DNA of 64,000 bases from Prochlorococcus sp. AG-363-B11. GTDB lineage: Bacteria; Cyanobacteriota; Cyanobacteriia; PCC-6307; Cyanobiaceae. Below the pieces are notes generated by a model, which was not told the origin of the DNA, searched no databases, and worked only from the letters and a program-made list of their open reading frames with translations. Each line of letters starts with the position of its first letter. Position 1 is the stretch's first letter. The stretch covers positions 1 through 64,000 of the forward strand of contig QCFE01000010.1 in NCBI GenBank assembly GCA_003278425.1, given 5' to 3'. A program made the translations under genes and the position numbers. Positions 1 through 64,000 of the stretch are shown here, in pieces.

Positions 1-93
1 CAAAATATGTTAGGGAAAATATAAATATTATTTCTTTTCATCCTAAGATTATCTGAAAGAAAAATTCTATTCTTGATTCTAGGTAATATTAAA

Positions 94-1008
94 TTAGCGA
101 ATTGCATCAATCTTACTCAACAAATCCATACTTAAAGATTTTTCTTGAGAATATCCACAATCCAATCTATGTTCAGCAATAGAACTAAATACTGATTGAA
201 TATCGTCTGGCAAAACTGTCATTCTATTATCCAAGTAAGCGATAGATTTAGCTGCATGTATCAAGCCTAAAGAAGCTCTAGGGCTTAAGCCATTATTTAC
301 ACTCCTACTAGCACTAACAATGTCTAATACATAGTCTATTATGCCCTGACTAACGTTAACCTTTCTAACATCAATTTGAGCCAGAACTAAATCCTTTGGC
401 GACAAAATTGGTTTAAGAGAATCTAAAGGCTTAGAAAAACCTCTTAATATCAGTTCTTCAGATTTTCTATCTGGGAAGCCTAATGATATTCTCATTAAGA
501 ATCTATCTAATTGTGATTCTGGCAAAGGCGATGTACCTGTTTGATCTAATCCATTTTGACTAGCTATTACAAAGAAAGGTTGAGGTAATTCATAACTTTT
601 CCCGTCAATACTAACCCTTCCATTAGCCATTGATTCTAAAAGAGCGCTTTGTGTTCTTGGGCTAGCTCGATTTATCTCATCAGCAAGGATCATTTGACAA
701 AAAATGGGTCCTTTCTTAAAACTGAAGTCATTACTAGAGGTATCTAAAATAGAAACACCTGTTAAATCTGCTGGAAGAAGATCGCTTGTAAAATGAATTC
801 TCTTAAAATCAAGCCCAAAACATATAGCGAGAGCTTCCGCCAATGTTGTTTTACCTGTCCCTGGTATATCTTCTAATAACAAGTGACCATTGGATAATAG
901 ACAGGAAACAGCTAATGAGATAACTTTCTTTTTCCCAATAAGTACCTCTTCTATAGAGGAGATTACTGAACAAAGTTCTTTGACATATCCATTTGATTCA
1001 AAATTCAT
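94..1008 (-). CDS. MoxR-family AAA+ ATPase
   Basis: A 304-residue MoxR-type AAA+ ATPase, a cytoplasmic chaperone-like ATPase thought to help mature or insert cofactors into partner proteins. The P-loop IPGTGKTT lies at residues 48-55, the Walker B stretch MILADEINRAS at 106-116, a sensor-like FFVIASQN at 145-152 and the ESQLDRF arginine-finger segment at 164-170. The length is typical of the family. The usual partners (a DUF58 protein and VWA-domain proteins) are not upstream; anything downstream on this strand lies outside the window. The class is certain; the client protein is unknown. Confidence 0.9.
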   Translation of the reverse strand: MNFESNGYVKELCSVISSIEEVLIGKKKVISLAVSCLLSNGHLLLEDIPGTGKTTLAEALAICFGLDFKRIHFTSDLLPADLTGVSILDTSSNDFSFKKGPIFCQMILADEINRASPRTQSALLESMANGRVSIDGKSYELPQPFFVIASQNGLDQTGTSPLPESQLDRFLMRISLGFPDRKSEELILRGFSKPLDSLKPILSPKDLVLAQIDVRKVNVSQGIIDYVLDIVSASRSVNNGLSPRASLGLIHAAKSIAYLDNRMTVLPDDIQSVFSSIAEHRLDCGYSQEKSLSMDLLSKIDAIR

Positions 1009-1300
1009 CTAGCAGTCAGTACCTATTTTATTTTAACTGATAACTTTTTCTTACACAATTTAAAATATAAAAACCATTAGCTCAGTTACATTTTTTTGGG
1101 AAGCAACCTTATCAATGAAGCTTAGTTCAAAAAATAGTTCCATTATCAATTTTTAAATTAGCTAGGTTTACATACAAACCAATTAATCACTATACTTCTC
1201 CTTCTAAATAACACTTTCGATGGGAAGAAGCCTAACAGCTTTCAACAAATCATTTTTTTAGTTAAGATAGATTAGCCTTCTAAAAGTAAATCAGCTGAAA

Positions 1301-1693
1301 ATGAATACGAAAAACTTTTTAATTCCACTTATTACCATCCTAACAGTTCCTTTATCTCTCTTTGCACAAAAACCTCCAACTGTAACTTCATCAAGCACAC
1401 CATCTTCAATAGAACTAGCAAGACATCTTCGTTCTACTGGAGTAGTGAAATATTCTGTATATTGGTGTCAACATTGTCATGAGCAGAACCAATTATTTGG
1501 TAAGAAGGCTGCGGCTAAATTAAATAATGTTGAATGTGCTCCTGATGGGGAAAATAGTCAAACTAAATTATGTAAAGAGAAAGGGATAAAGAGCGTTCCC
1601 TCATGGGAAATTAATGGAAGTATTGATTCAGGAATTAAAACATTAGAGGAATTAGCAGACTTAAGCAACTTCAAAGGAAATAGAGACTTTTAA
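1301..1693 (+). CDS. Exported thioredoxin-like protein related to the VKOR C-terminal domain
   Basis: 130 residues. Residues 1-22 form a signal peptide (positively charged start, hydrophobic core, cleavage near LFA-Q). A thioredoxin-like domain follows with the redox motif WCQHC (Cys56, Cys59), two further cysteines (79 and 91) and the cis-proline segment SVPSWEING at 98-106. This pattern matches the thioredoxin half that is normally fused to vitamin K epoxide reductase in cyanobacteria; here it stands alone with its own signal peptide. It probably makes or shuffles disulfides in the periplasm or lumen, working with a VKOR or DsbB-like membrane protein encoded elsewhere. No operon partner is adjacent. 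Confidence 0.75.
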   Translation: MNTKNFLIPLITILTVPLSLFAQKPPTVTSSSTPSSIELARHLRSTGVVKYSVYWCQHCHEQNQLFGKKAAAKLNNVECAPDGENSQTKLCKEKGIKSVPSWEINGSIDSGIKTLEELADLSNFKGNRDF

Positions 1694-1852
1694 AACTACT
1701 TTTCTTAAAAATTACTCAAAGTTTTATAAGAAATAAATAAGACCTGCTTTTACATATTTCTTAAAAGATGAAATCATCTATTCTTTAAAAGTGATTATTT
1801 ATTAGCAGAAGAAATAAGATTAAAGACTGAATGAAGTCTAACTGCTTACTCA

Positions 1853-2224
1853 TTAATCTAAATTACTGGACATTTCAGAAAGTTCAAATAAATTAGAAAG
1901 CTTTTTGAATTGTTCTTTATTACTAATAAGCGAATTTAGATTTGAGAAACCATCGGCTCTTAACTGCTGAATAAATGAGAGGCTTAGTCCAAGGTTAACA
2001 TTTTTATTTCTCTGATTAGCTGAAAGGTTATCTTCATAGAGACATCTCAACCTTTCATAAAGAAACTCATATTCATTTAAGTCTTGTTTGCGAGAAAACT
2101 TAGTTCCGTCAATAGCTTCAAAGACCTCATTTGACTTCCCTGAGCTTGAAAGAATAAAACGCAAGAACAGGCCAGTAGCCACTATTCCAACTAGAACTAC
2201 TAGCCCAATATAGAAAATGTTCAT
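1853..2224 (-). CDS. Small single-pass membrane protein, function unknown
   Basis: An open frame runs from 2305, but the ATG at 2224 gives a more natural membrane protein beginning MNIFYIGLVVLVG, with one N-terminal transmembrane helix (about residues 2-22) and a mainly helical, charged soluble tail of about 100 residues. I do not recognise the family. No Shine-Dalgarno sequence decides between the starts. It is a single gene with gaps on both sides; probably a lineage-specific hypothetical. Confidence 0.55.
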   Translation of the reverse strand: MNIFYIGLVVLVGIVATGLFLRFILSSSGKSNEVFEAIDGTKFSRKQDLNEYEFLYERLRCLYEDNLSANQRNKNVNLGLSLSFIQQLRADGFSNLNSLISNKEQFKKLSNLFELSEMSSNLD

Positions 2225-2634
2225 TAGTACTGATCGTAATCTTCTTATATTACTCAAAGAAGGGTTTTTTTCACAACCATTAATTCTTGATAACAAAAAA
2301 ATCATTAGGACTTCTATTTTTAAAATAGAACTAATCCAATTTTTGGTTCTACCTTTATCCTAATATTAGTAATTTTCGTCTTTAAAATCTGCTTAGGAGC
2401 ATTGAGATTTGAAGTTCATGCATGCTAATTTTAATTAAACCTATAAAATCATTATAAGTTATCAGCTATAAATTTATTAAATCAACCTAACTTTAGTTAA
2501 TAAATTTTCAAGATTTTCTTATGCCCACTAAATAATCTATTTACTAATATTATCTCAGCGAAGAATTGATCTGATTAAACTTTTTATCAATTTTTATTTT
2601 ATAGAGATTTCTATACTCCCTGTTTAATCTTTAT
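2225..2634. other. Intergenic stretch, no gene seen
   Basis: About 410 bases (330 if the longer start at 2305 of the upstream minus-strand frame is used). It is very AT-rich, with no convincing ORF, RNA gene or strong hairpin. It holds the upstream region of the 1853-2224 gene and the downstream region of the DUF1501 gene. Confidence 0.5.
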
Positions 2635-3768
2635 CTAATTAACTGAATCAAGAGCAATTTGATAAAGTTCTGGAGGTGCAAGACTACTAATTAGATCTCC
2701 TCGATTATCAAGAATTTTCAGACTTGGGTAATTCCCAAGAATAGAATAAGGCAATTGATCACCCAACAAAAGGGCTATTGAAGAGCTTCCATGATCTGTC
2801 CCTCCAGAGCCATTTTGAGCAAGTCGTCTACCAAATTCACTAGTAATCAAAATAGTAACAACTGATCTTCTTGGGAAAGCCATTAAACCTTTATGGAAAG
2901 CAACTAAGCCGTCAGAAAGTTCTTTTAAAAGTTTTCCTTGTCTTTGTTTTTGATTGATATGAGTGTCATAACCACTATGCTCCATTTGAATGAAGGGTGG
3001 TGGGTTTGGACTGCCAACTAGTTGAAGAGCAAGAGCGAACTGATTCCCTAAAGAATTTCTTGGTAAATCAAGACTTTTTGGTAGTTTAGGTAACTCTTTC
3101 TTAAGCTGACTTAACGCTTCTAAGCTTCGCTTTTCTAAAGAAAGAAGTTTTTTTAGCAAAGGTCTTTGAAGAAAAAGATCATCAATCTCTTTAAAAGAAG
3201 AAGTATTCTTTTTAAAGTCAGCTTTGCTGAACTGCAGAGCAATTGATTCTCCTCCATCCATTGCCCTACTTCCTGTAGGACCTAATCCAATTAATGGATA
3301 TTTAAGATTTTGGCTGTCTATGGCTTTTGCTAACCAACCAATACCTTCTCCATCCTTACTAGCAGTTGCCCATTGATCTGTTGCTTTGAAATGACTCCTA
3401 TTAGGTTCTGTCCAGCCAACCCCTAATGCTAAAGAGAGTTGTTTGGCTTCCCATAATGGTAGTAATCCAGCTAAAGCTGGATGAAAAGCCAGTTCATTAG
3501 TGATTGGGATCCTATCTTCGATCCTTAGATTTGGTCTAAGAAGTTCATAAGCTTCCTCTTTATAAGGGATAACTGTATTTAGTCCATCATTACCTCCTCG
3601 TAACTCAAGCCAAATCAAAGTTCCTTTTCTTTTATTTGCCTTAGAGTAATTGGGCCATCCAAAGCTGACACTTGCACTTGTTAACAGAGCAAGTTGAAGG
3701 AATTGACGTCTTTGCAGCTTTTTCACTTTTGTTCTAATTAAATTTTTATAGGACCAGAAAATTGCCAA
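2635..3768 (-). CDS. DUF1501 family protein, Tat-exported
   Basis: 377 residues with a twin-arginine signal near the N-terminus (QRRQFLQLALLTS, residues 19-31), so it is probably exported folded through Tat. The family motif LELRGGNDGLNTVIPY is at residues 54-69, and the C-terminal FGRR...NGSGGTDHG segment typical of DUF1501 (alkaline-phosphatase-superfamily-like fold) is near 310-325. The listed ATG lies 31 bases inside the upstream gene; a GTG at 3726 would give the neater start MKKLQRRQF and remove the overlap. It forms a transcription unit with the DUF1800 gene upstream, a pairing seen in many cyanobacteria and planctomycetes. The biochemical role is not known. Confidence 0.8.
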   Translation of the reverse strand: MAIFWSYKNLIRTKVKKLQRRQFLQLALLTSASVSFGWPNYSKANKRKGTLIWLELRGGNDGLNTVIPYKEEAYELLRPNLRIEDRIPITNELAFHPALAGLLPLWEAKQLSLALGVGWTEPNRSHFKATDQWATASKDGEGIGWLAKAIDSQNLKYPLIGLGPTGSRAMDGGESIALQFSKADFKKNTSSFKEIDDLFLQRPLLKKLLSLEKRSLEALSQLKKELPKLPKSLDLPRNSLGNQFALALQLVGSPNPPPFIQMEHSGYDTHINQKQRQGKLLKELSDGLVAFHKGLMAFPRRSVVTILITSEFGRRLAQNGSGGTDHGSSSIALLLGDQLPYSILGNYPSLKILDNRGDLISSLAPPELYQIALDSVN

Positions 3769-4853
3769 CTGGGGTCAGAAAAAAGTAATGCGATGTTTTC
3801 TCTGCTGGGCTTAACAGGGAGTTTTAAGTTGATGGGAGGGAAAGGAACTAAGTCGCTCTTGAGTTCAAGAGGTAAAGAGCGACTGTCCCAAACTTCTTCA
3901 TCTGCCAAGAGACGTAATAGACCACGTTTTCGAGCAGCCATCCATCTGCTCGTGAGCCATTGTTCACCGTAAGGCCATCCTTTGACAGATGGAGGAGCAA
4001 ATGGTGGTTGTCCCATTAAGGATTGGATAGAAAATGCTAGTTGAAAGGCACTTGGATGTTGACTTCCGATCAATTTTAGACTTTTAGCGACAACATTTAT
4101 TGGGTCCAGCAAACGAAGACCTAACTCAGCACATTGAATTGCTTCAGGTTGTTTTCGAAGGTTCGTATATAACCAGGGTAAGGACAGATCATTCATATAC
4201 CAATTCGTTGCAAATTTAGTTACTCTCTCTTGGGATGGATCAATTCCTATAAACCTTCTCCAAACTCTTTTACTTATATAATTCGAGGTAGATTGTTGCT
4301 TGCCTAACCAGGTAGCTAGGCTAACGACATCAAAGTTAGCTTTCTTTCCAAGAATTGTGTGAGGGCCAGGGTCATTCCTTCTTGGAACGATTACAACTTC
4401 ATTGTTTTTATTGAGCCTAAATCCAGTTAGTGCCAAAGCTACTTGCTTAACATCTTCTTCTGAATAATTACCTTCTCCTATTGAGAAAAGCTCAAGGACT
4501 TCTCTACCTAGGTTTTCGTTAGGGTTATTACGATGATTTTGAAATCCATTTAGAGAGTGTAAAATTGCAGGCTCTTTTAAAATATTACCTAATAGCTCTG
4601 GATAAGTGCCAAATTGAAATTTTTCAATAGTGTCAATTTGGCGATTTAACCAGGAAGGATTAGGAAGTTGGCGCCAATTAACAGCAAAAATACTGAGCCA
4701 AATTTGAACTAATTCTGCATTACTTTTTTCAGGGCCAAAAGCAAGCCTTTTTATCCAGTTCCTACTAAGCTCACGAGCTGCATTTTGCTTGCACCGAGTA
4801 CGCTCTATGCGATTTCCAATACGTCTACAATCTATAGCTGTGTCTGAATTCAT
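3738..4853 (-). CDS. DUF1800 family protein
   Basis: 371 residues. The diagnostic DUF1800 stretch is clear: ENLGREVLELFSIGEGNYSEEDVKQ (split here as residues 114-136) followed by ALALTGFRL to about 147. The family is usually longer (450 residues or more), so this is a shortened version. No signal peptide is evident, in contrast to the Tat-tagged DUF1501 partner immediately downstream, with which it overlaps or nearly abuts. The two are probably made together and act in one complex at the cell surface or periplasm, but no reaction is known. Confidence 0.75.
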   Translation of the reverse strand: MNSDTAIDCRRIGNRIERTRCKQNAARELSRNWIKRLAFGPEKSNAELVQIWLSIFAVNWRQLPNPSWLNRQIDTIEKFQFGTYPELLGNILKEPAILHSLNGFQNHRNNPNENLGREVLELFSIGEGNYSEEDVKQVALALTGFRLNKNNEVVIVPRRNDPGPHTILGKKANFDVVSLATWLGKQQSTSNYISKRVWRRFIGIDPSQERVTKFATNWYMNDLSLPWLYTNLRKQPEAIQCAELGLRLLDPINVVAKSLKLIGSQHPSAFQLAFSIQSLMGQPPFAPPSVKGWPYGEQWLTSRWMAARKRGLLRLLADEEVWDSRSLPLELKSDLVPFPPINLKLPVKPSRENIALLFSDPSWQFSGPIKI

Positions 4854-5010
4854 ATAGCTATCTTAATTCTGTTCAGATTTTAAAACCATGTTTAAGACCT
4901 TAACAAGCAAATCAAAAGGATCTTTTAGTAAGTTTTTGATTTTATATAATATAAAAAAATCCCAAGGAAAGAATTCAAACAAGGCAGGCAAACTTGGAAA
5001 TATATAAATA

Positions 5011-5217
5011 TTATTTTTTCCATTTCTTCTTTCTGCAAGCAAAGAGTTCATCAAAGTTATTTGATTGGGAAATACAGGCTCTCATCTCATCTAAGCTTTT
5101 AAGCCTTGCTTCCTTCATTTCAGAAAAATCAATCTTCTTTGATCTTCCCTCAGGAACGTGAGCAAAGGCTGGAAAAGAAATTACCGTTAAAAAAACAACT
5201 AGGATAAAGCCCTTCAT
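5011..5217 (-). CDS. Small exported protein, function unknown
   Basis: 68 residues: a clean signal peptide (MKGFILVVFLTVISFPAFA, cleavage before HVPEG) followed by a short basic, helix-prone region with two cysteines (CISQ and ACRKKK) that could form a disulfide. The minus-strand frame at 4863-5054 overlaps its 3' end and looks like a chance ORF. I do not recognise a family; small Cys-pair exported proteins of this kind are common in marine picocyanobacteria. Confidence 0.55.
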   Translation of the reverse strand: MKGFILVVFLTVISFPAFAHVPEGRSKKIDFSEMKEARLKSLDEMRACISQSNNFDELFACRKKKWKK

Positions 5218-5372
5218 TGAATATTCATCTATTTAATTTAATATTAAGTAGGATCTTACTAATAAGCAAAAAACTCAACAAAAGTAAAAGTTAAACGCGA
5301 AAATAAAAATAAGAGGTTAATAGCAAAATCCTTTTCTAATAATCATGAAGGTAAACCTTAGCTTGATTTTCC

Positions 5373-6428
5373 CTACTTGTCTAAGTTATTTGCTATACAT
5401 GCCTCTAGTTGTCTTTTAAGTAAACAGTGGTCGATATTTTTACCTATTAAAACAATCTTATTTTTCCTTTCACGGTTCCTATCACTATCATCTATTGTAA
5501 ATCTCTTCCCAGACAAATGAAATATATGAGTTATTTCACTTTCTTCAAAACAAAGAATACCTTTGGCTCTATAAACATTTGAGGGTAACTGATTGTCTAA
5601 GAAATTTTGAAATTTTCTTAATAAGAAAGGAGAATCAGATTGGAATGAGAATGAAGTAAACCCTTCTAAAGATGATTCATGGTCATGGTCATGATCATGG
5701 TCATGATCATGGTTATGGTTATGGTTATGGTTATGGTTATGGTTATGGTCATGGTTATGGTTATGGTTATGGTCTATATAGTTTTTAGCGACTAAATCAG
5801 ATTCAAATAATCCAACACTTAACAAAAGTCCTAAAGGTAAATCTCCTTTGATACTTTTTAAGATTCTAGGATCTCTTTTAATTTCTGAAATTGTAGATTC
5901 TATAAATGATATTTTAGCCTCATCAACCAAATCACATTTATTTATTACTAGTATATCTCCATATATTACTTGTGCTCTAGCTATTTGACTAGAAAGTGTA
6001 CAATCATTAAAATTTTCTGCGTCAATCAATGTAATTATAGAATCTAATCTTAATTTATCCCTTGCCCCATTAATTGTCATTGCAACCGGCAAAGGATCAG
6101 CCAAACCCGTAGTTTCAACAATCAAGTATTCAATATCCTTATTATTACCTAAGACTCTATTTATTGCATCTAGTAACTCTCCATTTATTGTACAACAAAT
6201 ACAACCATTTGTTAGTTCAACAATATCATCTCCGGTTTTTACAATTAATTCATTATCAATCCCAATTTCTCCAAACTCATTAACTAATACAGCTGTTTTG
6301 AGCCCATCTTGCTTGGTCAATATGTGATTTAAAAGTGTTGTTTTTCCAGAGCCAAGAAAACCTGTCAAAATGCTTACAGGAACACCATGAAGATTAGTTT
6401 TATCTAAATTGCTTTTTGCAGTTACCAT
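5373..6428 (-). CDS. CobW/COG0523 GTPase metallochaperone with long His-rich loop
   Basis: A G3E-family GTPase that delivers metals (Zn, Co or another divalent ion). Numbered from the upstream in-frame ATG at 6467, the P-loop GFLGSGKTT is at 36-44, the metal-binding GCICC motif at 88-92, the ETTGLADP switch at 118-125 and the guanine-specifying NKCDLVD at 177-183. Residues 232-263 are an uninterrupted alternation of His with Asn or Asp containing 16 histidines. A CobW C-terminal domain follows. I chose the ATG at 6428 (MVTAKSN) because it leaves a normal short lead before the P-loop; the extra 13 residues from 6467 look unstructured. It lies 55 bases downstream of a lipoprotein gene, probably one operon. 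Zur control is plausible but I found no convincing box. Confidence 0.88.
   Translation of the reverse strand: MVTAKSNLDKTNLHGVPVSILTGFLGSGKTTLLNHILTKQDGLKTAVLVNEFGEIGIDNELIVKTGDDIVELTNGCICCTINGELLDAINRVLGNNKDIEYLIVETTGLADPLPVAMTINGARDKLRLDSIITLIDAENFNDCTLSSQIARAQVIYGDILVINKCDLVDEAKISFIESTISEIKRDPRILKSIKGDLPLGLLLSVGLFESDLVAKNYIDHNHNHNHDHNHNHNHNHNHNHDHDHDHDHDHESSLEGFTSFSFQSDSPFLLRKFQNFLDNQLPSNVYRAKGILCFEESEITHIFHLSGKRFTIDDSDRNRERKNKIVLIGKNIDHCLLKRQLEACIANNLDK
5680..5775 (-). repeat. Hexanucleotide tandem repeat encoding the His-rich loop
   Basis: Perfect or near-perfect head-to-tail hexamers on the plus strand, first mostly ATGGTC/ATGATC and then ATGGTT, which on the coding strand read CAT followed by GAC or AAC. 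The purity of the array suggests expansion by replication slippage; because the unit is six bases, length changes stay in frame. Confidence 0.85.
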
Positions 6429-6483
6429 GATTGTACTAGTAGAGGTTAATGAATAAAGAAATAGCATGAGCTATATCTTTTCT

Positions 6484-6963
6484 TTAATGGTTGTGATGTT
6501 CATGATCTTGGATTTTATTTAAACCTTTTGACCAAGAGCATTTTGAAGTCCCTTGAAACTCTTCATTGCCATGTTGGTGAAACCAGCTAACTCTAAGGGA
6601 CTTTAAATTAATTCTCTCAATAGTAAGATCATACTTTTTAATAGGGTTATTATCAAAGTAAATATAAGTTTTCACAGTAAGATCATCTTCTATAAGTTTA
6701 GAGCTATAAGATTTGAGTATTTTGTAATCAGGCGTAGTGCCTATAACTCTGGTTTTAAGTGGTATGTATTTTTGACTCTGAGTATTGTAATCAAAAAGTT
6801 CTCCAGATTGTTGATCAAAATTATATGTAGGTCTTGAGGAATGTATTGTACATTCGATAGAAAGTATTGATTTTCCTTCTATTGAAGAAGCAATAGGACC
6901 ATCTGGGCTACATGAAGTAGCAATTGGCAAAAGGGCTAAATAAAGTAAAAGATTGAATTTCAT
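6484..6963 (-). CDS. Putative lipoprotein with His-rich C-terminus
   Basis: 159 residues. The N-terminus MKFNLLLYLALLPIATSC resembles a lipoprotein signal with Cys18 as the lipidated residue, though the box (IATSC) is not canonical. The body is beta-rich and unlike any family I know. The last residues, DHEHHNH, form a small metal-binding-like tail. It sits directly upstream of the His-rich CobW GTPase in the same direction, so a shared role in metal handling at the membrane is a reasonable inference from context. Confidence 0.6.
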   Translation of the reverse strand: MKFNLLLYLALLPIATSCSPDGPIASSIEGKSILSIECTIHSSRPTYNFDQQSGELFDYNTQSQKYIPLKTRVIGTTPDYKILKSYSSKLIEDDLTVKTYIYFDNNPIKKYDLTIERINLKSLRVSWFHQHGNEEFQGTSKCSWSKGLNKIQDHEHHNH

Positions 6964-7497
6964 TATTAACTTAAGTCCTAGAGTTTATGATCATGTTGAT
7001 CTTTAAACATATCTGCTATAAGCAGATACTCTAAATTTGATTTATAAACGCCTTGGGCAAAGAAGCTATTAAAAAAAATTTTGTTAGAAAGAGGACTCAA
7101 TAATTTTGCCATCAAAGATGCAAGCTAGTTTGCTAATGATAACCATTCTCGCCAAGTGTTGTCTAGTAAGACTAGCATTCACTTATAGTTAGCAATAATT
7201 ATCTCTTGGATTATCAAGAATAGTCTGAGAATTAAATGCTAAAGAAAAATCAAATATCACAAAAATGCTTATCCCCAGAAAATTGCTGCTTGACCTATAT
7301 TAAATACTTGTCTCACTTCAAGTATATTAAGGTTATCCTATATAGCATCTGCTTACTGATGTATGCATGAAAATATAACCTTAATGAAGGATAAGGTTTT
7401 ATACAAAAAACAGTTGGCAGATTAACCATGATTTACTTGAATAACCATTTACAGACAAATCAATTACTCTTGCAGGAAAAAATGAGATTTCAGCTCT
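6964..7497. other. Intergenic stretch with inverted repeats, no gene seen
   Basis: 534 bases without a convincing ORF. It contains an 11-bp inverted repeat, ATTAAGGTTAT at 7326-7336 and ATAACCTTAAT at 7375-7385, and the second arm can also pair with TAAGGTT at 7392-7398 to give a 7-bp hairpin followed by TTT. These two mutually exclusive pairings could belong to a small RNA or a leader, but nothing else supports an RNA gene. Confidence 0.4.
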
Positions 7498-7671
7498 ATG
7501 ACCATTCACTCATCTGAAATATTTTCAGTAACAAATCTGACAATAGGGGCAATGATACTTTTCCTTTTTGTCCTAATTGTAGGACTAGGAATTTCATTCA
7601 TACAAGGCCTTAGAAAGCGAAAAATGAAACCAAGAAGTATTTCTACAGGAAAATCAGGGAAGGGCTTTTAA
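7498..7671 (+). CDS. 57-residue single-pass membrane protein, unknown
   Basis: A complete frame from the ATG at 7498 to the TAA at 7669-7671. The translation has a short polar N-terminus, one strongly hydrophobic helix (about residues 12-35, including MILFLFVLIVGLGISF), then a basic tail (RKRKMKPRS) that would place the C-terminus in the cytoplasm. Small one-helix proteins with this layout are common as photosystem or cytochrome accessory subunits, but it matches none of PsbX, PsbY, PsbT, PetG, PetL, PetM, PetN or PsaM as I know them. There is no clear Shine-Dalgarno sequence. Confidence 0.5.
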   Translation: MTIHSSEIFSVTNLTIGAMILFLFVLIVGLGISFIQGLRKRKMKPRSISTGKSGKGF

Positions 7672-7876
7672 CCATTGTCAGAATGCCTCATACTAAAAGC
7701 CTAAAGCTAGTTATAAATACCTTGTCACTAATGCTCCGGTCTTTAAACTTATAGACAATTCAAATCTTATGCGTTATATGTAAAGGAATAAATATCTAGT
7801 TTGTAATTAAGGCTTTTATAGCTCAAGTGCAAACTTCACACATCATTTTGATTAAACACAGATAGGGGGTACTCCT

Positions 7877-7975
7877 ATGTCTATCTTTGGAAGGCTGAGC
7901 AGATCAGAAGTTATTCATGGAAGAATCGCTATGGCAGCAATCGTTGGTCTTTTTATTTTCCATTACTTAACTTAA
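7877..7975 (+). CDS. hli: High-light-inducible (Hli) single-helix protein
   Basis: A 32-residue protein with the chlorophyll-binding signature EVIHGRIAMAAIVGLFIF (residues 11-28; Glu11, His14 and Arg16 match the ExxHGR core of the Hlip/LHC helix). An in-frame TAA at 7853-7855 and no other start codon fix ATG 7877 as the start; a purine-rich GATAGGGGGT lies 8-17 bases upstream. At 32 residues it is at the short end of the family. Hlips sit in the thylakoid membrane, bind chlorophyll and carotenoid, and protect photosystem intermediates under light or nutrient stress. Confidence 0.85.
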   Translation: MSIFGRLSRSEVIHGRIAMAAIVGLFIFHYLT

Positions 7976-8400
7976 TCCTAGAAAAATAAATATTAATTTA
8001 AACCAAAGCAAGAATCTATAGAATTTTCTTTTTTAGATAATAATTTCTTAAGACAACTTTTCTAAAAGTATTCTTAGTTACTGCCAGCATTAGATACTCA
8101 GCCTAATTTTATATATAATTAACCGCTCCTTTGATATGCTGAAGTTAAAAAATTAATATAGTAATTTAAAGAAATTAATTAGTCATCTCAATCGGGATTC
8201 TTCACAATATTAGACCGGAAAGATAAAAACCAGGTCAGCAAAAGTATCTACCTAGCTCCGCTAGCAAAACAATCTCAACCAATAAGACCCAAAGGAAACA
8301 AGTTCAAGCATGCTGACGAATCGCTCTCCATATATCTATAGATAATCTGCATAGACTCTATAGACAATGCTTTTAGATTCTATTATAATTAAGGTAACTT
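7976..8400. other. Intergenic stretch upstream of the 8401 operon
   Basis: 425 bases, no gene seen. Near its end are two copies of the palindrome TCTATAGA (8335-8342 and 8357-8364), the first nested in TATCTATAGATA at 8333-8344, and a TATAAT hexamer at 8384-8389 just before an AAGG at 8391-8394. A further single TCTATAGA is at 8015-8022. Confidence 0.45.
8333..8364 (+). promoter_or_regulatory. Candidate operator: paired TCTATAGA palindromes
   Basis: TCTATAGA occurs at 8335-8342 and 8357-8364, with a 22-bp centre-to-centre spacing equal to about two helical turns, 36 bp upstream of a gene with a ribbon-helix-helix-like segment. Such proteins often repress their own operon from phased palindromes. 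The octamer also occurs inside coding genes in this window (for example near 12832, 47335 and 62811), so the motif alone is weak; the phased pair is the evidence. Confidence 0.3.
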
Positions 8401-8925
8401 ATGAGTAGCATGAAAAGCACCTGGAGATCAGTCAGAGATGAGTGGCTTAGCAGGACATCTCTAGAAAATGAGATATCTGTATGGGCAATCGATTCACTTA
8501 ACAAGAATGAAGCGGAAATTTATGATTTAGAAAGTATTTCCAAGAATGGTTCTGATGCGGAATTAGAGGAGAAGTTAAAAACTTTAAAAAAATCAATTAA
8601 ACATAAGATCATTGAGAAAGAAAATGAGCTTGACGATTTAAGCCTTAATGCAGCGAACTCTGCAAAGCTTCAGGTTTCTGTACCGTCAAGCTTGAGTTAT
8701 TTAATGAAAGCATGGGCTGCAGCAGAAGGTAGAGATCTTTCGAGTGTTGCTCTCCAGTGTCTTGAGATTGGTCTTAGGTCAATGAAAAGTAGAGGCTCAA
8801 TACCGCATGCGGCCATAGAAAGATACGATGTCGTCTGTAAAAAGAGACTTGCCTTAGCTGAAGTTAATAGCATCTGGGATAAATATGAATCATCAAACAA
8901 ATCTCATTCAGCTAATAGAATATGA
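8401..8925 (+). CDS. Unknown protein with ribbon-helix-helix-like segment
   Basis: 174 residues, not recognised. Residues about 20-85 are highly charged and predicted helical (coiled-coil-like, with repeated Lys/Glu). Residues 89-127 (KLQVSVPSSLSYLMKAW then GRDLSSVALQCLEIGLRSM) read like a ribbon-helix-helix unit: a beta strand followed by two helices. It ends with the ATGA overlap that starts the next gene, so the two are translationally coupled. DNA binding is an inference from this pattern only. Confidence 0.6.
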   Translation: MSSMKSTWRSVRDEWLSRTSLENEISVWAIDSLNKNEAEIYDLESISKNGSDAELEEKLKTLKKSIKHKIIEKENELDDLSLNAANSAKLQVSVPSSLSYLMKAWAAAEGRDLSSVALQCLEIGLRSMKSRGSIPHAAIERYDVVCKKRLALAEVNSIWDKYESSNKSHSANRI

Positions 8926-9299
8926 AAACTAACTTGAAGAAAAAGAAACTATGCAATCGCAAAGTATTAAAAAATTTTTTTCCTCTAACCTATATTAACA
9001 AAGTAGAGTCAAGGGCTTTTATTTATGTTTTATGTAAAGAAAGAAATGCGGACATAAAGCTAGTCCTTACTGAAAAGGATAGAGATTTATTCTTAAGCAA
9101 AGGGTATCAACTTTTATTAAAGAAGACAGGTTCAAAGCGAGAACTTGATCTAGCAAAGCTAACAATAAAAGAATTAGTTACTAATAATCATATTAAAGAA
9201 GATAGTGTTTATCTTTTTAAGAGACTAATTAAACATCTAGGAACTCTTGGCTATTCTAATAACTCCTTAAATAGAATACCTAAAAAATATATCAGTTAA
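8922..9299 (+). CDS. Basic protein of unknown function
   Basis: 125 residues, very lysine-rich at the N-terminus, mixed alpha/beta, no motif recognised and no membrane segment. It overlaps the preceding gene by four bases (ATGA at 8922-8925) and its stop overlaps the end of the convergent pentapeptide-repeat gene by four bases. The basic charge and its coupling to a possible DNA-binding protein suggest a nucleic-acid role, but this is only context. Confidence 0.55.
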   Translation: MKTNLKKKKLCNRKVLKNFFPLTYINKVESRAFIYVLCKERNADIKLVLTEKDRDLFLSKGYQLLLKKTGSKRELDLAKLTIKELVTNNHIKEDSVYLFKRLIKHLGTLGYSNNSLNRIPKKYIS

Positions 9300-9772
9300 C
9301 TACATTCTAATGTATTAAATGTATCTCTTTTAGTAATAGGGTTTGTCCCATGAGCTATTGAGCAAAGGTAATTTAAATCTTCGCCTCTTACAACTACATT
9401 AGTGAAATCAGTGCCAGTAATATCAACATTTTTGAATCTTGCATTAAAGGCGAAAGCATCTTCTAATATTGAATTACTAAGGTTTGTTCCTTCAAAAACA
9501 GCAGAGTCAAGGGTTGCATTCCTAAGATTTGTGTTTGATAAATTTGTATTCAATAATTTTGCCCCAAAAAGGCTTGCTCCTTCCAGATCACTTTCTGAGA
9601 GATTAGCGTCTTGGAGATTTGTCAAATAAAAGGTAGCGCCTTTTAAATCCTGATTGGAGAAATCATCTCCGATCAAAGTTTGCTTGCCATAATCAATAAG
9701 TGCTTGACTAGGCATTTCTATAATAAAGAAAAAAGCAAAAGCGACTAAAAAAGAAAAGACTTTGAAAATCAT
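9296..9772 (-). CDS. Lumenal or periplasmic pentapeptide-repeat protein
   Basis: From the ATG at 9772 the protein starts with a signal peptide (MIFKVFSFLVAFAFFFIIEMPSQA), followed by about 17 tandem pentapeptides of the A(D/N)LXX type (for example DLKGA, NLQDA, NLSES, DLEGA, NLSNT, NLRNA), then a short C-terminal region with two cysteines (YLCSIAHGT and TLECS). Pentapeptide repeats fold into a right-handed quadrilateral beta-helix. The frame is open to a start at 9799, but the later ATG gives the proper signal peptide. Exported proteins of this form in cyanobacteria are mostly thylakoid-lumen proteins of unknown role. Confidence 0.85.
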   Translation of the reverse strand: MIFKVFSFLVAFAFFFIIEMPSQALIDYGKQTLIGDDFSNQDLKGATFYLTNLQDANLSESDLEGASLFGAKLLNTNLSNTNLRNATLDSAVFEGTNLSNSILEDAFAFNARFKNVDITGTDFTNVVVRGEDLNYLCSIAHGTNPITKRDTFNTLECS

Positions 9773-9950
9773 AGGAATAACTTCTACTCTCAAAAACAAA
9801 TATCTACTAAATCTATATCAAACACAAGTAATATTCTAGCGTTTGTTAAAAGATCATCTTTACAATTTAAACTTTAATAAAATATTTGTGTTACTGACCT
9901 GCCATTACTGAAAAAGATAGCTAAGAAGTAAATTAAAGAGAGTCCTAATT

Positions 9951-10253
9951 ATGATCTCATCTGAAAATTGTAAATATGTTCAAGAGATTCTAAAGCGGCT
10001 TTCAAATGGAGCATCAGTAACTCTAGAAGAAAGAATCTTCATAAAAAAAGCCGCAGAACAAGATCAGAAAGTAAATTCTTGGCTTAAAAGAGCAAAGAGG
10101 CTTCAAATTGGAGAAGACTCAAAAGACTCTATTGATAAGTTAATTAGCGATCTGGATTTAGGTCCTATAGATGCTAATTCTTTGTATAAGCCTAACCCTG
10201 ATGATTTGGGTAATTGGTTCACAGGAGCCCCTTCATGGCTTGCAAGGAGTTAA
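9951..10253 (+). CDS. Conserved small cyanobacterial protein, unknown
   Basis: 100 residues, soluble, mostly helical. The ending (NPDDLGNWFTGAPSWLARS) is distinctive and looks conserved in type, but I cannot name a family. It is a lone gene with its own upstream region and is followed by about 140 AT-rich bases before the GMC oxidoreductase. Confidence 0.6.
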   Translation: MISSENCKYVQEILKRLSNGASVTLEERIFIKKAAEQDQKVNSWLKRAKRLQIGEDSKDSIDKLISDLDLGPIDANSLYKPNPDDLGNWFTGAPSWLARS

Positions 10254-10393
10254 TTAGTTAAATTTCTCCTTAAAAAATCTACTTAGAAACTTCCTTATAT
10301 TATAAATGGTTGTTAAAAATAAATTAATAAATATTTGAGAATATTCTTAAACAATTGAATAATATATGATAAGGAATATAGATTGAACTTAAG

Positions 10394-12037
10394 GTGATAA
10401 ATCATCCATTCGAAGCAGTAGTAATTGGTTCTGGTGCTACTGGAGGCATGGCAGCCTTAACCCTAGCGCAACAAGGTTTAAGAGTTCTTGTAATAGAAGC
10501 TGGTCCTCAACAATCAAGTTTTGAAGCATTAGGTTCAGAACCACTAAATACATTAAAACGAATAAGAAGTTTAATTAGTGGAGAAAAAAAGATCCAGGCT
10601 CAACATCCTGGTTTTTGGAAATCAAATCCTTCATTGTATATAAATGAAAATGATAATAAGTACTTTCATCCTCAGAAAAATCCATTTATATGGACCCAGG
10701 GGAGACAAGTTGGTGGAAGAAGCTTAACTTGGGGTGGAATAACATTAAGACTTGCAGAAACTGATTTCAAAGCAGCTTCTATTGATGGATTTGGTCCAGA
10801 TTGGCCAATCAACTATAAAGATTTAGAAAATCATTATACTTATATAGAGAGATTTCTAAGAGTTTATGGTAATAAAGATAATCTAAGTCAATTACCAAAT
10901 GGAGATTATGAAGAGTGTCTGCCTTTTACCACAGCTGAAGATATATTTATTAAGAAGGTAGTTCAAAAATTAAATTACCCTGTAATTCATTCAAGGGGTT
11001 TTGGTCCCCATGATTCAAAAACACAAGGTCCTTGGCCTAGGTCAAGTAGTATAGGTAGTACTTTAAAAGAAGCTCTTAAAACTGGTAAAGTTGAACTTCT
11101 TACTGATCATATAGTTGAACATATAGTAATAAATAAAAGCAGAGATAAAGCAACAGGAATAGTGGTTATTGACAGGTTAAAAAACAAAATGATGAAAATT
11201 GATTCTCAGTTAATTTTTTTAGCAGCCTCCACGATACAAAGTCTGAAAATATTATTGAATTCATCAGAATCATATAGAAAAGATGGCCTAATTGACCCAT
11301 CAGGCAAATTAGGTTGTTATTTAATGGATCATATCTCTACCTGTCGTTTTTTTTCTATGCCTAATAATGAATTGAGGCCTGATGAAATTAATAAAAAACT
11401 TACAGGAGCAGGAAGTTTCTTTATACCATTTGGAACTAAATTAGATCCAGAGAATAAAATAGACTTCCTTAGAGGTTATGGCATATGGGGTGCAATTGAT
11501 CGCTTTGAACCACCCTTCTTCCTTAAAAGTCAACCAAATACTAAAACAGGTTTTTTAATAGGGCATGGTGAAGTATTACCTTATAAAGATAACAGGGTTA
11601 CCCTTTCAAAAAAGTTAGATAAATGGGGTATTGCAATTCCTCATATAAATTGTAAATGGAATGAAAATGAATTAAAAATGGTTGAACATATGAATAGAAC
11701 TATTGAGAAATGTATATCAATTTCTGGAGGAGAAATGAAACCACTTCAAGAAATAATTAAAGCACCATTTTTTAAACAAATTGCCAATAAATCATTTGCC
11801 CTTCAAGAAGGACCTCCTCCACCAGGGTATTACATACACGAGGTAGGAGGTGCTCCAATGGGAAGTACTGAAGAAAGCAGTGTTTTAGATAAATGGAACA
11901 GTTTATGGAGGTGTAAAAATGTAAAAGTTGTTGATGGAGCTTGCTGGCCAACCTCCTCTTGGCAGAGTCCTACACTAACCATGATGGCTATTTGTAGGCG
12001 TGCCTGTATTGCATCTGTCAAAAGTCAGCAAGGTTAA
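10394..12037 (+). CDS. GMC-family FAD oxidoreductase
   Basis: 547 residues from a GTG start at 10394 (GTGATAAATCAT). The FAD-binding Rossmann motif VVIGSGATGGMAA is at 9-21 with the acidic strand end IEAG at 34-37; the GMC signature GGRSLTWGGITLR follows at about 107-119. The C-terminal block has the HEVGGAPMG catalytic-histidine segment and the VVDGACWPTSSWQSPTLTMMA motif that closes the FAD site. The family oxidises alcohols, choline or sugars. The substrate cannot be read from sequence. Its 3' end overlaps the convergent DUF2811 gene by 20 bases. Confidence 0.88.
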   Translation: MINHPFEAVVIGSGATGGMAALTLAQQGLRVLVIEAGPQQSSFEALGSEPLNTLKRIRSLISGEKKIQAQHPGFWKSNPSLYINENDNKYFHPQKNPFIWTQGRQVGGRSLTWGGITLRLAETDFKAASIDGFGPDWPINYKDLENHYTYIERFLRVYGNKDNLSQLPNGDYEECLPFTTAEDIFIKKVVQKLNYPVIHSRGFGPHDSKTQGPWPRSSSIGSTLKEALKTGKVELLTDHIVEHIVINKSRDKATGIVVIDRLKNKMMKIDSQLIFLAASTIQSLKILLNSSESYRKDGLIDPSGKLGCYLMDHISTCRFFSMPNNELRPDEINKKLTGAGSFFIPFGTKLDPENKIDFLRGYGIWGAIDRFEPPFFLKSQPNTKTGFLIGHGEVLPYKDNRVTLSKKLDKWGIAIPHINCKWNENELKMVEHMNRTIEKCISISGGEMKPLQEIIKAPFFKQIANKSFALQEGPPPPGYYIHEVGGAPMGSTEESSVLDKWNSLWRCKNVKVVDGACWPTSSWQSPTLTMMAICRRACIASVKSQQG

Positions 12038-12329
12038 ATAAATCATTTAGATACCTTTCTGTTACAGCTCTATCTTCACTACCATTTTGAAAAAGGAAAT
12101 TAGCTAGTGCCGAGCTCATTAGGCGGTACTGATCCCATTGGGGATTAGTACAAATAAATTCTTTCATGCCTTTATAAAGTTCTTCTGGTATCTCAGCTTC
12201 AAGACTCACTGAAACTTCTTTTTTAATATTATTGGTCTCCAATAGCTCCTGCTTTAAAGCAAAAGAGGCTTCAGTTTCACGAATCTGTTCATTTACTTCT
12301 TTGCTTGACTTTAGTTGGGATAATTCCAT
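12018..12329 (-). CDS. DUF2811-like small protein
   Basis: 103 residues. The central part, VSLEAEIPEELYKGMKEF then NPQWDQYRLMSSALANFLFQNG, resembles the cyanobacterial DUF2811 family, which looks like a short ribbon-helix-helix-type domain (strand, helix, helix). The N-terminal 40 residues are a charged helix. The role is unknown. It converges on and overlaps the GMC gene by 20 bases. Confidence 0.65.
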   Translation of the reverse strand: MELSQLKSSKEVNEQIRETEASFALKQELLETNNIKKEVSVSLEAEIPEELYKGMKEFICTNPQWDQYRLMSSALANFLFQNGSEDRAVTERYLNDLFNLADF

Positions 12330-12446
12330 GCTATTTGCATAAATTTTTTCTTTGCAAAACTAATATCTACAAATTTTTTAAATTCGTCAAAGCAAAATAA
12401 GATTTTATACCAATTCACGAGACAGCATGAGACTCATGCTATACCA

Positions 12447-12545
12447 ATGCATTACGTCAAAGCTGAAGAAAGGATTAGGAAAATAAAAGTTCAAGAGAAA
12501 GATTCAAAAGGGAGCCTGGAAATTCAAACAAACTCACAAAAGTAA
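12447..12545 (+). CDS. Possible 32-residue peptide
   Basis: A short open frame (ATG 12447, TAA 12543-12545) encoding a very basic, polar peptide starting MHYVKAEERIRKIKV. It has no clear ribosome-binding site. It lies in a 385-base gap and may be chance. Confidence 0.2.
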   Translation: MHYVKAEERIRKIKVQEKDSKGSLEIQTNSQK

Positions 12546-12654
12546 GTATTTATACCACTATTACAAAAACTCAGTGGAAAAGTCTATCCAAAGCTGTGGA
12601 AAGATCTATGGAAAAACAATGAAAAGACATCTATAAGGCATACTTATAACCCAA

Positions 12655-12670
12655 GAGTCTTACGAGACTC
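12655..12670. other. Hairpin with TACG tetraloop
   Basis: GAGTCT-TACG-AGACTC is a perfect 6-bp stem closed by a stable UACG-type tetraloop, 45 bases past the 3' end of the minus-strand chelatase gene. There is no T tract, so it is not a standard intrinsic terminator; it could stabilise the 3' end of that message. Confidence 0.35.
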
Positions 12671-12714
12671 CTTCAAGATAGAGACTGGTGAGGCTGGTAA
12701 AAGTAGTATTTTTT

Positions 12715-13782
12715 TTAAGATTCGCTGTTGATGTAAGTGTGAAGCGTGACAGGGCCTAAAGGATGATTAGCATGCGGGTAATGACTATGTCCATGAACGT
12801 GATGATCTGAATCTATTTGCATGCTTTTGCTATCTATAGACTCACATTCGCCAGTACATTCTTCATCGCACAAATTACAGCCTTTCATAACTCCTTCAAC
12901 ATGATGATGATGACTTTCTTGAGGGTTACCAACATCATTCTCAAAACCCAGTAAGCTTGAGCGGTATTTACACAGTGAGCAATTCATTGAGGTATCGCCT
13001 GACAAAGCCTCATTGATTCTTGAAAGAAATGTTTCCCTTACTTTTGAATGATTACCTAAATACCCTGCATTAATAAATTCCACATCAGGATTATCTTTAG
13101 CAACTAGACTCACATATCTACGAATTCGACTTACAAGAACTCCAGAAAAAAGAAAATAAGGAAAGACAATAACTCTCCGAAAACCAAGTCTTAGTAAATG
13201 TCTCAATCCAGGCTCAACAAGAGGAAAAGTTACTCCTGAATAAACAGTATCCCCCCAAGCAAAACCTATAGATTCAACTAGAAGCCTTGTAATCTTAGAA
13301 ACATTGGAATTAGCATCTGGGTCTGAAGACCCACGACCTACTACTACGAGAAGTGTCTCATTTAGATCAAATGAAGAAGTAGAATCGATAGCCTCCTTTA
13401 TCCTTGCACCTGCTGCATTAATCATAGAATTATCGATACCAAGCTCTCTTCCATAGATAATTTCCAAACCTGTACGAGCTGAATAAGAATTTAGAACAGA
13501 TGGAATATCATTTTTAGCATGGCCAGCAGCAAATAACATTGCTGGAATGGCTATAACCTTAGTAACAGAAAGCTCTCTGAGGCTATCTAAAGCCTCAGAG
13601 ATTATTGGTCTAGAGAATTCTAAATAACCAAATGAGACTGGAACAGAAGGCAACAATGACTGAATAGACCTTGCTAATTCTGCGAACTCATTTGATGCAT
13701 AGACATTTCTACTCCCATGACCAATAATGAGAATCCCTATATTGGTTTTGGAATGAAGTTTATCTAAAAGCCCTGGGATCAA
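12715..13782 (-). CDS. CbiX-type sirohydrochlorin chelatase with His/Cys-rich tail
   Basis: 355 residues with two tandem CbiX/CbiK-like domains. The first has the metal-site motif GHGSR (21-25) and the AGHAKNDIP histidine; in the second the equivalent motif reads GRGSSDPDAN, having lost the His, so it is probably structural. The tail carries Cys clusters (CSLCKYR; CNLCDEECTGEC, the kind of cluster that binds Fe-S in long CbiX proteins) and His runs (HHHHVEG and HHVHGHSHYPHANH). It inserts Co, or possibly Fe or Ni, into sirohydrochlorin for cobalamin or siroheme. It is divergent from an FAD-linked oxidase with a 92-base gap. Confidence 0.82.
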   Translation of the reverse strand: MIPGLLDKLHSKTNIGILIIGHGSRNVYASNEFAELARSIQSLLPSVPVSFGYLEFSRPIISEALDSLRELSVTKVIAIPAMLFAAGHAKNDIPSVLNSYSARTGLEIIYGRELGIDNSMINAAGARIKEAIDSTSSFDLNETLLVVVGRGSSDPDANSNVSKITRLLVESIGFAWGDTVYSGVTFPLVEPGLRHLLRLGFRRVIVFPYFLFSGVLVSRIRRYVSLVAKDNPDVEFINAGYLGNHSKVRETFLSRINEALSGDTSMNCSLCKYRSSLLGFENDVGNPQESHHHHVEGVMKGCNLCDEECTGECESIDSKSMQIDSDHHVHGHSHYPHANHPLGPVTLHTYINSES

Positions 13783-13874
13783 GATTTCTTTGCACTTCTA
13801 AAAACAATATCGTGTAAAGGACTAAATCTAACAAGAATTTCAATTAATCCCATATAAAAACAATATTGTGAACC

Positions 13875-15155
13875 ATGATTGAAAGAACAAACATGTTTAT
13901 AAACACCCAAGCACAAGATCATCAGATAGCAGGAATTTATAAAGATCTTGACGCTCATTTATTAAATCTAATAAAAACAAACAAAATTAATCCCAAGCCT
14001 TTGATGATTTGTGCTGGCAGCACCTCAAGTTGTTGCGCAGCTAAAGGGCATTGGACTCTTGACCTAAGGCACAATTTTAAAAAGATCGAATTTTATCAAT
14101 CTAGAAATGAAGTTTTAATAGAAGCTGGCGTGAATATGCAAAGCCTTATTGATGAGCTTAAAGAATATAAAAGGTCTTTTCCTATTGGGATATCAGGAAC
14201 TACTGGTATTGGATACATTTTAACCGGTGGAATTAGCCCATTAAGCAGAAAATATGGATTAGCAATCGATCAAATAAAAGAGATACAGGGTTTTTGGGCA
14301 ACTGGTGAGAGATTTAGTATAAAAAAGCCTATTTCTTCTTCTGGTAAAGATCAATTAATTCAATGGAAAGCACTTTGCGGAGCTGCTCCTTTTCTTGCAA
14401 TAATCACACAAATAAAACTTAAAACTCATCCACTAAATTCTCTCAAAGTATGGGAAACAACATTAGATCCTAAGCAATTAGCCCAAACAATATCAATTTC
14501 AGAGGACTGGCCAAATCACGCTAGTTTATATTGGGTATGGGGAGAAACTATCAAAGCCTTCGGAGTATATGAATTAAAAGGAAGTTATATCGATGATGGA
14601 TTCAATAAAATTATTAATACACTACCAAAATCAAATGATTTCAGGACTTATTTAATCGAAGATATAGCTCAACTAAATAAACTTAAGTTTCCAATCACTG
14701 CTAATTCAGTTAATCAAAAAAAATATTCAGAAGTTCTTGGGCTTCTAGGCCCTCCTTTAAAAGAAAATTCTAATGAGCTCATAAAATCATTAGAAAATCT
14801 TATGCAGAATAGGCCAAATGCAAGCTCATATATTTCAGCGCAACAACTTGGAGGTGCAACTGTTAATGAAAAGAACCACTTATCTTCATTTATTCATAGG
14901 AATTCAATGTGGAAACCTTGGATAACTGGTTCTTGGGAATCTGGTAATGAAGAGCAAAGAAAAGAAAGCCTTATCTGGATTGAGCAAGGATGGCTAGAAT
15001 TAGAAAAGTTTTTCCCTGGCGTTCATTTAGCACAAATACATCCTCATCTGAAATGGCACAAAAAAGAAGTAAGAGCTGCATTTAAATCATGGTTACCAGA
15101 ACTACACCAATTAAAATCAAAGTATGATCCAAAAGGAATTTTGCTACCTCTTTGA
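13875..15155 (+). CDS. FAD-linked oxidase (PCMH-type), substrate unknown
   Basis: 426 residues with an FAD-binding type 4 (PCMH) domain: [18 protein letters not shown] early (47-64), and the characteristic [29 protein letters not shown] near 103-131 (split: [13 protein letters not shown] and [13 protein letters not shown]). The double cysteine SSCC may be a covalent flavin site but a histidine-type attachment is not evident. The C-terminus ([10 protein letters not shown]) resembles the NPGGIL ending of berberine-bridge-like enzymes. It is followed 29 bases later by the SulP transporter in the same direction, probably co-transcribed. Confidence 0.75.
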
Positions 15156-15184
15156 GATAACGTCTCAACAGAGATGTTTTATTA

Positions 15185-16762
15185 ATGCTAAGTAAATCAA
15201 AAAAAAATGTTTTTGAGGAGTGGTTCTCTAATCCAAGTAAAGATATTTTATCTGGACTTGTAGTTGCCTTTGCAATGATTCCAGAGGCTATTGCATTCTC
15301 GGGGATAGCAGGTGTAGACCCTCAAGTCGGTCTTTTTGGTGCTTTTTGTCTATCAATAACAATAGCTATTGTTGGTGGACGCATGGGAATGATCACCTCA
15401 GCTACTGGTTCAACTGCACTTTTGATGACAGGTGTAGTAGCAACTGGGAATGCCCAAGGTGAAGGACTTGGCTTGTCTTACCTAATTGCTGCGGGATTAT
15501 TAACAGGCGTATTTCAAATCCTATGGGGATATTTGCGTCTTGCGTATCAAATGCGCTTTGTTCCAACTGGAGTCTTAAGTGGTTTTGTTAATGCACTTGC
15601 ATTATTAATCTTCCAAGCTCAACTTCCTCAATTAGGCTTAAGTATTCATTATGGTGAAGATTTAACAAATGGTCATATCAATCATGTCTTACCAACAGGA
15701 ATGCAAATCCCTATTGTTTGGACCTTAGTGATATTAGGGTTAATAATTATATACCTGCTTCCTAAAATCACTCGATTAATCCCATCTCAGCTAGTTGCAA
15801 TATTAGTATTGACGTCAATAACTGTAAGTTTAAATATAGATATACCAACAGTTAAAGACCTTGGGCAATTACCATTAGGACTTCCAAGTTTAGCGATACC
15901 ATTTGGTTCAATATCGGATGGTAAAGTACCTTTCAATTTAGAAACATTAGGTATAGTTCTACCTACTGCCCTAGCTATATCCTTGGTTGGTTTAATGGAA
16001 ACTTTCTTAACTCAAGATATTCTTGATGATATTACTGATACAAACTCTAATAAGAATACCGAAGCAAGAGGACAAGGAATTGCTAATATTGTTTCATCTT
16101 TATTTGGTGGAATGGCAGGCTGTGCTTTGGTTGGCCAATCTGTTATGAATACTGAAAATGGTGGTAAGACAAGACTTTCAACTTTTGCTTCTGGTATAAC
16201 TCTCCTCCTAATGATTTTATTATGCAAGCCTTGGCTTGAACAAATACCAATGGCAGCATTAGTTGCAATAATGATAACTATTGCTATTAGTACAGCTGAC
16301 ATTAATGGTCTAAAAAATATATCAAAGATTCCTAAAAGTGATACCGCAGTGATGTTAATGACTTTCTCAGTAACAATGTTAACAACCCCCCATAATCTCG
16401 CTCTTGGGGTTATTGCTGGAGTTGCTTTAGCAGGAATTTTATTTAGCCGAAAAGTAGCAAAGGTTATCAATGTAAAAGCCCGAAAAATTAATGATGAAGA
16501 AGTAATTTATGAAGTTTCTGGGCAATTATTTTTTGTAAGTAAGATTTACTTCCTTCAAGGCTTTGACACACATAATCGGACTAGAGATATAACTATTGAC
16601 ATGAGTCAAGCTCACATTTGGGACCAAAGTGGTGTAGCGGCTCTAGATCAAGTAATAAGGAAACTAAGTATTGGTGGTTCCAAGGTGAATGTTATTGGTC
16701 TAAACGATGAAAGTCTCAATTTATTTGAAAGATTAGGAGGGCAGGAACCCTCTCATGGATAA
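15185..16762 (+). CDS. SulP-family anion transporter with STAS domain (BicA-like)
   Basis: 525 residues. About 11-14 membrane segments begin with the SulP signature [24 protein letters not shown] (split: [17 protein letters not shown], residues 20-36), then [24 protein letters not shown] and [15 protein letters not shown] typical of the family. Residues from about 435 form a STAS domain ([22 protein letters not shown]). In marine cyanobacteria members of this type include the Na-dependent bicarbonate transporter BicA, so inorganic-carbon uptake is likely, but sulfate or another anion cannot be excluded. It sits in the cytoplasmic membrane. Confidence 0.85.
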
Positions 16763-16916
16763 AAACTAAGCCTAAGAAATGATTTTTTGTTATCACTATT
16801 TAAGTAAATAGCTTTATTAGAGGTGCAAGTAACCAAGCCAATAAAAAATTTTACAACTAATAGGTACATATGTGTATAAAAGAATGTAATAATAAAAATC
16901 AGCTATATCTTGAAGA

Positions 16917-17183
16917 ATGGCTTACAGTCAGGCATTGGTTTTGGCAGGTGGTATTGCCCACGTACCAATTCTCATAACAGCGCTAAAGTTTGCTGACAAT
17001 AAAACTCTTAAACTAAATCAATCATCAGCTTTAGCTTTAGAGAAAGAGAAAGCAGCTGCGGCTGCATCTGCTGCTTCAGCTGCTGCTGCGGCGGCGGCTG
17101 AAGAGGAAGCAAAATTAAAAGCTGAAAAAGCTGCTGCGGCTGCGGCTGCGGCTGAGCTAGCTTCAGAGCCGCCATCAGATTAG
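16917..17183 (+). CDS. Alanine-rich small protein, unknown
   Basis: 88 residues. A hydrophobic N-terminus (ALVLAGGIAHVPILITAL) is followed from about residue 42 by a nearly pure Ala/Lys/Glu tract (KEKAAAAASAASAAAAAAA, EEEAKLKAEKAAAAAAAAEL) that should be one long helix, ending PPSD. At DNA level it is GCT/GCG repeats, prone to length change. It might be a membrane-anchored spacer; no family recognised. Confidence 0.5.
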   Translation: MAYSQALVLAGGIAHVPILITALKFADNKTLKLNQSSALALEKEKAAAAASAASAAAAAAAEEEAKLKAEKAAAAAAAAELASEPPSD

Positions 17184-17231
17184 AGCGATTTGACAGATTG
17201 AAAATTTTATTTTTAAGTTAAATATTGTTTA

Positions 17232-17792
17232 TTATAAATATTTTCTAAAGGTTAAGTTTATTCTTGCATCTTTTACTTTCCTTCTCTTAGGTATTGAGTG
17301 AATCCAATTCGTCTGACAGTCTTTCTGCATAATTAATAAATCTCCATCCTCAAGTGAGAAAGAATGCTTCTCTAAACTCATAATATTCTTAAGATGGAAG
17401 TCTCTTTTAATGCCTAGAGAAAGCGAGGCAATAGATTTTGATGCATCCAGAATTTTTTCATTATCAGCATGCCAGCCCATACAATCCTCACCATTACGGT
17501 AAAGATTTAGCAAACAACCATTAAAATCCACATCACAATACTTTTGAACATCTATTAATAATGGGACAAACCAGCTTGGCCATCCTTCTCCTACATGTTC
17601 TACCCCACTATAATTATAGGTTAATCCCTTAGTTGCTAAAAACGAAGTTAAACGAGGGACTAAAAACTTCTTGCCATAAACTGTAGCCACTGGTTGATCC
17701 CAATTTATATTATTAATTATTTGTTGAATTAGTCGATTTGATTTTTCAGAATCAATCCATTTTCTGATGATTTTTATTGGTATATTATTCAC
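17232..17792 (-). CDS. AlkB-like 2-oxoglutarate/Fe(II) dioxygenase
   Basis: 186 residues with the complete AlkB active site: iron ligands His108, Asp110 (GWHADNE) and His165 (WIHSIPKR), and the 2-oxoglutarate-binding RxNLTFR (Arg177, Arg183). The nucleotide-lid region YSGVEHVGEGWP precedes it. This resembles the ALKBH2/3-like bacterial type that removes alkyl groups from DNA or RNA bases. It lies 30 bases downstream of metA, at the end of a methionine operon; S-adenosylmethionine-derived methylation damage is a possible but unproven link. Confidence 0.88.
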   Translation of the reverse strand: MNNIPIKIIRKWIDSEKSNRLIQQIINNINWDQPVATVYGKKFLVPRLTSFLATKGLTYNYSGVEHVGEGWPSWFVPLLIDVQKYCDVDFNGCLLNLYRNGEDCMGWHADNEKILDASKSIASLSLGIKRDFHLKNIMSLEKHSFSLEDGDLLIMQKDCQTNWIHSIPKRRKVKDARINLTFRKYL

Positions 17793-17822
17793 TTATATAT
17801 CAATTCGCTCCATATAAATTTT

Positions 17823-18716
17823 CTAATTGTTTAGGCTTACACGCTGATAACAAAACCAAAGCCATTGTTGAAACATCAAATTTCGATGAGATCTCCATGG
17901 TGTCTGTGGATTTTCAGAGTTAAAGTTTTCCGGCAGAGGAACATCACCTCGTGCTTTATCTCTTTTCATTTCTGACATTAATCTTGCAACGTTATATTCA
18001 GGATGTCCCAAATGCATAAGCTGACTCTGATCTGTTGTTTCAAAAATTGTATAACCTACTTTCTCACCATAAGCCAATAATCTCAGTAAACCTTTTTTCT
18101 GAGCTTTTTCCATCTCATCATCAGGCAAGCCTGCATGACGGCTTTGAGGGCAGAAAAAAGTATCGTCTTGCGTTCCCATAATTGAGTGAGCGGGTATAAG
18201 GCTCTTCAATGGAAAGACCCCAAAAAGTTTTTTATCAAAAGACTGTTTATTTACCCCTGCTAAATAAGCAAGTGCAAAACCAGCCCAACAAAGGCCTAAG
18301 GTACTTGCACAAGAGTTCCGAGCCTCTTCAATAATTTTAACTAACTCTGACCAATACTTAACATCTTCAAAAGGCAAGTGTTCAACGGGAGCACCAGTAA
18401 TTATCAACCCGTCTAAGGGGTTGGGAGACATTGCTTCTTCCCATCCAACATAATGTTTAGACAAATGAGATAAATCCCAAGTTTTATAAATGTGAGTGTT
18501 TAGTCTTATCCAAATTGGTTCTATCTGAAGTGGCGAAAGTCCAAGAGGATGTAGAAGGTTAAATTCGTATTGCTTTCCTAAGGGCATAATATTTAATATG
18601 CCAATCCTTAAAGGTCTTATATCTTGCCTCTTTGCCAGCTCTGGTTCAATCCAGGAAATATGATTACGCTCAACTGCTTCAATCTTGTGATAACCACGCG
18701 GCAGTATTAAAGCCAT
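17823..18716 (-). CDS. metA: Homoserine O-acyltransferase (MetA)
   Basis: 297 residues, the usual MetA length. The glutamine-amidotransferase-like fold shows LRIGILNIMPLGKQ (36-49), the catalytic cysteine in LGLCWAGFALAY (Cys143), and HLGHPEYNVARLMSE carrying the second catalytic region. It activates homoserine with succinyl- or acetyl-CoA for methionine synthesis; which acyl group is used cannot be told from the name of the family. It follows the sulfhydrylase gene by 19 bases. Confidence 0.92.
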   Translation of the reverse strand: MALILPRGYHKIEAVERNHISWIEPELAKRQDIRPLRIGILNIMPLGKQYEFNLLHPLGLSPLQIEPIWIRLNTHIYKTWDLSHLSKHYVGWEEAMSPNPLDGLIITGAPVEHLPFEDVKYWSELVKIIEEARNSCASTLGLCWAGFALAYLAGVNKQSFDKKLFGVFPLKSLIPAHSIMGTQDDTFFCPQSRHAGLPDDEMEKAQKKGLLRLLAYGEKVGYTIFETTDQSQLMHLGHPEYNVARLMSEMKRDKARGDVPLPENFNSENPQTPWRSHRNLMFQQWLWFCYQRVSLNN

Positions 18717-18735
18717 GGAATTACTCCTATGCTCA

Positions 18736-20797
<2,062 letters not shown>

Positions 20798-20889
20798 TTG
20801 AAGAGAACAACCATCCTTATTTATAAAGACTAAAAGGAAATAAAACAACTAAATATTGTAAGAACAGTAAATACTGGAATTAAATCTGA

Positions 20890-22041
20890 TCAAAGTTTAG
20901 AAGAAACTAAATAGTTAGTAAAAGCAATAATTTCTCCCCATTGATCATTTATGCTTGCTAAGAGCCTGAGTTGAACATCGGCTCTATATAAATTTTGACT
21001 AGGGTAAGTAACATTAAAATATTTATTTCCATTCATATGGTCAATTAAGAATCTAATAGATAATTCATAAGTAATAACTCTAAGACTAATAGCTAGATAT
21101 AATATATCGTATTTATTAAGAATATTTATATGCTCTGAAAAATAACCTAATAGAACCTCTTTAAAATGTTCTAAACTAAAGGTAATATTTTCGATTAATT
21201 TTGTATCTTCACCAAGAGGGTTACAAGATGACCGTAGGCAGTCAGCCAAGTCATACAAGAAAAAACCTGCTTGAACCGTATCTAAATCTATTAAGGAGAC
21301 AAAGTTATTAGTTCTCGAATCAAAAAGGAAATTACTAATTTTTGGGTCTCCATGAATTACACCAAAAGAGATATACTTTAACTGCTTAGCTTCTTCCAAA
21401 AGATAAGCATCAGACTCTTGACGCTTAACCTCTGATACTAACTTATGGAAATATTTATAATCATTGCAGCAACTTTTCAAAGGTACGTAAGAGGCTAATA
21501 TAGAGTTAAATTTAGTTAGCAAAACTGGGGTATTATGGAAATCATGTACAACTTTTAATAAAGATTCAGATCTAATAACTGAAGTATATTTGTGAAATAT
21601 TGATAGACCTTTTCCTAGGTTAAAAGAAATATCTGACGAGGAGCTAAAATAATATGAAGTTGTATTGTAAACATAATCAAAGGCCCTCCAAAGCTTACCT
21701 TGATAAAAAATATATTTCTTGTTAGTTTTTACATTAACAAGTAAATTAGGTAAAATCAAACTATTTTTTTTATTAGAAGATAGCAATGAATTATTTTCTA
21801 TTAGACATTCTTCCAAAACAAGATAGTTTAATATAAGATCAATGGGCTTTTTAAATACTTGGGAACTAACAGCTTGTAGCACAAAAGGTTTAAACTCTGT
21901 TAAATCTAATGGTGAAATTAAAAATGTTTTATTTACTATTCCGTGATCTATCCTTTTAACAGATAGAGTATACTTAAAAGGCAAGAAGGATAAGGCTATC
22001 TCTTCTACCAGATCTAATTCTGCTGATGAAGAAATAATCAA
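20890..22041 (-). CDS. APH-like phosphotransferase, possibly a sugar kinase (NahK-like)
   Basis: 383 residues with a protein-kinase-like small-molecule kinase fold. The catalytic loop is FGVIHGDPKISNFLFD (HGDxxxxN) and the metal-binding loop is SLIDLDTVQAGFFLYDLADCL. The N-terminal part, NKTFLISP...FVLQAVSSQVFKKPIDLILN, recalls N-acetylhexosamine 1-kinases rather than aminoglycoside kinases. It is 49 bases downstream of the 506-residue protein and shares its direction. Its substrate is unknown; a sugar or sugar-like metabolite is my inference. Confidence 0.7.
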   Translation of the reverse strand: MIISSSAELDLVEEIALSFLPFKYTLSVKRIDHGIVNKTFLISPLDLTEFKPFVLQAVSSQVFKKPIDLILNYLVLEECLIENNSLLSSNKKNSLILPNLLVNVKTNKKYIFYQGKLWRAFDYVYNTTSYYFSSSSDISFNLGKGLSIFHKYTSVIRSESLLKVVHDFHNTPVLLTKFNSILASYVPLKSCCNDYKYFHKLVSEVKRQESDAYLLEEAKQLKYISFGVIHGDPKISNFLFDSRTNNFVSLIDLDTVQAGFFLYDLADCLRSSCNPLGEDTKLIENITFSLEHFKEVLLGYFSEHINILNKYDILYLAISLRVITYELSIRFLIDHMNGNKYFNVTYPSQNLYRADVQLRLLASINDQWGEIIAFTNYLVSSKL

Positions 22042-22090
22042 TTATAAAAATAGAATAACATCTAAGAATTCTAAGTCTTAAAACATTTTA

Positions 22091-23611
22091 TTATGAAAAT
22101 AAATCATAAAAGTTATTTTTTATTTTAGAGTATGAGGAGAATTCCTTTACTTCAACAAGTTCTTTATTTGAAGAAAATAAATCATCAAACTTACTTAAAT
22201 TAAATTCATTTCCAAGTACTACCTCAGAGATAAATTCTAAGACATCGTTTCTATCTATATTTTTCAAAAGCTGATTCATTCTAAATGAGGACTTTGGTCT
22301 TACAGATTCTTGGCAAAACATTGTCAACTCTCTACTATTAGTCATAATATCGTAGGCATCTAATTTTACATCTTGAGTTGAAAATATACTCAAATAGAGT
22401 AAATTAATCATAGAAGTGTCATGAAAAGAAAGTGAATACTTCCGAAGTATTTCTGGCCAATACTTTAAAGAATTAATGCCTTCTAGTGCTCCTTGGGAAA
22501 GTCCTTCTAATTTACACCAATCTATTAATTCTCGAAGACTCAATGGACATCTTTTAACTCTTCGCATTTGAGTAGCAAGAATTTGCCCAACTTGAAAATT
22601 CCTAGTGGGTTTTCCTGAAACAGGAAGCATCATACTTCCTTTTACATCAGCAATCATAGCTGTAAGTTGACTAAAAGTATGATCTCTAACTTTTTCCATA
22701 GCACCTTCTTTAGAGAGTGCTGCCTCAATCATTTGAACACCATATCCAATTTCAGTTAGTGGCAGTTTTTCTTTACTATAAATAGTTTTTCGATCTACTC
22801 TTGACATAGAAACAGTAGCCGCTTGATCTAAGCATTGATGCAATAGTAAAGTTAGCAATGTTGGTAGCAAACCTGGATTTTCTTTGTGAAAAGTATGACC
22901 AAACCCTGCAAAAATTGATGATATATTTTTTGAGGCCTTAATATATTGTCCTTCTACATTATGGACACCTGAAGAAACCTGAATATTAGTAGATAATTTA
23001 TCTAGTAGACGAGAGCCTAGCAAAGCATTCAAAGAATCTGGATGGCAAAAATTAGCAGTAAAGCTATCTAAGGGATTTCGCAATGCTCCATGCCTATGGA
23101 AACCAGAAAAGAAGGCTAAGTTGATATTTTTCTGGCAGAGTAGAGAAGGAGAATGTGTTTCTTCATCATAAGTAAATGAACCTACTAAACAAGCAATAAC
23201 AACATTTTCTCTACCAAGACTCTCTCTTAGCTTACAAGCCTCCATTAAATCATTTTCAATGTGGTTACTGTTTGCAGATAAAACAACTAATTCACATTTT
23301 AAAAATAAATCTTTCAATGTATAGACTCTGCTAATACCATCTTGAATGGTAGAAGACATTTTCTTTATTTTTTCTACAATATTAGGCTTAAGTTCATTCA
23401 TTGATTGTTCTGAAAATGCACCGAAAATATCTCGACCTAAACGAGGAGCAAGAAGTAAACTATTCCCATCTGTTTGCATTGCAGAGTTATATGCAAGTGA
23501 TGCTGGATATAAACCAACACTATAAAAACCTACCTTTCCTACTTCCAATTCTTTAAGTCTTAGTGAAATAGATTTCTTATCATGACAATTTTCAAAAAAA
23601 TTATTTTTCAT
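22091..23611 (-). CDS. Unassigned protein, possibly 6PGDH-superfamily dehydrogenase
   Basis: 506 residues. The N-terminus (GKVGFYSVGLYPASLAYN, about 25-42) and a later VIACLVGSF recall a degraded Rossmann nucleotide-binding fold. A middle segment KNISSIFAGFGHTFHKENPGLLPTLLTLLLHQ (split: KNISSIFAGFGHTFHKENPG) resembles the KN...AG...N helix of glycerol-3-phosphate dehydrogenase-like enzymes. The canonical GxGxxG is absent, so activity is uncertain. It begins about 180 bases from the divergent phosphatase gene and is upstream of the sugar-kinase-like gene. The family assignment is tentative. Confidence 0.5.
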   Translation of the reverse strand: MKNNFFENCHDKKSISLRLKELEVGKVGFYSVGLYPASLAYNSAMQTDGNSLLLAPRLGRDIFGAFSEQSMNELKPNIVEKIKKMSSTIQDGISRVYTLKDLFLKCELVVLSANSNHIENDLMEACKLRESLGRENVVIACLVGSFTYDEETHSPSLLCQKNINLAFFSGFHRHGALRNPLDSFTANFCHPDSLNALLGSRLLDKLSTNIQVSSGVHNVEGQYIKASKNISSIFAGFGHTFHKENPGLLPTLLTLLLHQCLDQAATVSMSRVDRKTIYSKEKLPLTEIGYGVQMIEAALSKEGAMEKVRDHTFSQLTAMIADVKGSMMLPVSGKPTRNFQVGQILATQMRRVKRCPLSLRELIDWCKLEGLSQGALEGINSLKYWPEILRKYSLSFHDTSMINLLYLSIFSTQDVKLDAYDIMTNSRELTMFCQESVRPKSSFRMNQLLKNIDRNDVLEFISEVVLGNEFNLSKFDDLFSSNKELVEVKEFSSYSKIKNNFYDLFS

Positions 23612-23791
23612 TAGGAAGACAAAAGTATTGAAAAATTTAAAACTGAGTATTTATTACAATTATAGGGTATTAAGACTTAATTGCATTGAAAATTATAAAG
23701 ACTATAAAAATAAAGTTTTTAATTTTCTCAAAATATATCTAAAGTTGTTGAGATGCTAAGCTGCTCTGAGTAATATTACTCTTATCAAAGT

Positions 23792-25009
23792 ATGCTTTTT
23801 GAAAAAAAAATAGATGATCCGTTAGCCAAATTAGTGAATTGTAAAGACCTCTTGTTTGTTCAAGATATTGATGGAGTATGCATTCCTCTAGTTAAGAACC
23901 CGCTTGAAAGAGAAATAGATACAAATTATGTGAAAGAAGTTTCAAAGCTTGGCAATAATTTCTCAGTATTAACTTGTGGTGAGCATGAAGGGAGAAGGGG
24001 GGTCAATAGAATAATAGAAAGAGCATTTGGATCAGATGAATTACCAAAAGAAAAGGGCCTCTACTTACCAGGGTTGGCAGCTTGTGGAATAGAGTATCAA
24101 GATAGCTTTGGCAATGTAGAAACTTTCGGACTAAGTAAAAGTGAAAAATCATTTCTTAGTAAAATTCCTCTAAAAATAAAAAATCTGTTAAAAGTAGAAT
24201 TAATAAAAAACTTCCCCTATTTAAAAAAAGAGACAATATATAAGGAAGTAGAAATAGCTGTTTGCGATACTAGATATTCACCTGCAATAAATTTAAACAG
24301 CTTGTTCACTATTGTTGACAATGAAATAAACAAAGTAATAAAGCTCCAAATGATAATGCAAGATGTTATGAATGAGATTATTGCTTACTCTATATCCTTA
24401 GGATTAGGGGATTCCTTTTATTTACATATTTCGCCAAACCTAGGAAGAAGTAAAGAAAGTGAGATTATTAAATTTGCGACTCCAAAAGACATTGGAAGTA
24501 CTGATATTCAATTAATTATAAAAGGTGCCTTAAAGGAAGCTGGGTTATTAATACTAATAAATAAATATGTGTTTAGCAAAACAGGTAATTATCCATTCGG
24601 TGAAAAATTTAGTGTTAGGGATGCTCCTAACTCAATTGAAAAGCTAATAGAACTTTGCAAAGCCAAAGTTCCTCAAAAAATGATGCCGACACTAGTAGGT
24701 GTAGGGGACACTATCACTTCAACAAGGGATATAGGTACAAATAAGTGGCTTAGAGGTGGAAGCGATAGAGGATTCTTAACTCTAATTCAAAGGTTAGGAG
24801 AAGCTTATAATAAAAGTAATCAAATTATTTTTGTAGATAGTAGTTTTGGGGAAGTGTATAGACCTTCAGTTCTTGATGGCAACTATAATGGGATCAGTGA
24901 TGAGGAAGATGAATTAAAATTTACCATTGTAATGAATAAAGGTCCCGATGAATATAAAAGCTGGATAATAGAATTTTGTAAAAGAAGACTAGAAAAGTTA
25001 GATATTTAA
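23792..25009 (+). CDS. Glucosylglycerol-phosphate phosphatase-like protein (StpA type)
   Basis: 405 residues. The start has a HAD-like motif LLFVQDIDGVCIPL (Asp25, Asp27), followed by FSVLTCGEHEGRRGVNRI and GLYLPGLAACGIEYQD, then GLGDSFYLHISPNLGR and PTLVGVGDTITSTRD with GGSDRGFLTLIQRLG. This order of motifs matches my recollection of cyanobacterial StpA, which dephosphorylates glucosylglycerol 3-phosphate to make the osmolyte glucosylglycerol. No GgpS synthase gene is in the window. It is followed 59 bases later by arsS. Related sugar-phosphate phosphatases of other specificity cannot be excluded. Confidence 0.6.
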   Translation: MLFEKKIDDPLAKLVNCKDLLFVQDIDGVCIPLVKNPLEREIDTNYVKEVSKLGNNFSVLTCGEHEGRRGVNRIIERAFGSDELPKEKGLYLPGLAACGIEYQDSFGNVETFGLSKSEKSFLSKIPLKIKNLLKVELIKNFPYLKKETIYKEVEIAVCDTRYSPAINLNSLFTIVDNEINKVIKLQMIMQDVMNEIIAYSISLGLGDSFYLHISPNLGRSKESEIIKFATPKDIGSTDIQLIIKGALKEAGLLILINKYVFSKTGNYPFGEKFSVRDAPNSIEKLIELCKAKVPQKMMPTLVGVGDTITSTRDIGTNKWLRGGSDRGFLTLIQRLGEAYNKSNQIIFVDSSFGEVYRPSVLDGNYNGISDEEDELKFTIVMNKGPDEYKSWIIEFCKRRLEKLDI

Positions 25010-25068
25010 AATACTTACTAGTCTATATTTATAAATAAGTTAAGCTATATGGTAGTAATTTTATAAAT

Positions 25069-25998
25069 ATGGATTTTCCAAGTATAGACAAAGGAAAACT
25101 TAAAACGCTTCAAGTTAATCTAGGTTATAAGTGTAACCAATCCTGCCATCACTGTCATGTAAATGCAGGTCCTTTTAGAAAGGAAATGATGGATGAATTC
25201 AATATTTCAATAATACCCAAGGTAATTAATGATTATCATATCGAAACCCTTGACATAACAGGTGGAGCACCAGAGATGCATCCCCTCTTTAAAGATCTAA
25301 TTGAAAAAGTTTGCAAATTAGAAGTAGAGATTATTGATAGATGCAACTTAACAATACTTTTGGAGGCTGGCTATGAGGAGCTTCCCGAATATCTTGCTAA
25401 GTCTAAGGTAAAAATAATTGCTTCTCTTCCATGTTATGAAGAGGAAAATGTAAATAAGCAGCGCGGTAAAGATGTATTTAAAAGGAGTATTACTGTATTA
25501 AAAAAATTAAACAAATTGGGTTACGGAAATAAAGATGGCGTATTAAAATTAGACCTTGTATACAATCCAGTCGGAGCAAGCCTACCCCCTCCGCAAGGAT
25601 CACTAGAGAAGCAATACAAATCTATCCTTAAAGAGAGATATGGAATAAAATTCAATAATTTGCTTGTTCTTGCTAATATGCCAATAAACAGATTCTCAAA
25701 ATACTTACAGAAAGAAGGTAAGTTGAATAGTTACCAATCAATGCTAGAAAGAAATCATAACTCTAATAATCTTAAATCTGTAATGTGCAGAAGTACAATA
25801 AGTGTTGACTGGCAAGGTAATTTATTTGATTGTGATTTTAATCAACAATTAGGAAAATCAAATAATATTTTTCCTAGGACCCTAAAAGATTTATCTGAAA
25901 CTAATATATCAATTGAAGGTAATAATATTAATGTAGACAGCCATTGTTTTGGTTGTACTGCAGGGAATGGCTCAAGTTGTGGTGGATCTCTTACATGA
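25069..25998 (+). CDS. arsS: Arsenosugar biosynthesis radical SAM protein ArsS
   Basis: 309 residues. The radical SAM cluster is YKCNQSCHHCHVNAGP (Cys22, Cys26, Cys29). It continues TLDITGGAPEMHP, DRCNLTIL, ASLPCY, LDLVYNPVGASLPP and ends in a Cys-rich C-terminal domain (MCRSTISVDWQGNLFDCDFNQ and HCFGCTAGNGSSCGGSL) typical of ArsS/DUF3641. ArsS is proposed to join the 5'-deoxyadenosyl moiety of SAM to methylated arsenic to make arsenosugar precursors. The usual methyltransferase partner ArsM is not adjacent. It converges on the Fur gene with a 12-base gap. Confidence 0.88.
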   Translation: MDFPSIDKGKLKTLQVNLGYKCNQSCHHCHVNAGPFRKEMMDEFNISIIPKVINDYHIETLDITGGAPEMHPLFKDLIEKVCKLEVEIIDRCNLTILLEAGYEELPEYLAKSKVKIIASLPCYEEENVNKQRGKDVFKRSITVLKKLNKLGYGNKDGVLKLDLVYNPVGASLPPPQGSLEKQYKSILKERYGIKFNNLLVLANMPINRFSKYLQKEGKLNSYQSMLERNHNSNNLKSVMCRSTISVDWQGNLFDCDFNQQLGKSNNIFPRTLKDLSETNISIEGNNINVDSHCFGCTAGNGSSCGGSLT

Positions 25999-26010
25999 GA
26001 TCATTTTCCA

Positions 26011-26463
26011 CTAAATACATTGTGGGCATAAGGCCCTAACATTCAAAGTAGATTCAATTAATTTAAATCCCTTATTTTCTGCTGCCTTACGACCTGCAGA
26101 AACCACTTCTTCACTTTCAAACTCTTCAGTCCTCCCACAATTTATACAAACCAAATGATGGTGATCAGGATGATCTTTGCTTAACAATTCGAACCGATGC
26201 CCGCCTTCACTAAGCTCTAATTGATGTAAAAAACCCATTTTCACCAACAATCTAAGTGTGCGATAAATGGTTGCCAGAGAAACTCTGGACTTCATCTGCA
26301 AAAGGTGAGCATGAACTTCCTCTGCGCTCAAGTGATTACTACTACCTATTCGCTGGAATAAATCCAAAACCTTCTTACGCTGAGGGGTAAGTCTAAGGCC
26401 ACTTTTATGAAGCCCAGATTGAAGCGGAGAGGATAAAGATGAATAACCAGCTTTTGAGTTCAC
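26011..26463 (-). CDS. Fur-family metal-responsive repressor
   Basis: 150 residues. The winged helix is at about 22-85 (LRLTPQRKKVLDLF; recognition helix SLATIYRTLRLLVKMGFL). The dimerisation half has the HHHLVCINCGRTEEF motif (His101-103, Cys106, Cys109) and the C-terminal CPQC pair (Cys146, Cys149), which make the structural zinc site. Cyanobacteria have Fur, Zur and PerR paralogues; this sequence does not let me decide which one. It is divergent from the isochorismatase-like gene with 134 bases between them. Confidence 0.88.
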   Translation of the reverse strand: MNSKAGYSSLSSPLQSGLHKSGLRLTPQRKKVLDLFQRIGSSNHLSAEEVHAHLLQMKSRVSLATIYRTLRLLVKMGFLHQLELSEGGHRFELLSKDHPDHHHLVCINCGRTEEFESEEVVSAGRKAAENKGFKLIESTLNVRALCPQCI

Positions 26464-26597
26464 ATCCCAAGACTATTTTCTCAATAGTACTGGCCTAATG
26501 CGAGAAGGGCAAATGCACGCCAATAAGTAGTTATGCCTATAGTTGTATGTTCATAATGCTAAATACTTAAATAGAATATTATAATTATAATTTCACA

Positions 26598-27218
26598 ATG
26601 AGAATTCGTCCTATTTTCCTAGATTTAATTTCTAAGAGCCCTTCTAAAAAAGACCAAAATACGATTAAACCTATTAACAATAAGAAGACTGCTTTAATTA
26701 TAGTTGATGTCCAAGATAAGCTAATCAATGGAATCATTAATATTGATAGCATAATATTTAACATCAAAAGGATTTCGGATGCCTGCGAAATACTTGAAGT
26801 TCCAAAGTTAATAACAGAACAGAATCCAAATAAGCTTGGCAAAACAGTTAAAAGACTTATGGAATCCAATGAATCATTTAATGTTTCAAAGATGAGTTTT
26901 TCATGTGCTGGGTGTAAAGAACTAATAAAGGAATTAAAACATTTAAAAACAGAGAATATATTAATTAGTGGAATAGAAACTCATGTGTGTGTAATACAGA
27001 GTGCTCTTGATTTTCAGAGATTGGGTTTTAATGTCCAGGTAATTGCAGATGCAGCTATGAGTAGACGAGTAACTGATCACGAGATAGCAATTAATAGGAT
27101 GATTCATTCTGGGATTACAGTTACATCTACAGAAATGGCAATATTCGATCTATGTAAAACAGCTTCACATCCAAGATTTAAAGAAATTAGTAGAATTATA
27201 AAAAGAATTAATGACTAG
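26598..27218 (+). CDS. Isochorismatase-like cysteine hydrolase
   Basis: 206 residues with the family core: Asp in ALIIVDVQDKLING (about 33-46), a lysine in the KMSFSCAGC region, and the nucleophile cysteine in SGIETHVCVIQSALDF. The ending TSTEMAIFDLCKTASHPRFKEIS is typical of the YcaC/nicotinamidase-like branch that hydrolyses amides. The substrate is unknown. It is divergent from the Fur-family gene. A 12-bp perfect AT-rich stem begins two bases after its stop. Confidence 0.82.
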   Translation: MRIRPIFLDLISKSPSKKDQNTIKPINNKKTALIIVDVQDKLINGIINIDSIIFNIKRISDACEILEVPKLITEQNPNKLGKTVKRLMESNESFNVSKMSFSCAGCKELIKELKHLKTENILISGIETHVCVIQSALDFQRLGFNVQVIADAAMSRRVTDHEIAINRMIHSGITVTSTEMAIFDLCKTASHPRFKEISRIIKRIND

Positions 27219-27219
27219 T

Positions 27220-27246
27220 ATTTTATATATAGAATATATAAAATAG
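27220..27246. terminator. AT-only perfect hairpin after the hydrolase gene
   Basis: TATTTTATATAT (27220-27231), loop AGA, ATATATAAAATA (27235-27246): a perfect 12-bp inverted repeat immediately after the TAG at 27216-27218. It lacks G-C pairs and a T tract, so it may be a 3'-end stabiliser or a chance result of AT richness rather than a strong terminator. Confidence 0.35.
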
Positions 27247-27356
27247 GAAAAGTACCTTCTGATAATTCATTAGATATAGGTATTTCAGCTCGAAAAAAGA
27301 ACTTATAGCTAAATACGGATAGAAGTGCCATAATTAAAAAGGTGATTGACGGTTAA

Positions 27357-28373
27357 ATGTACACAAGATTAATCAGCTCTGGATGCATCTTTATATTAGG
27401 TATCCTAATTACTCTTGTAGGCTCTAAAGTCCTAAGCAGTATATTCAAAAAAATAGTTCAACGAACCAAAAGTAAAACTGATGACTATATTCTTAAAGTT
27501 CTGCTTGATACAGTTAAGCCATTAGGTGTATCTATTAGTGCTTTTACATCATGGAGAATATTAGCAATCAAAACAACTGGCTTTGGTCTAAATGAAAGCA
27601 TAACGGGTGTTTTTAAATTAATTCTGCTAATCCTTATCGTCAGATTAATAAATAGAATATTACTTAAGCTACTTACTAGTTGGTCAGAAAAAATAAATGA
27701 TGCTGCTGTTAGTACAATGCTTAAATCCTTAAGTCCTATGCTTAGGGCTGTCATATGGTGTATTGGAATTGTTTTTTATCTAAACAATATGGGTGTCCAA
27801 ATGGCAGCCATTTGGGCTCTTTTAAGTGCGGGTGGAATTGGAGCTGGGCTTGCTTTAAAAGAACCGGTACAAGAGTTCTTTGAATATATAACTATACTTC
27901 TAGACAAGCCATTTCAGAATGGACAATTTATCCATATTGATGGTGTATTAGCAAAAGTAGAAAGAGTAGGTGTTAGGTCAACAAGAATGAGAAGTATTAA
28001 TGGAGAAATAATTGTTATGAGTAATAGTAACTTAACCAATGGAGTTATTTCAAACTATGCAGAAATGAAGCAAAGGCGTTTAGTTCATAAGATTGGAGTA
28101 ACTTATGATACCAGTTACTCTCGAATGCAATTAATTCCAAATATGATAAAAGAAATTATAGATCAAACTGACAATGCATTATTTGACAGATGTCATTTCA
28201 TCGAATTTGGTGAAAGTAGTCTCAATTTTGAACTGGTTTATTACATTCCAACAAATGACTATCTTTTAGCAATGAATGCTCAGCAGAAAATTAATCTTGA
28301 GATAATGAGGCTATTCGAAATAGAGAAGATAGAATTTGCATTCCCAACTCAGACAATTCATCTTGCTAAGTAA
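27357..28373 (+). CDS. Small-conductance mechanosensitive channel (MscS family)
   Basis: 338 residues. Three or four N-terminal membrane segments (about 8-28, 55-75, 82-105 and 128-165) end in the pore helix AAIWALLSAGGIGAGLALKEPVQEF, rich in Gly/Ala as in MscS TM3. The MscS beta domain follows (LDKPFQNGQFIHIDG, VERVGVRSTRMRSINGEIIVMSNSNL) and then the alpha/beta C-terminal domain. It relieves turgor in the cytoplasmic membrane during osmotic downshock. It is a stand-alone gene. Confidence 0.9.
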   Translation: MYTRLISSGCIFILGILITLVGSKVLSSIFKKIVQRTKSKTDDYILKVLLDTVKPLGVSISAFTSWRILAIKTTGFGLNESITGVFKLILLILIVRLINRILLKLLTSWSEKINDAAVSTMLKSLSPMLRAVIWCIGIVFYLNNMGVQMAAIWALLSAGGIGAGLALKEPVQEFFEYITILLDKPFQNGQFIHIDGVLAKVERVGVRSTRMRSINGEIIVMSNSNLTNGVISNYAEMKQRRLVHKIGVTYDTSYSRMQLIPNMIKEIIDQTDNALFDRCHFIEFGESSLNFELVYYIPTNDYLLAMNAQQKINLEIMRLFEIEKIEFAFPTQTIHLAK

Positions 28374-28383
28374 AATGATATAA

Positions 28384-29400
28384 TTAGAATGGATCTATTG
28401 TAACGAATTCCTGAATTATTTTATAAGATAAATCCCATAGTTGTTCCGCCTTTAAATCTTCATTAGCTTCACTACTAATAGCTTTTTTAGTTAGAACCAT
28501 TTGACCAAAAGTCTTAATGTTATTAGACAGATATAAAAATAACTCTTTCTGGTAAAAATCAGATGTTGCTAAATTATATAATATCTTTCCTGCATTCTGG
28601 GGTGACTCAGTTATTTTAAATAAATCTCTTGCTATGAAAGCAAACATTACCTGTCCCCACTCATTATATTTTCGGCTATGTCTAAAGAAGCCATCTTTTG
28701 TTAAAGGAATAACTAAGCCTGGGGCCCAACATAAAACTGGTATATGAAGATTATTTTTTAAAATTCTACGTGATAACTCTTTAGCAAATAAAACATTACA
28801 TAATTTACTGTCCTTGTAGGCTTTGTCAGCATCAAAAGAAGAGAGTCCATCTATCATCTCAAAACTTGATGATCTCTTAATCCCTTCTAGGTTGCATAGG
28901 CCTGCTCTTCTACCTATCTGACCGCCTGCAGACTCTGGATTGTGAACCTCAGATGCTGTAATTATAACCCTAGGTGATTCTGATTTATTCAATAAAGGAA
29001 ATAACCTTTGAAATAAATATTGATGACTAAGATGGTTTACAGCAAAGGTTAGTTCAATTCCTTGATGTGACCTCCTTATTAATTTTGAACCAGTATATTG
29101 AAGTCCCGCATTAAGAATAATTCTATCAATCTTACTCCCTTTTGAAAGTTCATTAGCAGTAAATTCTTGTATTGAATTTAAATTGGATAAATCAACAATC
29201 GGGAATGAGACGAGTCGATCTATTTTTGATAAAGAAAAATTGTCTGATCTTAATAAATTAATAGTGGAATCTACTCTTGAGGAATTTCTACACAAAAGAG
29301 TTAGCTTGTAGCCCTTTTCAAGAAAGTTGCGAACTGCTTGATATCCAATACCAGAGGTTCCTCCTGTTATAAATATTCTTATGTCAGGTTGATGATTCAT
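28384..29400 (-). CDS. SDR related to protochlorophyllide reductase
   Basis: 338 residues of classical SDR type: cofactor motif FITGGTSGIGYQAV (10-23), ILNAGLQYTG, catalytic-region serine in IITASEVHNP and the active-site AYKDSKLCNVLFAKELSRR. The AYKDSKLCN phrase, the length and the C-terminal QLWDLSYKII strongly resemble light-dependent protochlorophyllide oxidoreductase (POR). It lacks the conserved Cys-rich POR details I would expect, so I read it as a POR-like paralogue, not the main POR. The substrate is unknown. It is divergent from the lycopene cyclase unit. Confidence 0.75.
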   Translation of the reverse strand: MNHQPDIRIFITGGTSGIGYQAVRNFLEKGYKLTLLCRNSSRVDSTINLLRSDNFSLSKIDRLVSFPIVDLSNLNSIQEFTANELSKGSKIDRIILNAGLQYTGSKLIRRSHQGIELTFAVNHLSHQYLFQRLFPLLNKSESPRVIITASEVHNPESAGGQIGRRAGLCNLEGIKRSSSFEMIDGLSSFDADKAYKDSKLCNVLFAKELSRRILKNNLHIPVLCWAPGLVIPLTKDGFFRHSRKYNEWGQVMFAFIARDLFKITESPQNAGKILYNLATSDFYQKELFLYLSNNIKTFGQMVLTKKAISSEANEDLKAEQLWDLSYKIIQEFVTIDPF

Positions 29401-29660
29401 TTTAATGGGTATAAATAAAGAAATAAAAGAAACTACATTAATTAATTCAAAAGTCCTTTTAGGTTAATCAAAATTTAAATCTAATATGGCAAATATTGTT
29501 TTTGTAAAGCATTAAGGTACAAAGTCATCAGGAATACAAGAAATATTTGTAATAATTAAAAACAAAATCGCTACATCTAGTAAATTAAAATTCTGCAAAT
29601 GTCACTTAAAAGACCACATCAGGTTATCCTCTTAGAATTAATGGGAATAGGAGGTAAAAC

Positions 29661-29723
29661 ATGTCTAAGAAAGTAGATAAGTTATTTATCATTTGGAAGT
29701 TTCACCTAGGAAGCATGCTCTGA
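29661..29723 (+). CDS. Possible 20-residue leader peptide before lycopene cyclase
   Basis: ATG 29661 to TGA 29721-29723, MSKKVDKLFIIWKFHLGSML. It is preceded by an excellent ribosome-binding site, GGAGGT at 29650-29655, one of the best in the window, and its stop is five bases before the preferred start of the cyclase gene. It could couple translation to the cyclase, which has no good site of its own. Confidence 0.4.
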   Translation: MSKKVDKLFIIWKFHLGSML

Positions 29724-29728
29724 TAAGC

Positions 29729-31012
29729 ATGAGTATAAACTCACCTATGGATGTATTGGTAATAGGGGCTGGTCCAAGTGCCTTATCAATAGCAGCTGCA
29801 CTAGGCCAAGAAAAACTTACTGTTGGTCTCCTTTCATTAAATGATCCATCCGATCCATGGCCTTATACATATGGTATTTGGGGCGAAGAAGTAGATGAAT
29901 TAGGATTTCAAAAGTTGTTAAAGCATAGGTGGTCAAATACTGTTAGTTTTTTAGGAGAAGGCTCGACGGATGAAAATTCTCCTCAGAATAAAGCAACTCA
30001 ACATAATAGAGATTATGGTCTATTTGATAAGAAAAAGCTTCAAGATCATTGGTTAAACCAATGCAAAGATGCTTCTGTTCATTTATATAGAGGCAAAGCT
30101 AATAAATTTGAGATTAATAAAGTAAACAGTACTGTTATAACTACTGAGGGGAGAAGAATAATTTCAAAGCTAATAGTGGATGCTTCTGGTTATGATCCAG
30201 TATTTCTTAGTATCCCTAATGATGGCGAGGTGGCTGTGCAAACATGTTATGGAATAGTAGGAGAATTTAGTGAGCCTCCAGTTAAGAAAGGTCAGTTTGT
30301 ATTAATGGATTATAGGTGTAATCATTTAAGCAAAAATGAAAAGAAAGATCCGCCAACTTTTCTATATGCAATGGATATGGGTGATGGGAAGTTTTTTCTG
30401 GAAGAAACCTCATTAGGATTGGCACCTCCAGTAGAAATAGGAACCTTAAAAGAGAGACTTAAATCCAGATTAAAACATAAAAATATTGAGATTTTAAAAA
30501 TTGATCATGAAGAGCATGGGATTTTCTTACCTATGAACATACCTATTCCAGATTTGAATCAATCCATTCTTGGCTTTGGTGGTGCTGCAGGAATGGTTCA
30601 CCCAGCTTCAGGGTATTTAGTTGGGGGGTTACTTAGAAGAGCTCCATCCTTAGCAAAAGCAATTGCAAAGGCCATTAAAGACAAATCAAAAACGCCTTCT
30701 GAAATTGCAAGAATAGGTTGGCAAACACTTTGGCCAAAAGAGCTTAGAAGGAAGCAAGCACTCTATCAATTTGGATTAGAGAAACTGATGCGATTCAAAG
30801 AGGGGCAATTAAGATATTTCTTCAAAAGCTTCTTTGGGTTATCCAACAATCAATGGTATAAATTTCTTACAAATACTTTAACGTTAAAAGAACTTGTTAA
30901 TGCTATGTGGACCATGTTCAAACAGGCACCTATTAATGTTAAATGGGGCTTGATGGAAATGAAAGGGAGAGAACTAAAGTTACTTTGGAATTTCCTTAAG
31001 CCAAGTGTCTAA
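29729..31012 (+). CDS. Lycopene cyclase (CrtL type)
   Basis: About 427 residues from the ATG at 29729 (MSINSPMDVLVIG); the frame is open to a TTG at 29693. It has the N-terminal dinucleotide motif VLVIGAGPSALSIAAALG, then DPWPYTYGIWGEEVDE, the VDASGYDP strand, QTCYGIVGEF, FLYAMDMGDGKFFLEETSL and FGGAAGMVHPASGYLVGGLLRRAP, all hallmarks of CrtL cyclases that put beta or epsilon rings on lycopene at the thylakoid membrane. Prochlorococcus has both a beta- and an epsilon-type enzyme to make zeaxanthin and alpha-carotene; I cannot say which one this is. Its stop overlaps the SDR gene by 8 bases. Confidence 0.88.
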   Translation: MSINSPMDVLVIGAGPSALSIAAALGQEKLTVGLLSLNDPSDPWPYTYGIWGEEVDELGFQKLLKHRWSNTVSFLGEGSTDENSPQNKATQHNRDYGLFDKKKLQDHWLNQCKDASVHLYRGKANKFEINKVNSTVITTEGRRIISKLIVDASGYDPVFLSIPNDGEVAVQTCYGIVGEFSEPPVKKGQFVLMDYRCNHLSKNEKKDPPTFLYAMDMGDGKFFLEETSLGLAPPVEIGTLKERLKSRLKHKNIEILKIDHEEHGIFLPMNIPIPDLNQSILGFGGAAGMVHPASGYLVGGLLRRAPSLAKAIAKAIKDKSKTPSEIARIGWQTLWPKELRRKQALYQFGLEKLMRFKEGQLRYFFKSFFGLSNNQWYKFLTNTLTLKELVNAMWTMFKQAPINVKWGLMEMKGRELKLLWNFLKPSV

Positions 31013-31730
31013 AATTCAGAGAAATATTTTAATTAGCGGCGCTTCCAAAGGTATAGGAAAAGCTATTGCTGAAAAGGCCCTAGAAGATGGACACAATATA
31101 AGTATGGGGTTAAGAGATCTTAGAAAATTTAAAGAGTCAAAAGGGTCTCCACTACTTTATGAAAATGAGAGAGTGCTTATCAATAGTTATGAAGCTAAAG
31201 ATAAAAAAAGTGCACAGTTATGGGTAGCAAAAACAAAAGAAAGATTTGGCAAAATTGATACATTGATTCATTGTGCAGGAATATTTAAAAAAACCCCACT
31301 TAATTTTGAGAATCAAGAAGAAAAAGACATTGAAGATTTATGGAAAGTTAATGTAATGGGGCCCTGGATACTTACAAGAGAATGCTGGCAAAATCTAATA
31401 GCAAATAAAAATTCTAGAATTATAGTACTTGTTTCTATGAGTGGAAAAAGATCAAAAGGTAAACTTGCTAGTTACACAACTTCTAAATTTGCATTAATGG
31501 GTTTATGCCAGACTATAAGGAATGAAGGGTGGGATAAAGGTTTAAGAGTAACTACTATAAATCCAGGCTGGGTAAATACAAGTATGGCAAGTGATGTAGT
31601 AAGTATTAAAAAAGAGGAAATGACTCAGCCTGAGGACATAGGTTTAATTGTTTCCAATATCCTTAAGCTTCCAAATAGCTGTATACCTTTTGAAATCAAT
31701 ATCAATTGCAATCTTGAAAAATCTATATAG
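31005..31730 (+). CDS. Short-chain dehydrogenase/reductase
   Basis: 241 residues, classical SDR: ILISGASKGIGKAIAEKAL (8-26), LIHCAGIFKKTP, catalytic serine in VLVSMSGKRSKG, and YTTSKFALMGL with Tyr and Lys of the YxxxK motif; INPGWVNTSMASD follows. It begins inside the end of the lycopene cyclase gene (8-base overlap), so the two are co-translated. A carotenoid- or lipid-related substrate is suggested only by that coupling. Confidence 0.85.
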   Translation: MSKIQRNILISGASKGIGKAIAEKALEDGHNISMGLRDLRKFKESKGSPLLYENERVLINSYEAKDKKSAQLWVAKTKERFGKIDTLIHCAGIFKKTPLNFENQEEKDIEDLWKVNVMGPWILTRECWQNLIANKNSRIIVLVSMSGKRSKGKLASYTTSKFALMGLCQTIRNEGWDKGLRVTTINPGWVNTSMASDVVSIKKEEMTQPEDIGLIVSNILKLPNSCIPFEININCNLEKSI

Positions 31731-31755
31731 CTATATACTACAAAATTGCTTCTAA

Positions 31756-32007
31756 TTAGCTGACTTTTCTTTTTGGAAATAAATTCAAGAAACTATAAAT
31801 CAATATTCGTATATATCTATGAATAAAACTACGATAAAAAGTTCCGATAGTTTTTCCTAAAGAGAATATTTTAGTTATCAATCCAACAATAAAATTTAAA
31901 GCCCAAAGTATTAAAAGAATACTAATTACCAATGTTGCTGTTGAGTAAACTCCAGAGAGTTGTTCCTGAACAGGCTCGAACAATTTAAAATAAGTAGAGT
32001 AATTCAT
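31756..32007 (-). CDS. Small membrane protein, unknown
   Basis: 83 residues with one clear transmembrane helix (TATLVISILLILWALNFIVGLI, split: LVISILLILWALNFIVGLI, about 25-43), a second amphipathic aromatic stretch and a basic end (FPKRKVS). No family recognised; the type is common in Prochlorococcus. It converges on the SDR gene. Confidence 0.6.
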   Translation of the reverse strand: MNYSTYFKLFEPVQEQLSGVYSTATLVISILLILWALNFIVGLITKIFSLGKTIGTFYRSFIHRYIRILIYSFLNLFPKRKVS

Positions 32008-32118
32008 ATATCAAGTTGATTAAAGATTAGAGTAAAGCTTATGGCCTTCACTTTATAATCATATTTTTTATTTTTTGTGCAAGTATATATTAAGAGTTTT
32101 TATTAAAGAGGAAATAAT

Positions 32119-32667
32119 TCATAAAGAAAACTTACTGAAGAGAAAATAAGAGCAACATGAAAGTATTAAGGCTATTAGAAGTGCGCGTACTCTATTAAAC
32201 CAAGAAGAGAAAAGACTCAAATCGCTGCTGAAGTAACCTCCGAAGTTACCTAAAACAAACAAAAGCCACATTGGGAGTGATGAAAGAGCAAAAGCCAACG
32301 AAAGTTCTAAAAAAGGAGAAAGGTTTATGCGAAGAAATAAAAATGAAGAGAGAAGGAATAAAAATAGAGATCCAGTAATAGCTATATAAAACTCTGCTCC
32401 TATCGTCTTTGGAATTTTACTTTTCACTCCTAATTGCCTCTTGCAATCTGATAATTGCTTTTCCGAAAGTTTAAAATATGCAGATTCTGGCAATCTCACA
32501 TCCCTATATCGTCTTAAGAGTCTGGCTTCAAAGCCTTCTGGATGAGCCATTTCTATGGAGGAGATGATTTCATCTGGACGTATCTTCCTCATTTGCTTAT
32601 CAATATTATTGGTGCTTCCAATCATAAAAAAGTCACCTTTTTTAATTAAATAAACATGACCCGACAT
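32119..32667 (-). CDS. GIY-YIG-like domain fused to membrane helices
   Basis: 182 residues. Residues 1-80 follow the GIY-YIG fold of the cyanobacterial type: HVYLIKKGDFFMIGSTNN, KIRPDEIIS, then FEARLLRRYRDVRLPESAYFKLSEKQL. The first motif is VYL-I rather than GIY, the second is MIG, and the helix that normally carries the catalytic Arg reads NNIDKQMRKI, so nuclease activity is doubtful. The Glu ligand candidate (FEARLL) remains. Residues from about 93 hold three hydrophobic segments (TGSLFLFLLSSFLFL, LSLAFALSSLPMWLLFVL, ALLIALILSCCSYFLF), making it a membrane protein, an unusual fusion. Confidence 0.7.
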   Translation of the reverse strand: MSGHVYLIKKGDFFMIGSTNNIDKQMRKIRPDEIISSIEMAHPEGFEARLLRRYRDVRLPESAYFKLSEKQLSDCKRQLGVKSKIPKTIGAEFYIAITGSLFLFLLSSFLFLRINLSPFLELSLAFALSSLPMWLLFVLGNFGGYFSSDLSLFSSWFNRVRALLIALILSCCSYFLFSKFSL

Positions 32668-32811
32668 TGAACATTAATAATAAAGAGCTGTTCTCAAAGG
32701 AATAAAATCGCAATAAATTTAGTTAATTATAATTGACCTACAGACAAAGTCAAATATTACTTAATCAAAGCAGCCTGGACAATTATAATTATACAGGTAA
32801 GGATTTTAGCT

Positions 32812-33498
32812 ATGGTAAATGAAATATTATATTCATTCAGAAGGTGTCCATATGCAATTAGGGCACGATGGGCAATATTACTTTGTAAAAAACAAGTTAG
32901 ATTAAGAGAAGTACGGCTTTCAAAAAAACCGTTAGAGTTAATTAAAGCATCAAAAAAAGCAACTGTTCCTGTTTTAATCCTTGAAGATGGGACAGTAATT
33001 GATGAAAGTTTAGATATTATATCCTGGGCAATCGATAGCTCATCTAATACAAATATCTTACTAGATGAGTCTGATAAGAGTAATTGTGATATAGATCAAT
33101 TAATTAGAGAGAATGATAATACCTTTAAATACCATTTAGATAGATACAAGTATCCTAATAGATATGAGAATATTATTCCGGAAGATCATAAAAAATCCTT
33201 AAAGGAAATCCTAGGGGAATGGGAAAGAAGACTTAAGATTTCATCAAGCAATCTATCCTCACCTTGGCTTATAGGATCAAGCGAGACTATTGCTGATTGG
33301 TGTTTATGGCCCTTTGTTCGACAATACCGTATGGTAAACCCAACGGAATTTGATAAAGACAATGATCTTATTAATATAAAATCATGGCTAAATTATCACT
33401 TAAATCATCCCTTATACCCTGTACTAATGATGAAAAATAAATTCTGGGAATGTTCCGATCAAGAAGTTATTTTTCCAAAAGAAATAAAAACTCATTAA
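32812..33498 (+). CDS. Glutathione S-transferase family protein
   Basis: 228 residues. A thioredoxin-fold N-terminal domain has YSFRRCPYAIRARWAILLCKK (split: SFRRCPYAIRARWAI, with a redox-style Cys at about 12 and the CPYAxRAR signature of omega-like or GrxB-like GSTs), KATVPVLILEDGTVIDESLDI (glutathione-site ESLDI), and an all-helical C-terminal domain with DWCLWPFVRQYR. It probably reduces glutathionylated or oxidised substrates. Single gene with upstream gap. Confidence 0.85.
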   Translation: MVNEILYSFRRCPYAIRARWAILLCKKQVRLREVRLSKKPLELIKASKKATVPVLILEDGTVIDESLDIISWAIDSSSNTNILLDESDKSNCDIDQLIRENDNTFKYHLDRYKYPNRYENIIPEDHKKSLKEILGEWERRLKISSSNLSSPWLIGSSETIADWCLWPFVRQYRMVNPTEFDKDNDLINIKSWLNYHLNHPLYPVLMMKNKFWECSDQEVIFPKEIKTH

Positions 33499-33526
33499 AT
33501 CCTTGAGAGTTCCTAGTTTAAATAAA

Positions 33527-33784
33527 TCAGTCTTCTATTCTTCTTTTGTCGATAATTCTAGCTAATTCAAGAAAATATCCAGCAGTGCAAAATTTACCTA
33601 TGTTCCTTTCTCTATTTCCCAAATCACTTCTTAGTTCAGCCGTTTCAGCCATCAATAAGTCCAAGTCTTGCTGAGGCATCTCGTATAACTCTTTAAGTTC
33701 AACTTCTCTAGCTAAAAGATGGCTCTTAAACCATTTTTCTCTAGATTCCTGTGCAGGGATATCCTTAATGTTGTTAGGTCTCAT
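33527..33784 (-). CDS. Conserved small soluble protein, unknown
   Basis: 85 residues, strongly helical and charged (VELKELYEMPQQDLDLLMAETAELRSDLG), probably a short coiled coil. No membrane segment and no known motif. Its start is about 43 bases downstream of the symporter gene in the same direction, so it may be the last gene of that unit. Confidence 0.6.
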   Translation of the reverse strand: MRPNNIKDIPAQESREKWFKSHLLAREVELKELYEMPQQDLDLLMAETAELRSDLGNRERNIGKFCTAGYFLELARIIDKRRIED

Positions 33785-33826
33785 TATCGGTCCTTTGATT
33801 GATAACTGTATATTAATAATTTAATT

Positions 33827-35227
33827 CTAATAGATTTGAGAACCTTCAAAAGTTCCATTATCTTCATTCGGTTTCATTAAAATAGAAATCACAAAACAAG
33901 CTAAAGTTAAAACTCCACAAATCTCAGTCCATCCAATTAAACCAAGCTTAATTATTGATATTGGTGCAATAACTGTTATTAAACCTCCTGAAAGTAATGG
34001 TTGAAGGAATAATTGCTTTATAGAAAATATTGGCAAAATATTTGTCTGATCTCTTGGGTCGGCCAAACGCAGAAGTAGAATTCCACTTGCAGCAACACCT
34101 GTTGCATTTCCAAATTCAATTATTGACCTTTCAAACCATTGCTTTCTAAATAGGAGTCTTGAAAACAAAAACATCCCCAAAAGATTCCATAACAAGCCAC
34201 TTAATGCAAGTACAGACAAAGGTATCCAATCATTTAGCAGCAAAGGCAGATCAAGCCCTGCCATTGCTGTAGAAATGAGAAGGTCAGTTGAAAGAATGCC
34301 AATTTCTCTCTGTAATATCTCAGAAACCAGTTCTGTTTTTTTAAACTTCTCCAAAACAAATCTTATAAAAAGAGATCCAAGAAGAGCTAATGGAAAAACT
34401 GGGAAAACAGACAAAACCTCATTGAAAGTTCCACCTATAGTTCTTCCAGCAATTCGTACAAAAACTAGAAGGATAAAACCAAATGCAACAGCTAATCCTA
34501 TTAGGCCAAGATTAACAGCCAAATTCTTTAATTTTTGACCTAATGAAAATTTCTTGTCTAAGGAAATCTCACTAACAGATTCATCAGGGGAAAAGCTAAT
34601 CCACCCAAAAATTCTGCCCAATATGACCAATCCACTTCCTAACAAAGTTGAAGATAAAAGTCCAACTGTTGCCATTGCCAATCCAAGATCAATTCCCTCT
34701 GGGAAACCCAAGCGATCAAAGCTCTGGCCCATTACAGATGCAGCGCCATGCCCACCCTCGAATCCAATCTCAATTAAGCAACCCATTAAAGGATCAACAC
34801 CTTTAATGGGAATAAGAAAGAGTAAAAGAACAATTCCCCCTATCAAATACTGACCAAACCCTAATAGCAGTGCTAAGAGTGATTGAGAAGCAACAGGTTG
34901 CCATAACCCCTTCCCTGAGGGGAGGGGTTTATTCAACATAAGTGTTGCAAAAACTAGAGTCAGCAAAGGAGTAGGAAGCTTGACCCAAATATCAGTAATG
35001 GATTCTGGTAAAAGTGGTTTAGGCCCATGAGGACCAATTAAAAGTGCAACTATTCCAAATAAAATAGATATAGGTATACCTAGTCTTTCAAGTTTTGATG
35101 CCGACTCAAGTCTTCTACCAACGGTTAAAAGTATTGCAAATACAAAGAGAAAACCAATCGCAATAACTATATTGTTAAATGAATCAAAAAAAAGTGTATG
35201 TTCAAAGATGTGAAGGAAGCGACTCAT
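33827..35227 (-). CDS. Sodium/glutamate symporter-like permease (GltS/ESS family)
   Basis: 466 residues with about 12-13 hydrophobic segments and the two ESS-family hairpin regions: CLIEIGFEGGHGAASVMGQSF (split: GFEGGHGAASVMGQSFD) in the first half and IEFGNATGVAASGILLLRLADP in the second. It should import glutamate or a related dicarboxylate with sodium at the cytoplasmic membrane. Slightly longer than typical GltS. A terminator for the upstream pcb gene separates the two units. Confidence 0.82.
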   Translation of the reverse strand: MSRFLHIFEHTLFFDSFNNIVIAIGFLFVFAILLTVGRRLESASKLERLGIPISILFGIVALLIGPHGPKPLLPESITDIWVKLPTPLLTLVFATLMLNKPLPSGKGLWQPVASQSLLALLLGFGQYLIGGIVLLLFLIPIKGVDPLMGCLIEIGFEGGHGAASVMGQSFDRLGFPEGIDLGLAMATVGLLSSTLLGSGLVILGRIFGWISFSPDESVSEISLDKKFSLGQKLKNLAVNLGLIGLAVAFGFILLVFVRIAGRTIGGTFNEVLSVFPVFPLALLGSLFIRFVLEKFKKTELVSEILQREIGILSTDLLISTAMAGLDLPLLLNDWIPLSVLALSGLLWNLLGMFLFSRLLFRKQWFERSIIEFGNATGVAASGILLLRLADPRDQTNILPIFSIKQLFLQPLLSGGLITVIAPISIIKLGLIGWTEICGVLTLACFVISILMKPNEDNGTFEGSQIY

Positions 35228-35311
35228 ATTTCCTAGTTCAAAAGTTTTAACTCAAAGAATTAATAAAAAAATTAATCAAAGTGGATTTAATAAAATTGTA
35301 AATTAAATAAT

Positions 35312-35346
35312 AAAAAAGGCCCACCAATAATAGTGAGCCTTTTTTA
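35312..35346 (-). terminator. Intrinsic terminator downstream of pcb
   Basis: On the minus strand AAAAAAGGCTCAC, a 7-nt loop, GTGGGCCTTTTTTA: a stem of about 12 pairs with one mismatch and flanking A and T tracts, 50 bases past the pcb stop. The A/T symmetry would let it act on the other strand too, but the only gene reading into it is pcb. Confidence 0.8.
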
Positions 35347-35395
35347 TATTTAAACCAATTCTATGGAATTATTTCCATAAAACTGAGAGCAAATA

Positions 35396-36451
35396 TCAAT
35401 CATTCAGAGTTACAGATGCAGTACCAATATTACTTACAGCACTTGCTACACGTTTGAAGTCAAAGCCCATTGCGCGAAGAGCATGCCATAGATGACCTTG
35501 AATGTAGAAAAATCCAAGGAAGTAATGGACATTTGTTAGCCAAGCACGAGATGTATGAGCACCATTTGCTAGGTCAACAGTATCAACCCAGTAAGGAGCA
35601 ATTCCAAATTTAAGATCTAAGACCTCTCCAAAGAAATCAACTGGATAAACAGTAGTGTTTGTTGCACACCAGAAAGCAGCAACAATAGCCATCCAGCCAA
35701 TACCAGCAAGAGACCAAGAAAGTACAGCTTCTGCTGAAAGCAAACCAGCACCTTTAAATTTGGTATATTCGCCAACCTGCTTTGTAACGATGTGGAAGGC
35801 GCCTCCAGTAATCATAAAGAAAGCTAGGAAGGCATGGCCACCCATAACATCTTCAAGGTTATTTATTGAAAGGAAATCAAATTGATGACTCCAAATGGAA
35901 GAAAGATTGAGGTTGTACTCAACTTGACGAATAGTGCCAGAAGCAGCATCCCATATTCCATGAATTCTTGCCCATTCAACAAACTGAATATTGGCCACAC
36001 CTAAGAAAATAAGATGATGTCCCAAAATAAAGGTCTGATTATCTGGGTTGTCCCATTCAAGCTTGAATTTTCTTGCCTGAAGTACCTCTGAATCCTGCAT
36101 ATCTGAAGGGAAAGTCAGAGAGTGCAAAAGGCCCCCTGCTCCATAGACCATTGACAAGACCAGATGAACAATTGCTATTGCTGTAACAGTGGTCCCCCCT
36201 ACAAATGTTCCAGCCTCATCAAAGCCAATACCTAGAGTGGCTAAATGAGGAAGAGCAATTAAAGGTTGATGACCCATAGGTACTGAAGGGTCAAAACGAG
36301 CTAATTCAAAAAGTGTGAAGGCACCAGCCCAGAAAGCAATCAAACCGGTATGAGCGGCATGTGCTGCAATGAATTTTCCTGAGCGGTTGGTGACCCCAGA
36401 ATTACCAGCCCACCACCCGTAGGTGACGTCTGGATTTCCATAGGTCTGCAT
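35396..36451 (-). CDS. pcb: Divinyl-chlorophyll a/b-binding antenna protein Pcb
   Basis: 351 residues, six transmembrane helices of the IsiA/CP43 superfamily without the large lumenal loop. Typical segments: YGNPDVTYGWWAGNSGVTN, FIAAHAAHTGLIAFWAGAFTLFE, GFDEAGTFVGGTT, FILGHHLIFLGVANIQFVEWAR, HAFLAFFMITGGAFHIVTKQVGEY and FFYIQGHLWHALRAMGFDF, rich in histidines that ligate chlorophyll. It replaces phycobilisomes as the major photosystem antenna in Prochlorococcus, in the thylakoid membrane. Which Pcb paralogue this is cannot be read here. The immediate upstream bases show no Shine-Dalgarno sequence, only a pyrimidine-rich leader. Confidence 0.95.
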   Translation of the reverse strand: MQTYGNPDVTYGWWAGNSGVTNRSGKFIAAHAAHTGLIAFWAGAFTLFELARFDPSVPMGHQPLIALPHLATLGIGFDEAGTFVGGTTVTAIAIVHLVLSMVYGAGGLLHSLTFPSDMQDSEVLQARKFKLEWDNPDNQTFILGHHLIFLGVANIQFVEWARIHGIWDAASGTIRQVEYNLNLSSIWSHQFDFLSINNLEDVMGGHAFLAFFMITGGAFHIVTKQVGEYTKFKGAGLLSAEAVLSWSLAGIGWMAIVAAFWCATNTTVYPVDFFGEVLDLKFGIAPYWVDTVDLANGAHTSRAWLTNVHYFLGFFYIQGHLWHALRAMGFDFKRVASAVSNIGTASVTLND

Positions 36452-36733
36452 TAGAGTGCAAGAAGGTGGGAAAGCGCTGTGACACTAACGAAAAATGGGA
36501 AAAGAAAGTTGGGAAAGGCTATACCTTTTACATTGTGTAAGTCTTTTTTAAGAAAAACAGCTTGGCCTGAACAGAGCAAACCCTATATCCTTCAATGAAT
36601 TAATAGCTTTTCCAGCACTCATCCATGTTGTTAAATTCATCTCCCAAGAAAGGATAATTTGAGCTGAAAGAAACACACCATTCCTCAGGTTTTTAAATGG
36701 TTTAATATAAAGGTATTAATTCAAGTAAAACTT

Positions 36734-36889
36734 ATGTTTTTGAAATTATGGGAATATCTTCTTCCCCTAGTAAAAGATATGAGAATAAGGTTTGCTCTTG
36801 CCATGGCAGGCAATATTGTAATTTTATGGTTCCTAATCACTTTTTTCAAAAGATTTATACCCAATTTACCTGAAAGTTTCCCAACCTGA
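36734..36889 (+). CDS. Possible 51-residue membrane protein
   Basis: ATG 36734 to TGA 36887-36889 encodes a peptide beginning MFLKLWEYLLPLVKDMR, with one hydrophobic helix (RFALAMAGNIVILWFLITFF, about 20-39) and a polar tail. The opposite-strand frame at 36721-36909 is longer but highly basic and less natural, so I prefer this one. No clear ribosome-binding site. Codon use is consistent with the neighbours. Confidence 0.4.
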   Translation: MFLKLWEYLLPLVKDMRIRFALAMAGNIVILWFLITFFKRFIPNLPESFPT

Positions 36890-37340
36890 ACTAATAATTT
36901 AATTAGCAATCAAACTATATAGAGATTATTCAATCATAAAATTAGATTATTCATAAATATATATAAACAAGGAATCTATTTTCTTAATAAAATTGAACCC
37001 TTAACAAGAAAGATAGATTTCTAAATGAGTACTTTTAAAGTAGACAATAAATAGACTAATAAATCTATAGTTATTTATTAAAATACCTTCATCCTATAGT
37101 TAAGAAAATTAAAACTCTAACCATCAACTTACATAAAAAGATGAAAAGTTATGTTATTAGATCTTGATAAATCAAAAATATCTTTTCTATATAGAATGAT
37201 GTGTCCTGGCGTAATGAGAAAATAAAGCGGATTAAAATGTTATCGATTAAAGAAAGTTCTAATGAAATTCAAAATCTATTTATAGAGATATAGAAATCCT
37301 TTAGTAAACAATTGATATTTATATTAGTACAGAATTAATT
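36890..37340. other. Intergenic stretch, nothing recognised
   Basis: About 450 bases, very AT-rich, with stop codons in all frames, no obvious hairpin with a T tract and no tRNA-like fold. It probably only separates the 37341 gene from the small membrane ORF. Confidence 0.5.
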
Positions 37341-37580
37341 TTATGCAGCCAAGTCAGAAACAGGAGCATCTTTTTCGCGCCAATATTCAATAATCTCCTT
37401 GCACCAACGAAGATGGTAAATAACTTGAGGCTTCCAAGGCAAATAATTTAAACTAGGGGCACTTCTCCAATGTGTCCCAGGTTTTAAATATCCAATTTCT
37501 CTCCAATACTGCAATGTCTTTTTACTGACTCCTAAATGCCTACTGGCATCTTCTTCAAGGAGCCACTGGTTAGTAGGCAT
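37341..37580 (-). CDS. Small MerR-like helix-turn-helix protein
   Basis: 79 residues with a MerR/excisionase-like winged-helix: WLLEEDASRHLGVSKKTLQYWREIGYLKPG (split: ASRHLGVSKKTLQYWREIGY), then HWRSAPSLNYLPWKPQVIYHLRWCKE. The length suggests a single DNA-binding domain without effector domain. Such proteins are common in picocyanobacteria; target unknown. Confidence 0.7.
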   Translation of the reverse strand: MPTNQWLLEEDASRHLGVSKKTLQYWREIGYLKPGTHWRSAPSLNYLPWKPQVIYHLRWCKEIIEYWREKDAPVSDLAA

Positions 37581-37683
37581 TTAAATAAATTAAAGTTATT
37601 TTTCTTTAGTAGCGTAAAAAGTTGGATGAAGTAAGGGGTAAGCACCAAAATATTTGTAATTACAAGCTTTTGTTTAAAAGACT

Positions 37684-38043
37684 CTAATCTTTAGGGCTTA
37701 TGAACCAAGGTCGGCAGTCAATGCGATCTGATGAGATAAGAAGACCGGAATCATCAGAAGGGTGAAGGCAAACATTATTAAAGTCAATAGACTTTGAAAT
37801 ATGAGCTGGATACTTTTCTTTCAAATAATTTTCTCTAACAGTTTCTTGCCACCCAGGTAGCCAGAATTCAATATTATTTAAATCTTCAAAGAGAACTCGA
37901 AAGAATAAACTTCCATCAACAACACAAACTAAATTAACCCATCGATTTTCCTCCTCACCACCATAGTTAATAGCAACAAAATATATACTTCCCTTAATTG
38001 GGTAAAGACTTGTCCAAGCTTTAATAGGAGGCCAATTTAACAA
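37684..38043 (-). CDS. Conserved hypothetical protein
   Basis: 119 residues, beta-rich, tryptophan-rich (LNWPPIKAWTSLYPIKGSIYF, EFWLPGWQETVRENYLKEKYP). No motif I can name. It starts six bases after the small membrane gene upstream on the same strand, so it is probably the end of a hisS-containing unit. Confidence 0.6.
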   Translation of the reverse strand: MLNWPPIKAWTSLYPIKGSIYFVAINYGGEEENRWVNLVCVVDGSLFFRVLFEDLNNIEFWLPGWQETVRENYLKEKYPAHISKSIDFNNVCLHPSDDSGLLISSDRIDCRPWFISPKD

Positions 38044-38049
38044 AGTAAA

Positions 38050-38295
38050 CTATTTAATTAAAGATTTCTTATAAGTAATATATTCCTTTCTTATCCTATC
38101 TATTAAATCTCTTTTCTTATTCATAACAAACAGCTTTTGCTTGTGATCTAATTCTGTTCTATTGTTTTTGCCCATTTTCATCCACTCATAAATAGTGAAT
38201 TTTTTTACAAGAGACCTTTTACTCTTTCTTAAAGTGGCAAAGTAAAAGACATAGAGCAGAAATGATAGCAGACCAAAAAAAAGAAATATCTTCAT
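38050..38295 (-). CDS. Small membrane-anchored basic protein
   Basis: 81 residues: an N-terminal transmembrane helix (IFLFFGLLSFLLYVFYFATL) followed by a lysine- and arginine-rich cytoplasmic tail. It is between hisS (35 bases upstream) and the 37684 gene in one direction. Function unknown. Confidence 0.55.
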   Translation of the reverse strand: MKIFLFFGLLSFLLYVFYFATLRKSKRSLVKKFTIYEWMKMGKNNRTELDHKQKLFVMNKKRDLIDRIRKEYITYKKSLIK

Positions 38296-38330
38296 AGTTA
38301 AATGTGCATTAATTTAATAACGAGTCATCC

Positions 38331-39596
38331 TCATGATCTTAGTATTTTGATGATCTGATTAAGATCGGAATTTTTAACAACATATTCATTGTCCCCTACA
38401 ATTTCACCTTTAAGGCGTTTCAAACGAATTTCCTTTTGTATTAATTCTTGATCACCAATAATAACTGCCCAAGAAGCATTTGAACGATTAGCTCTTTTAA
38501 ATTGCTTTGAAAAGGCAGATCCTGAGGGATCTATTTCAACCACAAAATTAGAAATTCGAAGATCTCTGGCTAATCTCAAAGCTTCTACTTGAGCTTTATC
38601 TCCTTTATTGACCATATATACTTCTGTGAATTGTTTCTCAAATGAATCCTCATTTAATAAAATTAATAATCTTTCCAATCCTATAGCCCAACCTATAGAT
38701 GGAGTTTTAGGACCACCTAACTCCTCAACAAGTCCATCGTACCTACCTCCACCACAAACTGTTGCTTGTGCACCTAATTGTTTGCTAGTGATTTCAAAAG
38801 CTGTATGGCAATAATAATCAAGGCCTCTTACCAGTTTTTGGTTAATCGTAAATGGAATTTCTAAAGTATTAAGAATATTTTGTATATTTAAAAATCTCTC
38901 TTGACTTTCATTACTTAAGAAATCACCAAGTTTAGGCGCCCCGTTAAGTAATTTCTGAATATGTGGCTTTTTACTATCAAGAATTCGCAATGGGTTTTGG
39001 TTCATTTGCTTCAATGACTCTTCATCTAAAAGTTCAGTAAAATCTTCTAACCAAGAAACTAGGTTCTGACGATATTTCTTTCTGTCTTCTTTTGTTCCCA
39101 AGCTGTTAATTTCTAATGTCAATTCTCGTAATCCAAGATCATTTAAGAAGTCCCAAGCAATACTTATAAGCTCTGCGTCACTCATTTCTGAAGACAACCC
39201 AAAAAACTCAACTCCTATTTGGTGAAATTGTCTTTGTCTACCAGCCTGAGGGCGCTCATATCTAAACATAGGGCCCATATACCAAAGCCTTTGAGAGCCT
39301 TGGCTCAGAAGGCCATTCTGAATTACAGACCTCACAACAGAAGCTGTTCCTTCTGGTCTAAGAGTGCATGATCTATCACCCCTATCAAAGAAAGAATACA
39401 TTTCCTTCCCGACAACATCAGTTGCCTCTCCAATTCCTCTTGCAAATAATTCTGTATATTCTAATAAAGGGGTCCTAATTTCCCCAAGACCAGCTCTTCT
39501 GAAGTGATCTCTCGCCAAGGCCTCAACCTTCTGCCATCGTTCAGCTTGAGAAGGCAAAAGGTCAATCATTCCGCGAAGCGATTGAAGGTTTTTCAA
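38331..39596 (-). CDS. hisS: Histidyl-tRNA synthetase
   Basis: 421 residues, a class II synthetase. Visible motifs: [15 protein letters not shown] start, motif 2 [39 protein letters not shown], the histidine-specific [33 protein letters not shown] and motif 3 [13 protein letters not shown], then the anticodon-binding C-terminal domain. It charges tRNA-His. The start matches the family's usual N-terminus. Confidence 0.97.
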
Positions 39597-39736
39597 TTCA
39601 AGCTGCTGTTAACATTTATTTTGCCTTCTTAATTTAACTTTTTTTAAAGCTAGAAAAAAAAATCTGATTAGAAATCTGAAACCCAAAATAATTTATCGTA
39701 ATCAATAACCGATGGGATATTCCAAGAAGAAATAAC

Positions 39737-39985
39737 CTAGTCTTTTTTTTGCTTACAATTAAACCTTGTAGCAACTGAAAATTTGGCCAACCAAAGATTT
39801 ATCCGTCTTCTGTAAGGAGGCGGAATTTCACTAATTAGTTGAGACAATTCCAAAGCTCCAAGCCTCTTAAGTTCCTTCTGATCAACACTCCAAAGAATCT
39901 CAGCTTCTCTAATTAATTTCGCCCAACTTCTCACTTGCTGCCAATGCCTCAAACTTCTTCTTATTCTTCGGCTCTCTAACTGCAT
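39737..39985 (-). CDS. Conserved small basic protein, unknown
   Basis: About 82 residues from the ATG at 39985 (MQLESRRIRRSLRHWQQVRSW). The frame extends to a TTG at 40096 with a GAGGAAT sequence near it, but the added part looks unrelated. It is rich in Arg, Trp and Leu and helical (LIREAEILWSVDQKELKRLG, YRRRINLWLAKF). Located downstream of the exonuclease gene in the same direction; nucleic-acid association is possible. Confidence 0.5.
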   Translation of the reverse strand: MQLESRRIRRSLRHWQQVRSWAKLIREAEILWSVDQKELKRLGALELSQLISEIPPPYRRRINLWLAKFSVATRFNCKQKKD

Positions 39986-40117
39986 TTTTTTGAATTTAGA
40001 AGAAATGTTTTTCCAATTTGAGCAATGACTAGAAGGAAATCCCTTAAAAGAAATCAACCAAGTCTCTTGAAAGGTATAAGGAAAATATATATGCAAGAAT
40101 TCATTCCTCTATCCTAA

Positions 40118-40861
40118 TTAAAAATCCACATTTGTAACTGGAAAAGGCAGCTTACTAATTTCTCTTTCACTTATACGTCTTGTCCAAGCACCTCGAACAG
40201 GATCATTCCAACGAAACCCTGAATTTTTTGCTAATTGTCTTTCCTCATAGGAGACTTCAGCTTTCATAAGTATTTTTGGCTCTAGACCATGCATTAAAAG
40301 AATCTCCAAATCGGTACATCGTCTAAGTATTTCAGCTAAATATATACAATCAGTTAAAGCACGATGAGCACTCCAAACAGGAATTTCATAAGCTAAAGCT
40401 AAATCCTTTAAGGATGGCCTTCCTTTAAGCCCTAGTTCAGATGGCCAAGATATATCTTCCAATGAGCATATCCATGGTTTAGTGATTTCAGGTAGAGGAT
40501 GAATTCCAAACCACTGGCGGTCAAATGAAGCATTATGCGCCAAAACTAAATCCGCTTTATCCAAAAGTGCCTCAAAATATTGCAATCCAATTTCCCAAGG
40601 TTGATCTACTTGAGTAATTCCAGCAGGGATTTTATTAATTACTTCTGCTGAGTTTGTAATAGCTGGAATTAAAAAAGAATTCTGAGCAAGAACCGACCTG
40701 CTCTCAACATGAAAAAGGATTGCACCAATCTCTATACACTGATGCTCTAGTGGATCAAGTCCTGTAGTTTCTGTATCGAGAATCAATAAAGACTCAGGAG
40801 AATAAGAAGCCTCATCTTCTAAATTTCTTCCATCTCTAAATAGTTCTAGTTCCTTCTGCAT
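40118..40861 (-). CDS. DnaQ-like DEDDh 3'-5' exonuclease
   Basis: 247 residues with ExoI LILDTETTGLDP, ExoII LVLAHNASFDRQWF and ExoIII SAHRALTDC, the DEDDh catalytic set. The C-terminal extension (EERQLAKNSGFRWNDPVRGAWTRRI, split: ERQLAKNSGFRWND) resembles the small domain after some exonuclease X/epsilon-like proteins. It is probably a stand-alone exonuclease in repair or RNA turnover, or a proofreading subunit. It degrades single strands 3' to 5'. Confidence 0.88.
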   Translation of the reverse strand: MQKELELFRDGRNLEDEASYSPESLLILDTETTGLDPLEHQCIEIGAILFHVESRSVLAQNSFLIPAITNSAEVINKIPAGITQVDQPWEIGLQYFEALLDKADLVLAHNASFDRQWFGIHPLPEITKPWICSLEDISWPSELGLKGRPSLKDLALAYEIPVWSAHRALTDCIYLAEILRRCTDLEILLMHGLEPKILMKAEVSYEERQLAKNSGFRWNDPVRGAWTRRISEREISKLPFPVTNVDF

Positions 40862-40999
40862 CCTTCTAAGTTCTTATCTTCCTTTTAATTATAGTTAATC
40901 AAAGAAATTATCAACATTCAAAATAGTAATAACTCTATAGTTAGCATTTATTATAATTATAGTAATGACTTTTAGCTTAATTTTAATCAGCCTTTCAAC

Positions 41000-41731
41000 A
41001 TGACTCAATGGCGAAAAATAAATCGTATTTGGTGCATTTGGCCATCAAAACCGAAAGAGTTAATAGAAATGATTGGTGGCAGCTACCTTGGATTATCCCC
41101 TAATATTAGTTATAAAAGACTCCTTGAAGGTCTTAGCAAAAAAAATATTGCAATACACGCCTGGAACTATCTTCCAGGGTTTGATCATCAAGCCCAATCT
41201 AATGAAGCATGGAAAGAATTTAGAGAATGTAGAATTAAGCTTCAATCAAGAATAGGCAATGAACCATATAAACCAATCAGACTTGGGCATAGCCTAGGTT
41301 GCAAGTTACATTTAATTGCTCCTGATAGGGGAAGGAATAGTAAATTATTTATTGGGCTAAGTTTCAATAACTTCAAAGCTGATAGCTCAATACCTATGCT
41401 TAGCAAATTGAAAAGGAAGCTAAATATTCAGAGCGAGTTTAGCCCAAGTCCATTAGAGACAATGAATCTTATTAGCAAACAGTATGTTCAACCAAGAAAT
41501 TTATTAATTAGATTTAACGAAGATAGAATTGATCAAACAAAACTGCTTTTAGAACATCTTCAAGCTAGAAGTAAAGATAATTCCAAAGTGATTGACTTAG
41601 AAGGCAACCATCTTACGCCTGCAAGTAGCGGCTTTAAGCATTTGTTGTCTGAGCAAAGCATTGAAAACAATTATGAAGTCGATAGGCTAAGCGATTTAAT
41701 AGATACAATTTACAAATATGCTACCGAATAA
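41000..41731 (+). CDS. DUF1350 family alpha/beta-hydrolase-like protein
   Basis: 243 residues. The opening WCIWPSKPKELIEMIGGSYLGLSPNISYKRLLEGLS (split: LIEMIGGSYLGLSPNISYK) and the nucleophile-elbow-like LGHSLGCKLHLIA match the cyanobacterial/plastid DUF1350 group. A serine nucleophile is present; the acid and His (EGNHLTPAS) seem conserved. Function is not established. It is 4 bases upstream of the next gene in the same direction. Confidence 0.7.
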   Translation: MTQWRKINRIWCIWPSKPKELIEMIGGSYLGLSPNISYKRLLEGLSKKNIAIHAWNYLPGFDHQAQSNEAWKEFRECRIKLQSRIGNEPYKPIRLGHSLGCKLHLIAPDRGRNSKLFIGLSFNNFKADSSIPMLSKLKRKLNIQSEFSPSPLETMNLISKQYVQPRNLLIRFNEDRIDQTKLLLEHLQARSKDNSKVIDLEGNHLTPASSGFKHLLSEQSIENNYEVDRLSDLIDTIYKYATE

Positions 41732-41735
41732 ATAA

Positions 41736-41990
41736 ATGCCAAAAAACAAAACCTTTTGGACTCCTGAGATCATCAATCTAATAACCTCTCTTCATTCTGA
41801 ATTAGTTTTAAAAGACATCAACTGGCATAAATTAAAGAACAATAAATCTAGAAGAGCTGCAGAATTATTAGTTAGTGCCCTTTGTCAAATTATTAACGAG
41901 GGAAAGGAATCTGATATTGAAGAACTTATTGAACAATCCCTCAAATGGCTAAGAGAAGAAGTCAAAGATCCTGGGTGTCCATCTAGATAA
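41736..41990 (+). CDS. Small conserved protein (DUF6439-like)
   Basis: 84 residues, all helical: WTPEIINLITSLHSELVLKDINWHKLKNNKSRRAAELLVSAL (split: INWHKLKNNKSRRAAELL), and an acidic helix ending DPGCPSR, a conserved-looking C-terminus. I believe this is a small cyanobacterial family (DUF6439), with low certainty about the number. Its 3' end overlaps the convergent anti-sigma-like gene by 42 bases. Confidence 0.6.
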   Translation: MPKNKTFWTPEIINLITSLHSELVLKDINWHKLKNNKSRRAAELLVSALCQIINEGKESDIEELIEQSLKWLREEVKDPGCPSR

Positions 41991-42428
41991 GCAAAAATCC
42001 CAACGTCTACAGGCAATTTGGAGCCTATTTCCTTTATTACTCCAACGAACATCATCAAAACATTCATGGATTAGAAATAACCCTCTACCATTCTCTGACT
42101 CAATTTCTGAAGGCAAACTAAAATTTCTTTGCGAAAATTTTATACCATCTCCTTGATCCTGTATCTGCCAAACAAACCAATTAGGAGTAATGATTCTTCT
42201 AATTCTTATAAACTTTTCAGGTTCATTTGAGTTCCCATGAACAACTGCGTTAATAAGTGCTTCATGCAATCCCAATTCAACACGCTCTCTCAAATCTTTA
42301 AGCTCAACTGGCTCAATTAGCATATTCAAGTCTAATCTCAGATTAAGACTCGACGGGACAATAAACTCTGTCCATCGAAAGAAGCTCACTCGAAAGAAAA
42401 TAAAAGATTGAAAGCGTTGCCAATACAA
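41949..42428 (-). CDS. Anti-sigma-factor-like ATPase (RsbW/HATPase type)
   Basis: 159 residues with a histidine-kinase-like ATPase domain: N box ELGLHEALINAVVHGNS, G1 WQIQDQGDGIKF and G2 GRGLFLIHECFDDVRW. No kinase or sensor domain precedes it, so it resembles RsbW/SpoIIAB-type regulators that bind anti-anti-sigma factors. No anti-anti-sigma (STAS) gene is adjacent. Its 3' end overlaps the convergent 41736 gene by 42 bases. Confidence 0.8.
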   Translation of the reverse strand: MYWQRFQSFIFFRVSFFRWTEFIVPSSLNLRLDLNMLIEPVELKDLRERVELGLHEALINAVVHGNSNEPEKFIRIRRIITPNWFVWQIQDQGDGIKFSQRNFSLPSEIESENGRGLFLIHECFDDVRWSNKGNRLQIACRRWDFCLSRWTPRIFDFFS

Positions 42429-42507
42429 AATAGGAACCTAGTAATTAAGACCCTCTGAAAAGACCTAAATACTCCCTTTATATAATCCTACTTTTTAAAT
42501 CTAACTC

Positions 42508-43242
42508 TTATGCCTTTAGTTTTCTAGCTTTTAAGAATGGATGAGTTAAATAAGCATCCATCAAGCGTACGCCACGCAATTGATTAACCAAAGGCATATG
42601 TCCCTCAGGGGCTTCAAGTGACCAAGTGAAAGAATTTGGATACCTAGTCCATATTCCGTCCGATTTCCACCCAACTCTTGGCCAAAGCTTATCGTAACGG
42701 CCGTCTAAAGACTCCAAAAGACGAGCTTGAGCAGAGAAACCAAACTTACCTTGTGAATAAGCCGTCCAAAGACGATCAATAGTAACTAAATCTTCGACAT
42801 CCATTCCAGCAACTTCGCTGAAATAAACATATCCACGACTAACTGCGCCATCACCAGCTAGTTTCCTTAAAGTTTCACTAGTAAGCCTGTCAGCGGTCTC
42901 AAAACGCTCTTCTAAAAGGCTTTTCTGCAAAGGTTCATAATCAATTCCATTTGAAGAAGGCGTAACAAACCATGGCAATGGCTTTATTTTTAAAAGATCT
43001 GAAAGAAACTGTTGTTGATGTCTATTCAAAATTTGCAAAATCCAGCCCATTGTCCAATCATCTGATTCCTGATCAAATCCGTTCAATAGATTTTGGCCAA
43101 GTTCACTCAAGTCTTTTGACCTTGATTCAACTTCACTAATAAGACGTCTTTTCTGTCTTTCTGATCCGCTTAAAAACTTTTCAAGCAACTCTTCAATACT
43201 CATAATTTTTGAATCAGGTGTTTCAGATGCCATAACTCTCAA
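42508..43242 (-). CDS. gun4: GUN4 porphyrin-binding regulator of Mg-chelatase
   Basis: 244 residues. An N-terminal helical domain (about 15-95) is followed by the GUN4 core: DYEPLQKSLLEERFETADRLTSETLRKLAG, VEDLVTIDRLWTAYSQGKFGFSAQ, SLDGRYDKLWPRVGWK and WTRYPNSFTWSLEAPEGHMPLVNQLRGVRLMDAYLTHP (split for length: WSLEAPEGHMPLVNQLRG). It binds protoporphyrin IX and Mg-protoporphyrin and stimulates Mg-chelatase in chlorophyll synthesis. It is divergent from mnmH with a 28-base gap, so their promoters overlap. Confidence 0.92.
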   Translation of the reverse strand: MRVMASETPDSKIMSIEELLEKFLSGSERQKRRLISEVESRSKDLSELGQNLLNGFDQESDDWTMGWILQILNRHQQQFLSDLLKIKPLPWFVTPSSNGIDYEPLQKSLLEERFETADRLTSETLRKLAGDGAVSRGYVYFSEVAGMDVEDLVTIDRLWTAYSQGKFGFSAQARLLESLDGRYDKLWPRVGWKSDGIWTRYPNSFTWSLEAPEGHMPLVNQLRGVRLMDAYLTHPFLKARKLKA

Positions 43243-43270
43243 ACGTTCTAATATTCATCTTCATTCCACT

Positions 43271-44314
43271 ATGTCAGGCATCGGAATACCAACTTCATAT
43301 TCTCTCAACAAATTCAGAAAACTGAAAGGGCCTTTGATTGATATCCGAAGTCCAAAAGAATACAAGCAAGGTCATTGGCCAGGAGCAATAAACATGCCTC
43401 TCTTCAATGACGATGAGAGAGCCTTAATTGGAACAAAATATAAGAGAGAAGGTAAAAAAAGCGCTTTTATAGCAGCTCTTCAGATTACTTCTCCCAAGCT
43501 TGAAAAGATAAAAGCCAAATTAGAGTTTGAACAATCAAAATCAGTTAAATCTCACTTGAGAATCTACTGTTGGAGAGGTGGAATGCGTTCGGCAAGCGTA
43601 GGGTGGCTGGCTAATGCACTTAGGTTAAGACCTGTTTTATTAAGTGGAGGCTACAAAACTTATCGTACATGGGCAATAAAACAGTTTGAGAAGCAATGGC
43701 CCTTAAAGCTATTGGCAGGAAAAACTGGTACTGGTAAAACCCCTTTGTTATTTGAACTATCAAAAAAAGGGGTTTTCAGTATTGACCTAGAAGGACTTGC
43801 AAACCATAAAGGAAGTAGTTTTGGAGGACTTGGTTTAGGGGCACAACCAAGTTGTGAACAATTTGAAAACTTGATTGCTCAAGCTCTCCATGATTCAGAA
43901 ACTCAATCCAAAAAAATCATCTGGCTTGAAGCAGAAAGCGCAAATCTTGGTAAATGCAGGATTCCAAATAAACTTTTCGAACAAATGAAAAATGCTCCTG
44001 TACTTGAAATAACAAAAAGTACAAATGAAAGGGTAAAAACTTTAGTTGACCAATACAGCCTGCATAAACGATCAGATCTAAAAGATGCAACTTTAAAAAT
44101 CAGTAAACGTTTGGGTCCTCAAAGAACAAAGGAAGCACTCAAGTCAATAGAAAGGGGGTGCTGGGATGAAGCATGTTTAGCAATTCTTGATTATTACGAC
44201 AAATGCTATGAATATGAACTACAAAAATTTGTAAAGAAAGAAACAATTGACCTCTCAGGATTAAGCAATCAATCTGCTACTGAGAAACTCATAAAAAATG
44301 GCCTTGTGTATTAA
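43271..44314 (+). CDS. mnmH: tRNA 2-selenouridine/2-geranylthiouridine synthase
   Basis: 347 residues. An N-terminal rhodanese domain has DIRSPKEYKQGHWPGAINMPLF and the catalytic YCWRGGMRSASVGWLA (Cys about 98). A P-loop domain follows with LAGKTGTGKTPLLFEL and LEGLANHKGSSFGGLG. This is MnmH (SelU/YbbB), which converts 2-thiouridine in certain tRNA wobble positions via a geranylated intermediate to selenouridine using selenophosphate. No selD is in the window. Confidence 0.92.
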   Translation: MSGIGIPTSYSLNKFRKLKGPLIDIRSPKEYKQGHWPGAINMPLFNDDERALIGTKYKREGKKSAFIAALQITSPKLEKIKAKLEFEQSKSVKSHLRIYCWRGGMRSASVGWLANALRLRPVLLSGGYKTYRTWAIKQFEKQWPLKLLAGKTGTGKTPLLFELSKKGVFSIDLEGLANHKGSSFGGLGLGAQPSCEQFENLIAQALHDSETQSKKIIWLEAESANLGKCRIPNKLFEQMKNAPVLEITKSTNERVKTLVDQYSLHKRSDLKDATLKISKRLGPQRTKEALKSIERGCWDEACLAILDYYDKCYEYELQKFVKKETIDLSGLSNQSATEKLIKNGLVY

Positions 44315-44363
44315 GGAATAATTTCCTCACAATATCAATGTCATTTTAAGTACTATTTAGAAC

Positions 44364-44732
44364 ATGTCTCTAAAGACCATGCCTGAAACAAAGATCACAG
44401 CTTCAATTAGCTTTTTAGAAGGTATTAATGAGCCAATAGTCCCAGAAATTAGACTGACGAGAAGTCGTGATGGCAGATCAGGCCAGGCTCTTTTCACTTT
44501 TGAAGAGCCAGAAGCATTATCTGCTGTCAAAGATGGAACAATCAAAGGTATGTCTATGATTGATGAAGAAGGTGAGCTTAAGACAAGAGAAGTAAAAGCT
44601 CGCTTTCTTAATGGCGCTCCTAGTGCCATAGAATCCACATACGTTTGGAAAACTGAGATAGAATTCGAACGTTTCATGAGATTTGCTAAGCGTTATGCCT
44701 CTTGCAATGGAATGGGGTACTCAGAAAAATAA
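44364..44732 (+). CDS. psb28: Photosystem II assembly protein Psb28
   Basis: 122 residues with the conserved Psb28 sequence: [61 protein letters not shown] and [16 protein letters not shown]. It binds early photosystem II (CP47/RC47) complexes during assembly on the stromal side. The internal part of the gene overlaps nothing else on this strand except the start region of the next gene. Confidence 0.95.
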
Positions 44733-44737
44733 TTACA

Positions 44738-45823
44738 TTGAAATTCTCTAATTGGTTAAGTTTAACTGCTTTAATAACTGCGATTTTTTTACTCTGGAGT
44801 TTAAGAGACGTAGTTATCTTAATATTTGCTGGTGTAATAATAGCAATGGCATTATGTACACTTACGGGTCAAGTAAATAAGCTCCTAGCAATACCAAGAC
44901 AAATCTGCTTATTAATATCTCTAATCAGTATTATTTTACTATTTAGCATGTCAATGATAATAGTGGTACCTCAATTTACTGAGGAATTCCAACAATTAAT
45001 AATCCAACTCCCCTCAGCTGCAAAAGCTCTTTGGGATATAACTACCATAGCAATTGAGCGCATCTCAAGAATTTTCTATGGTGTAAATTATTCATTCGTT
45101 CTTTCAGATATTTTTGTTTTTAAGGAGTTTGATCCACTTCCTGATGGAGTAGTTTTAGCAAATGGAATTACAGATAGTTTAAAACGATTATTAGATATTG
45201 CAGGCAATCTTGGTGCTGGGGTTATACAAACTATTTTTGTATTATCAATCAGTCTAATGATTTCTGTCCAACCAGAATCATATAGAGAAATAGTAATAAA
45301 ACTAATGCCTTCTTTTTACAGAAGAAGATCAAGGAAAATTCTTTTAGAGTGCGGAGAGGCTTTGAGTAACTGGATGACCGGTGTGATTATAAGCTCCACT
45401 TTTGTTGCTTTACTAGCAGGGATTTCTTTATATTTACTTGGGATTAAACTTGTTGTTGCAAATGCATTAATTGCTGGCGTCTTAAATATTATTCCGAATA
45501 TAGGGCCAACAGTTAGCATAATATTTCCCATATCAGTTGCCTTAGTTGATGCACCTTGGAAATCTTTTGCAATTCTTTTTTGCTATATAATTATTCAGAA
45601 TCTAGAAAGTTATCTAATAACACCATCTGTTATGCATTACAAAGTAAGGTTACTTCCAGCTATAACATTAACAGCACAATTTATTTTTACTATAATTTTT
45701 GGCCCCTTAGGTTTACTACTTTCTCTTCCCCTAGCAGTGGTTATTCAAGTGCTCGTAAAAGAAGTTTTAATACATGACATACTTGATAAAAAGAGCTTTT
45801 TGAATCAAGTTAATACGGCCTAA
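44738..45823 (+). CDS. AI-2E family (PerM) membrane protein
   Basis: About 361 residues from a TTG at 44738 (MKFSNWLSLTALITAIFLLW); the frame is open to an ATG at 44702, which would overlap psb28 by 31 bases. Eight or so membrane helices, with a large soluble loop between, and the C-terminal family signature NIIPNIGPTVSIIFPISVALVDAP plus LESYLITPSVMHYKVRLLPAI. The family includes Na/H exchangers and the AI-2 exporter; the substrate here is unknown. It directly follows psb28. Confidence 0.82.
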   Translation: MKFSNWLSLTALITAIFLLWSLRDVVILIFAGVIIAMALCTLTGQVNKLLAIPRQICLLISLISIILLFSMSMIIVVPQFTEEFQQLIIQLPSAAKALWDITTIAIERISRIFYGVNYSFVLSDIFVFKEFDPLPDGVVLANGITDSLKRLLDIAGNLGAGVIQTIFVLSISLMISVQPESYREIVIKLMPSFYRRRSRKILLECGEALSNWMTGVIISSTFVALLAGISLYLLGIKLVVANALIAGVLNIIPNIGPTVSIIFPISVALVDAPWKSFAILFCYIIIQNLESYLITPSVMHYKVRLLPAITLTAQFIFTIIFGPLGLLLSLPLAVVIQVLVKEVLIHDILDKKSFLNQVNTA

Positions 45824-45843
45824 ATCTAGACTTATTATCCCTT

Positions 45844-46047
45844 TTACAACCTGGATTGTCTTCCAAGCATCAGAGGTAAAAGTGCCAAGGTGCTAATAGC
45901 CAAAGGATGTTTACCTATTGCATAGGACAAACCGATAAAAGTGAAATTTTCAACTAGTAGACGTATCTCAGTTCGAAGGTCCCAAAGGGACATTACTCCA
46001 AGAAATATTGGAATCCAATTAATCTTTTTGTTTAAAAATTCCTTCAC
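45844..46047 (-). CDS. Small membrane protein downstream of secF
   Basis: 67 residues with two hydrophobic stretches (WIPIFLGVMSLWDL, HPLAISTLALLPLMLG). It follows secF on the same strand after 48 bases. The overlapping plus-strand frame at 45941-46195 looks like a shadow. Family unknown, but its membrane character fits the secretory operon. Confidence 0.55.
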   Translation of the reverse strand: MKEFLNKKINWIPIFLGVMSLWDLRTEIRLLVENFTFIGLSYAIGKHPLAISTLALLPLMLGRQSRL

Positions 46048-46095
46048 TTTAACTTTAAATAATGTTTATAAAAGTAATGGCCAGATTAATCAATA

Positions 46096-47061
46096 CTATT
46101 TTTCTTTTCTAATCGTAAGAAACGAAGGTACTAAAGCAATACTAGACCAACTTCCTACAACTACTCCTAATGCTAATGCTACCGCAAACCAATAAAGTGT
46201 AGAGCCACCAAAAAATATTAAAGCGATAAGTGGTAACAAAGTAGTTCCACTTGTATAAAGAGTCCTGGTAAGTGTTGCAGAGACAGCCATATCAATCTTC
46301 TGACTATAGTTCAAAGAATTTTCTTGTTTATTAATTTCCCTAATTCTGTCAAAGACAACAACAGTATCGTTAACTGAATATCCAGCTATTGTTAACAAAG
46401 CAACTGCGAATAAACTATTAACTTCTACACCTAAATAGATTCCTAGCCAGGAAAAAACACCGCATACAATTAAAACATCATGAATCAATGCCAAAAGTGC
46501 ATAAAATGAAAATTTCTTATCAAATCTAATTGAAATATAAAGTGCTACACAAGAGAATGCTGCAAGGAGTGAAATCAATGTTGTTTTAAGTAACTGGGCT
46601 CCTAGAGTTGGGCCAATAGTTTCTACATACTGTCCCCCAGACTTCAATGGCCCAACAATATTTTCTAGCGATTGAATGACGTTCTTGCTCTCTGTTGCTG
46701 ATAAGGAAGGAACTCTAATAGATAATGACTTGTATTCATCTAGCAACTGAACTCTTGCACCGAAAAGCTTCTGGGATGACTCATTATTTGAAAGATTAAT
46801 CTTATTTAATTTTTCACTTATAACTTCAGAACTAATTTGCTTACAATAATTATTGCAATCTCTTTCTAATCTGATTTGGGTACCGCCAGTAAAATCAAGC
46901 CCCGGACGAACAGGAAGCCCTATTGATGAATCAAGAGAAGATAAAATAAACCCAACAATACTAATTAGAACTGCGAGTCCTGATGTAAGCCAAACTTTTT
47001 TACGATGGCGAAAAACACTGATTTTTGGTTTCTTGATAATGGTTTCAGTAGGTGATGACAC
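46096..47061 (-). CDS. secF: Protein-export membrane protein SecF
   Basis: 321 residues, six transmembrane helices with a periplasmic domain after TM1. Motifs: GLDFTGGTQIRLERD (P1 head), GPTLGAQLLKTTLISL, YSVNDTVVVFDRIREIN (conserved TM4-5 loop) and RTLYTSGTTLLPLIALIFFGG. With SecD it uses the proton-motive force to pull proteins out of the SecYEG channel. SecD is 9 bases upstream. Confidence 0.95.
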   Translation of the reverse strand: MSSPTETIIKKPKISVFRHRKKVWLTSGLAVLISIVGFILSSLDSSIGLPVRPGLDFTGGTQIRLERDCNNYCKQISSEVISEKLNKINLSNNESSQKLFGARVQLLDEYKSLSIRVPSLSATESKNVIQSLENIVGPLKSGGQYVETIGPTLGAQLLKTTLISLLAAFSCVALYISIRFDKKFSFYALLALIHDVLIVCGVFSWLGIYLGVEVNSLFAVALLTIAGYSVNDTVVVFDRIREINKQENSLNYSQKIDMAVSATLTRTLYTSGTTLLPLIALIFFGGSTLYWFAVALALGVVVGSWSSIALVPSFLTIRKEK

Positions 47062-47070
47062 AGCTTTGAT

Positions 47071-48564
47071 TTAAGTAATTGTAATTTCTTTAGGAAGTTG
47101 CTGAACTGATAAAAAATTTGTAGGTTTCCTAAGAGTTTTATAACTCATAAGGAATCTAAGAAGAACACGCGTACAACTTAAAGCTGTAAACAAACTAATA
47201 AAGACTCCAAGTCCCAAAGTTGCTGCAAAACCCTTTACAAAACCAGTCCCCAAATAAAAGAGTGAGAGGCAACTAATCAAAGTAGTTATATGGCCATCAA
47301 TAATTGAAGAAAAGGCTTGAGAAAAGCCTGTTTCTATAGATCTTATCAAGGTGTTCCCTCTCCTAAGTTCATCTTTAACTCTTTCAAAAATAAGCACATT
47401 TGCATCTACAGCCATTCCAATGCTAAGGATAAAACCAGCGATACCAGGTAATGTAAGTGTTACAGGAATCAAAGCATATACAGCGATATTAAAAAGTGAG
47501 TAAAAAGAAAGTGCCAAAATTGCTACAAGTCCAGCAATTCTATAAAAGAAAATCATAAATATTGCAACTAAAAACAAGCCAGAAAGAGCAGCAAAAAGAC
47601 TCTTCCTAATATTTTCAGCTCCTAAAGTTGGCCCTATTGTCCTTACTTGAATTATTTTCACAGGCAATGGCAAAGAGCCTCCTCTTAGTTGAACTTCAAG
47701 CTCTCTAGCAGAATCTGCATCAAAGTTACCGCTAATAGTTGCCGACCCACCTGATATTCCAACTGTTTTAAATTGTTCTCCAACAGAAGCCTCGCTTATA
47801 GATTCTCCGTCTAAAATGATTCCAAGCAACCTATCTGAGCCTGCTATTGATTTTGTCAATCTTGCAAACTTATCCCCTCCCTCCTTATTAAAAGCAAGAG
47901 TAACCTCCCAACTAGAAAGATTTTGTTCTTGTCTCCTCCCTGCACTAATTAGATCACTTCCTGTTAGGAATGAAGGCTCAAAAAGCTTTACTATCTCACT
48001 ATTAACTTTCCCTCTAATCTGTTCAATTTGTTCCTGCTCATTACCTGAGTTATTCTTACTTAATCCCAAGAAAGTTCTTAAATCTTCAATTTGCTTTTGA
48101 ACATTTAGTGAATCTGGAGAATCAGAATTGTTATTTTGTGCATTTTCATTATATAAAACAATACTTCTAAGCTGGTTCCTTACTCTCTGGAGCCTTTGCA
48201 TCTCTGTTTTTGTACCTGCTCGTTGTGCCCTAAATTCAAGCAAAGCTGTTTTACCTAAAACTCTTGCAGCTCTTGAAGGTTCTTGTTCTCCAGGAAGCTC
48301 AAGTATAAGTTGATTTGAGCCAACTGTTCTAAGAGATGATTCTGCAACTCCTAATCCATTAACCCGCCTATCTAAAACTGACTTAACTGCCTCCAATTGC
48401 TCTGAGGTAACTTGTTCAGAAAGATTAGGTTGTTGTACTTCAAGTGTAAGTTGACTCCCTCCCCTAAGATCTAATCCTAATTGAAAAGGTAGATTAATAC
48501 ACAATAAAAAAGCAGAAATTACTAATGCAAGTAAAAGGGCAAACCAACCTTGTTGACGTGCCAT
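47071..48564 (-). CDS. secD: Protein-export membrane protein SecD
   Basis: 497 residues. After the first helix comes FQLGLDLRGGSQLTLEVQ, then the P1 base and head domains with RTVGSNQLILELPGEQEPSRA, SGGSATISGNFD and GSLPLPVKIIQVRTIGPTLG, and the C-terminal membrane core with SIGMAVDANVLIFERVKDELRRG. Works with SecF in the cytoplasmic and thylakoid membranes. It is three bases after pdhB. Confidence 0.95.
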   Translation of the reverse strand: MARQQGWFALLLALVISAFLLCINLPFQLGLDLRGGSQLTLEVQQPNLSEQVTSEQLEAVKSVLDRRVNGLGVAESSLRTVGSNQLILELPGEQEPSRAARVLGKTALLEFRAQRAGTKTEMQRLQRVRNQLRSIVLYNENAQNNNSDSPDSLNVQKQIEDLRTFLGLSKNNSGNEQEQIEQIRGKVNSEIVKLFEPSFLTGSDLISAGRRQEQNLSSWEVTLAFNKEGGDKFARLTKSIAGSDRLLGIILDGESISEASVGEQFKTVGISGGSATISGNFDADSARELEVQLRGGSLPLPVKIIQVRTIGPTLGAENIRKSLFAALSGLFLVAIFMIFFYRIAGLVAILALSFYSLFNIAVYALIPVTLTLPGIAGFILSIGMAVDANVLIFERVKDELRRGNTLIRSIETGFSQAFSSIIDGHITTLISCLSLFYLGTGFVKGFAATLGLGVFISLFTALSCTRVLLRFLMSYKTLRKPTNFLSVQQLPKEITIT

Positions 48565-48567
48565 TAA

Positions 48568-49551
48568 TTAAACCTCAGAATTAATCATCTTTTCTGCCAT
48601 TTCAACAATTTGATGGGGTTGAATAATAGTTAGATTCTCAAGTTGGCCATTATAAGGGGTAGGAATATCCTGACTAGAAAGCCTTATTGGACGACAATCT
48701 AGGTCATCAAAACAGTTTTCATTAATTAAAGCAATCAACTCAGCTCCAATACCACCCGTTTTCATACACTCTTCAACAATTATTACTCTATGAGTTTTTC
48801 TTATTGACTTAGTAATTGTTTCAATGTCAAAGGGTTTAAGACTAATAAGATCTATCAACTCCACATCAATACCTTTCTTATCTAACTGCTCAATAGCTTT
48901 TAGGCAATGATGACGCATTCTTGAATAAGTAAGGACTGTTAAGTCCTTACCTTCTTTCACTACGTCCGCTTGATCAAGCGAGCATATATACTCACCAGCA
49001 GGCAACTGCTCAGTTAAATTATAAAGAAGCACATGCTCAAAAAATAAGACTGGATTGTTATCCCTTATTGCAGCTTTCATTAATCCCTTCGCATTAGTAG
49101 GAGTGCTACAAGCTACTATTTTTATTCCAGGGACAGCATGAAAATAAGCTTCCAACCTTTGGCTATGCTCCGCGCCAAGTTGTCTACCAACTCCTCCTGG
49201 ACCACGAACCACTGTGGGAATAGTGAAGTTTCCTCCACTCGTATAGCGCAACATCCCCATGTTGTTAGAGATTTGATTAAAGGCCAATAAAAGGAATCCC
49301 ATATTCATGCCTTCAACTATTGGTCTAAGCCCTGTCATTGCAGCACCAACGGCCATACCTGTAAAACTATTTTCAGCAATTGGAGTATCTAAAACTCTTA
49401 GTTCACCGTATTTCTCATATAGATCCTTGGTGACCTTATAAGATCCTCCATATTGTCCTACATCCTCACCCATCACACAAACATGAGGATCCCTAGCCAT
49501 TTCTTCATCTATGGCTTCACGAAGAGCGTTAAATAGAAGTGTCCCTGCCAC
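48568..49551 (-). CDS. pdhB: Pyruvate dehydrogenase E1 component, beta subunit
   Basis: 327 residues. Recognisable E1-beta: [41 protein letters not shown] (split: [17 protein letters not shown]), [46 protein letters not shown] and the C-terminal transketolase domain with [16 protein letters not shown]. It pairs with E1-alpha (not in this window) to decarboxylate pyruvate. Strongly conserved; start as expected. Confidence 0.93.
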
Positions 49552-49614
49552 TGTTTTTATTTAGTTCCGGCAAATCCGGAGTAACTTAGCCAAGCTATAA
49601 CAAAGTGTGCCCTA

Positions 49615-49710
49615 TTATCCGCCTGCTGCAAATGTAGAAAGAATCAATACCGATAGCAACATCCCTGGGCAAAGCAAAAGAACCAACAATCCAAGATCAT
49701 GAAGATTCAT
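49615..49710 (-). CDS. 31-residue single-helix membrane protein
   Basis: ATG 49710 to TAA at 49615-49617, sequence MNLHDLGLLVLLLCPGMLL then SVLILSTFAAGG: a polar start and one long hydrophobic helix. It has an outstanding ribosome-binding site (AAAGGGGGG about 6 bases before the ATG), the best in the window, which strongly supports translation. It lies between pdhB and the DUF3082 gene in the same direction. It resembles small photosystem or cytochrome subunits in size but matches none I know. Confidence 0.6.
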   Translation of the reverse strand: MNLHDLGLLVLLLCPGMLLSVLILSTFAAGG

Positions 49711-49757
49711 CCAAACCCCCCTTTATTAAAGAAATAAACACCATTTACAAACAAACA

Positions 49758-50114
49758 CTAATCGTCTTCAAGGGGCTTGTCTGGAAAGAAACTTCGAATA
49801 AATACAATACAAAGGCCTATTCCGATAAATGCAAATGTAAAGGTGGCTAAGAAACACATTCCAATCGCCAATGTTTTCATAGCAGAAGCAATGCTTTGAG
49901 CAAACTGAGATGTGTAATGAGGCGAGTGCAGAACAAAATAAAAGACAACCTTTCTACTTAAAAGAAAAGAAAGCCATGCAAAGAAAAAACTTGTTATTGC
50001 ACCAGATAAAAAACTCAATGGTCCCTTCTCTGAGGACTGAGGAACTTTTTCTTTCTTTTTTATCTCATTCTGATCTTCTAATGAATGAGGTGAGTTTTGA
50101 TTCTTATCAGTCAC
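49758..50114 (-). CDS. DUF3082 membrane protein
   Basis: 118 residues. A charged, Gln/Lys-rich N-terminus (about 35 residues) precedes two transmembrane helices (SFLSGAITSFFFAWLSFLLS and MCFLATFTFAFIGIGLCIVF) separated by a short loop. This layout fits the cyanobacterial/plastid DUF3082 family. It overlaps ispE by 4 bases (ATGA), so it is translationally coupled to it. Function unknown. Confidence 0.72.
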   Translation of the reverse strand: MTDKNQNSPHSLEDQNEIKKKEKVPQSSEKGPLSFLSGAITSFFFAWLSFLLSRKVVFYFVLHSPHYTSQFAQSIASAMKTLAIGMCFLATFTFAFIGIGLCIVFIRSFFPDKPLEDD

Positions 50115-51070
50115 AGGATTAAGTCAACTCCTTTATTCCTAAATGAACAGCACCATGCCTTTAATCCAGACAACTTCAGTCGCTCCCTATTATTTTCTAA
50201 CGCTATTTTTGCTGAATTAAGCTCAGGAAAGATTGCAAAGCAACTTGGTCCAGAACCACTCATTGCCACTGAAAGAACCCCTTCAAGAGAAAACAAAAAA
50301 TCCAAAGCATTTTTTACAGCTGGTACTGCAGGTTCTATAACTCCTTGAAGATCATTAAGTAATGGTGGAGGATTTAAAGGGCTTAAAGGATTTAGCCACG
50401 AAGCATCTCTTAACAGCTGACGTTTTACTTGAAAATCTTCTTCATGCTTCAAATAATGTTTATATTTCCTCTCTTTATACTGTCCATATGCCCATGGTGT
50501 TGAAACTTCTACTTTAGGGTCTTTTACAAGTACAACAGCCATTTGCTCGCCACACTCTTCAATGCATATTGGTTCTAAGCACTCACCTCGACCAAAGCAA
50601 AGCTGCGTCCCTCCTTTTAAACAAAAAGGTACATCTGAGCCAAGTTCTGCAGCCATTTCCTCCATTCTTTTATATGACAAGCCCAGTCCCCATAACTGAT
50701 TAAGTCCAATCAATGTAGCGGCTGCATCACTTGATCCACCTGCTAAACCAGCTCCAATAGGAATATTTTTTTTCAAATGAATCTGAATGCCACATTGCTT
50801 ATCTTTTAATAATTCACTTATTAATTTTGCTGCTCTCAAAACCAAGTTGTCATCACCTGTACTTAAAGTCGGATCATCAGAAGAAAGAATGATTCCTGCA
50901 TTATTTGTTTTTGCGAAATCAATTTCATCAAACAAATCAATGCTCTGCATCAACATTGCCAATTCATGAAAGCCATCTTTACGTAGTCCGAGCACCTCTA
51001 AATGCAAATTAACCTTTGCTGGTGCTATTGCTCTTAAAGAGTTGGATTGATCTAATTGGTTAATGTTCAT
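50111..51070 (-). CDS. ispE: 4-diphosphocytidyl-2-C-methyl-D-erythritol kinase
   Basis: 319 residues, a GHMP kinase. The start APAKVNLHLEVLGLRKDGFHEL is diagnostic (split: APAKVNLHLEVLGLRKDG), with the ATP-binding PIGAGLAGGSSDAAATLIGLN and the C-terminal VLSVAMSGSGPSCFAIF. It phosphorylates CDP-methylerythritol in the MEP pathway of isoprenoid synthesis, feeding carotenoid and phytol production. It starts six bases after ksgA. Confidence 0.95.
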   Translation of the reverse strand: MNINQLDQSNSLRAIAPAKVNLHLEVLGLRKDGFHELAMLMQSIDLFDEIDFAKTNNAGIILSSDDPTLSTGDDNLVLRAAKLISELLKDKQCGIQIHLKKNIPIGAGLAGGSSDAAATLIGLNQLWGLGLSYKRMEEMAAELGSDVPFCLKGGTQLCFGRGECLEPICIEECGEQMAVVLVKDPKVEVSTPWAYGQYKERKYKHYLKHEEDFQVKRQLLRDASWLNPLSPLNPPPLLNDLQGVIEPAVPAVKNALDFLFSLEGVLSVAMSGSGPSCFAIFPELNSAKIALENNRERLKLSGLKAWCCSFRNKGVDLIL

Positions 51071-51076
51071 CTCCTC

Positions 51077-51907
51077 TTAATTTCGCTCCCATTCTTGCAA
51101 ACCTTTTGCTAATTCAACCCATTGAATAGGCGCAATTTCTTGGGGCCTTTGATCAAGACTAATTCCTTGCTTATAAGCCAAAGTCTCTAAATGATTAAAT
51201 GGCATTAGTCCTATTAATGTGTTTTTCAGCTTCTTCCGTCTAGATAAAAATGCTGTTCTAACCAAAGCTTCGACTTTTTTACCAAGTTCAACTCCTAAAG
51301 TTTTTGTTACCCCAAATGGTTCTATAACAATTACCTTTGAATGTACTTTTGGTGGTGGACTAAATGAACTTGGAGGGACTTCGCATACACCACGGCAATT
51401 AGCTAGCAATTGAAGCCTTACGCTCATTGCACTAAAACTACTCTGGCCAGGCAAAGATAGGATTCTATCTGCAACTTCTTTTTGCAAAAGCAATACCAAC
51501 CTCTCGTAAGTCTCTACAACAGGATCCCCTAATCGACCAATAAATCTTTGCAATAATGGAGAAGTAATATTGTAAGGGATATTTGCTACAACTTTATTAA
51601 CTGGTATCCCATCTGGAGGGACTAAAGAAACTGATAGAGCATCACCTTCTCTCAATGTAAATCTTGAATTTTCAGCAAAACGTTTTTTCAAACCAGCAAT
51701 AAGATCTAGATCCACTTCAATACAGTGAACCAATTCAACCCTAGACTTAAGTAACTTATCAGTAAGAGCTCCTCGACCAGGACCGATTTCCAAAACACGG
51801 TCAAAATTCTCTAAATCTGCTGCTGCAACAATTTTTTCCAAAATAGAATCATCTCGAAGCCAATGTTGGCCAAAACGTTTTCGCGCATTATGACCTGCAA
51901 ACGACAT
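51077..51907 (-). CDS. ksgA: 16S rRNA dimethyladenosine transferase
   Basis: 276 residues from the ATG at 51907 (MSFAGHNARKRFGQHWLRD). This start is chosen because AAGGAG lies about 9 bases before it and the family starts there; the frame is open to 51970. SAM motif VLEIGPGRGALTDKLL, catalytic NIPYNITSPLLQR, and LVLLLQKEVADR follow. It dimethylates two adenosines near the 3' end of 16S rRNA. First gene of the operon with ispE. Confidence 0.94.
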   Translation of the reverse strand: MSFAGHNARKRFGQHWLRDDSILEKIVAAADLENFDRVLEIGPGRGALTDKLLKSRVELVHCIEVDLDLIAGLKKRFAENSRFTLREGDALSVSLVPPDGIPVNKVVANIPYNITSPLLQRFIGRLGDPVVETYERLVLLLQKEVADRILSLPGQSSFSAMSVRLQLLANCRGVCEVPPSSFSPPPKVHSKVIVIEPFGVTKTLGVELGKKVEALVRTAFLSRRKKLKNTLIGLMPFNHLETLAYKQGISLDQRPQEIAPIQWVELAKGLQEWERN

Positions 51908-51917
51908 ATTGATTTTT

Positions 51918-51923
51918 CTCCTT
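51918..51923 (-). promoter_or_regulatory. Ribosome-binding site deciding the ksgA start
   Basis: On the minus strand AAGGAG followed by AAAAATCAAT then ATG at 51907: a good match to the anti-Shine-Dalgarno sequence at normal spacing, which argues against the longer frame from 51970. Confidence 0.6.
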
Positions 51924-52056
51924 GGGCAACTTTCTAATAAATCAATACATCTATCAAATCGCAAAAACATTTCTTAAACAATCAAAAATGTCAAATAGGA
52001 TAATAAAGCTTTAAATATTCATAAGTTCCCATCCAATTCATATTCCCCTAAGAACA

Positions 52057-52446
52057 ATGAGTTTTGATTCCCATAGCCTGGAACGCCTACGTAAATTAGG
52101 TCGCAAACTCCCAGGTTCACTACCTATACCCAATAAGAAATCTCCAAAAAAAAATTCGCCCATGAATAAAAAGCTACATCCAATAGAAACTGAACAGGAT
52201 CCAAAGAAACTTTTTGGTGAATTAATAAAAGCAAGCCCCGATGGCAAAGTACCTGCTCATCTACTTGAACGTCTTAAAAAAACCGAATTCTTTGACCTAA
52301 AAGAAAAAGCTCTTAAAGAAAATTTGCCTAAGTTAAGTACAAATGAAGAGCCAGTCAAATCAAACAATGAAAGTTCAAGCTTAAATTACCCAAAAGATGA
52401 TCTTTATATTTCATTTGAGAGATTATTATTGGAAGAAGATGATTAG
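52057..52446 (+). CDS. Conserved hydrophilic protein, unknown
   Basis: 129 residues, soluble and highly charged, with a basic proline-rich part (RKLGRKLPGSLPIPNKKSPK) and an acidic helical end. The segment DPKKLFGELIKASPDGKVPAHLLERLK looks like a conserved short domain. No known family. It starts a plus-strand unit with rlmH 20 bases downstream; a ribosome-related role is only inferred. Confidence 0.6.
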   Translation: MSFDSHSLERLRKLGRKLPGSLPIPNKKSPKKNSPMNKKLHPIETEQDPKKLFGELIKASPDGKVPAHLLERLKKTEFFDLKEKALKENLPKLSTNEEPVKSNNESSSLNYPKDDLYISFERLLLEEDD

Positions 52447-52466
52447 TTTTTATAACTATAGATATT

Positions 52467-52904
52467 TTGATTAACCCTTCTAGATGTCGAATACTTGCTA
52501 TAGGGAAAATCCGCAAACCATGGATACAAAGTGGCATAAATCTCTATATGAAAAGACTCCCTGGTCTGTTAATTACTGAAATACGAAATAGCAATATCGC
52601 TAAAGAAGCTGAAACCATTCGCTCCTCTCTAAAGAATGGTGAATTACTAATTCCTCTTTGCGAAGATGGAGAGGCATTAACTTCTCTTGATTTTTCCAAA
52701 CGTCTCCAATCAATCGCCTCAGAACGTATTGTTTTTCTTATTGGAGGTAGCGATGGGATATGTCCTAACATCAAAGCTAGTGCTCATATTCGCATTAGCC
52801 TTTCACCTTTAACTTTCCCTCACGAAATTGCAAGGCTCCTACTTGTAGAACAGCTTTACAGAGCAAATACTATAACGAAAGGGGGGCCCTATCACAGAGA
52901 GTAA
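52467..52904 (+). CDS. rlmH: 23S rRNA m3-pseudouridine-1915 methyltransferase
   Basis: 145 residues, a SPOUT-fold methyltransferase. Starts at a TTG (52467-52469) giving MINPSRCRILAIGKIRK. The conserved knot is visible in IVFLIGGSDGICPN and SPLTFPHEIARLLLVEQLYRA, ending YHRE. It methylates pseudouridine 1915 in helix 69 of mature 70S ribosomes. It is slightly short against the usual 155 residues because of the N-terminus; TTG is the only plausible start. Confidence 0.92.
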   Translation: MINPSRCRILAIGKIRKPWIQSGINLYMKRLPGLLITEIRNSNIAKEAETIRSSLKNGELLIPLCEDGEALTSLDFSKRLQSIASERIVFLIGGSDGICPNIKASAHIRISLSPLTFPHEIARLLLVEQLYRANTITKGGPYHRE

Positions 52905-52934
52905 ATTCCTTCCTTCGACTACATTCATGCCATG

Positions 52935-52972
52935 CACATCTGCTATAGTAGAAATGTACTATAGCAGATGTG
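52935..52972. promoter_or_regulatory. LexA-like operator palindrome over the umuD promoter
   Basis: A perfect inverted repeat with 16-base arms, CACATCTGCTATAGTA (52935-52950) and TACTATAGCAGATGTG (52957-52972), around GAAATG. The core AGTAGAAATGTACT matches the cyanobacterial LexA-box consensus (AGTACN-ATGTACT type) with one deviation, and TGCTATAGT at 52941-52949 makes an extended -10. The repeat ends in the GTG at 52970. Confidence 0.65.
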
Positions 52973-53431
52973 TGCTTAAGAGTGCCTCGCTCCAATCTGT
53001 CTTTGCCATTAGTTAGAAGATACGTAATTGCGGGATTCCCTTCGCCCGCCGATAACTACGTTGACACGGGTATTGACCTAAACGAAGAATTAATACATCA
53101 TCCATCAAGCACTTTCTTCCTACGCGTCAGAGGTGAATCCATGCGTGACGCGGGAATCCTAGATGGAGACTTGCTAATTGTTGATCGAAGTCTAAATCCG
53201 CAGCCAGGGGATATTGTAGTAGCCATAATTGATGGATCTTTCATCGTAAAAAGGCTCACTTATCGCAAAAACGTTTCCTATTTAGAAGCAGAGCATCCAA
53301 ATTATCCAGCAATTGATTTAAGTCATTACGAAAACGTACAAATCTGGGGAGTGGCGACGTTCTCTGTTCATAAGTTAAATCTTACAAAACAAGAATGGAG
53401 TCAAATCTATGGCTACCGCTCTAGTCGATAG
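52970..53431 (+). CDS. umuD: UmuD: SOS mutagenesis protein, autoprotease
   Basis: 153 residues from a GTG at 52970, or GTG 52982 (giving about 149), because the first lies in the operator. The cleavage site is in YVIAGFPSPADNYVD (Ala-Gly), then LRVRGESMRDAGILDGDLLIVD with the nucleophile Ser and FIVKRLTY with the general-base Lys. Very close to E. coli UmuD. After RecA-stimulated self-cleavage it forms the UmuD'2 subunit of translesion polymerase V. It overlaps umuC by 23 bases. Confidence 0.94.
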   Translation: MCLRVPRSNLSLPLVRRYVIAGFPSPADNYVDTGIDLNEELIHHPSSTFFLRVRGESMRDAGILDGDLLIVDRSLNPQPGDIVVAIIDGSFIVKRLTYRKNVSYLEAEHPNYPAIDLSHYENVQIWGVATFSVHKLNLTKQEWSQIYGYRSSR

Positions 53432-54674
53432 CAATAACTTCTATGCTGCTTGTGAGCAAAGCATAGACCCTTCAATTGCAAATCGTCCCTTAATAGTACT
53501 TTCAAATAACGATGGATGCGTTATAGCTCGTAACGCTAAAGCGAAGTATCTTGGTGTCTCTATGGGACAACCATATTTTAAAATACGTCGCCAATTAGAA
53601 AAAATTGAAGCTGAGGTAAGAAGTTCAAACTACACGCTCTACGCTGATATAAGTCAACGCTTTATGAGCATCATAGAAGCTAATTGCGAAGAACTTGAGG
53701 TATATTCAATCGATGAAGCATTTATAAAAGTCAGCCGTACTTCAGATCATAATTTAATGATATGGGCACGTCGCTTAAGGGAAATAATATATCAAAGGTT
53801 AAGCTTACCAGTCGCTATTGGAATTGGTGAGAATAAAAGCCAAGCCAAGATTGCAAATCATTTAGCAAAGACAATGCCCAGTCATTCAGGCATATTCGAT
53901 TTAGGTATTGCTAACGATCAAGATTATTTTCTTAAACAAGTTGAAATAGAAGACGTTTGGGGAATTGGTCCCAAACTCGCTTACTGGTGTCGTGCCAATG
54001 GAATTCATAATGCCTTACAACTACGAGATATACCAAGCAACAAACTAAAGAAGAAGTTTGGCGTTAAAGGCATGCGATTACAATATGAACTAAAAGGCCA
54101 CAGTTGCATAAAATTCTCTTCACAGGCAATGCCTAAAAAGGAGACTTGCGTTAGCAATAGTTTGAATAAGCCTATAAATAATATAGAAAACTTGCGGGAA
54201 ATAATAGCAACTCATACTATACGTGCGAGTGAGAAGCTAAGGAAACAAAAGCAGAATGCTACGTCTGTAACCATTTTCACTCGTACTAGTTTCTATACGC
54301 CAAATTTTTACAGCCAATCTGCAACAAAACGCCTCGATATACCTAGTAATGATACGAGAATCCTTTTAGCAGCGGCCCTTGGATTAACGAAGGAGATATT
54401 TCATCCAAATTATTTATTAATAAAAGCTGGAGTAATAATGCAAGAGCTTCTAGGTGCAGACTCTCTTCAACTACATTTACTTTCAAGGAAAAGTTTCGGA
54501 ACGTCAAAAGAAGGATGCTTAATGAAAGCAATCGACAACTTAAACAAGCGTTACGGTCAAGACACAGTTTATTGGGCTGCCTGTGGAATGAAGAAGAAGT
54601 GGGAGGTACGCCGAAGACATGTAAGTGCCTTAGCCACAACACGCCTAAGTGATGTTCCTATCGTACAAGCATAA
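53409..54674 (+). CDS. umuC: UmuC: Y-family translesion DNA polymerase V catalytic subunit
   Basis: 421 residues, full length. Catalytic motifs: ALVDSNNFYAACEQ (first aspartate), NNDGCVIARNAKAKYLGV, and YSIDEAFIKV (second DE pair). HhH segment WGIGPKLAYWCRANGI and the little-finger domain follow; UmuC C-terminal domain KRYGQDTVYWAACGM. Overlaps umuD by 23 bases and the HExxH gene by 26. Relative to neighbours it has more CGN arginine codons, consistent with a distinct history. Confidence 0.95.
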   Translation: MATALVDSNNFYAACEQSIDPSIANRPLIVLSNNDGCVIARNAKAKYLGVSMGQPYFKIRRQLEKIEAEVRSSNYTLYADISQRFMSIIEANCEELEVYSIDEAFIKVSRTSDHNLMIWARRLREIIYQRLSLPVAIGIGENKSQAKIANHLAKTMPSHSGIFDLGIANDQDYFLKQVEIEDVWGIGPKLAYWCRANGIHNALQLRDIPSNKLKKKFGVKGMRLQYELKGHSCIKFSSQAMPKKETCVSNSLNKPINNIENLREIIATHTIRASEKLRKQKQNATSVTIFTRTSFYTPNFYSQSATKRLDIPSNDTRILLAAALGLTKEIFHPNYLLIKAGVIMQELLGADSLQLHLLSRKSFGTSKEGCLMKAIDNLNKRYGQDTVYWAACGMKKKWEVRRRHVSALATTRLSDVPIVQA

Positions 54675-55266
54675 GAAACAAGAAGAAGATCACTTAAAGA
54701 ATCACCAATATAATAAAATCCTTAAAAGATACAAACCACATCAAAATAACAAGCATATGTTGGAATTTATACTATTCCTAAATTCTCCAGAAAAAGAAAT
54801 TGTAAGTTTAATCAAAAAAGCCAATTACAAAATAGAAGAAAATACACCTCTATGCCTTATAAGTAGAAAGTTCTTTGGTTTTTTAAAAAAGAAGCAGCGA
54901 ACAGTTGTTATATGCACAGACAATGCAAAAGAGTATGGTGGTTATATGTTCGCGAAAGGTCCAAAAGGAGACGGCTCATTTAAAACAGGTCTAATGATAA
55001 GAAGAGCACTACGTCATGAATCAGTGCACATCGCCCAAGAATGCAATGGAGGCCATCCAATTAATGAAGTCAACGAAGGCAAAGGGATAAAAATAAGCCC
55101 CTACAAACTCAATGCCTTAAAAGGATCAACAGAATTGACTGGAGAACGAGAAAAGGAATATGAGGCCTATGCTTTGGAAGATAGACCAAGAAAAGTAATC
55201 TCACTGCTTAAAAGTTACTGCTTTAAGCAAGAAAGAAAATCGGAGGTAGTTAGAACAGACACATAA
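54649..55266 (+). CDS. Unknown protein with HExxH metallopeptidase motif
   Basis: 205 residues from GTG 54649; ATG at 54652 is equally possible. The centre RRALRHESVHIAQECNGGHP has the zincin motif HESVH (His123, Glu124, His127). A downstream acidic helix EREKEYEAYALEDRP offers the third ligand Glu (Glu170 or 172) in the ExxA style of gluzincins. The N-terminus is basic and helical. Its start lies 26 bases inside umuC, so it belongs to the same message and is likely SOS-controlled. No family name recognised; peptidase activity is inferred. Confidence 0.6.
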   Translation: MMFLSYKHKKQEEDHLKNHQYNKILKRYKPHQNNKHMLEFILFLNSPEKEIVSLIKKANYKIEENTPLCLISRKFFGFLKKKQRTVVICTDNAKEYGGYMFAKGPKGDGSFKTGLMIRRALRHESVHIAQECNGGHPINEVNEGKGIKISPYKLNALKGSTELTGEREKEYEAYALEDRPRKVISLLKSYCFKQERKSEVVRTDT

Positions 55267-55276
55267 TAAAAGTCGA

Positions 55277-57340
55277 TTAGGCGATCAATGTTTCTTTATC
55301 TTGATTAGAAAGAGCACAACGTTGCTTATCTAAAAAATGCATATGCTTGCGTTCTGCATAATATAAATCTTGAAATTTCAAAGCTTCTACATTTAACTTT
55401 TCAAACATTTCTTCTATTTTGCTTTCCATATCAAATTTCTCGTTGGGATGCTTCTGTTCTTGTTCAATAAGTGCAGAAATACATGTCTCCAGGGTTTCTA
55501 ATCTCTGTCCACTCCATGCTTCAATAAGATGTCTACACCGTTTAAGCGATTTCTGTCTTTCTAAAACAGCCAGTGTACCTCTTAACTGTTGAAGGGGCTG
55601 CTGAATTAATGCTAATTGGAATTCATTAGGTTCTAAAAAACGCGCCAAGATTGAATTTAAAGAGGTATTGTTATCAGAAACAAATTGATCTAAAAGCTCT
55701 TTCGAAAGATCAATTTCCGACAACTGCTCAGAATCACTTTGACCCCTCCTAATGGATTCAAAGTTTTCTGCACCTACTACCTTCTCCTCAAAATCACTAA
55801 TAGCAGCCCAAAGCAATCGATGATGATGCAATGCAAAATCTTCAAGTTCTCTCTGTTTTAATTCCACGCGAATAGTTTCTCGATGTTGAGGGCAATGCAA
55901 ATAAATCTGAAGAATTTGAGCTTCAAGTCGCTCTCTTAAACTGACTTCACTTGGGAGAGCATGTCGGCTTGATCTACCATGCCAACGATGTCCCTTAATC
56001 TGATTCCGTAAATCCTCTTCCAATTGCAAAGCAAGGCGTGCTTGCCCCCCACTTAACAATTCAGCAACTTTTTGTAGGTAATGTGATCGTAGTGCTGATT
56101 GTGGGAGTTTAACTAACAATTGAACCAATCCACTGACTGCTCGTTGAAAATCGTCTGCTTTCTTAAGATCACTATCCCTTAAGACTTGCTGTATTTGCCA
56201 ATCAATCCAAAGAGGGGCATTATCGATAAGAATCTTATAATCCAAAGAAGAATGGTCTTGAAGATATTCATCGGGGTCTTTAGAAGAAGGTAATTGTAAA
56301 ACTCTTAACTCCAATTGGCCATGCATAGCAAGTTGTTCAACTTCGCCAATAGCTCTATTAGCAGCACGAACGCCTGCGCGATCAGTATCAAAATTAAGGA
56401 TGATGCATTTACTATCACTACAACGGCATAGCTGTTTAATTTGTTGACTACTAAGAGCAGTACCTAAGGCTGCGACAGAATTTGAAATGCCTGCAGAATG
56501 TAGAGCTATAACATCAAAATAGCCTTCAACAACAACAGCTTTATCAGCTTTACGTATCGCATTTGCAGCTTTATCTAAACCAAAAAGATGCTTACCCTTT
56601 TCAAACACATCTGTCTCTGGGGAATTAAGGTACTTTGGATCTGAACCGTCAAGGCTTCGACCACCAAAGCCTATAACCCGACCTTGTCGATCATTAATTG
56701 GAACAATTAGACGATTTCTAAAACGATCATAAAAACCATTTTGACCTTTACGTGGAATTACCAACCCAGCATCTAATAACAATTCAGACGAAATTCCTTC
56801 AACTTGACTCATATGCTTAATTAACCCATCCCATCCTTCAGGTGCATAACCAAGATCAAAACTATCAATAATTCCTTTGCTTAATCTCCGGGTATTAATC
56901 AAATATTCAAATGCCCTGGTTCCAGAAGGAGTCTTTAATTGATCACAAAACCACCCTTTTGCCAAAGCCAGGACATTGTAAAGGCTTTCCTTTCGAGAAA
57001 GCTCTTGACGGAAACGTTCATGTTGTGGTCCATCTAATGTCTCAATAGGTAATTGATATTTCCTTGCCAAATCAAGAACTACATCAACAAAACTTTGCCT
57101 TTGTAGCTCCATAAGAAACTTGATAGAGTTTCCACCTGCTCCGCAAGAAAAGCAAAAGTAAAACTGCTTAGAAGGGGAAACAGTCATCGAAGGTCTACTG
57201 TCATCATGAAAAGGACAAATCCCTACAAACTCCTTCCCTTTTTTCTTTAAAACAACGTGCTCGCCAACGATCTCCACAATGTCCGCTTTTTCTTTAACGG
57301 CGTCTAAAGTACGTGGATGAATACGAGGATTTCCCATCAC
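55277..57340 (-). CDS. dnaG: DNA primase
   Basis: 687 residues. N-terminal zinc-binding domain has CPFHDDSRPSMTVSPSKQFYFCFSCGAGG (split: CPFHDDSRPSM and FCFSCGAGGNSIKF; CxxH...CxxC). The RNA-polymerase core has IVPINDRQGRVIGFGGRSLD and the Toprim EGYFDVIALHSAGISNSVAALGTAL with DTDRAG. The C-terminal helicase-binding region is long and helical. It synthesises primers for replication. Convergent with the 54649 gene. Confidence 0.96.
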   Translation of the reverse strand: MMGNPRIHPRTLDAVKEKADIVEIVGEHVVLKKKGKEFVGICPFHDDSRPSMTVSPSKQFYFCFSCGAGGNSIKFLMELQRQSFVDVVLDLARKYQLPIETLDGPQHERFRQELSRKESLYNVLALAKGWFCDQLKTPSGTRAFEYLINTRRLSKGIIDSFDLGYAPEGWDGLIKHMSQVEGISSELLLDAGLVIPRKGQNGFYDRFRNRLIVPINDRQGRVIGFGGRSLDGSDPKYLNSPETDVFEKGKHLFGLDKAANAIRKADKAVVVEGYFDVIALHSAGISNSVAALGTALSSQQIKQLCRCSDSKCIILNFDTDRAGVRAANRAIGEVEQLAMHGQLELRVLQLPSSKDPDEYLQDHSSLDYKILIDNAPLWIDWQIQQVLRDSDLKKADDFQRAVSGLVQLLVKLPQSALRSHYLQKVAELLSGGQARLALQLEEDLRNQIKGHRWHGRSSRHALPSEVSLRERLEAQILQIYLHCPQHRETIRVELKQRELEDFALHHHRLLWAAISDFEEKVVGAENFESIRRGQSDSEQLSEIDLSKELLDQFVSDNNTSLNSILARFLEPNEFQLALIQQPLQQLRGTLAVLERQKSLKRCRHLIEAWSGQRLETLETCISALIEQEQKHPNEKFDMESKIEEMFEKLNVEALKFQDLYYAERKHMHFLDKQRCALSNQDKETLIA

Positions 57341-57440
57341 TTGATTATGCAGGACATAATGTAATTGTTCTGAATCTAGTTATGAGTCTTAAGTTCATTG
57401 CAAGAATTATAAAAAATAGTCCTGACAATTCTCGCGCTAA

Positions 57441-58346
57441 GTGAAAAAAGAACATCTTATGAGATTGGAAGGATTAAGTAAAGATGAAAGAAAAACAAAT
57501 GGGGTTATCTTCCTGATTGGTAGCGCCCTAGCTTTCAGCCTTATGACGGTCTGTATAAAACAACTTAAGGGCCGCCTCCCAGTTGCAGAGCTTGTCTTTT
57601 TCAGATCAATCTTCAGTCTTTTTATAACAAGGCTAATTATGATCAATGCAGGAATATCCCCTTGGGGCATCAACAAAAAGCTCCTTGTATTGAGAGGAAT
57701 ACTAGGAACAGGGGCACTCTTTTTTATCTTCAAAGCCATTAACTCTCTACCGCTGGCCGCTGCAACTATCATTCAATACACATACCCAACTTTTACAGCA
57801 TTATTGGCATGGTTAATATTGGATGAGGCTATAAAAAAAAGAATTCTAATTGCAATATTACTCGGATGGATTGGAGTACAAGTTGTAGTCCACCCTTTCT
57901 CGGACAATTCATACACGAGCCAATTTTCCATTTCATCAATAGGGACCGCTTTATGTGGCGCTTTACTTACAGCACTGGCCTACATCACAGTCAGGAAGCT
58001 ATCGAAAGAAGAGCATAACCTGGTAATTGTTTTTTATTTTCCATTAGTTTCAATTCCAATAACTCTGCCTTTTCTAATTAAACAAGGTGTCTTCCCATCA
58101 GGGAGAGATTGGTTATGGCTTTTAGGGATAGGAGTATTTACGCAACTAGGACAGATGCTCATAACTAAAGGGCTTAGCATCTTACCTGCCGGTTTTGCAG
58201 GATCTATAAATTACAGCCAAGTCCTATTTTCAAGTATCTGGGGAATAGTATTTTTCTCAGAGCCTTTGACGGTTTATATAGTCATGGGAGCAACATTTGT
58301 TTTAGGCGCAACATTAATTTCGATTAGCGATTTGCCAAATTTCTAA
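57441..58346 (+). CDS. EamA/DMT superfamily permease
   Basis: 301 residues with ten transmembrane helices in two EamA repeats. Typical features are GSALAFSLMTVCIKQLKG and AELVFFRSIFSLFI in repeat one, and the paired ATIIQYTYPTFTALLAWLILDE and GFAGSINYSQVLFSSIWGIVFFSEPL in repeats one and two. Exports or imports a metabolite at the cytoplasmic membrane; substrate unknown. Divergent from dnaG with about 100 bases between. Confidence 0.85.
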   Translation: MKKEHLMRLEGLSKDERKTNGVIFLIGSALAFSLMTVCIKQLKGRLPVAELVFFRSIFSLFITRLIMINAGISPWGINKKLLVLRGILGTGALFFIFKAINSLPLAAATIIQYTYPTFTALLAWLILDEAIKKRILIAILLGWIGVQVVVHPFSDNSYTSQFSISSIGTALCGALLTALAYITVRKLSKEEHNLVIVFYFPLVSIPITLPFLIKQGVFPSGRDWLWLLGIGVFTQLGQMLITKGLSILPAGFAGSINYSQVLFSSIWGIVFFSEPLTVYIVMGATFVLGATLISISDLPNF

Positions 58347-58371
58347 TAAAATAAAAAAAAAACATAAGATC

Positions 58372-58785
58372 ATGAAATTTTTACTAGCAGCGGTTTTCGC
58401 TTTAGGCTTCTATTCAAGCGCAGTAGCCGACGAGTCTCACGCTGGGTACTCACGGACCCGAAACTGCTCACGTAACGAATATAGAGAAGAATATTTTCCT
58501 GGGACAGAGGATTCTCCTGGATATGTAAAAAGTTGGACTGAAAGTGTTGAAGTTCCATGTGGCGGTGGTCACGGTCACTCACATTCACATTCACACTCCC
58601 CAACAGTTAGAAGTCCGATCCCTCAGAACGTAGATACAAATGATTGCAGTGATGGAAAAATTGCTGGTGGTTTACTAGGTGGGGCTGCGGGTGCTGCAAT
58701 GTCCAGAGGCAGTGGTCGCTGGTGGGCAATTCCTATAGGTGCAGTTGCTGGCAGTGCTATTGGTTGCGAAGCCGCAGGAGGATAG
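58372..58785 (+). CDS. Exported His-rich glycine-zipper protein
   Basis: 137 residues: a signal peptide (MKFLLAAVFALGFYSSAVA), a Cys-containing beta region (NCSRNEYREEYFPG, EVPCGGGHGHSHSHSHSP), then a C-terminal glycine-zipper hairpin GKIAGGLLGGAAGAAMSRGSG...AIPIGAVAGSAIGCE as in 17 kDa outer-membrane-like antigens. The short His run may bind metal. Located 24 bases before ruvA. Probably outer-membrane or periplasmic. Confidence 0.7.
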   Translation: MKFLLAAVFALGFYSSAVADESHAGYSRTRNCSRNEYREEYFPGTEDSPGYVKSWTESVEVPCGGGHGHSHSHSHSPTVRSPIPQNVDTNDCSDGKIAGGLLGGAAGAAMSRGSGRWWAIPIGAVAGSAIGCEAAGG

Positions 58786-58809
58786 ACAGAGCTTTAACTA
58801 AAGACTCTC

Positions 58810-59484
58810 ATGATCAGCTGGTTAAAAGGCGAAATAGTTGACACTTGGGTGCATGCATCTAGGACAGGATTAGTCATTTCCTGTTCAGGAGTTGGTTATG
58901 AGGTACAAATACTTAAAAGGGATATAGAGTTAATAAATGAAGAGAAAGAAGTAATCCTTTGGACTCATCAAATACAAAGGGAAGATTCTTCATGCTTAAT
59001 AGGCTTTCTTGAAAAAACCGATAGGGATTTATTCAGGAAATTGATAACTGTTAGCGGAGTAGGGACTCAATTAGCCATAGCTCTACTAGAAAGCAAGGAA
59101 GCAAATAAACTTGTTGAGGTAATTACCCAGAAGAGAGTTGATCAATTAATCAAGTGTCCTGGGATAGGGAAAAGAATAGCTGAAAGGTTAGTAGTTGAAC
59201 TCCACAACAAACTTTTAGATTTTTCTTGTACAACTCTTAATACAAAGCCAACTGGGTCTCTTGGAGAAGGAAATCTACATATCAACATTGCAAATGAAGT
59301 AAAAAGTGCACTGATCAATCTGGGCTATGAAGAAACAGAAATCGAAAATGCTTTAAGAAAATATGAAAAAAGTGCAAATTGTAGTTTATCTAAAACTATC
59401 GAGGCAGGGCAAGCACCTCAAATTCCTGATTTTGACACCCTTTTCAAACAAAGTCTTATTATAATAAATACAGAGACTAGATAG
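58810..59484 (+). CDS. ruvA: Holliday junction DNA helicase subunit RuvA
   Basis: 224 residues. OB-fold N-terminus (MISWLKGEIVDTW), helix-hairpin-helix pairs VSGVGTQLAIALLE and CPGIGKRIAERLVVELHNKL, and a C-terminal third domain EVKSALINLGYEETEIENALRKY that contacts RuvB. It holds the four-way junction during branch migration. RuvB is elsewhere. Confidence 0.95.
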   Translation: MISWLKGEIVDTWVHASRTGLVISCSGVGYEVQILKRDIELINEEKEVILWTHQIQREDSSCLIGFLEKTDRDLFRKLITVSGVGTQLAIALLESKEANKLVEVITQKRVDQLIKCPGIGKRIAERLVVELHNKLLDFSCTTLNTKPTGSLGEGNLHINIANEVKSALINLGYEETEIENALRKYEKSANCSLSKTIEAGQAPQIPDFDTLFKQSLIIINTETR

Positions 59485-59548
59485 ATTGCTGCTTGACGAG
59501 TTAGATTAAGTAATCATCAAGTTTTCACACAGAAATCCCCATAAAAAC

Positions 59549-59818
59549 ATGGCTCTCAATACTCAAGAAAAGCAAGAAATCATCAACAAACATCAAACCC
59601 ATGGCACGGATACAGGCTCTGCTGAAGTACAAGTTGCCATGTTAAGCAAAAGAATCTCACAACTAAGCTCGCACCTGCAAAATAACAGTCATGACTTTTC
59701 TTCGAGGCAAGGCTTGTTAAAAATGATTGGCCAACGGAAAAGATTACTTAATTACGTAAAACAAAAAAGTCAAATCCGTTATGATGAATTGGTGACAAAG
59801 CTAGGCATTCGTGGTTAA
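59549..59818 (+). CDS. rpsO: 30S ribosomal protein S15
   Basis: 89 residues, the standard length. [38 protein letters not shown] (split: [19 protein letters not shown]) and [18 protein letters not shown] are the S15 signature. Binds 16S rRNA in the platform of the small subunit. Between ruvA and the PAM68-like gene. Confidence 0.97.
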
Positions 59819-59842
59819 GCATTAATTACATTAATCCCCTTA

Positions 59843-60259
59843 GTGAAAATGAAAGATGAGAAAAGCTTTGAAAACAACAAAGAAACTACTAGGAAGGATA
59901 AATTAACTAAATCAGAAAAAATAAAATCAAAGCCTAAACGTGAATCATTTATACCTAAGCCTATTGCAAATAGAATGGCAAGAAGAATTATATTTACGAC
60001 TGGAATCCCAACACTCTTAGGAATGGGGATTTTTGTTTTAAGTTACGTAGTTATTGTAAAAGGGATCGCAGAAATACCGCCCTCACTAACTCTAACTAGC
60101 TCAGCGTTATGTTTCTTTATAGGACTATTAGGATTAAGTTATGGCATACTTTCAGCAAGCTGGGAAGATTCTCCAGGCAGCCTTCTTGGATTAGAACATA
60201 TAGGTCCAAATATACAAAGAATGCGAAGTGCTTTTAAGAAACCATCACCTAAAGAATAG
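59843..60259 (+). CDS. PAM68-like photosystem II assembly protein (DUF3464)
   Basis: 138 residues. The first 50 are basic and disordered-looking, then IPKPIANRMARRIIFTTGIPTLLGMGIFVLSY with two transmembrane helices (60-80 and 88-108), typical PAM68/DUF3464. In plants and cyanobacteria this family helps insert chlorophyll or assemble CP47-containing photosystem II. It follows rpsO by 24 bases and nearly touches the convergent dnaE. Confidence 0.85.
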   Translation: MKMKDEKSFENNKETTRKDKLTKSEKIKSKPKRESFIPKPIANRMARRIIFTTGIPTLLGMGIFVLSYVVIVKGIAEIPPSLTLTSSALCFFIGLLGLSYGILSASWEDSPGSLLGLEHIGPNIQRMRSAFKKPSPKE

Positions 60260-60261
60260 CA

Positions 60262-63200
60262 TTAATTTACAAGACTTTTGCTACAGCTAGCATGAAAAGA
60301 GTTTTGACGGAGAGATTCAATTAATGCATTAGGGTCTTTAACACAAAACTGGTGACCTAATCTTACATAACTTATACTATTATTAGATTTAATTGCTGCT
60401 ACAACAGGAACTTTTACACCAAGTTCATCCTTGCTAGGTCTATGCTGGTAAATGCATTCTCTTAGCTTATGCTGATATTCAATACTACTAATTTGATCTT
60501 TCATCAAGTCAATTAAAACAAACCTCATTTCATCTATTAAGCGACAATCTTCTACTATTAGTTGAACATTTTCATCTCTTCTGTCAACTGATGCCCAAAC
60601 TAATAATCGAGCTTCTGTTAACAAGTGGTCAGACAATCTGTAAAAACTCTTAGGAAAAACTACTGCCTCACATGAACCAGTCAAATCTTCTATCTGAAGA
60701 ATCGACATCTTGTCACCTTTGCGAGTAGTTACTACTCGCATTTCTTTAATCATAACGATTACACTAACTTTAGATTTATCAGACTGGTCATCTAAATTAA
60801 CAAGACTAATTGGCGCTATAAGTTTTGCAGATTCAGCAAGTTGTTTTAAAGGGTGGTCAGATAAATAAAACCCAAGTAATTCTTTCTCCAACCTAAGCTT
60901 TTCAATTGGTGGATAATCACTCACATCAGCTCCTTTGGGCGCAGAAGTAATATCACGTTTATCGTCTTGATCGGAAGAAGTTGAAGACAAATCGAAAAGA
61001 TTGCCTTGCCCACTTGCCCTATCTCTAGCTCGAGAACCAGCCCAATCAATAATTAAATCTAAATCTGCCATTAACTGTGCTCTATTGCCTCCGGAGTCAA
61101 AAGCATCAACTGCACCACAATGAATCAATGACTCTAGGCTTCTCCTATTTAAAAGATTAGTAGGTATTCGATCGCAAAGATCAGCCAAAGAGCTAAATGG
61201 ACCATTGTCATTCCGAGATTTTATTAATTGCCTAATAGCACCATCTCCAAGATTTCTTACAGCTGATAAACCAAAAAGGATGCGATCTTCTGTAGGGGTA
61301 AAATCGATTCCAGAAGAATTAATATCAGGAGGAAGAACTTCAATCCCCATAGAATTACAATTTGCTATATATCTTTGAATCTTTTCACTTGATCCAGCAT
61401 TAACTGTTAACAAAGCTGCCATATAAGCAACAGGATAGTGAGCCTTTAAATATGCAGTTTGATAAGTAACAGCACCGTAAGCTGTAGAGTGGCTCTTATT
61501 AAAACAATATTCAGCAAAGAGAACCATTTGGTCAAATAAATTATTAGCTATTTTTGGATCAACTCCCTTTTTATCTGCTCCATTCACAAAAAGTCCTCGA
61601 TGCTTTTGCATTTCAGCAACTTTTTTCTTACCCATTGCTCTTCTTAATAAATCTGCTTCTCCCAAAGAATAGCCTGCTAAATCCTGAGCTATTTTCATAA
61701 TTTGTTCTTGGTAAATCATGATCCCATATGTTTCACTTAAAATTGGAGCCAAAGATGAATGTGGGAAATCAATCGCCTCACGTCCATGTTTACGGTTTAT
61801 AAATTTTGGTATAAGGCCAGCATCTAAAGGTCCTGGTCTATATAAAGCAAGTATCGAAGAGATATCTTCTAAAGAAGAAGGTTTCAAATCTCTTACTATT
61901 TGTCTCATACCACTAGATTCAAGTTGGAAGATTCCCTCCAGATCCCCCCTAGATAAGAGGTCATAAGTTTTTTTATCTTCAAGGCCCAAATCATTTAGAT
62001 CTACTCTTTCTCCAATCGACTCTTCAACAAGATTCACAGTTCTTTGAAGCATTGTCAAATTCTTAAGTCCTAAAAAATCCATTTTTAGTAGACCCAAGGA
62101 TTCGATATCTTCCATAAAATATTGAGTAATTATTTGTCCATCATTGTTTCTCTGCAATGGTACTAATTCATCCAATGGATCAGATGCAATAACAACACCA
62201 GCCGCATGAACACCAAAAGTTTTATTAGTGCCTTCAATACGAATGGCCATATCTATCCATTTCTTAACCATAGGATCATTTTCATATTTAGATCTAAAAT
62301 CTGTACTTGGAGAATCCTTCCCAATCATCGCAGAAAGTTTTGCCGGCTTTCCTCGAACTACAGGTATTAACTTTGCCAACTGATCTGCATCTCTATAGGG
62401 AATATCCAAAACCCTTGCGACATCTTTAAGCACGGCCTTTGATGTCATCCTATTAAAAGTAATTATTTGGGCAACTTTATCCTCTCCATAACGCCTAGTA
62501 ACATAATCAATTACTTCACTACGTCTATCTATACAGAAGTCAGTATCAATATCAGGCATAGATTTCCTCTCAGGATTAAGGAATCTTTCAAACAAAAGAC
62601 CATTTTTTACAGGGTCTATATTTGTTATGCCTAGCGCATAAGCAACTAAAGAACCAGCGGCCGATCCACGGCCAGGTCCAACTGGAATTGACTGCTCTCT
62701 TGCAAATTTAATATAATCCCAAACAACTAGAAAATAAGTAGGAAATCCCATCTGATCTATTATTTTTATTTCATTTAATAGACGTTCTGAGTATTTATTG
62801 TCTACAGAATCTATAGATTCAAATCTAAGTTTTTCAACTAATCCTTTTTCAGTAACTTTACGAAGATATTCAGTTGGAGTTTGACCATTTGGTACAGGAA
62901 ATTTAGGCATTTTATATGCTCCTAATATTGAATATTCTTCTACTTTTTCTGCAACTAAAACTGTATTTGCAATTGCCTTTTTAACAACATCTTCCTCTAA
63001 ATGATCAACAAATAATTCCTTCATTTGAGTTTCAGACTTCAAATATTCAGTACCTGTATATCTAAGCCGCTTTTCTTCTTTAATTAACTTGCCTGTTAAA
63101 ACACACAAAAGAGCATCATGAGCCTCTACATCATTTTCACTTAGATAGTGAGCATCATTTGTAGCTACTAACTCAATACCTAATTCATTTGCTATTCGTG

Positions 63201-63777
63201 AAATCGCAACATTGACTATGCGATCTTCTACAGATCCATGATCTTGGATCTCTAAATAAAAATCTTCACCAAAAAGATCTTTATACCAACTTGCGACTTC
63301 TTTTGCTACATCAAAACGACCTCGTAAAATTGCCTGAGGGATTTCCCCCCCAAGACATGCAGTCGAAACAATGAGCCCCTCTGAATACTTTTTAAGCAAT
63401 TCCTTATCAATACAAGCTCTTGAAAATATTCCACGTCCACGCATCCCTTTAAGATGACTAATAGTTGTAAGTTTGACTAGATTTCTATATCCGACAGTAT
63501 TCTTAGCAAGAATTACAAGATGGTATCTTTTCTCCCTCTTAGGTTGAGGGTCATCAATGGAACCATTAATGACATACATTTCGTTCCCAATAATTGGCTT
63601 AATACCCTCCTTATTGCACAACTTCAGAAGTTCTATTGCCCCATACATAACCCCATGATCAGTTAAGGCTAGAGCAGGGAATCCAAGTTCTTTAGCTCTA
63701 GCAACCATTAAAGGCAGCTGACTAGCTCCGTCAAGAAGGCTGTAGTCGCTGTGATTGTGTAATGGAACGAAACCCAT
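60262..63777 (-). CDS. dnaE: DNA polymerase III alpha subunit, undivided
   Basis: 1171 residues. PHP domain [16 protein letters not shown] at the N-terminus, VATNDAHYL, polymerase catalytic [12 protein letters not shown] (the DxD aspartates), [41 protein letters not shown] and an OB-fold region [20 protein letters not shown]. Replicative polymerase. It is one continuous gene; many other cyanobacteria split dnaE with a trans-splicing intein, and the split is absent here. Confidence 0.97.
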
Positions 63778-63849
63778 CAGTTCATCATACTTAGAGACTC
63801 AAGATACAGCGATCCTGTTTTTACATAACACTACATATGGTGAATCGAA

Positions 63850-64000
63850 TCAAGGATTTGTAAATTCGCAATTAGGCGCAGATTTCATAATTTCTGCAAA
63901 CTGCTCATACTGATGCGCAATTTGAAGCAGCCTTGGCTCTTCTAGAACATTTGCAATTAACTGCAGGCCAATTGGCAAACCAGAGGAATCAAACCCACAA
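63850..64000 (-). CDS. gatA: Glutamyl-tRNA(Gln) amidotransferase subunit A, 3' end
   Basis: The last 49 residues before a TGA at 63850-63852, reading [19 protein letters not shown] and then [17 protein letters not shown]; the 5' part is beyond the window. The GLPIGLQLI phrase is the conserved C-terminal strand of amidase/GatA. It forms correctly charged Gln-tRNA with GatB and GatC. It lies upstream of dnaE in the same direction, with a 72-base gap. Confidence 0.85.

Follow-up and report, generated by a model that had tools for sequence, protein, structure and literature searches.

The described metalloproteases that come closest to the protein considered here are the IrrE/PprI and SprT/Spartan enzymes. 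In IrrE, a Glu serves as the third zinc ligand; SprT proteins are marked by a third His and a C-terminal zinc ribbon. Both groups carry the HExxH motif, and IrrE/PprI operates in a DNA-damage setting (PMC10904395). Activation by zinc and redox state is on record for IrrE (PMC7907104), as is activation by single-stranded DNA for PprI (PMC10904395). With regard to DNA polymerase V (Pol V), LexA target predictions include umuCD in many picocyanobacteria (PMC3091678), and umuC is highly expressed for longer under UV in strain PCC9511 (PMC2921402). No published description of a protease partner for Pol V, or of the protein discussed below, was found in the open-licence literature, which agrees with the original remark that no such partner was known.

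The window analyzed here, a 64,000-nucleotide stretch of contig QCFE01000010.1 from Prochlorococcus sp. AG-363-B11, belongs to a Prochlorococcus-type assembly of 1.49 Mb that is 82% complete, and single-cell genomes of Prochlorococcus are its nearest named matches. The order of genes at the locus is rlmH, umuD, umuC and the gene encoding the HExxH protein, followed by dnaG on the opposite strand. The umuD product (52970-53431, plus strand) is a Peptidase_S24 protein (PF00717, 2e-28) with the Ser of GESM, the Lys of VKRL and an AGF cleavage context, the roles of which are those established in E. coli UmuD. As UmuD retains a Ser/Lys protease of its own, along with the context of its cleavage site, it is unlikely that the HExxH protein trims UmuD, as had been suggested. 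The catalytic subunit of Pol V is encoded by umuC (53409-54674, plus strand), with the Pfam domains IMS, IMS_C and DUF4113.

Ahead of umuD lies a LexA-like box, AGTAGAAATGTACT (52947-52960, plus strand), with one mismatch to the cyanobacterial consensus, and all of the relatives checked have a comparable box ahead of this gene. The box of the window lies within a perfect inverted repeat of 11 bp (CTGCTATAGTA/TACTATAGCAG, 52940-52967), between rlmH and umuD. The gene for the HExxH protein is located on the same strand, downstream of the LexA-boxed promoter and of umuC, and its proposed placement in an SOS operon holds up in this respect. The gene itself lacks a LexA box, the best candidates being no better than shuffled sequence in the loci scanned, whether umuC-linked or displaced, and no terminator-like site is seen between it and umuC. 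Co-transcription with umuDC is plausible. Because the gene lacks its own box, damage induction would have to come by read-through from umuDC, which is likewise plausible.

The gene was first recognized as an open frame (54649-55266, plus strand) 3' of umuC, carrying HESVH and conserved Glu residues downstream of it, and this much is confirmed by its homologues and alignments. It had also been thought to start within umuC and to be translationally coupled to it. However, the GTG at 54649, inside umuC, is no more than the earliest start available in this frame, and homologues begin at a Met equivalent to the ATG at 54757 (MLEF...). The coding sequence thus runs from 54757 to 55266 on the plus strand, encodes 169 amino acids and begins 82 nt past the umuC stop. 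The in-frame extension at 54649-54756 (plus strand), the source of the apparent overlap, has no counterpart in the conserved part of the relatives; in loci L003/L026, whose protein is 77% identical to that of the window, an in-frame stop interrupts the supposed overlap. With the conserved start 82 nt beyond umuC, there is no overlap-based coupling in the window, and the earlier proposal was rejected as an artefact of choosing the first possible start. The gene itself is genuine, far beyond chance, given its homologues in relatives, a dN/dS of about 0.1 (0.09-0.16 against three relatives), which indicates strong purifying selection, and the presence of HExxH in all alignment rows.

The HESVH motif (H87, E88, H91; 55015-55029, plus strand), predicted to be zinc-binding and catalytic, is an instance of HExxH, which is invariant in every row of the two family alignments, A1 and A2, as expected of the zincin superfamily; viral members had been recovered with an HExxH pattern, genome members without one. 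Within 204 aligned family rows preselected for HExxH, E134 (55156-55158, plus strand) is a Glu in 200 and an Asp in 3, while E136 (55162-55164) is Q in 24, and E134 is the likely third zinc ligand on this evidence. Gln94 is conserved alongside these residues, as are two pairs of cysteines. C96 (55042-55044, plus strand) and C155 (55219-55221) are both present in 201 of the 204 rows, and the only row in which C96 is missing has no C155 either. C33 (54853-54855, plus strand) and C53 (54913-54915) are either both present or both absent in the divergent members checked, with one clear exception (L167). With few exceptions, then, Cys33/Cys53 and Cys96/Cys155 behave as disulfide pairs would. Most members consist of a single domain that ends at C155.

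Homologues of the gene were found in 24 of 60 sampled relatives. Linkage was counted at one locus per genome in the 96 genomes that gave a strong match. Two of these loci are at contig ends, and in 85 of the remaining 94 Prochlorococcus-type genomes umuC is the immediate upstream neighbor on the same strand, at a gap of 6-359 nt (median 71). In 23 genomes, which all belong to the genus-level lineage g17, the gap shrinks to 6-10 nt. This adjacency is retained down to 42% umuC identity. In the other nine genomes, the gene occurs at unrelated sites away from umuC, next to housekeeping genes. To judge from the sequences of the neighbors, these sites include one beside rpmI-rplT, one close to mqo and a gene for an aminotransferase, one that follows gpmI-secG, and one close to a ribonucleotide reductase gene. 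Where umuDC could be located in genomes with a displaced gene, rlmH-umuD-umuC-dnaG is usually intact without it (L189, L190, L192, L193). Displaced copies nest several times inside the umuC-linked clade, and the gene can thus be retained without its umuC link. In three genomes (G061, G078 and G113; loci L164, L165 and L168), a copy with a shorter loop is found, always at the gpmI-secG site, and G061 and G113 have a second family copy elsewhere. The expectation that the gene would recur with umuDC is therefore borne out within the Prochlorococcus clade. It fails outside it, as the Synechococcus umuDC loci examined (L194-L198) have no such gene between umuC and dnaG, and the gene does not accompany umuDC across bacteria as a general Pol V component would. 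As the host linkage concerns a single syntenic locus, it is largely one evolutionary event.

A check for recurrence in phages had also been proposed, and relatives are present there, linked to the gp45 sliding clamp gene and not to umuC. Among cultured phages, DSL-LC02 and S-SRM01 have it immediately 3' of gp45, and in SynMITS9220M01 it follows gp45-denV. In IMG/VR, a search seeded with the pattern HE[AS]..H[VI]AQ gave 180 viral relatives, and all of the best 80, on T4-like cyanophage contigs, are located 0-27 nt 3' of gp45; owing to the seed pattern and the retention of the best 80 of 180, this count describes the closest viral relatives. Of 39 distinct ones among these, 29 have a 1-nt overlap of the gp45 stop with the start of the gene (TGATG or TAATG), and three have a 4-8 nt overlap; an overlap of the type once proposed for umuC thus exists in phages, with gp45. 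In a divergent viral lineage, seeded with the SynMITS9220M01 protein, 15 of 18 contigs have the gene within the gp45-gp44 region, 3' of gp45 and, where both are visible, ahead of gp44, with denV in between in three contigs. Distant relatives in the podoviruses P60 and S-CBP42 and the myovirus ACG-2014f are located away from this region.

Every member of alignment A2 matches phrog_16003 (best 2e-17), which is the family's viral counterpart. Its PHROGs annotation gives only an unknown function, however, and neither the gp45 nor the umuDC link is recorded there. The DSL-LC02 homologue (L034:5004-5414, WJZ48381.1), a 136-residue HExxH protein, is labelled a serine hydroxymethyltransferase, apparently in error. 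Contigs of cyanophages may have been binned with the bacterial genomes G114 and G273 (L182 and L181, respectively): the L182 protein is nearly the same as that of phage locus L141, while that of L181 clusters with gp45-linked phage genes. A recent transfer of the host gene from phages is unsupported, as hosts and phages form distinct clades on the tree, a split that is moderately supported.

From these settings, it seems that the HExxH protein probably works at the replication machinery. A replisome role is the best reading of its position behind Pol V genes in hosts, next to the clamp gene in phages, and with denV in some of these. It may be that the protein is a cytosolic zinc metalloprotease, co-expressed with Pol V, that acts with the clamp-bound polymerase at stalled forks. 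In such a model, the gene would be transcribed behind umuD-umuC in most Prochlorococcus, and would for that reason be expressed upon LexA inactivation; the protease would join the polymerases bound to the clamp where forks have stalled, and would cut there a protein bound or crosslinked to DNA, a regulator, or a polymerase or clamp partner. The phage relatives, whose gene is tied to that of the sliding clamp, would serve an equivalent role at the phage replisome. We place the probability of this reading at about 45%, given that the adjacency is indirect, that in hosts the link comes down to a single inherited locus, that displaced copies exist and that the ancestral family looks exported.

This last point requires some consideration. 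A strongly hydrophobic segment is found at the N-terminus of nearly all the divergent relatives checked (those of Synechococcus, G046, the podoviruses, ACG-2014f and S-CRES1), but is missing from the Prochlorococcus and gp45-linked forms. Most distant relatives thus look exported or membrane-anchored and have paired cysteines, and the cytosolic forms, on this basis, appear to be derived from an exported family whose ancestral role may be unrelated to DNA. All four cysteines are kept in the cytosolic forms although these have no export signal, and redox control through them is a possibility. In the S. elongatus-like genome G046, two tandem membrane-anchored paralogues (L024:412-1755) lack Cys33/Cys53, and five family matches occur genome-wide.

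The exported appearance of these relatives also speaks for the alternative that fares best, in which the protein is a zincin of general protein quality control or processing without any special DNA role, its umuDC position simply inherited and its gp45 position a phage site that tolerates cargo. The persistence of the gene at several unrelated sites, without a LexA box, would fit such a protein, and the cyanophage gp45-gp44 interval does hold other small genes. However, adjacency to the clamp gene in all of the best 80 of 180 viral relatives, mostly with overlap, would be unusually consistent for cargo and is seen again in a divergent viral lineage, and adjacency to umuC persists down to 42% umuC identity. 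We consider a general zincin rather unlikely.

The nature of the fold bears on a second alternative. Neither Pfam nor NCBIfam contains a family that matches the window protein, and no relatives with solved structures were found by sequence. An AlphaFold2 model, built from an alignment of 47 window and locus sequences, has a pLDDT of 90.2 and a pTM of 0.86, and places HESVH in a long helix. Foldseek alone gave nothing significant against the PDB, and the named significant matches in BFVD are cyanophage proteins. VIA-align, with middling Z values, puts PprI/IrrE at the top (Z 7.2 over 88 residues, 3.1 Å), and most of its leading matches are zincins. The model thus resembles zincin-type metalloproteases, in line with the original proposal, and the protein is a predicted zincin. 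A search with PADLOC for defense-system membership gave no meaningful match.

Given that PprI/IrrE heads the structural neighbors (Z 7.2, 6.9 and 6.6, including a PprI-ssDNA structure), it may be that damage, single-stranded DNA or released zinc activates the protein to cut a transcription regulator (in phages, a host regulator) and not a protein at the fork. The paired cysteines could be redox-sensitive, and the recorded modes of activation of IrrE and PprI (PMC7907104, PMC10904395) offer precedents. Yet the protein does not match PF06114 (IrrE/ImmA, M78), and profile comparison by hhalign with PF06114 proteins of related genomes gives a probability of 9%, so membership in that family is unsupported by sequence. 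Unlike IrrE/PprI, it is one domain of 169 residues with no GAF or HTH region and no additional DNA-binding domain, and its genes are linked to those of Pol V or the clamp, whereas IrrE/PprI is linked to the DdrO repressor; no adjacent DdrO-like regulator gene was seen. A PprI-like regulatory protease is a serious rival, but an unlikely one.

A SprT-type enzyme, the comparison drawn at first, would suit the context through the repair of DNA-protein crosslinks, and some family members give sub-threshold matches to PF10263. The window protein itself is unmatched, the best relative scores 17.4 bits against a cut-off of 25.6, and hhalign gives 1.4%. As the family has neither an invariant third His nor a zinc ribbon at the C-terminus, these scores are below threshold and most sampled Prochlorococcus genomes encode a separate bona fide SprT, the SprT identity was rejected. 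Family members also show weak matches to two other HExxH families, Peptidase M76 (Atp23) and DUF6782 (best 0.0009 and 0.0027), all under the curated cut-offs; M76 was not found in the cyanobacterial genomes sampled, in a scan that gave no positive control signal. In YbeY, which has a zincin fold, a third His is present, and the idea that the fold has been retooled as a zinc-binding nuclease of this kind, or as a protein that binds the clamp or a polymerase without enzymatic activity, to which YbeY-like structures among the weaker neighbors lend some color (1oz9, Z 5.1; 7y7o, Z 4.1), is very improbable given that the catalytic Glu of HExxH and the Glu third-ligand candidate are kept in all lineages.

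The replisome reading can also be put in a more specific form: a dedicated protease, recruited from an exported, disulfide-bonded zincin family, that in Prochlorococcus is the third product of the Pol V operon and acts at the clamp-polymerase complex, with a clamp-coupled version in phages. This form is possible, but is offered tentatively. What is new is the genomic setting in which the zincin occurs, and probably the functional one as well. If the replisome reading is right, translesion synthesis in a very abundant phototroph would have a proteolytic partner of a kind that Pol V is not known to have in other organisms, and the cyanophages of T4-like type would bear the same activity, tied to clamp expression. 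It would likewise provide a function for an orphan phage family, and a testable route by which clamp-bound polymerases may be cleared or switched.
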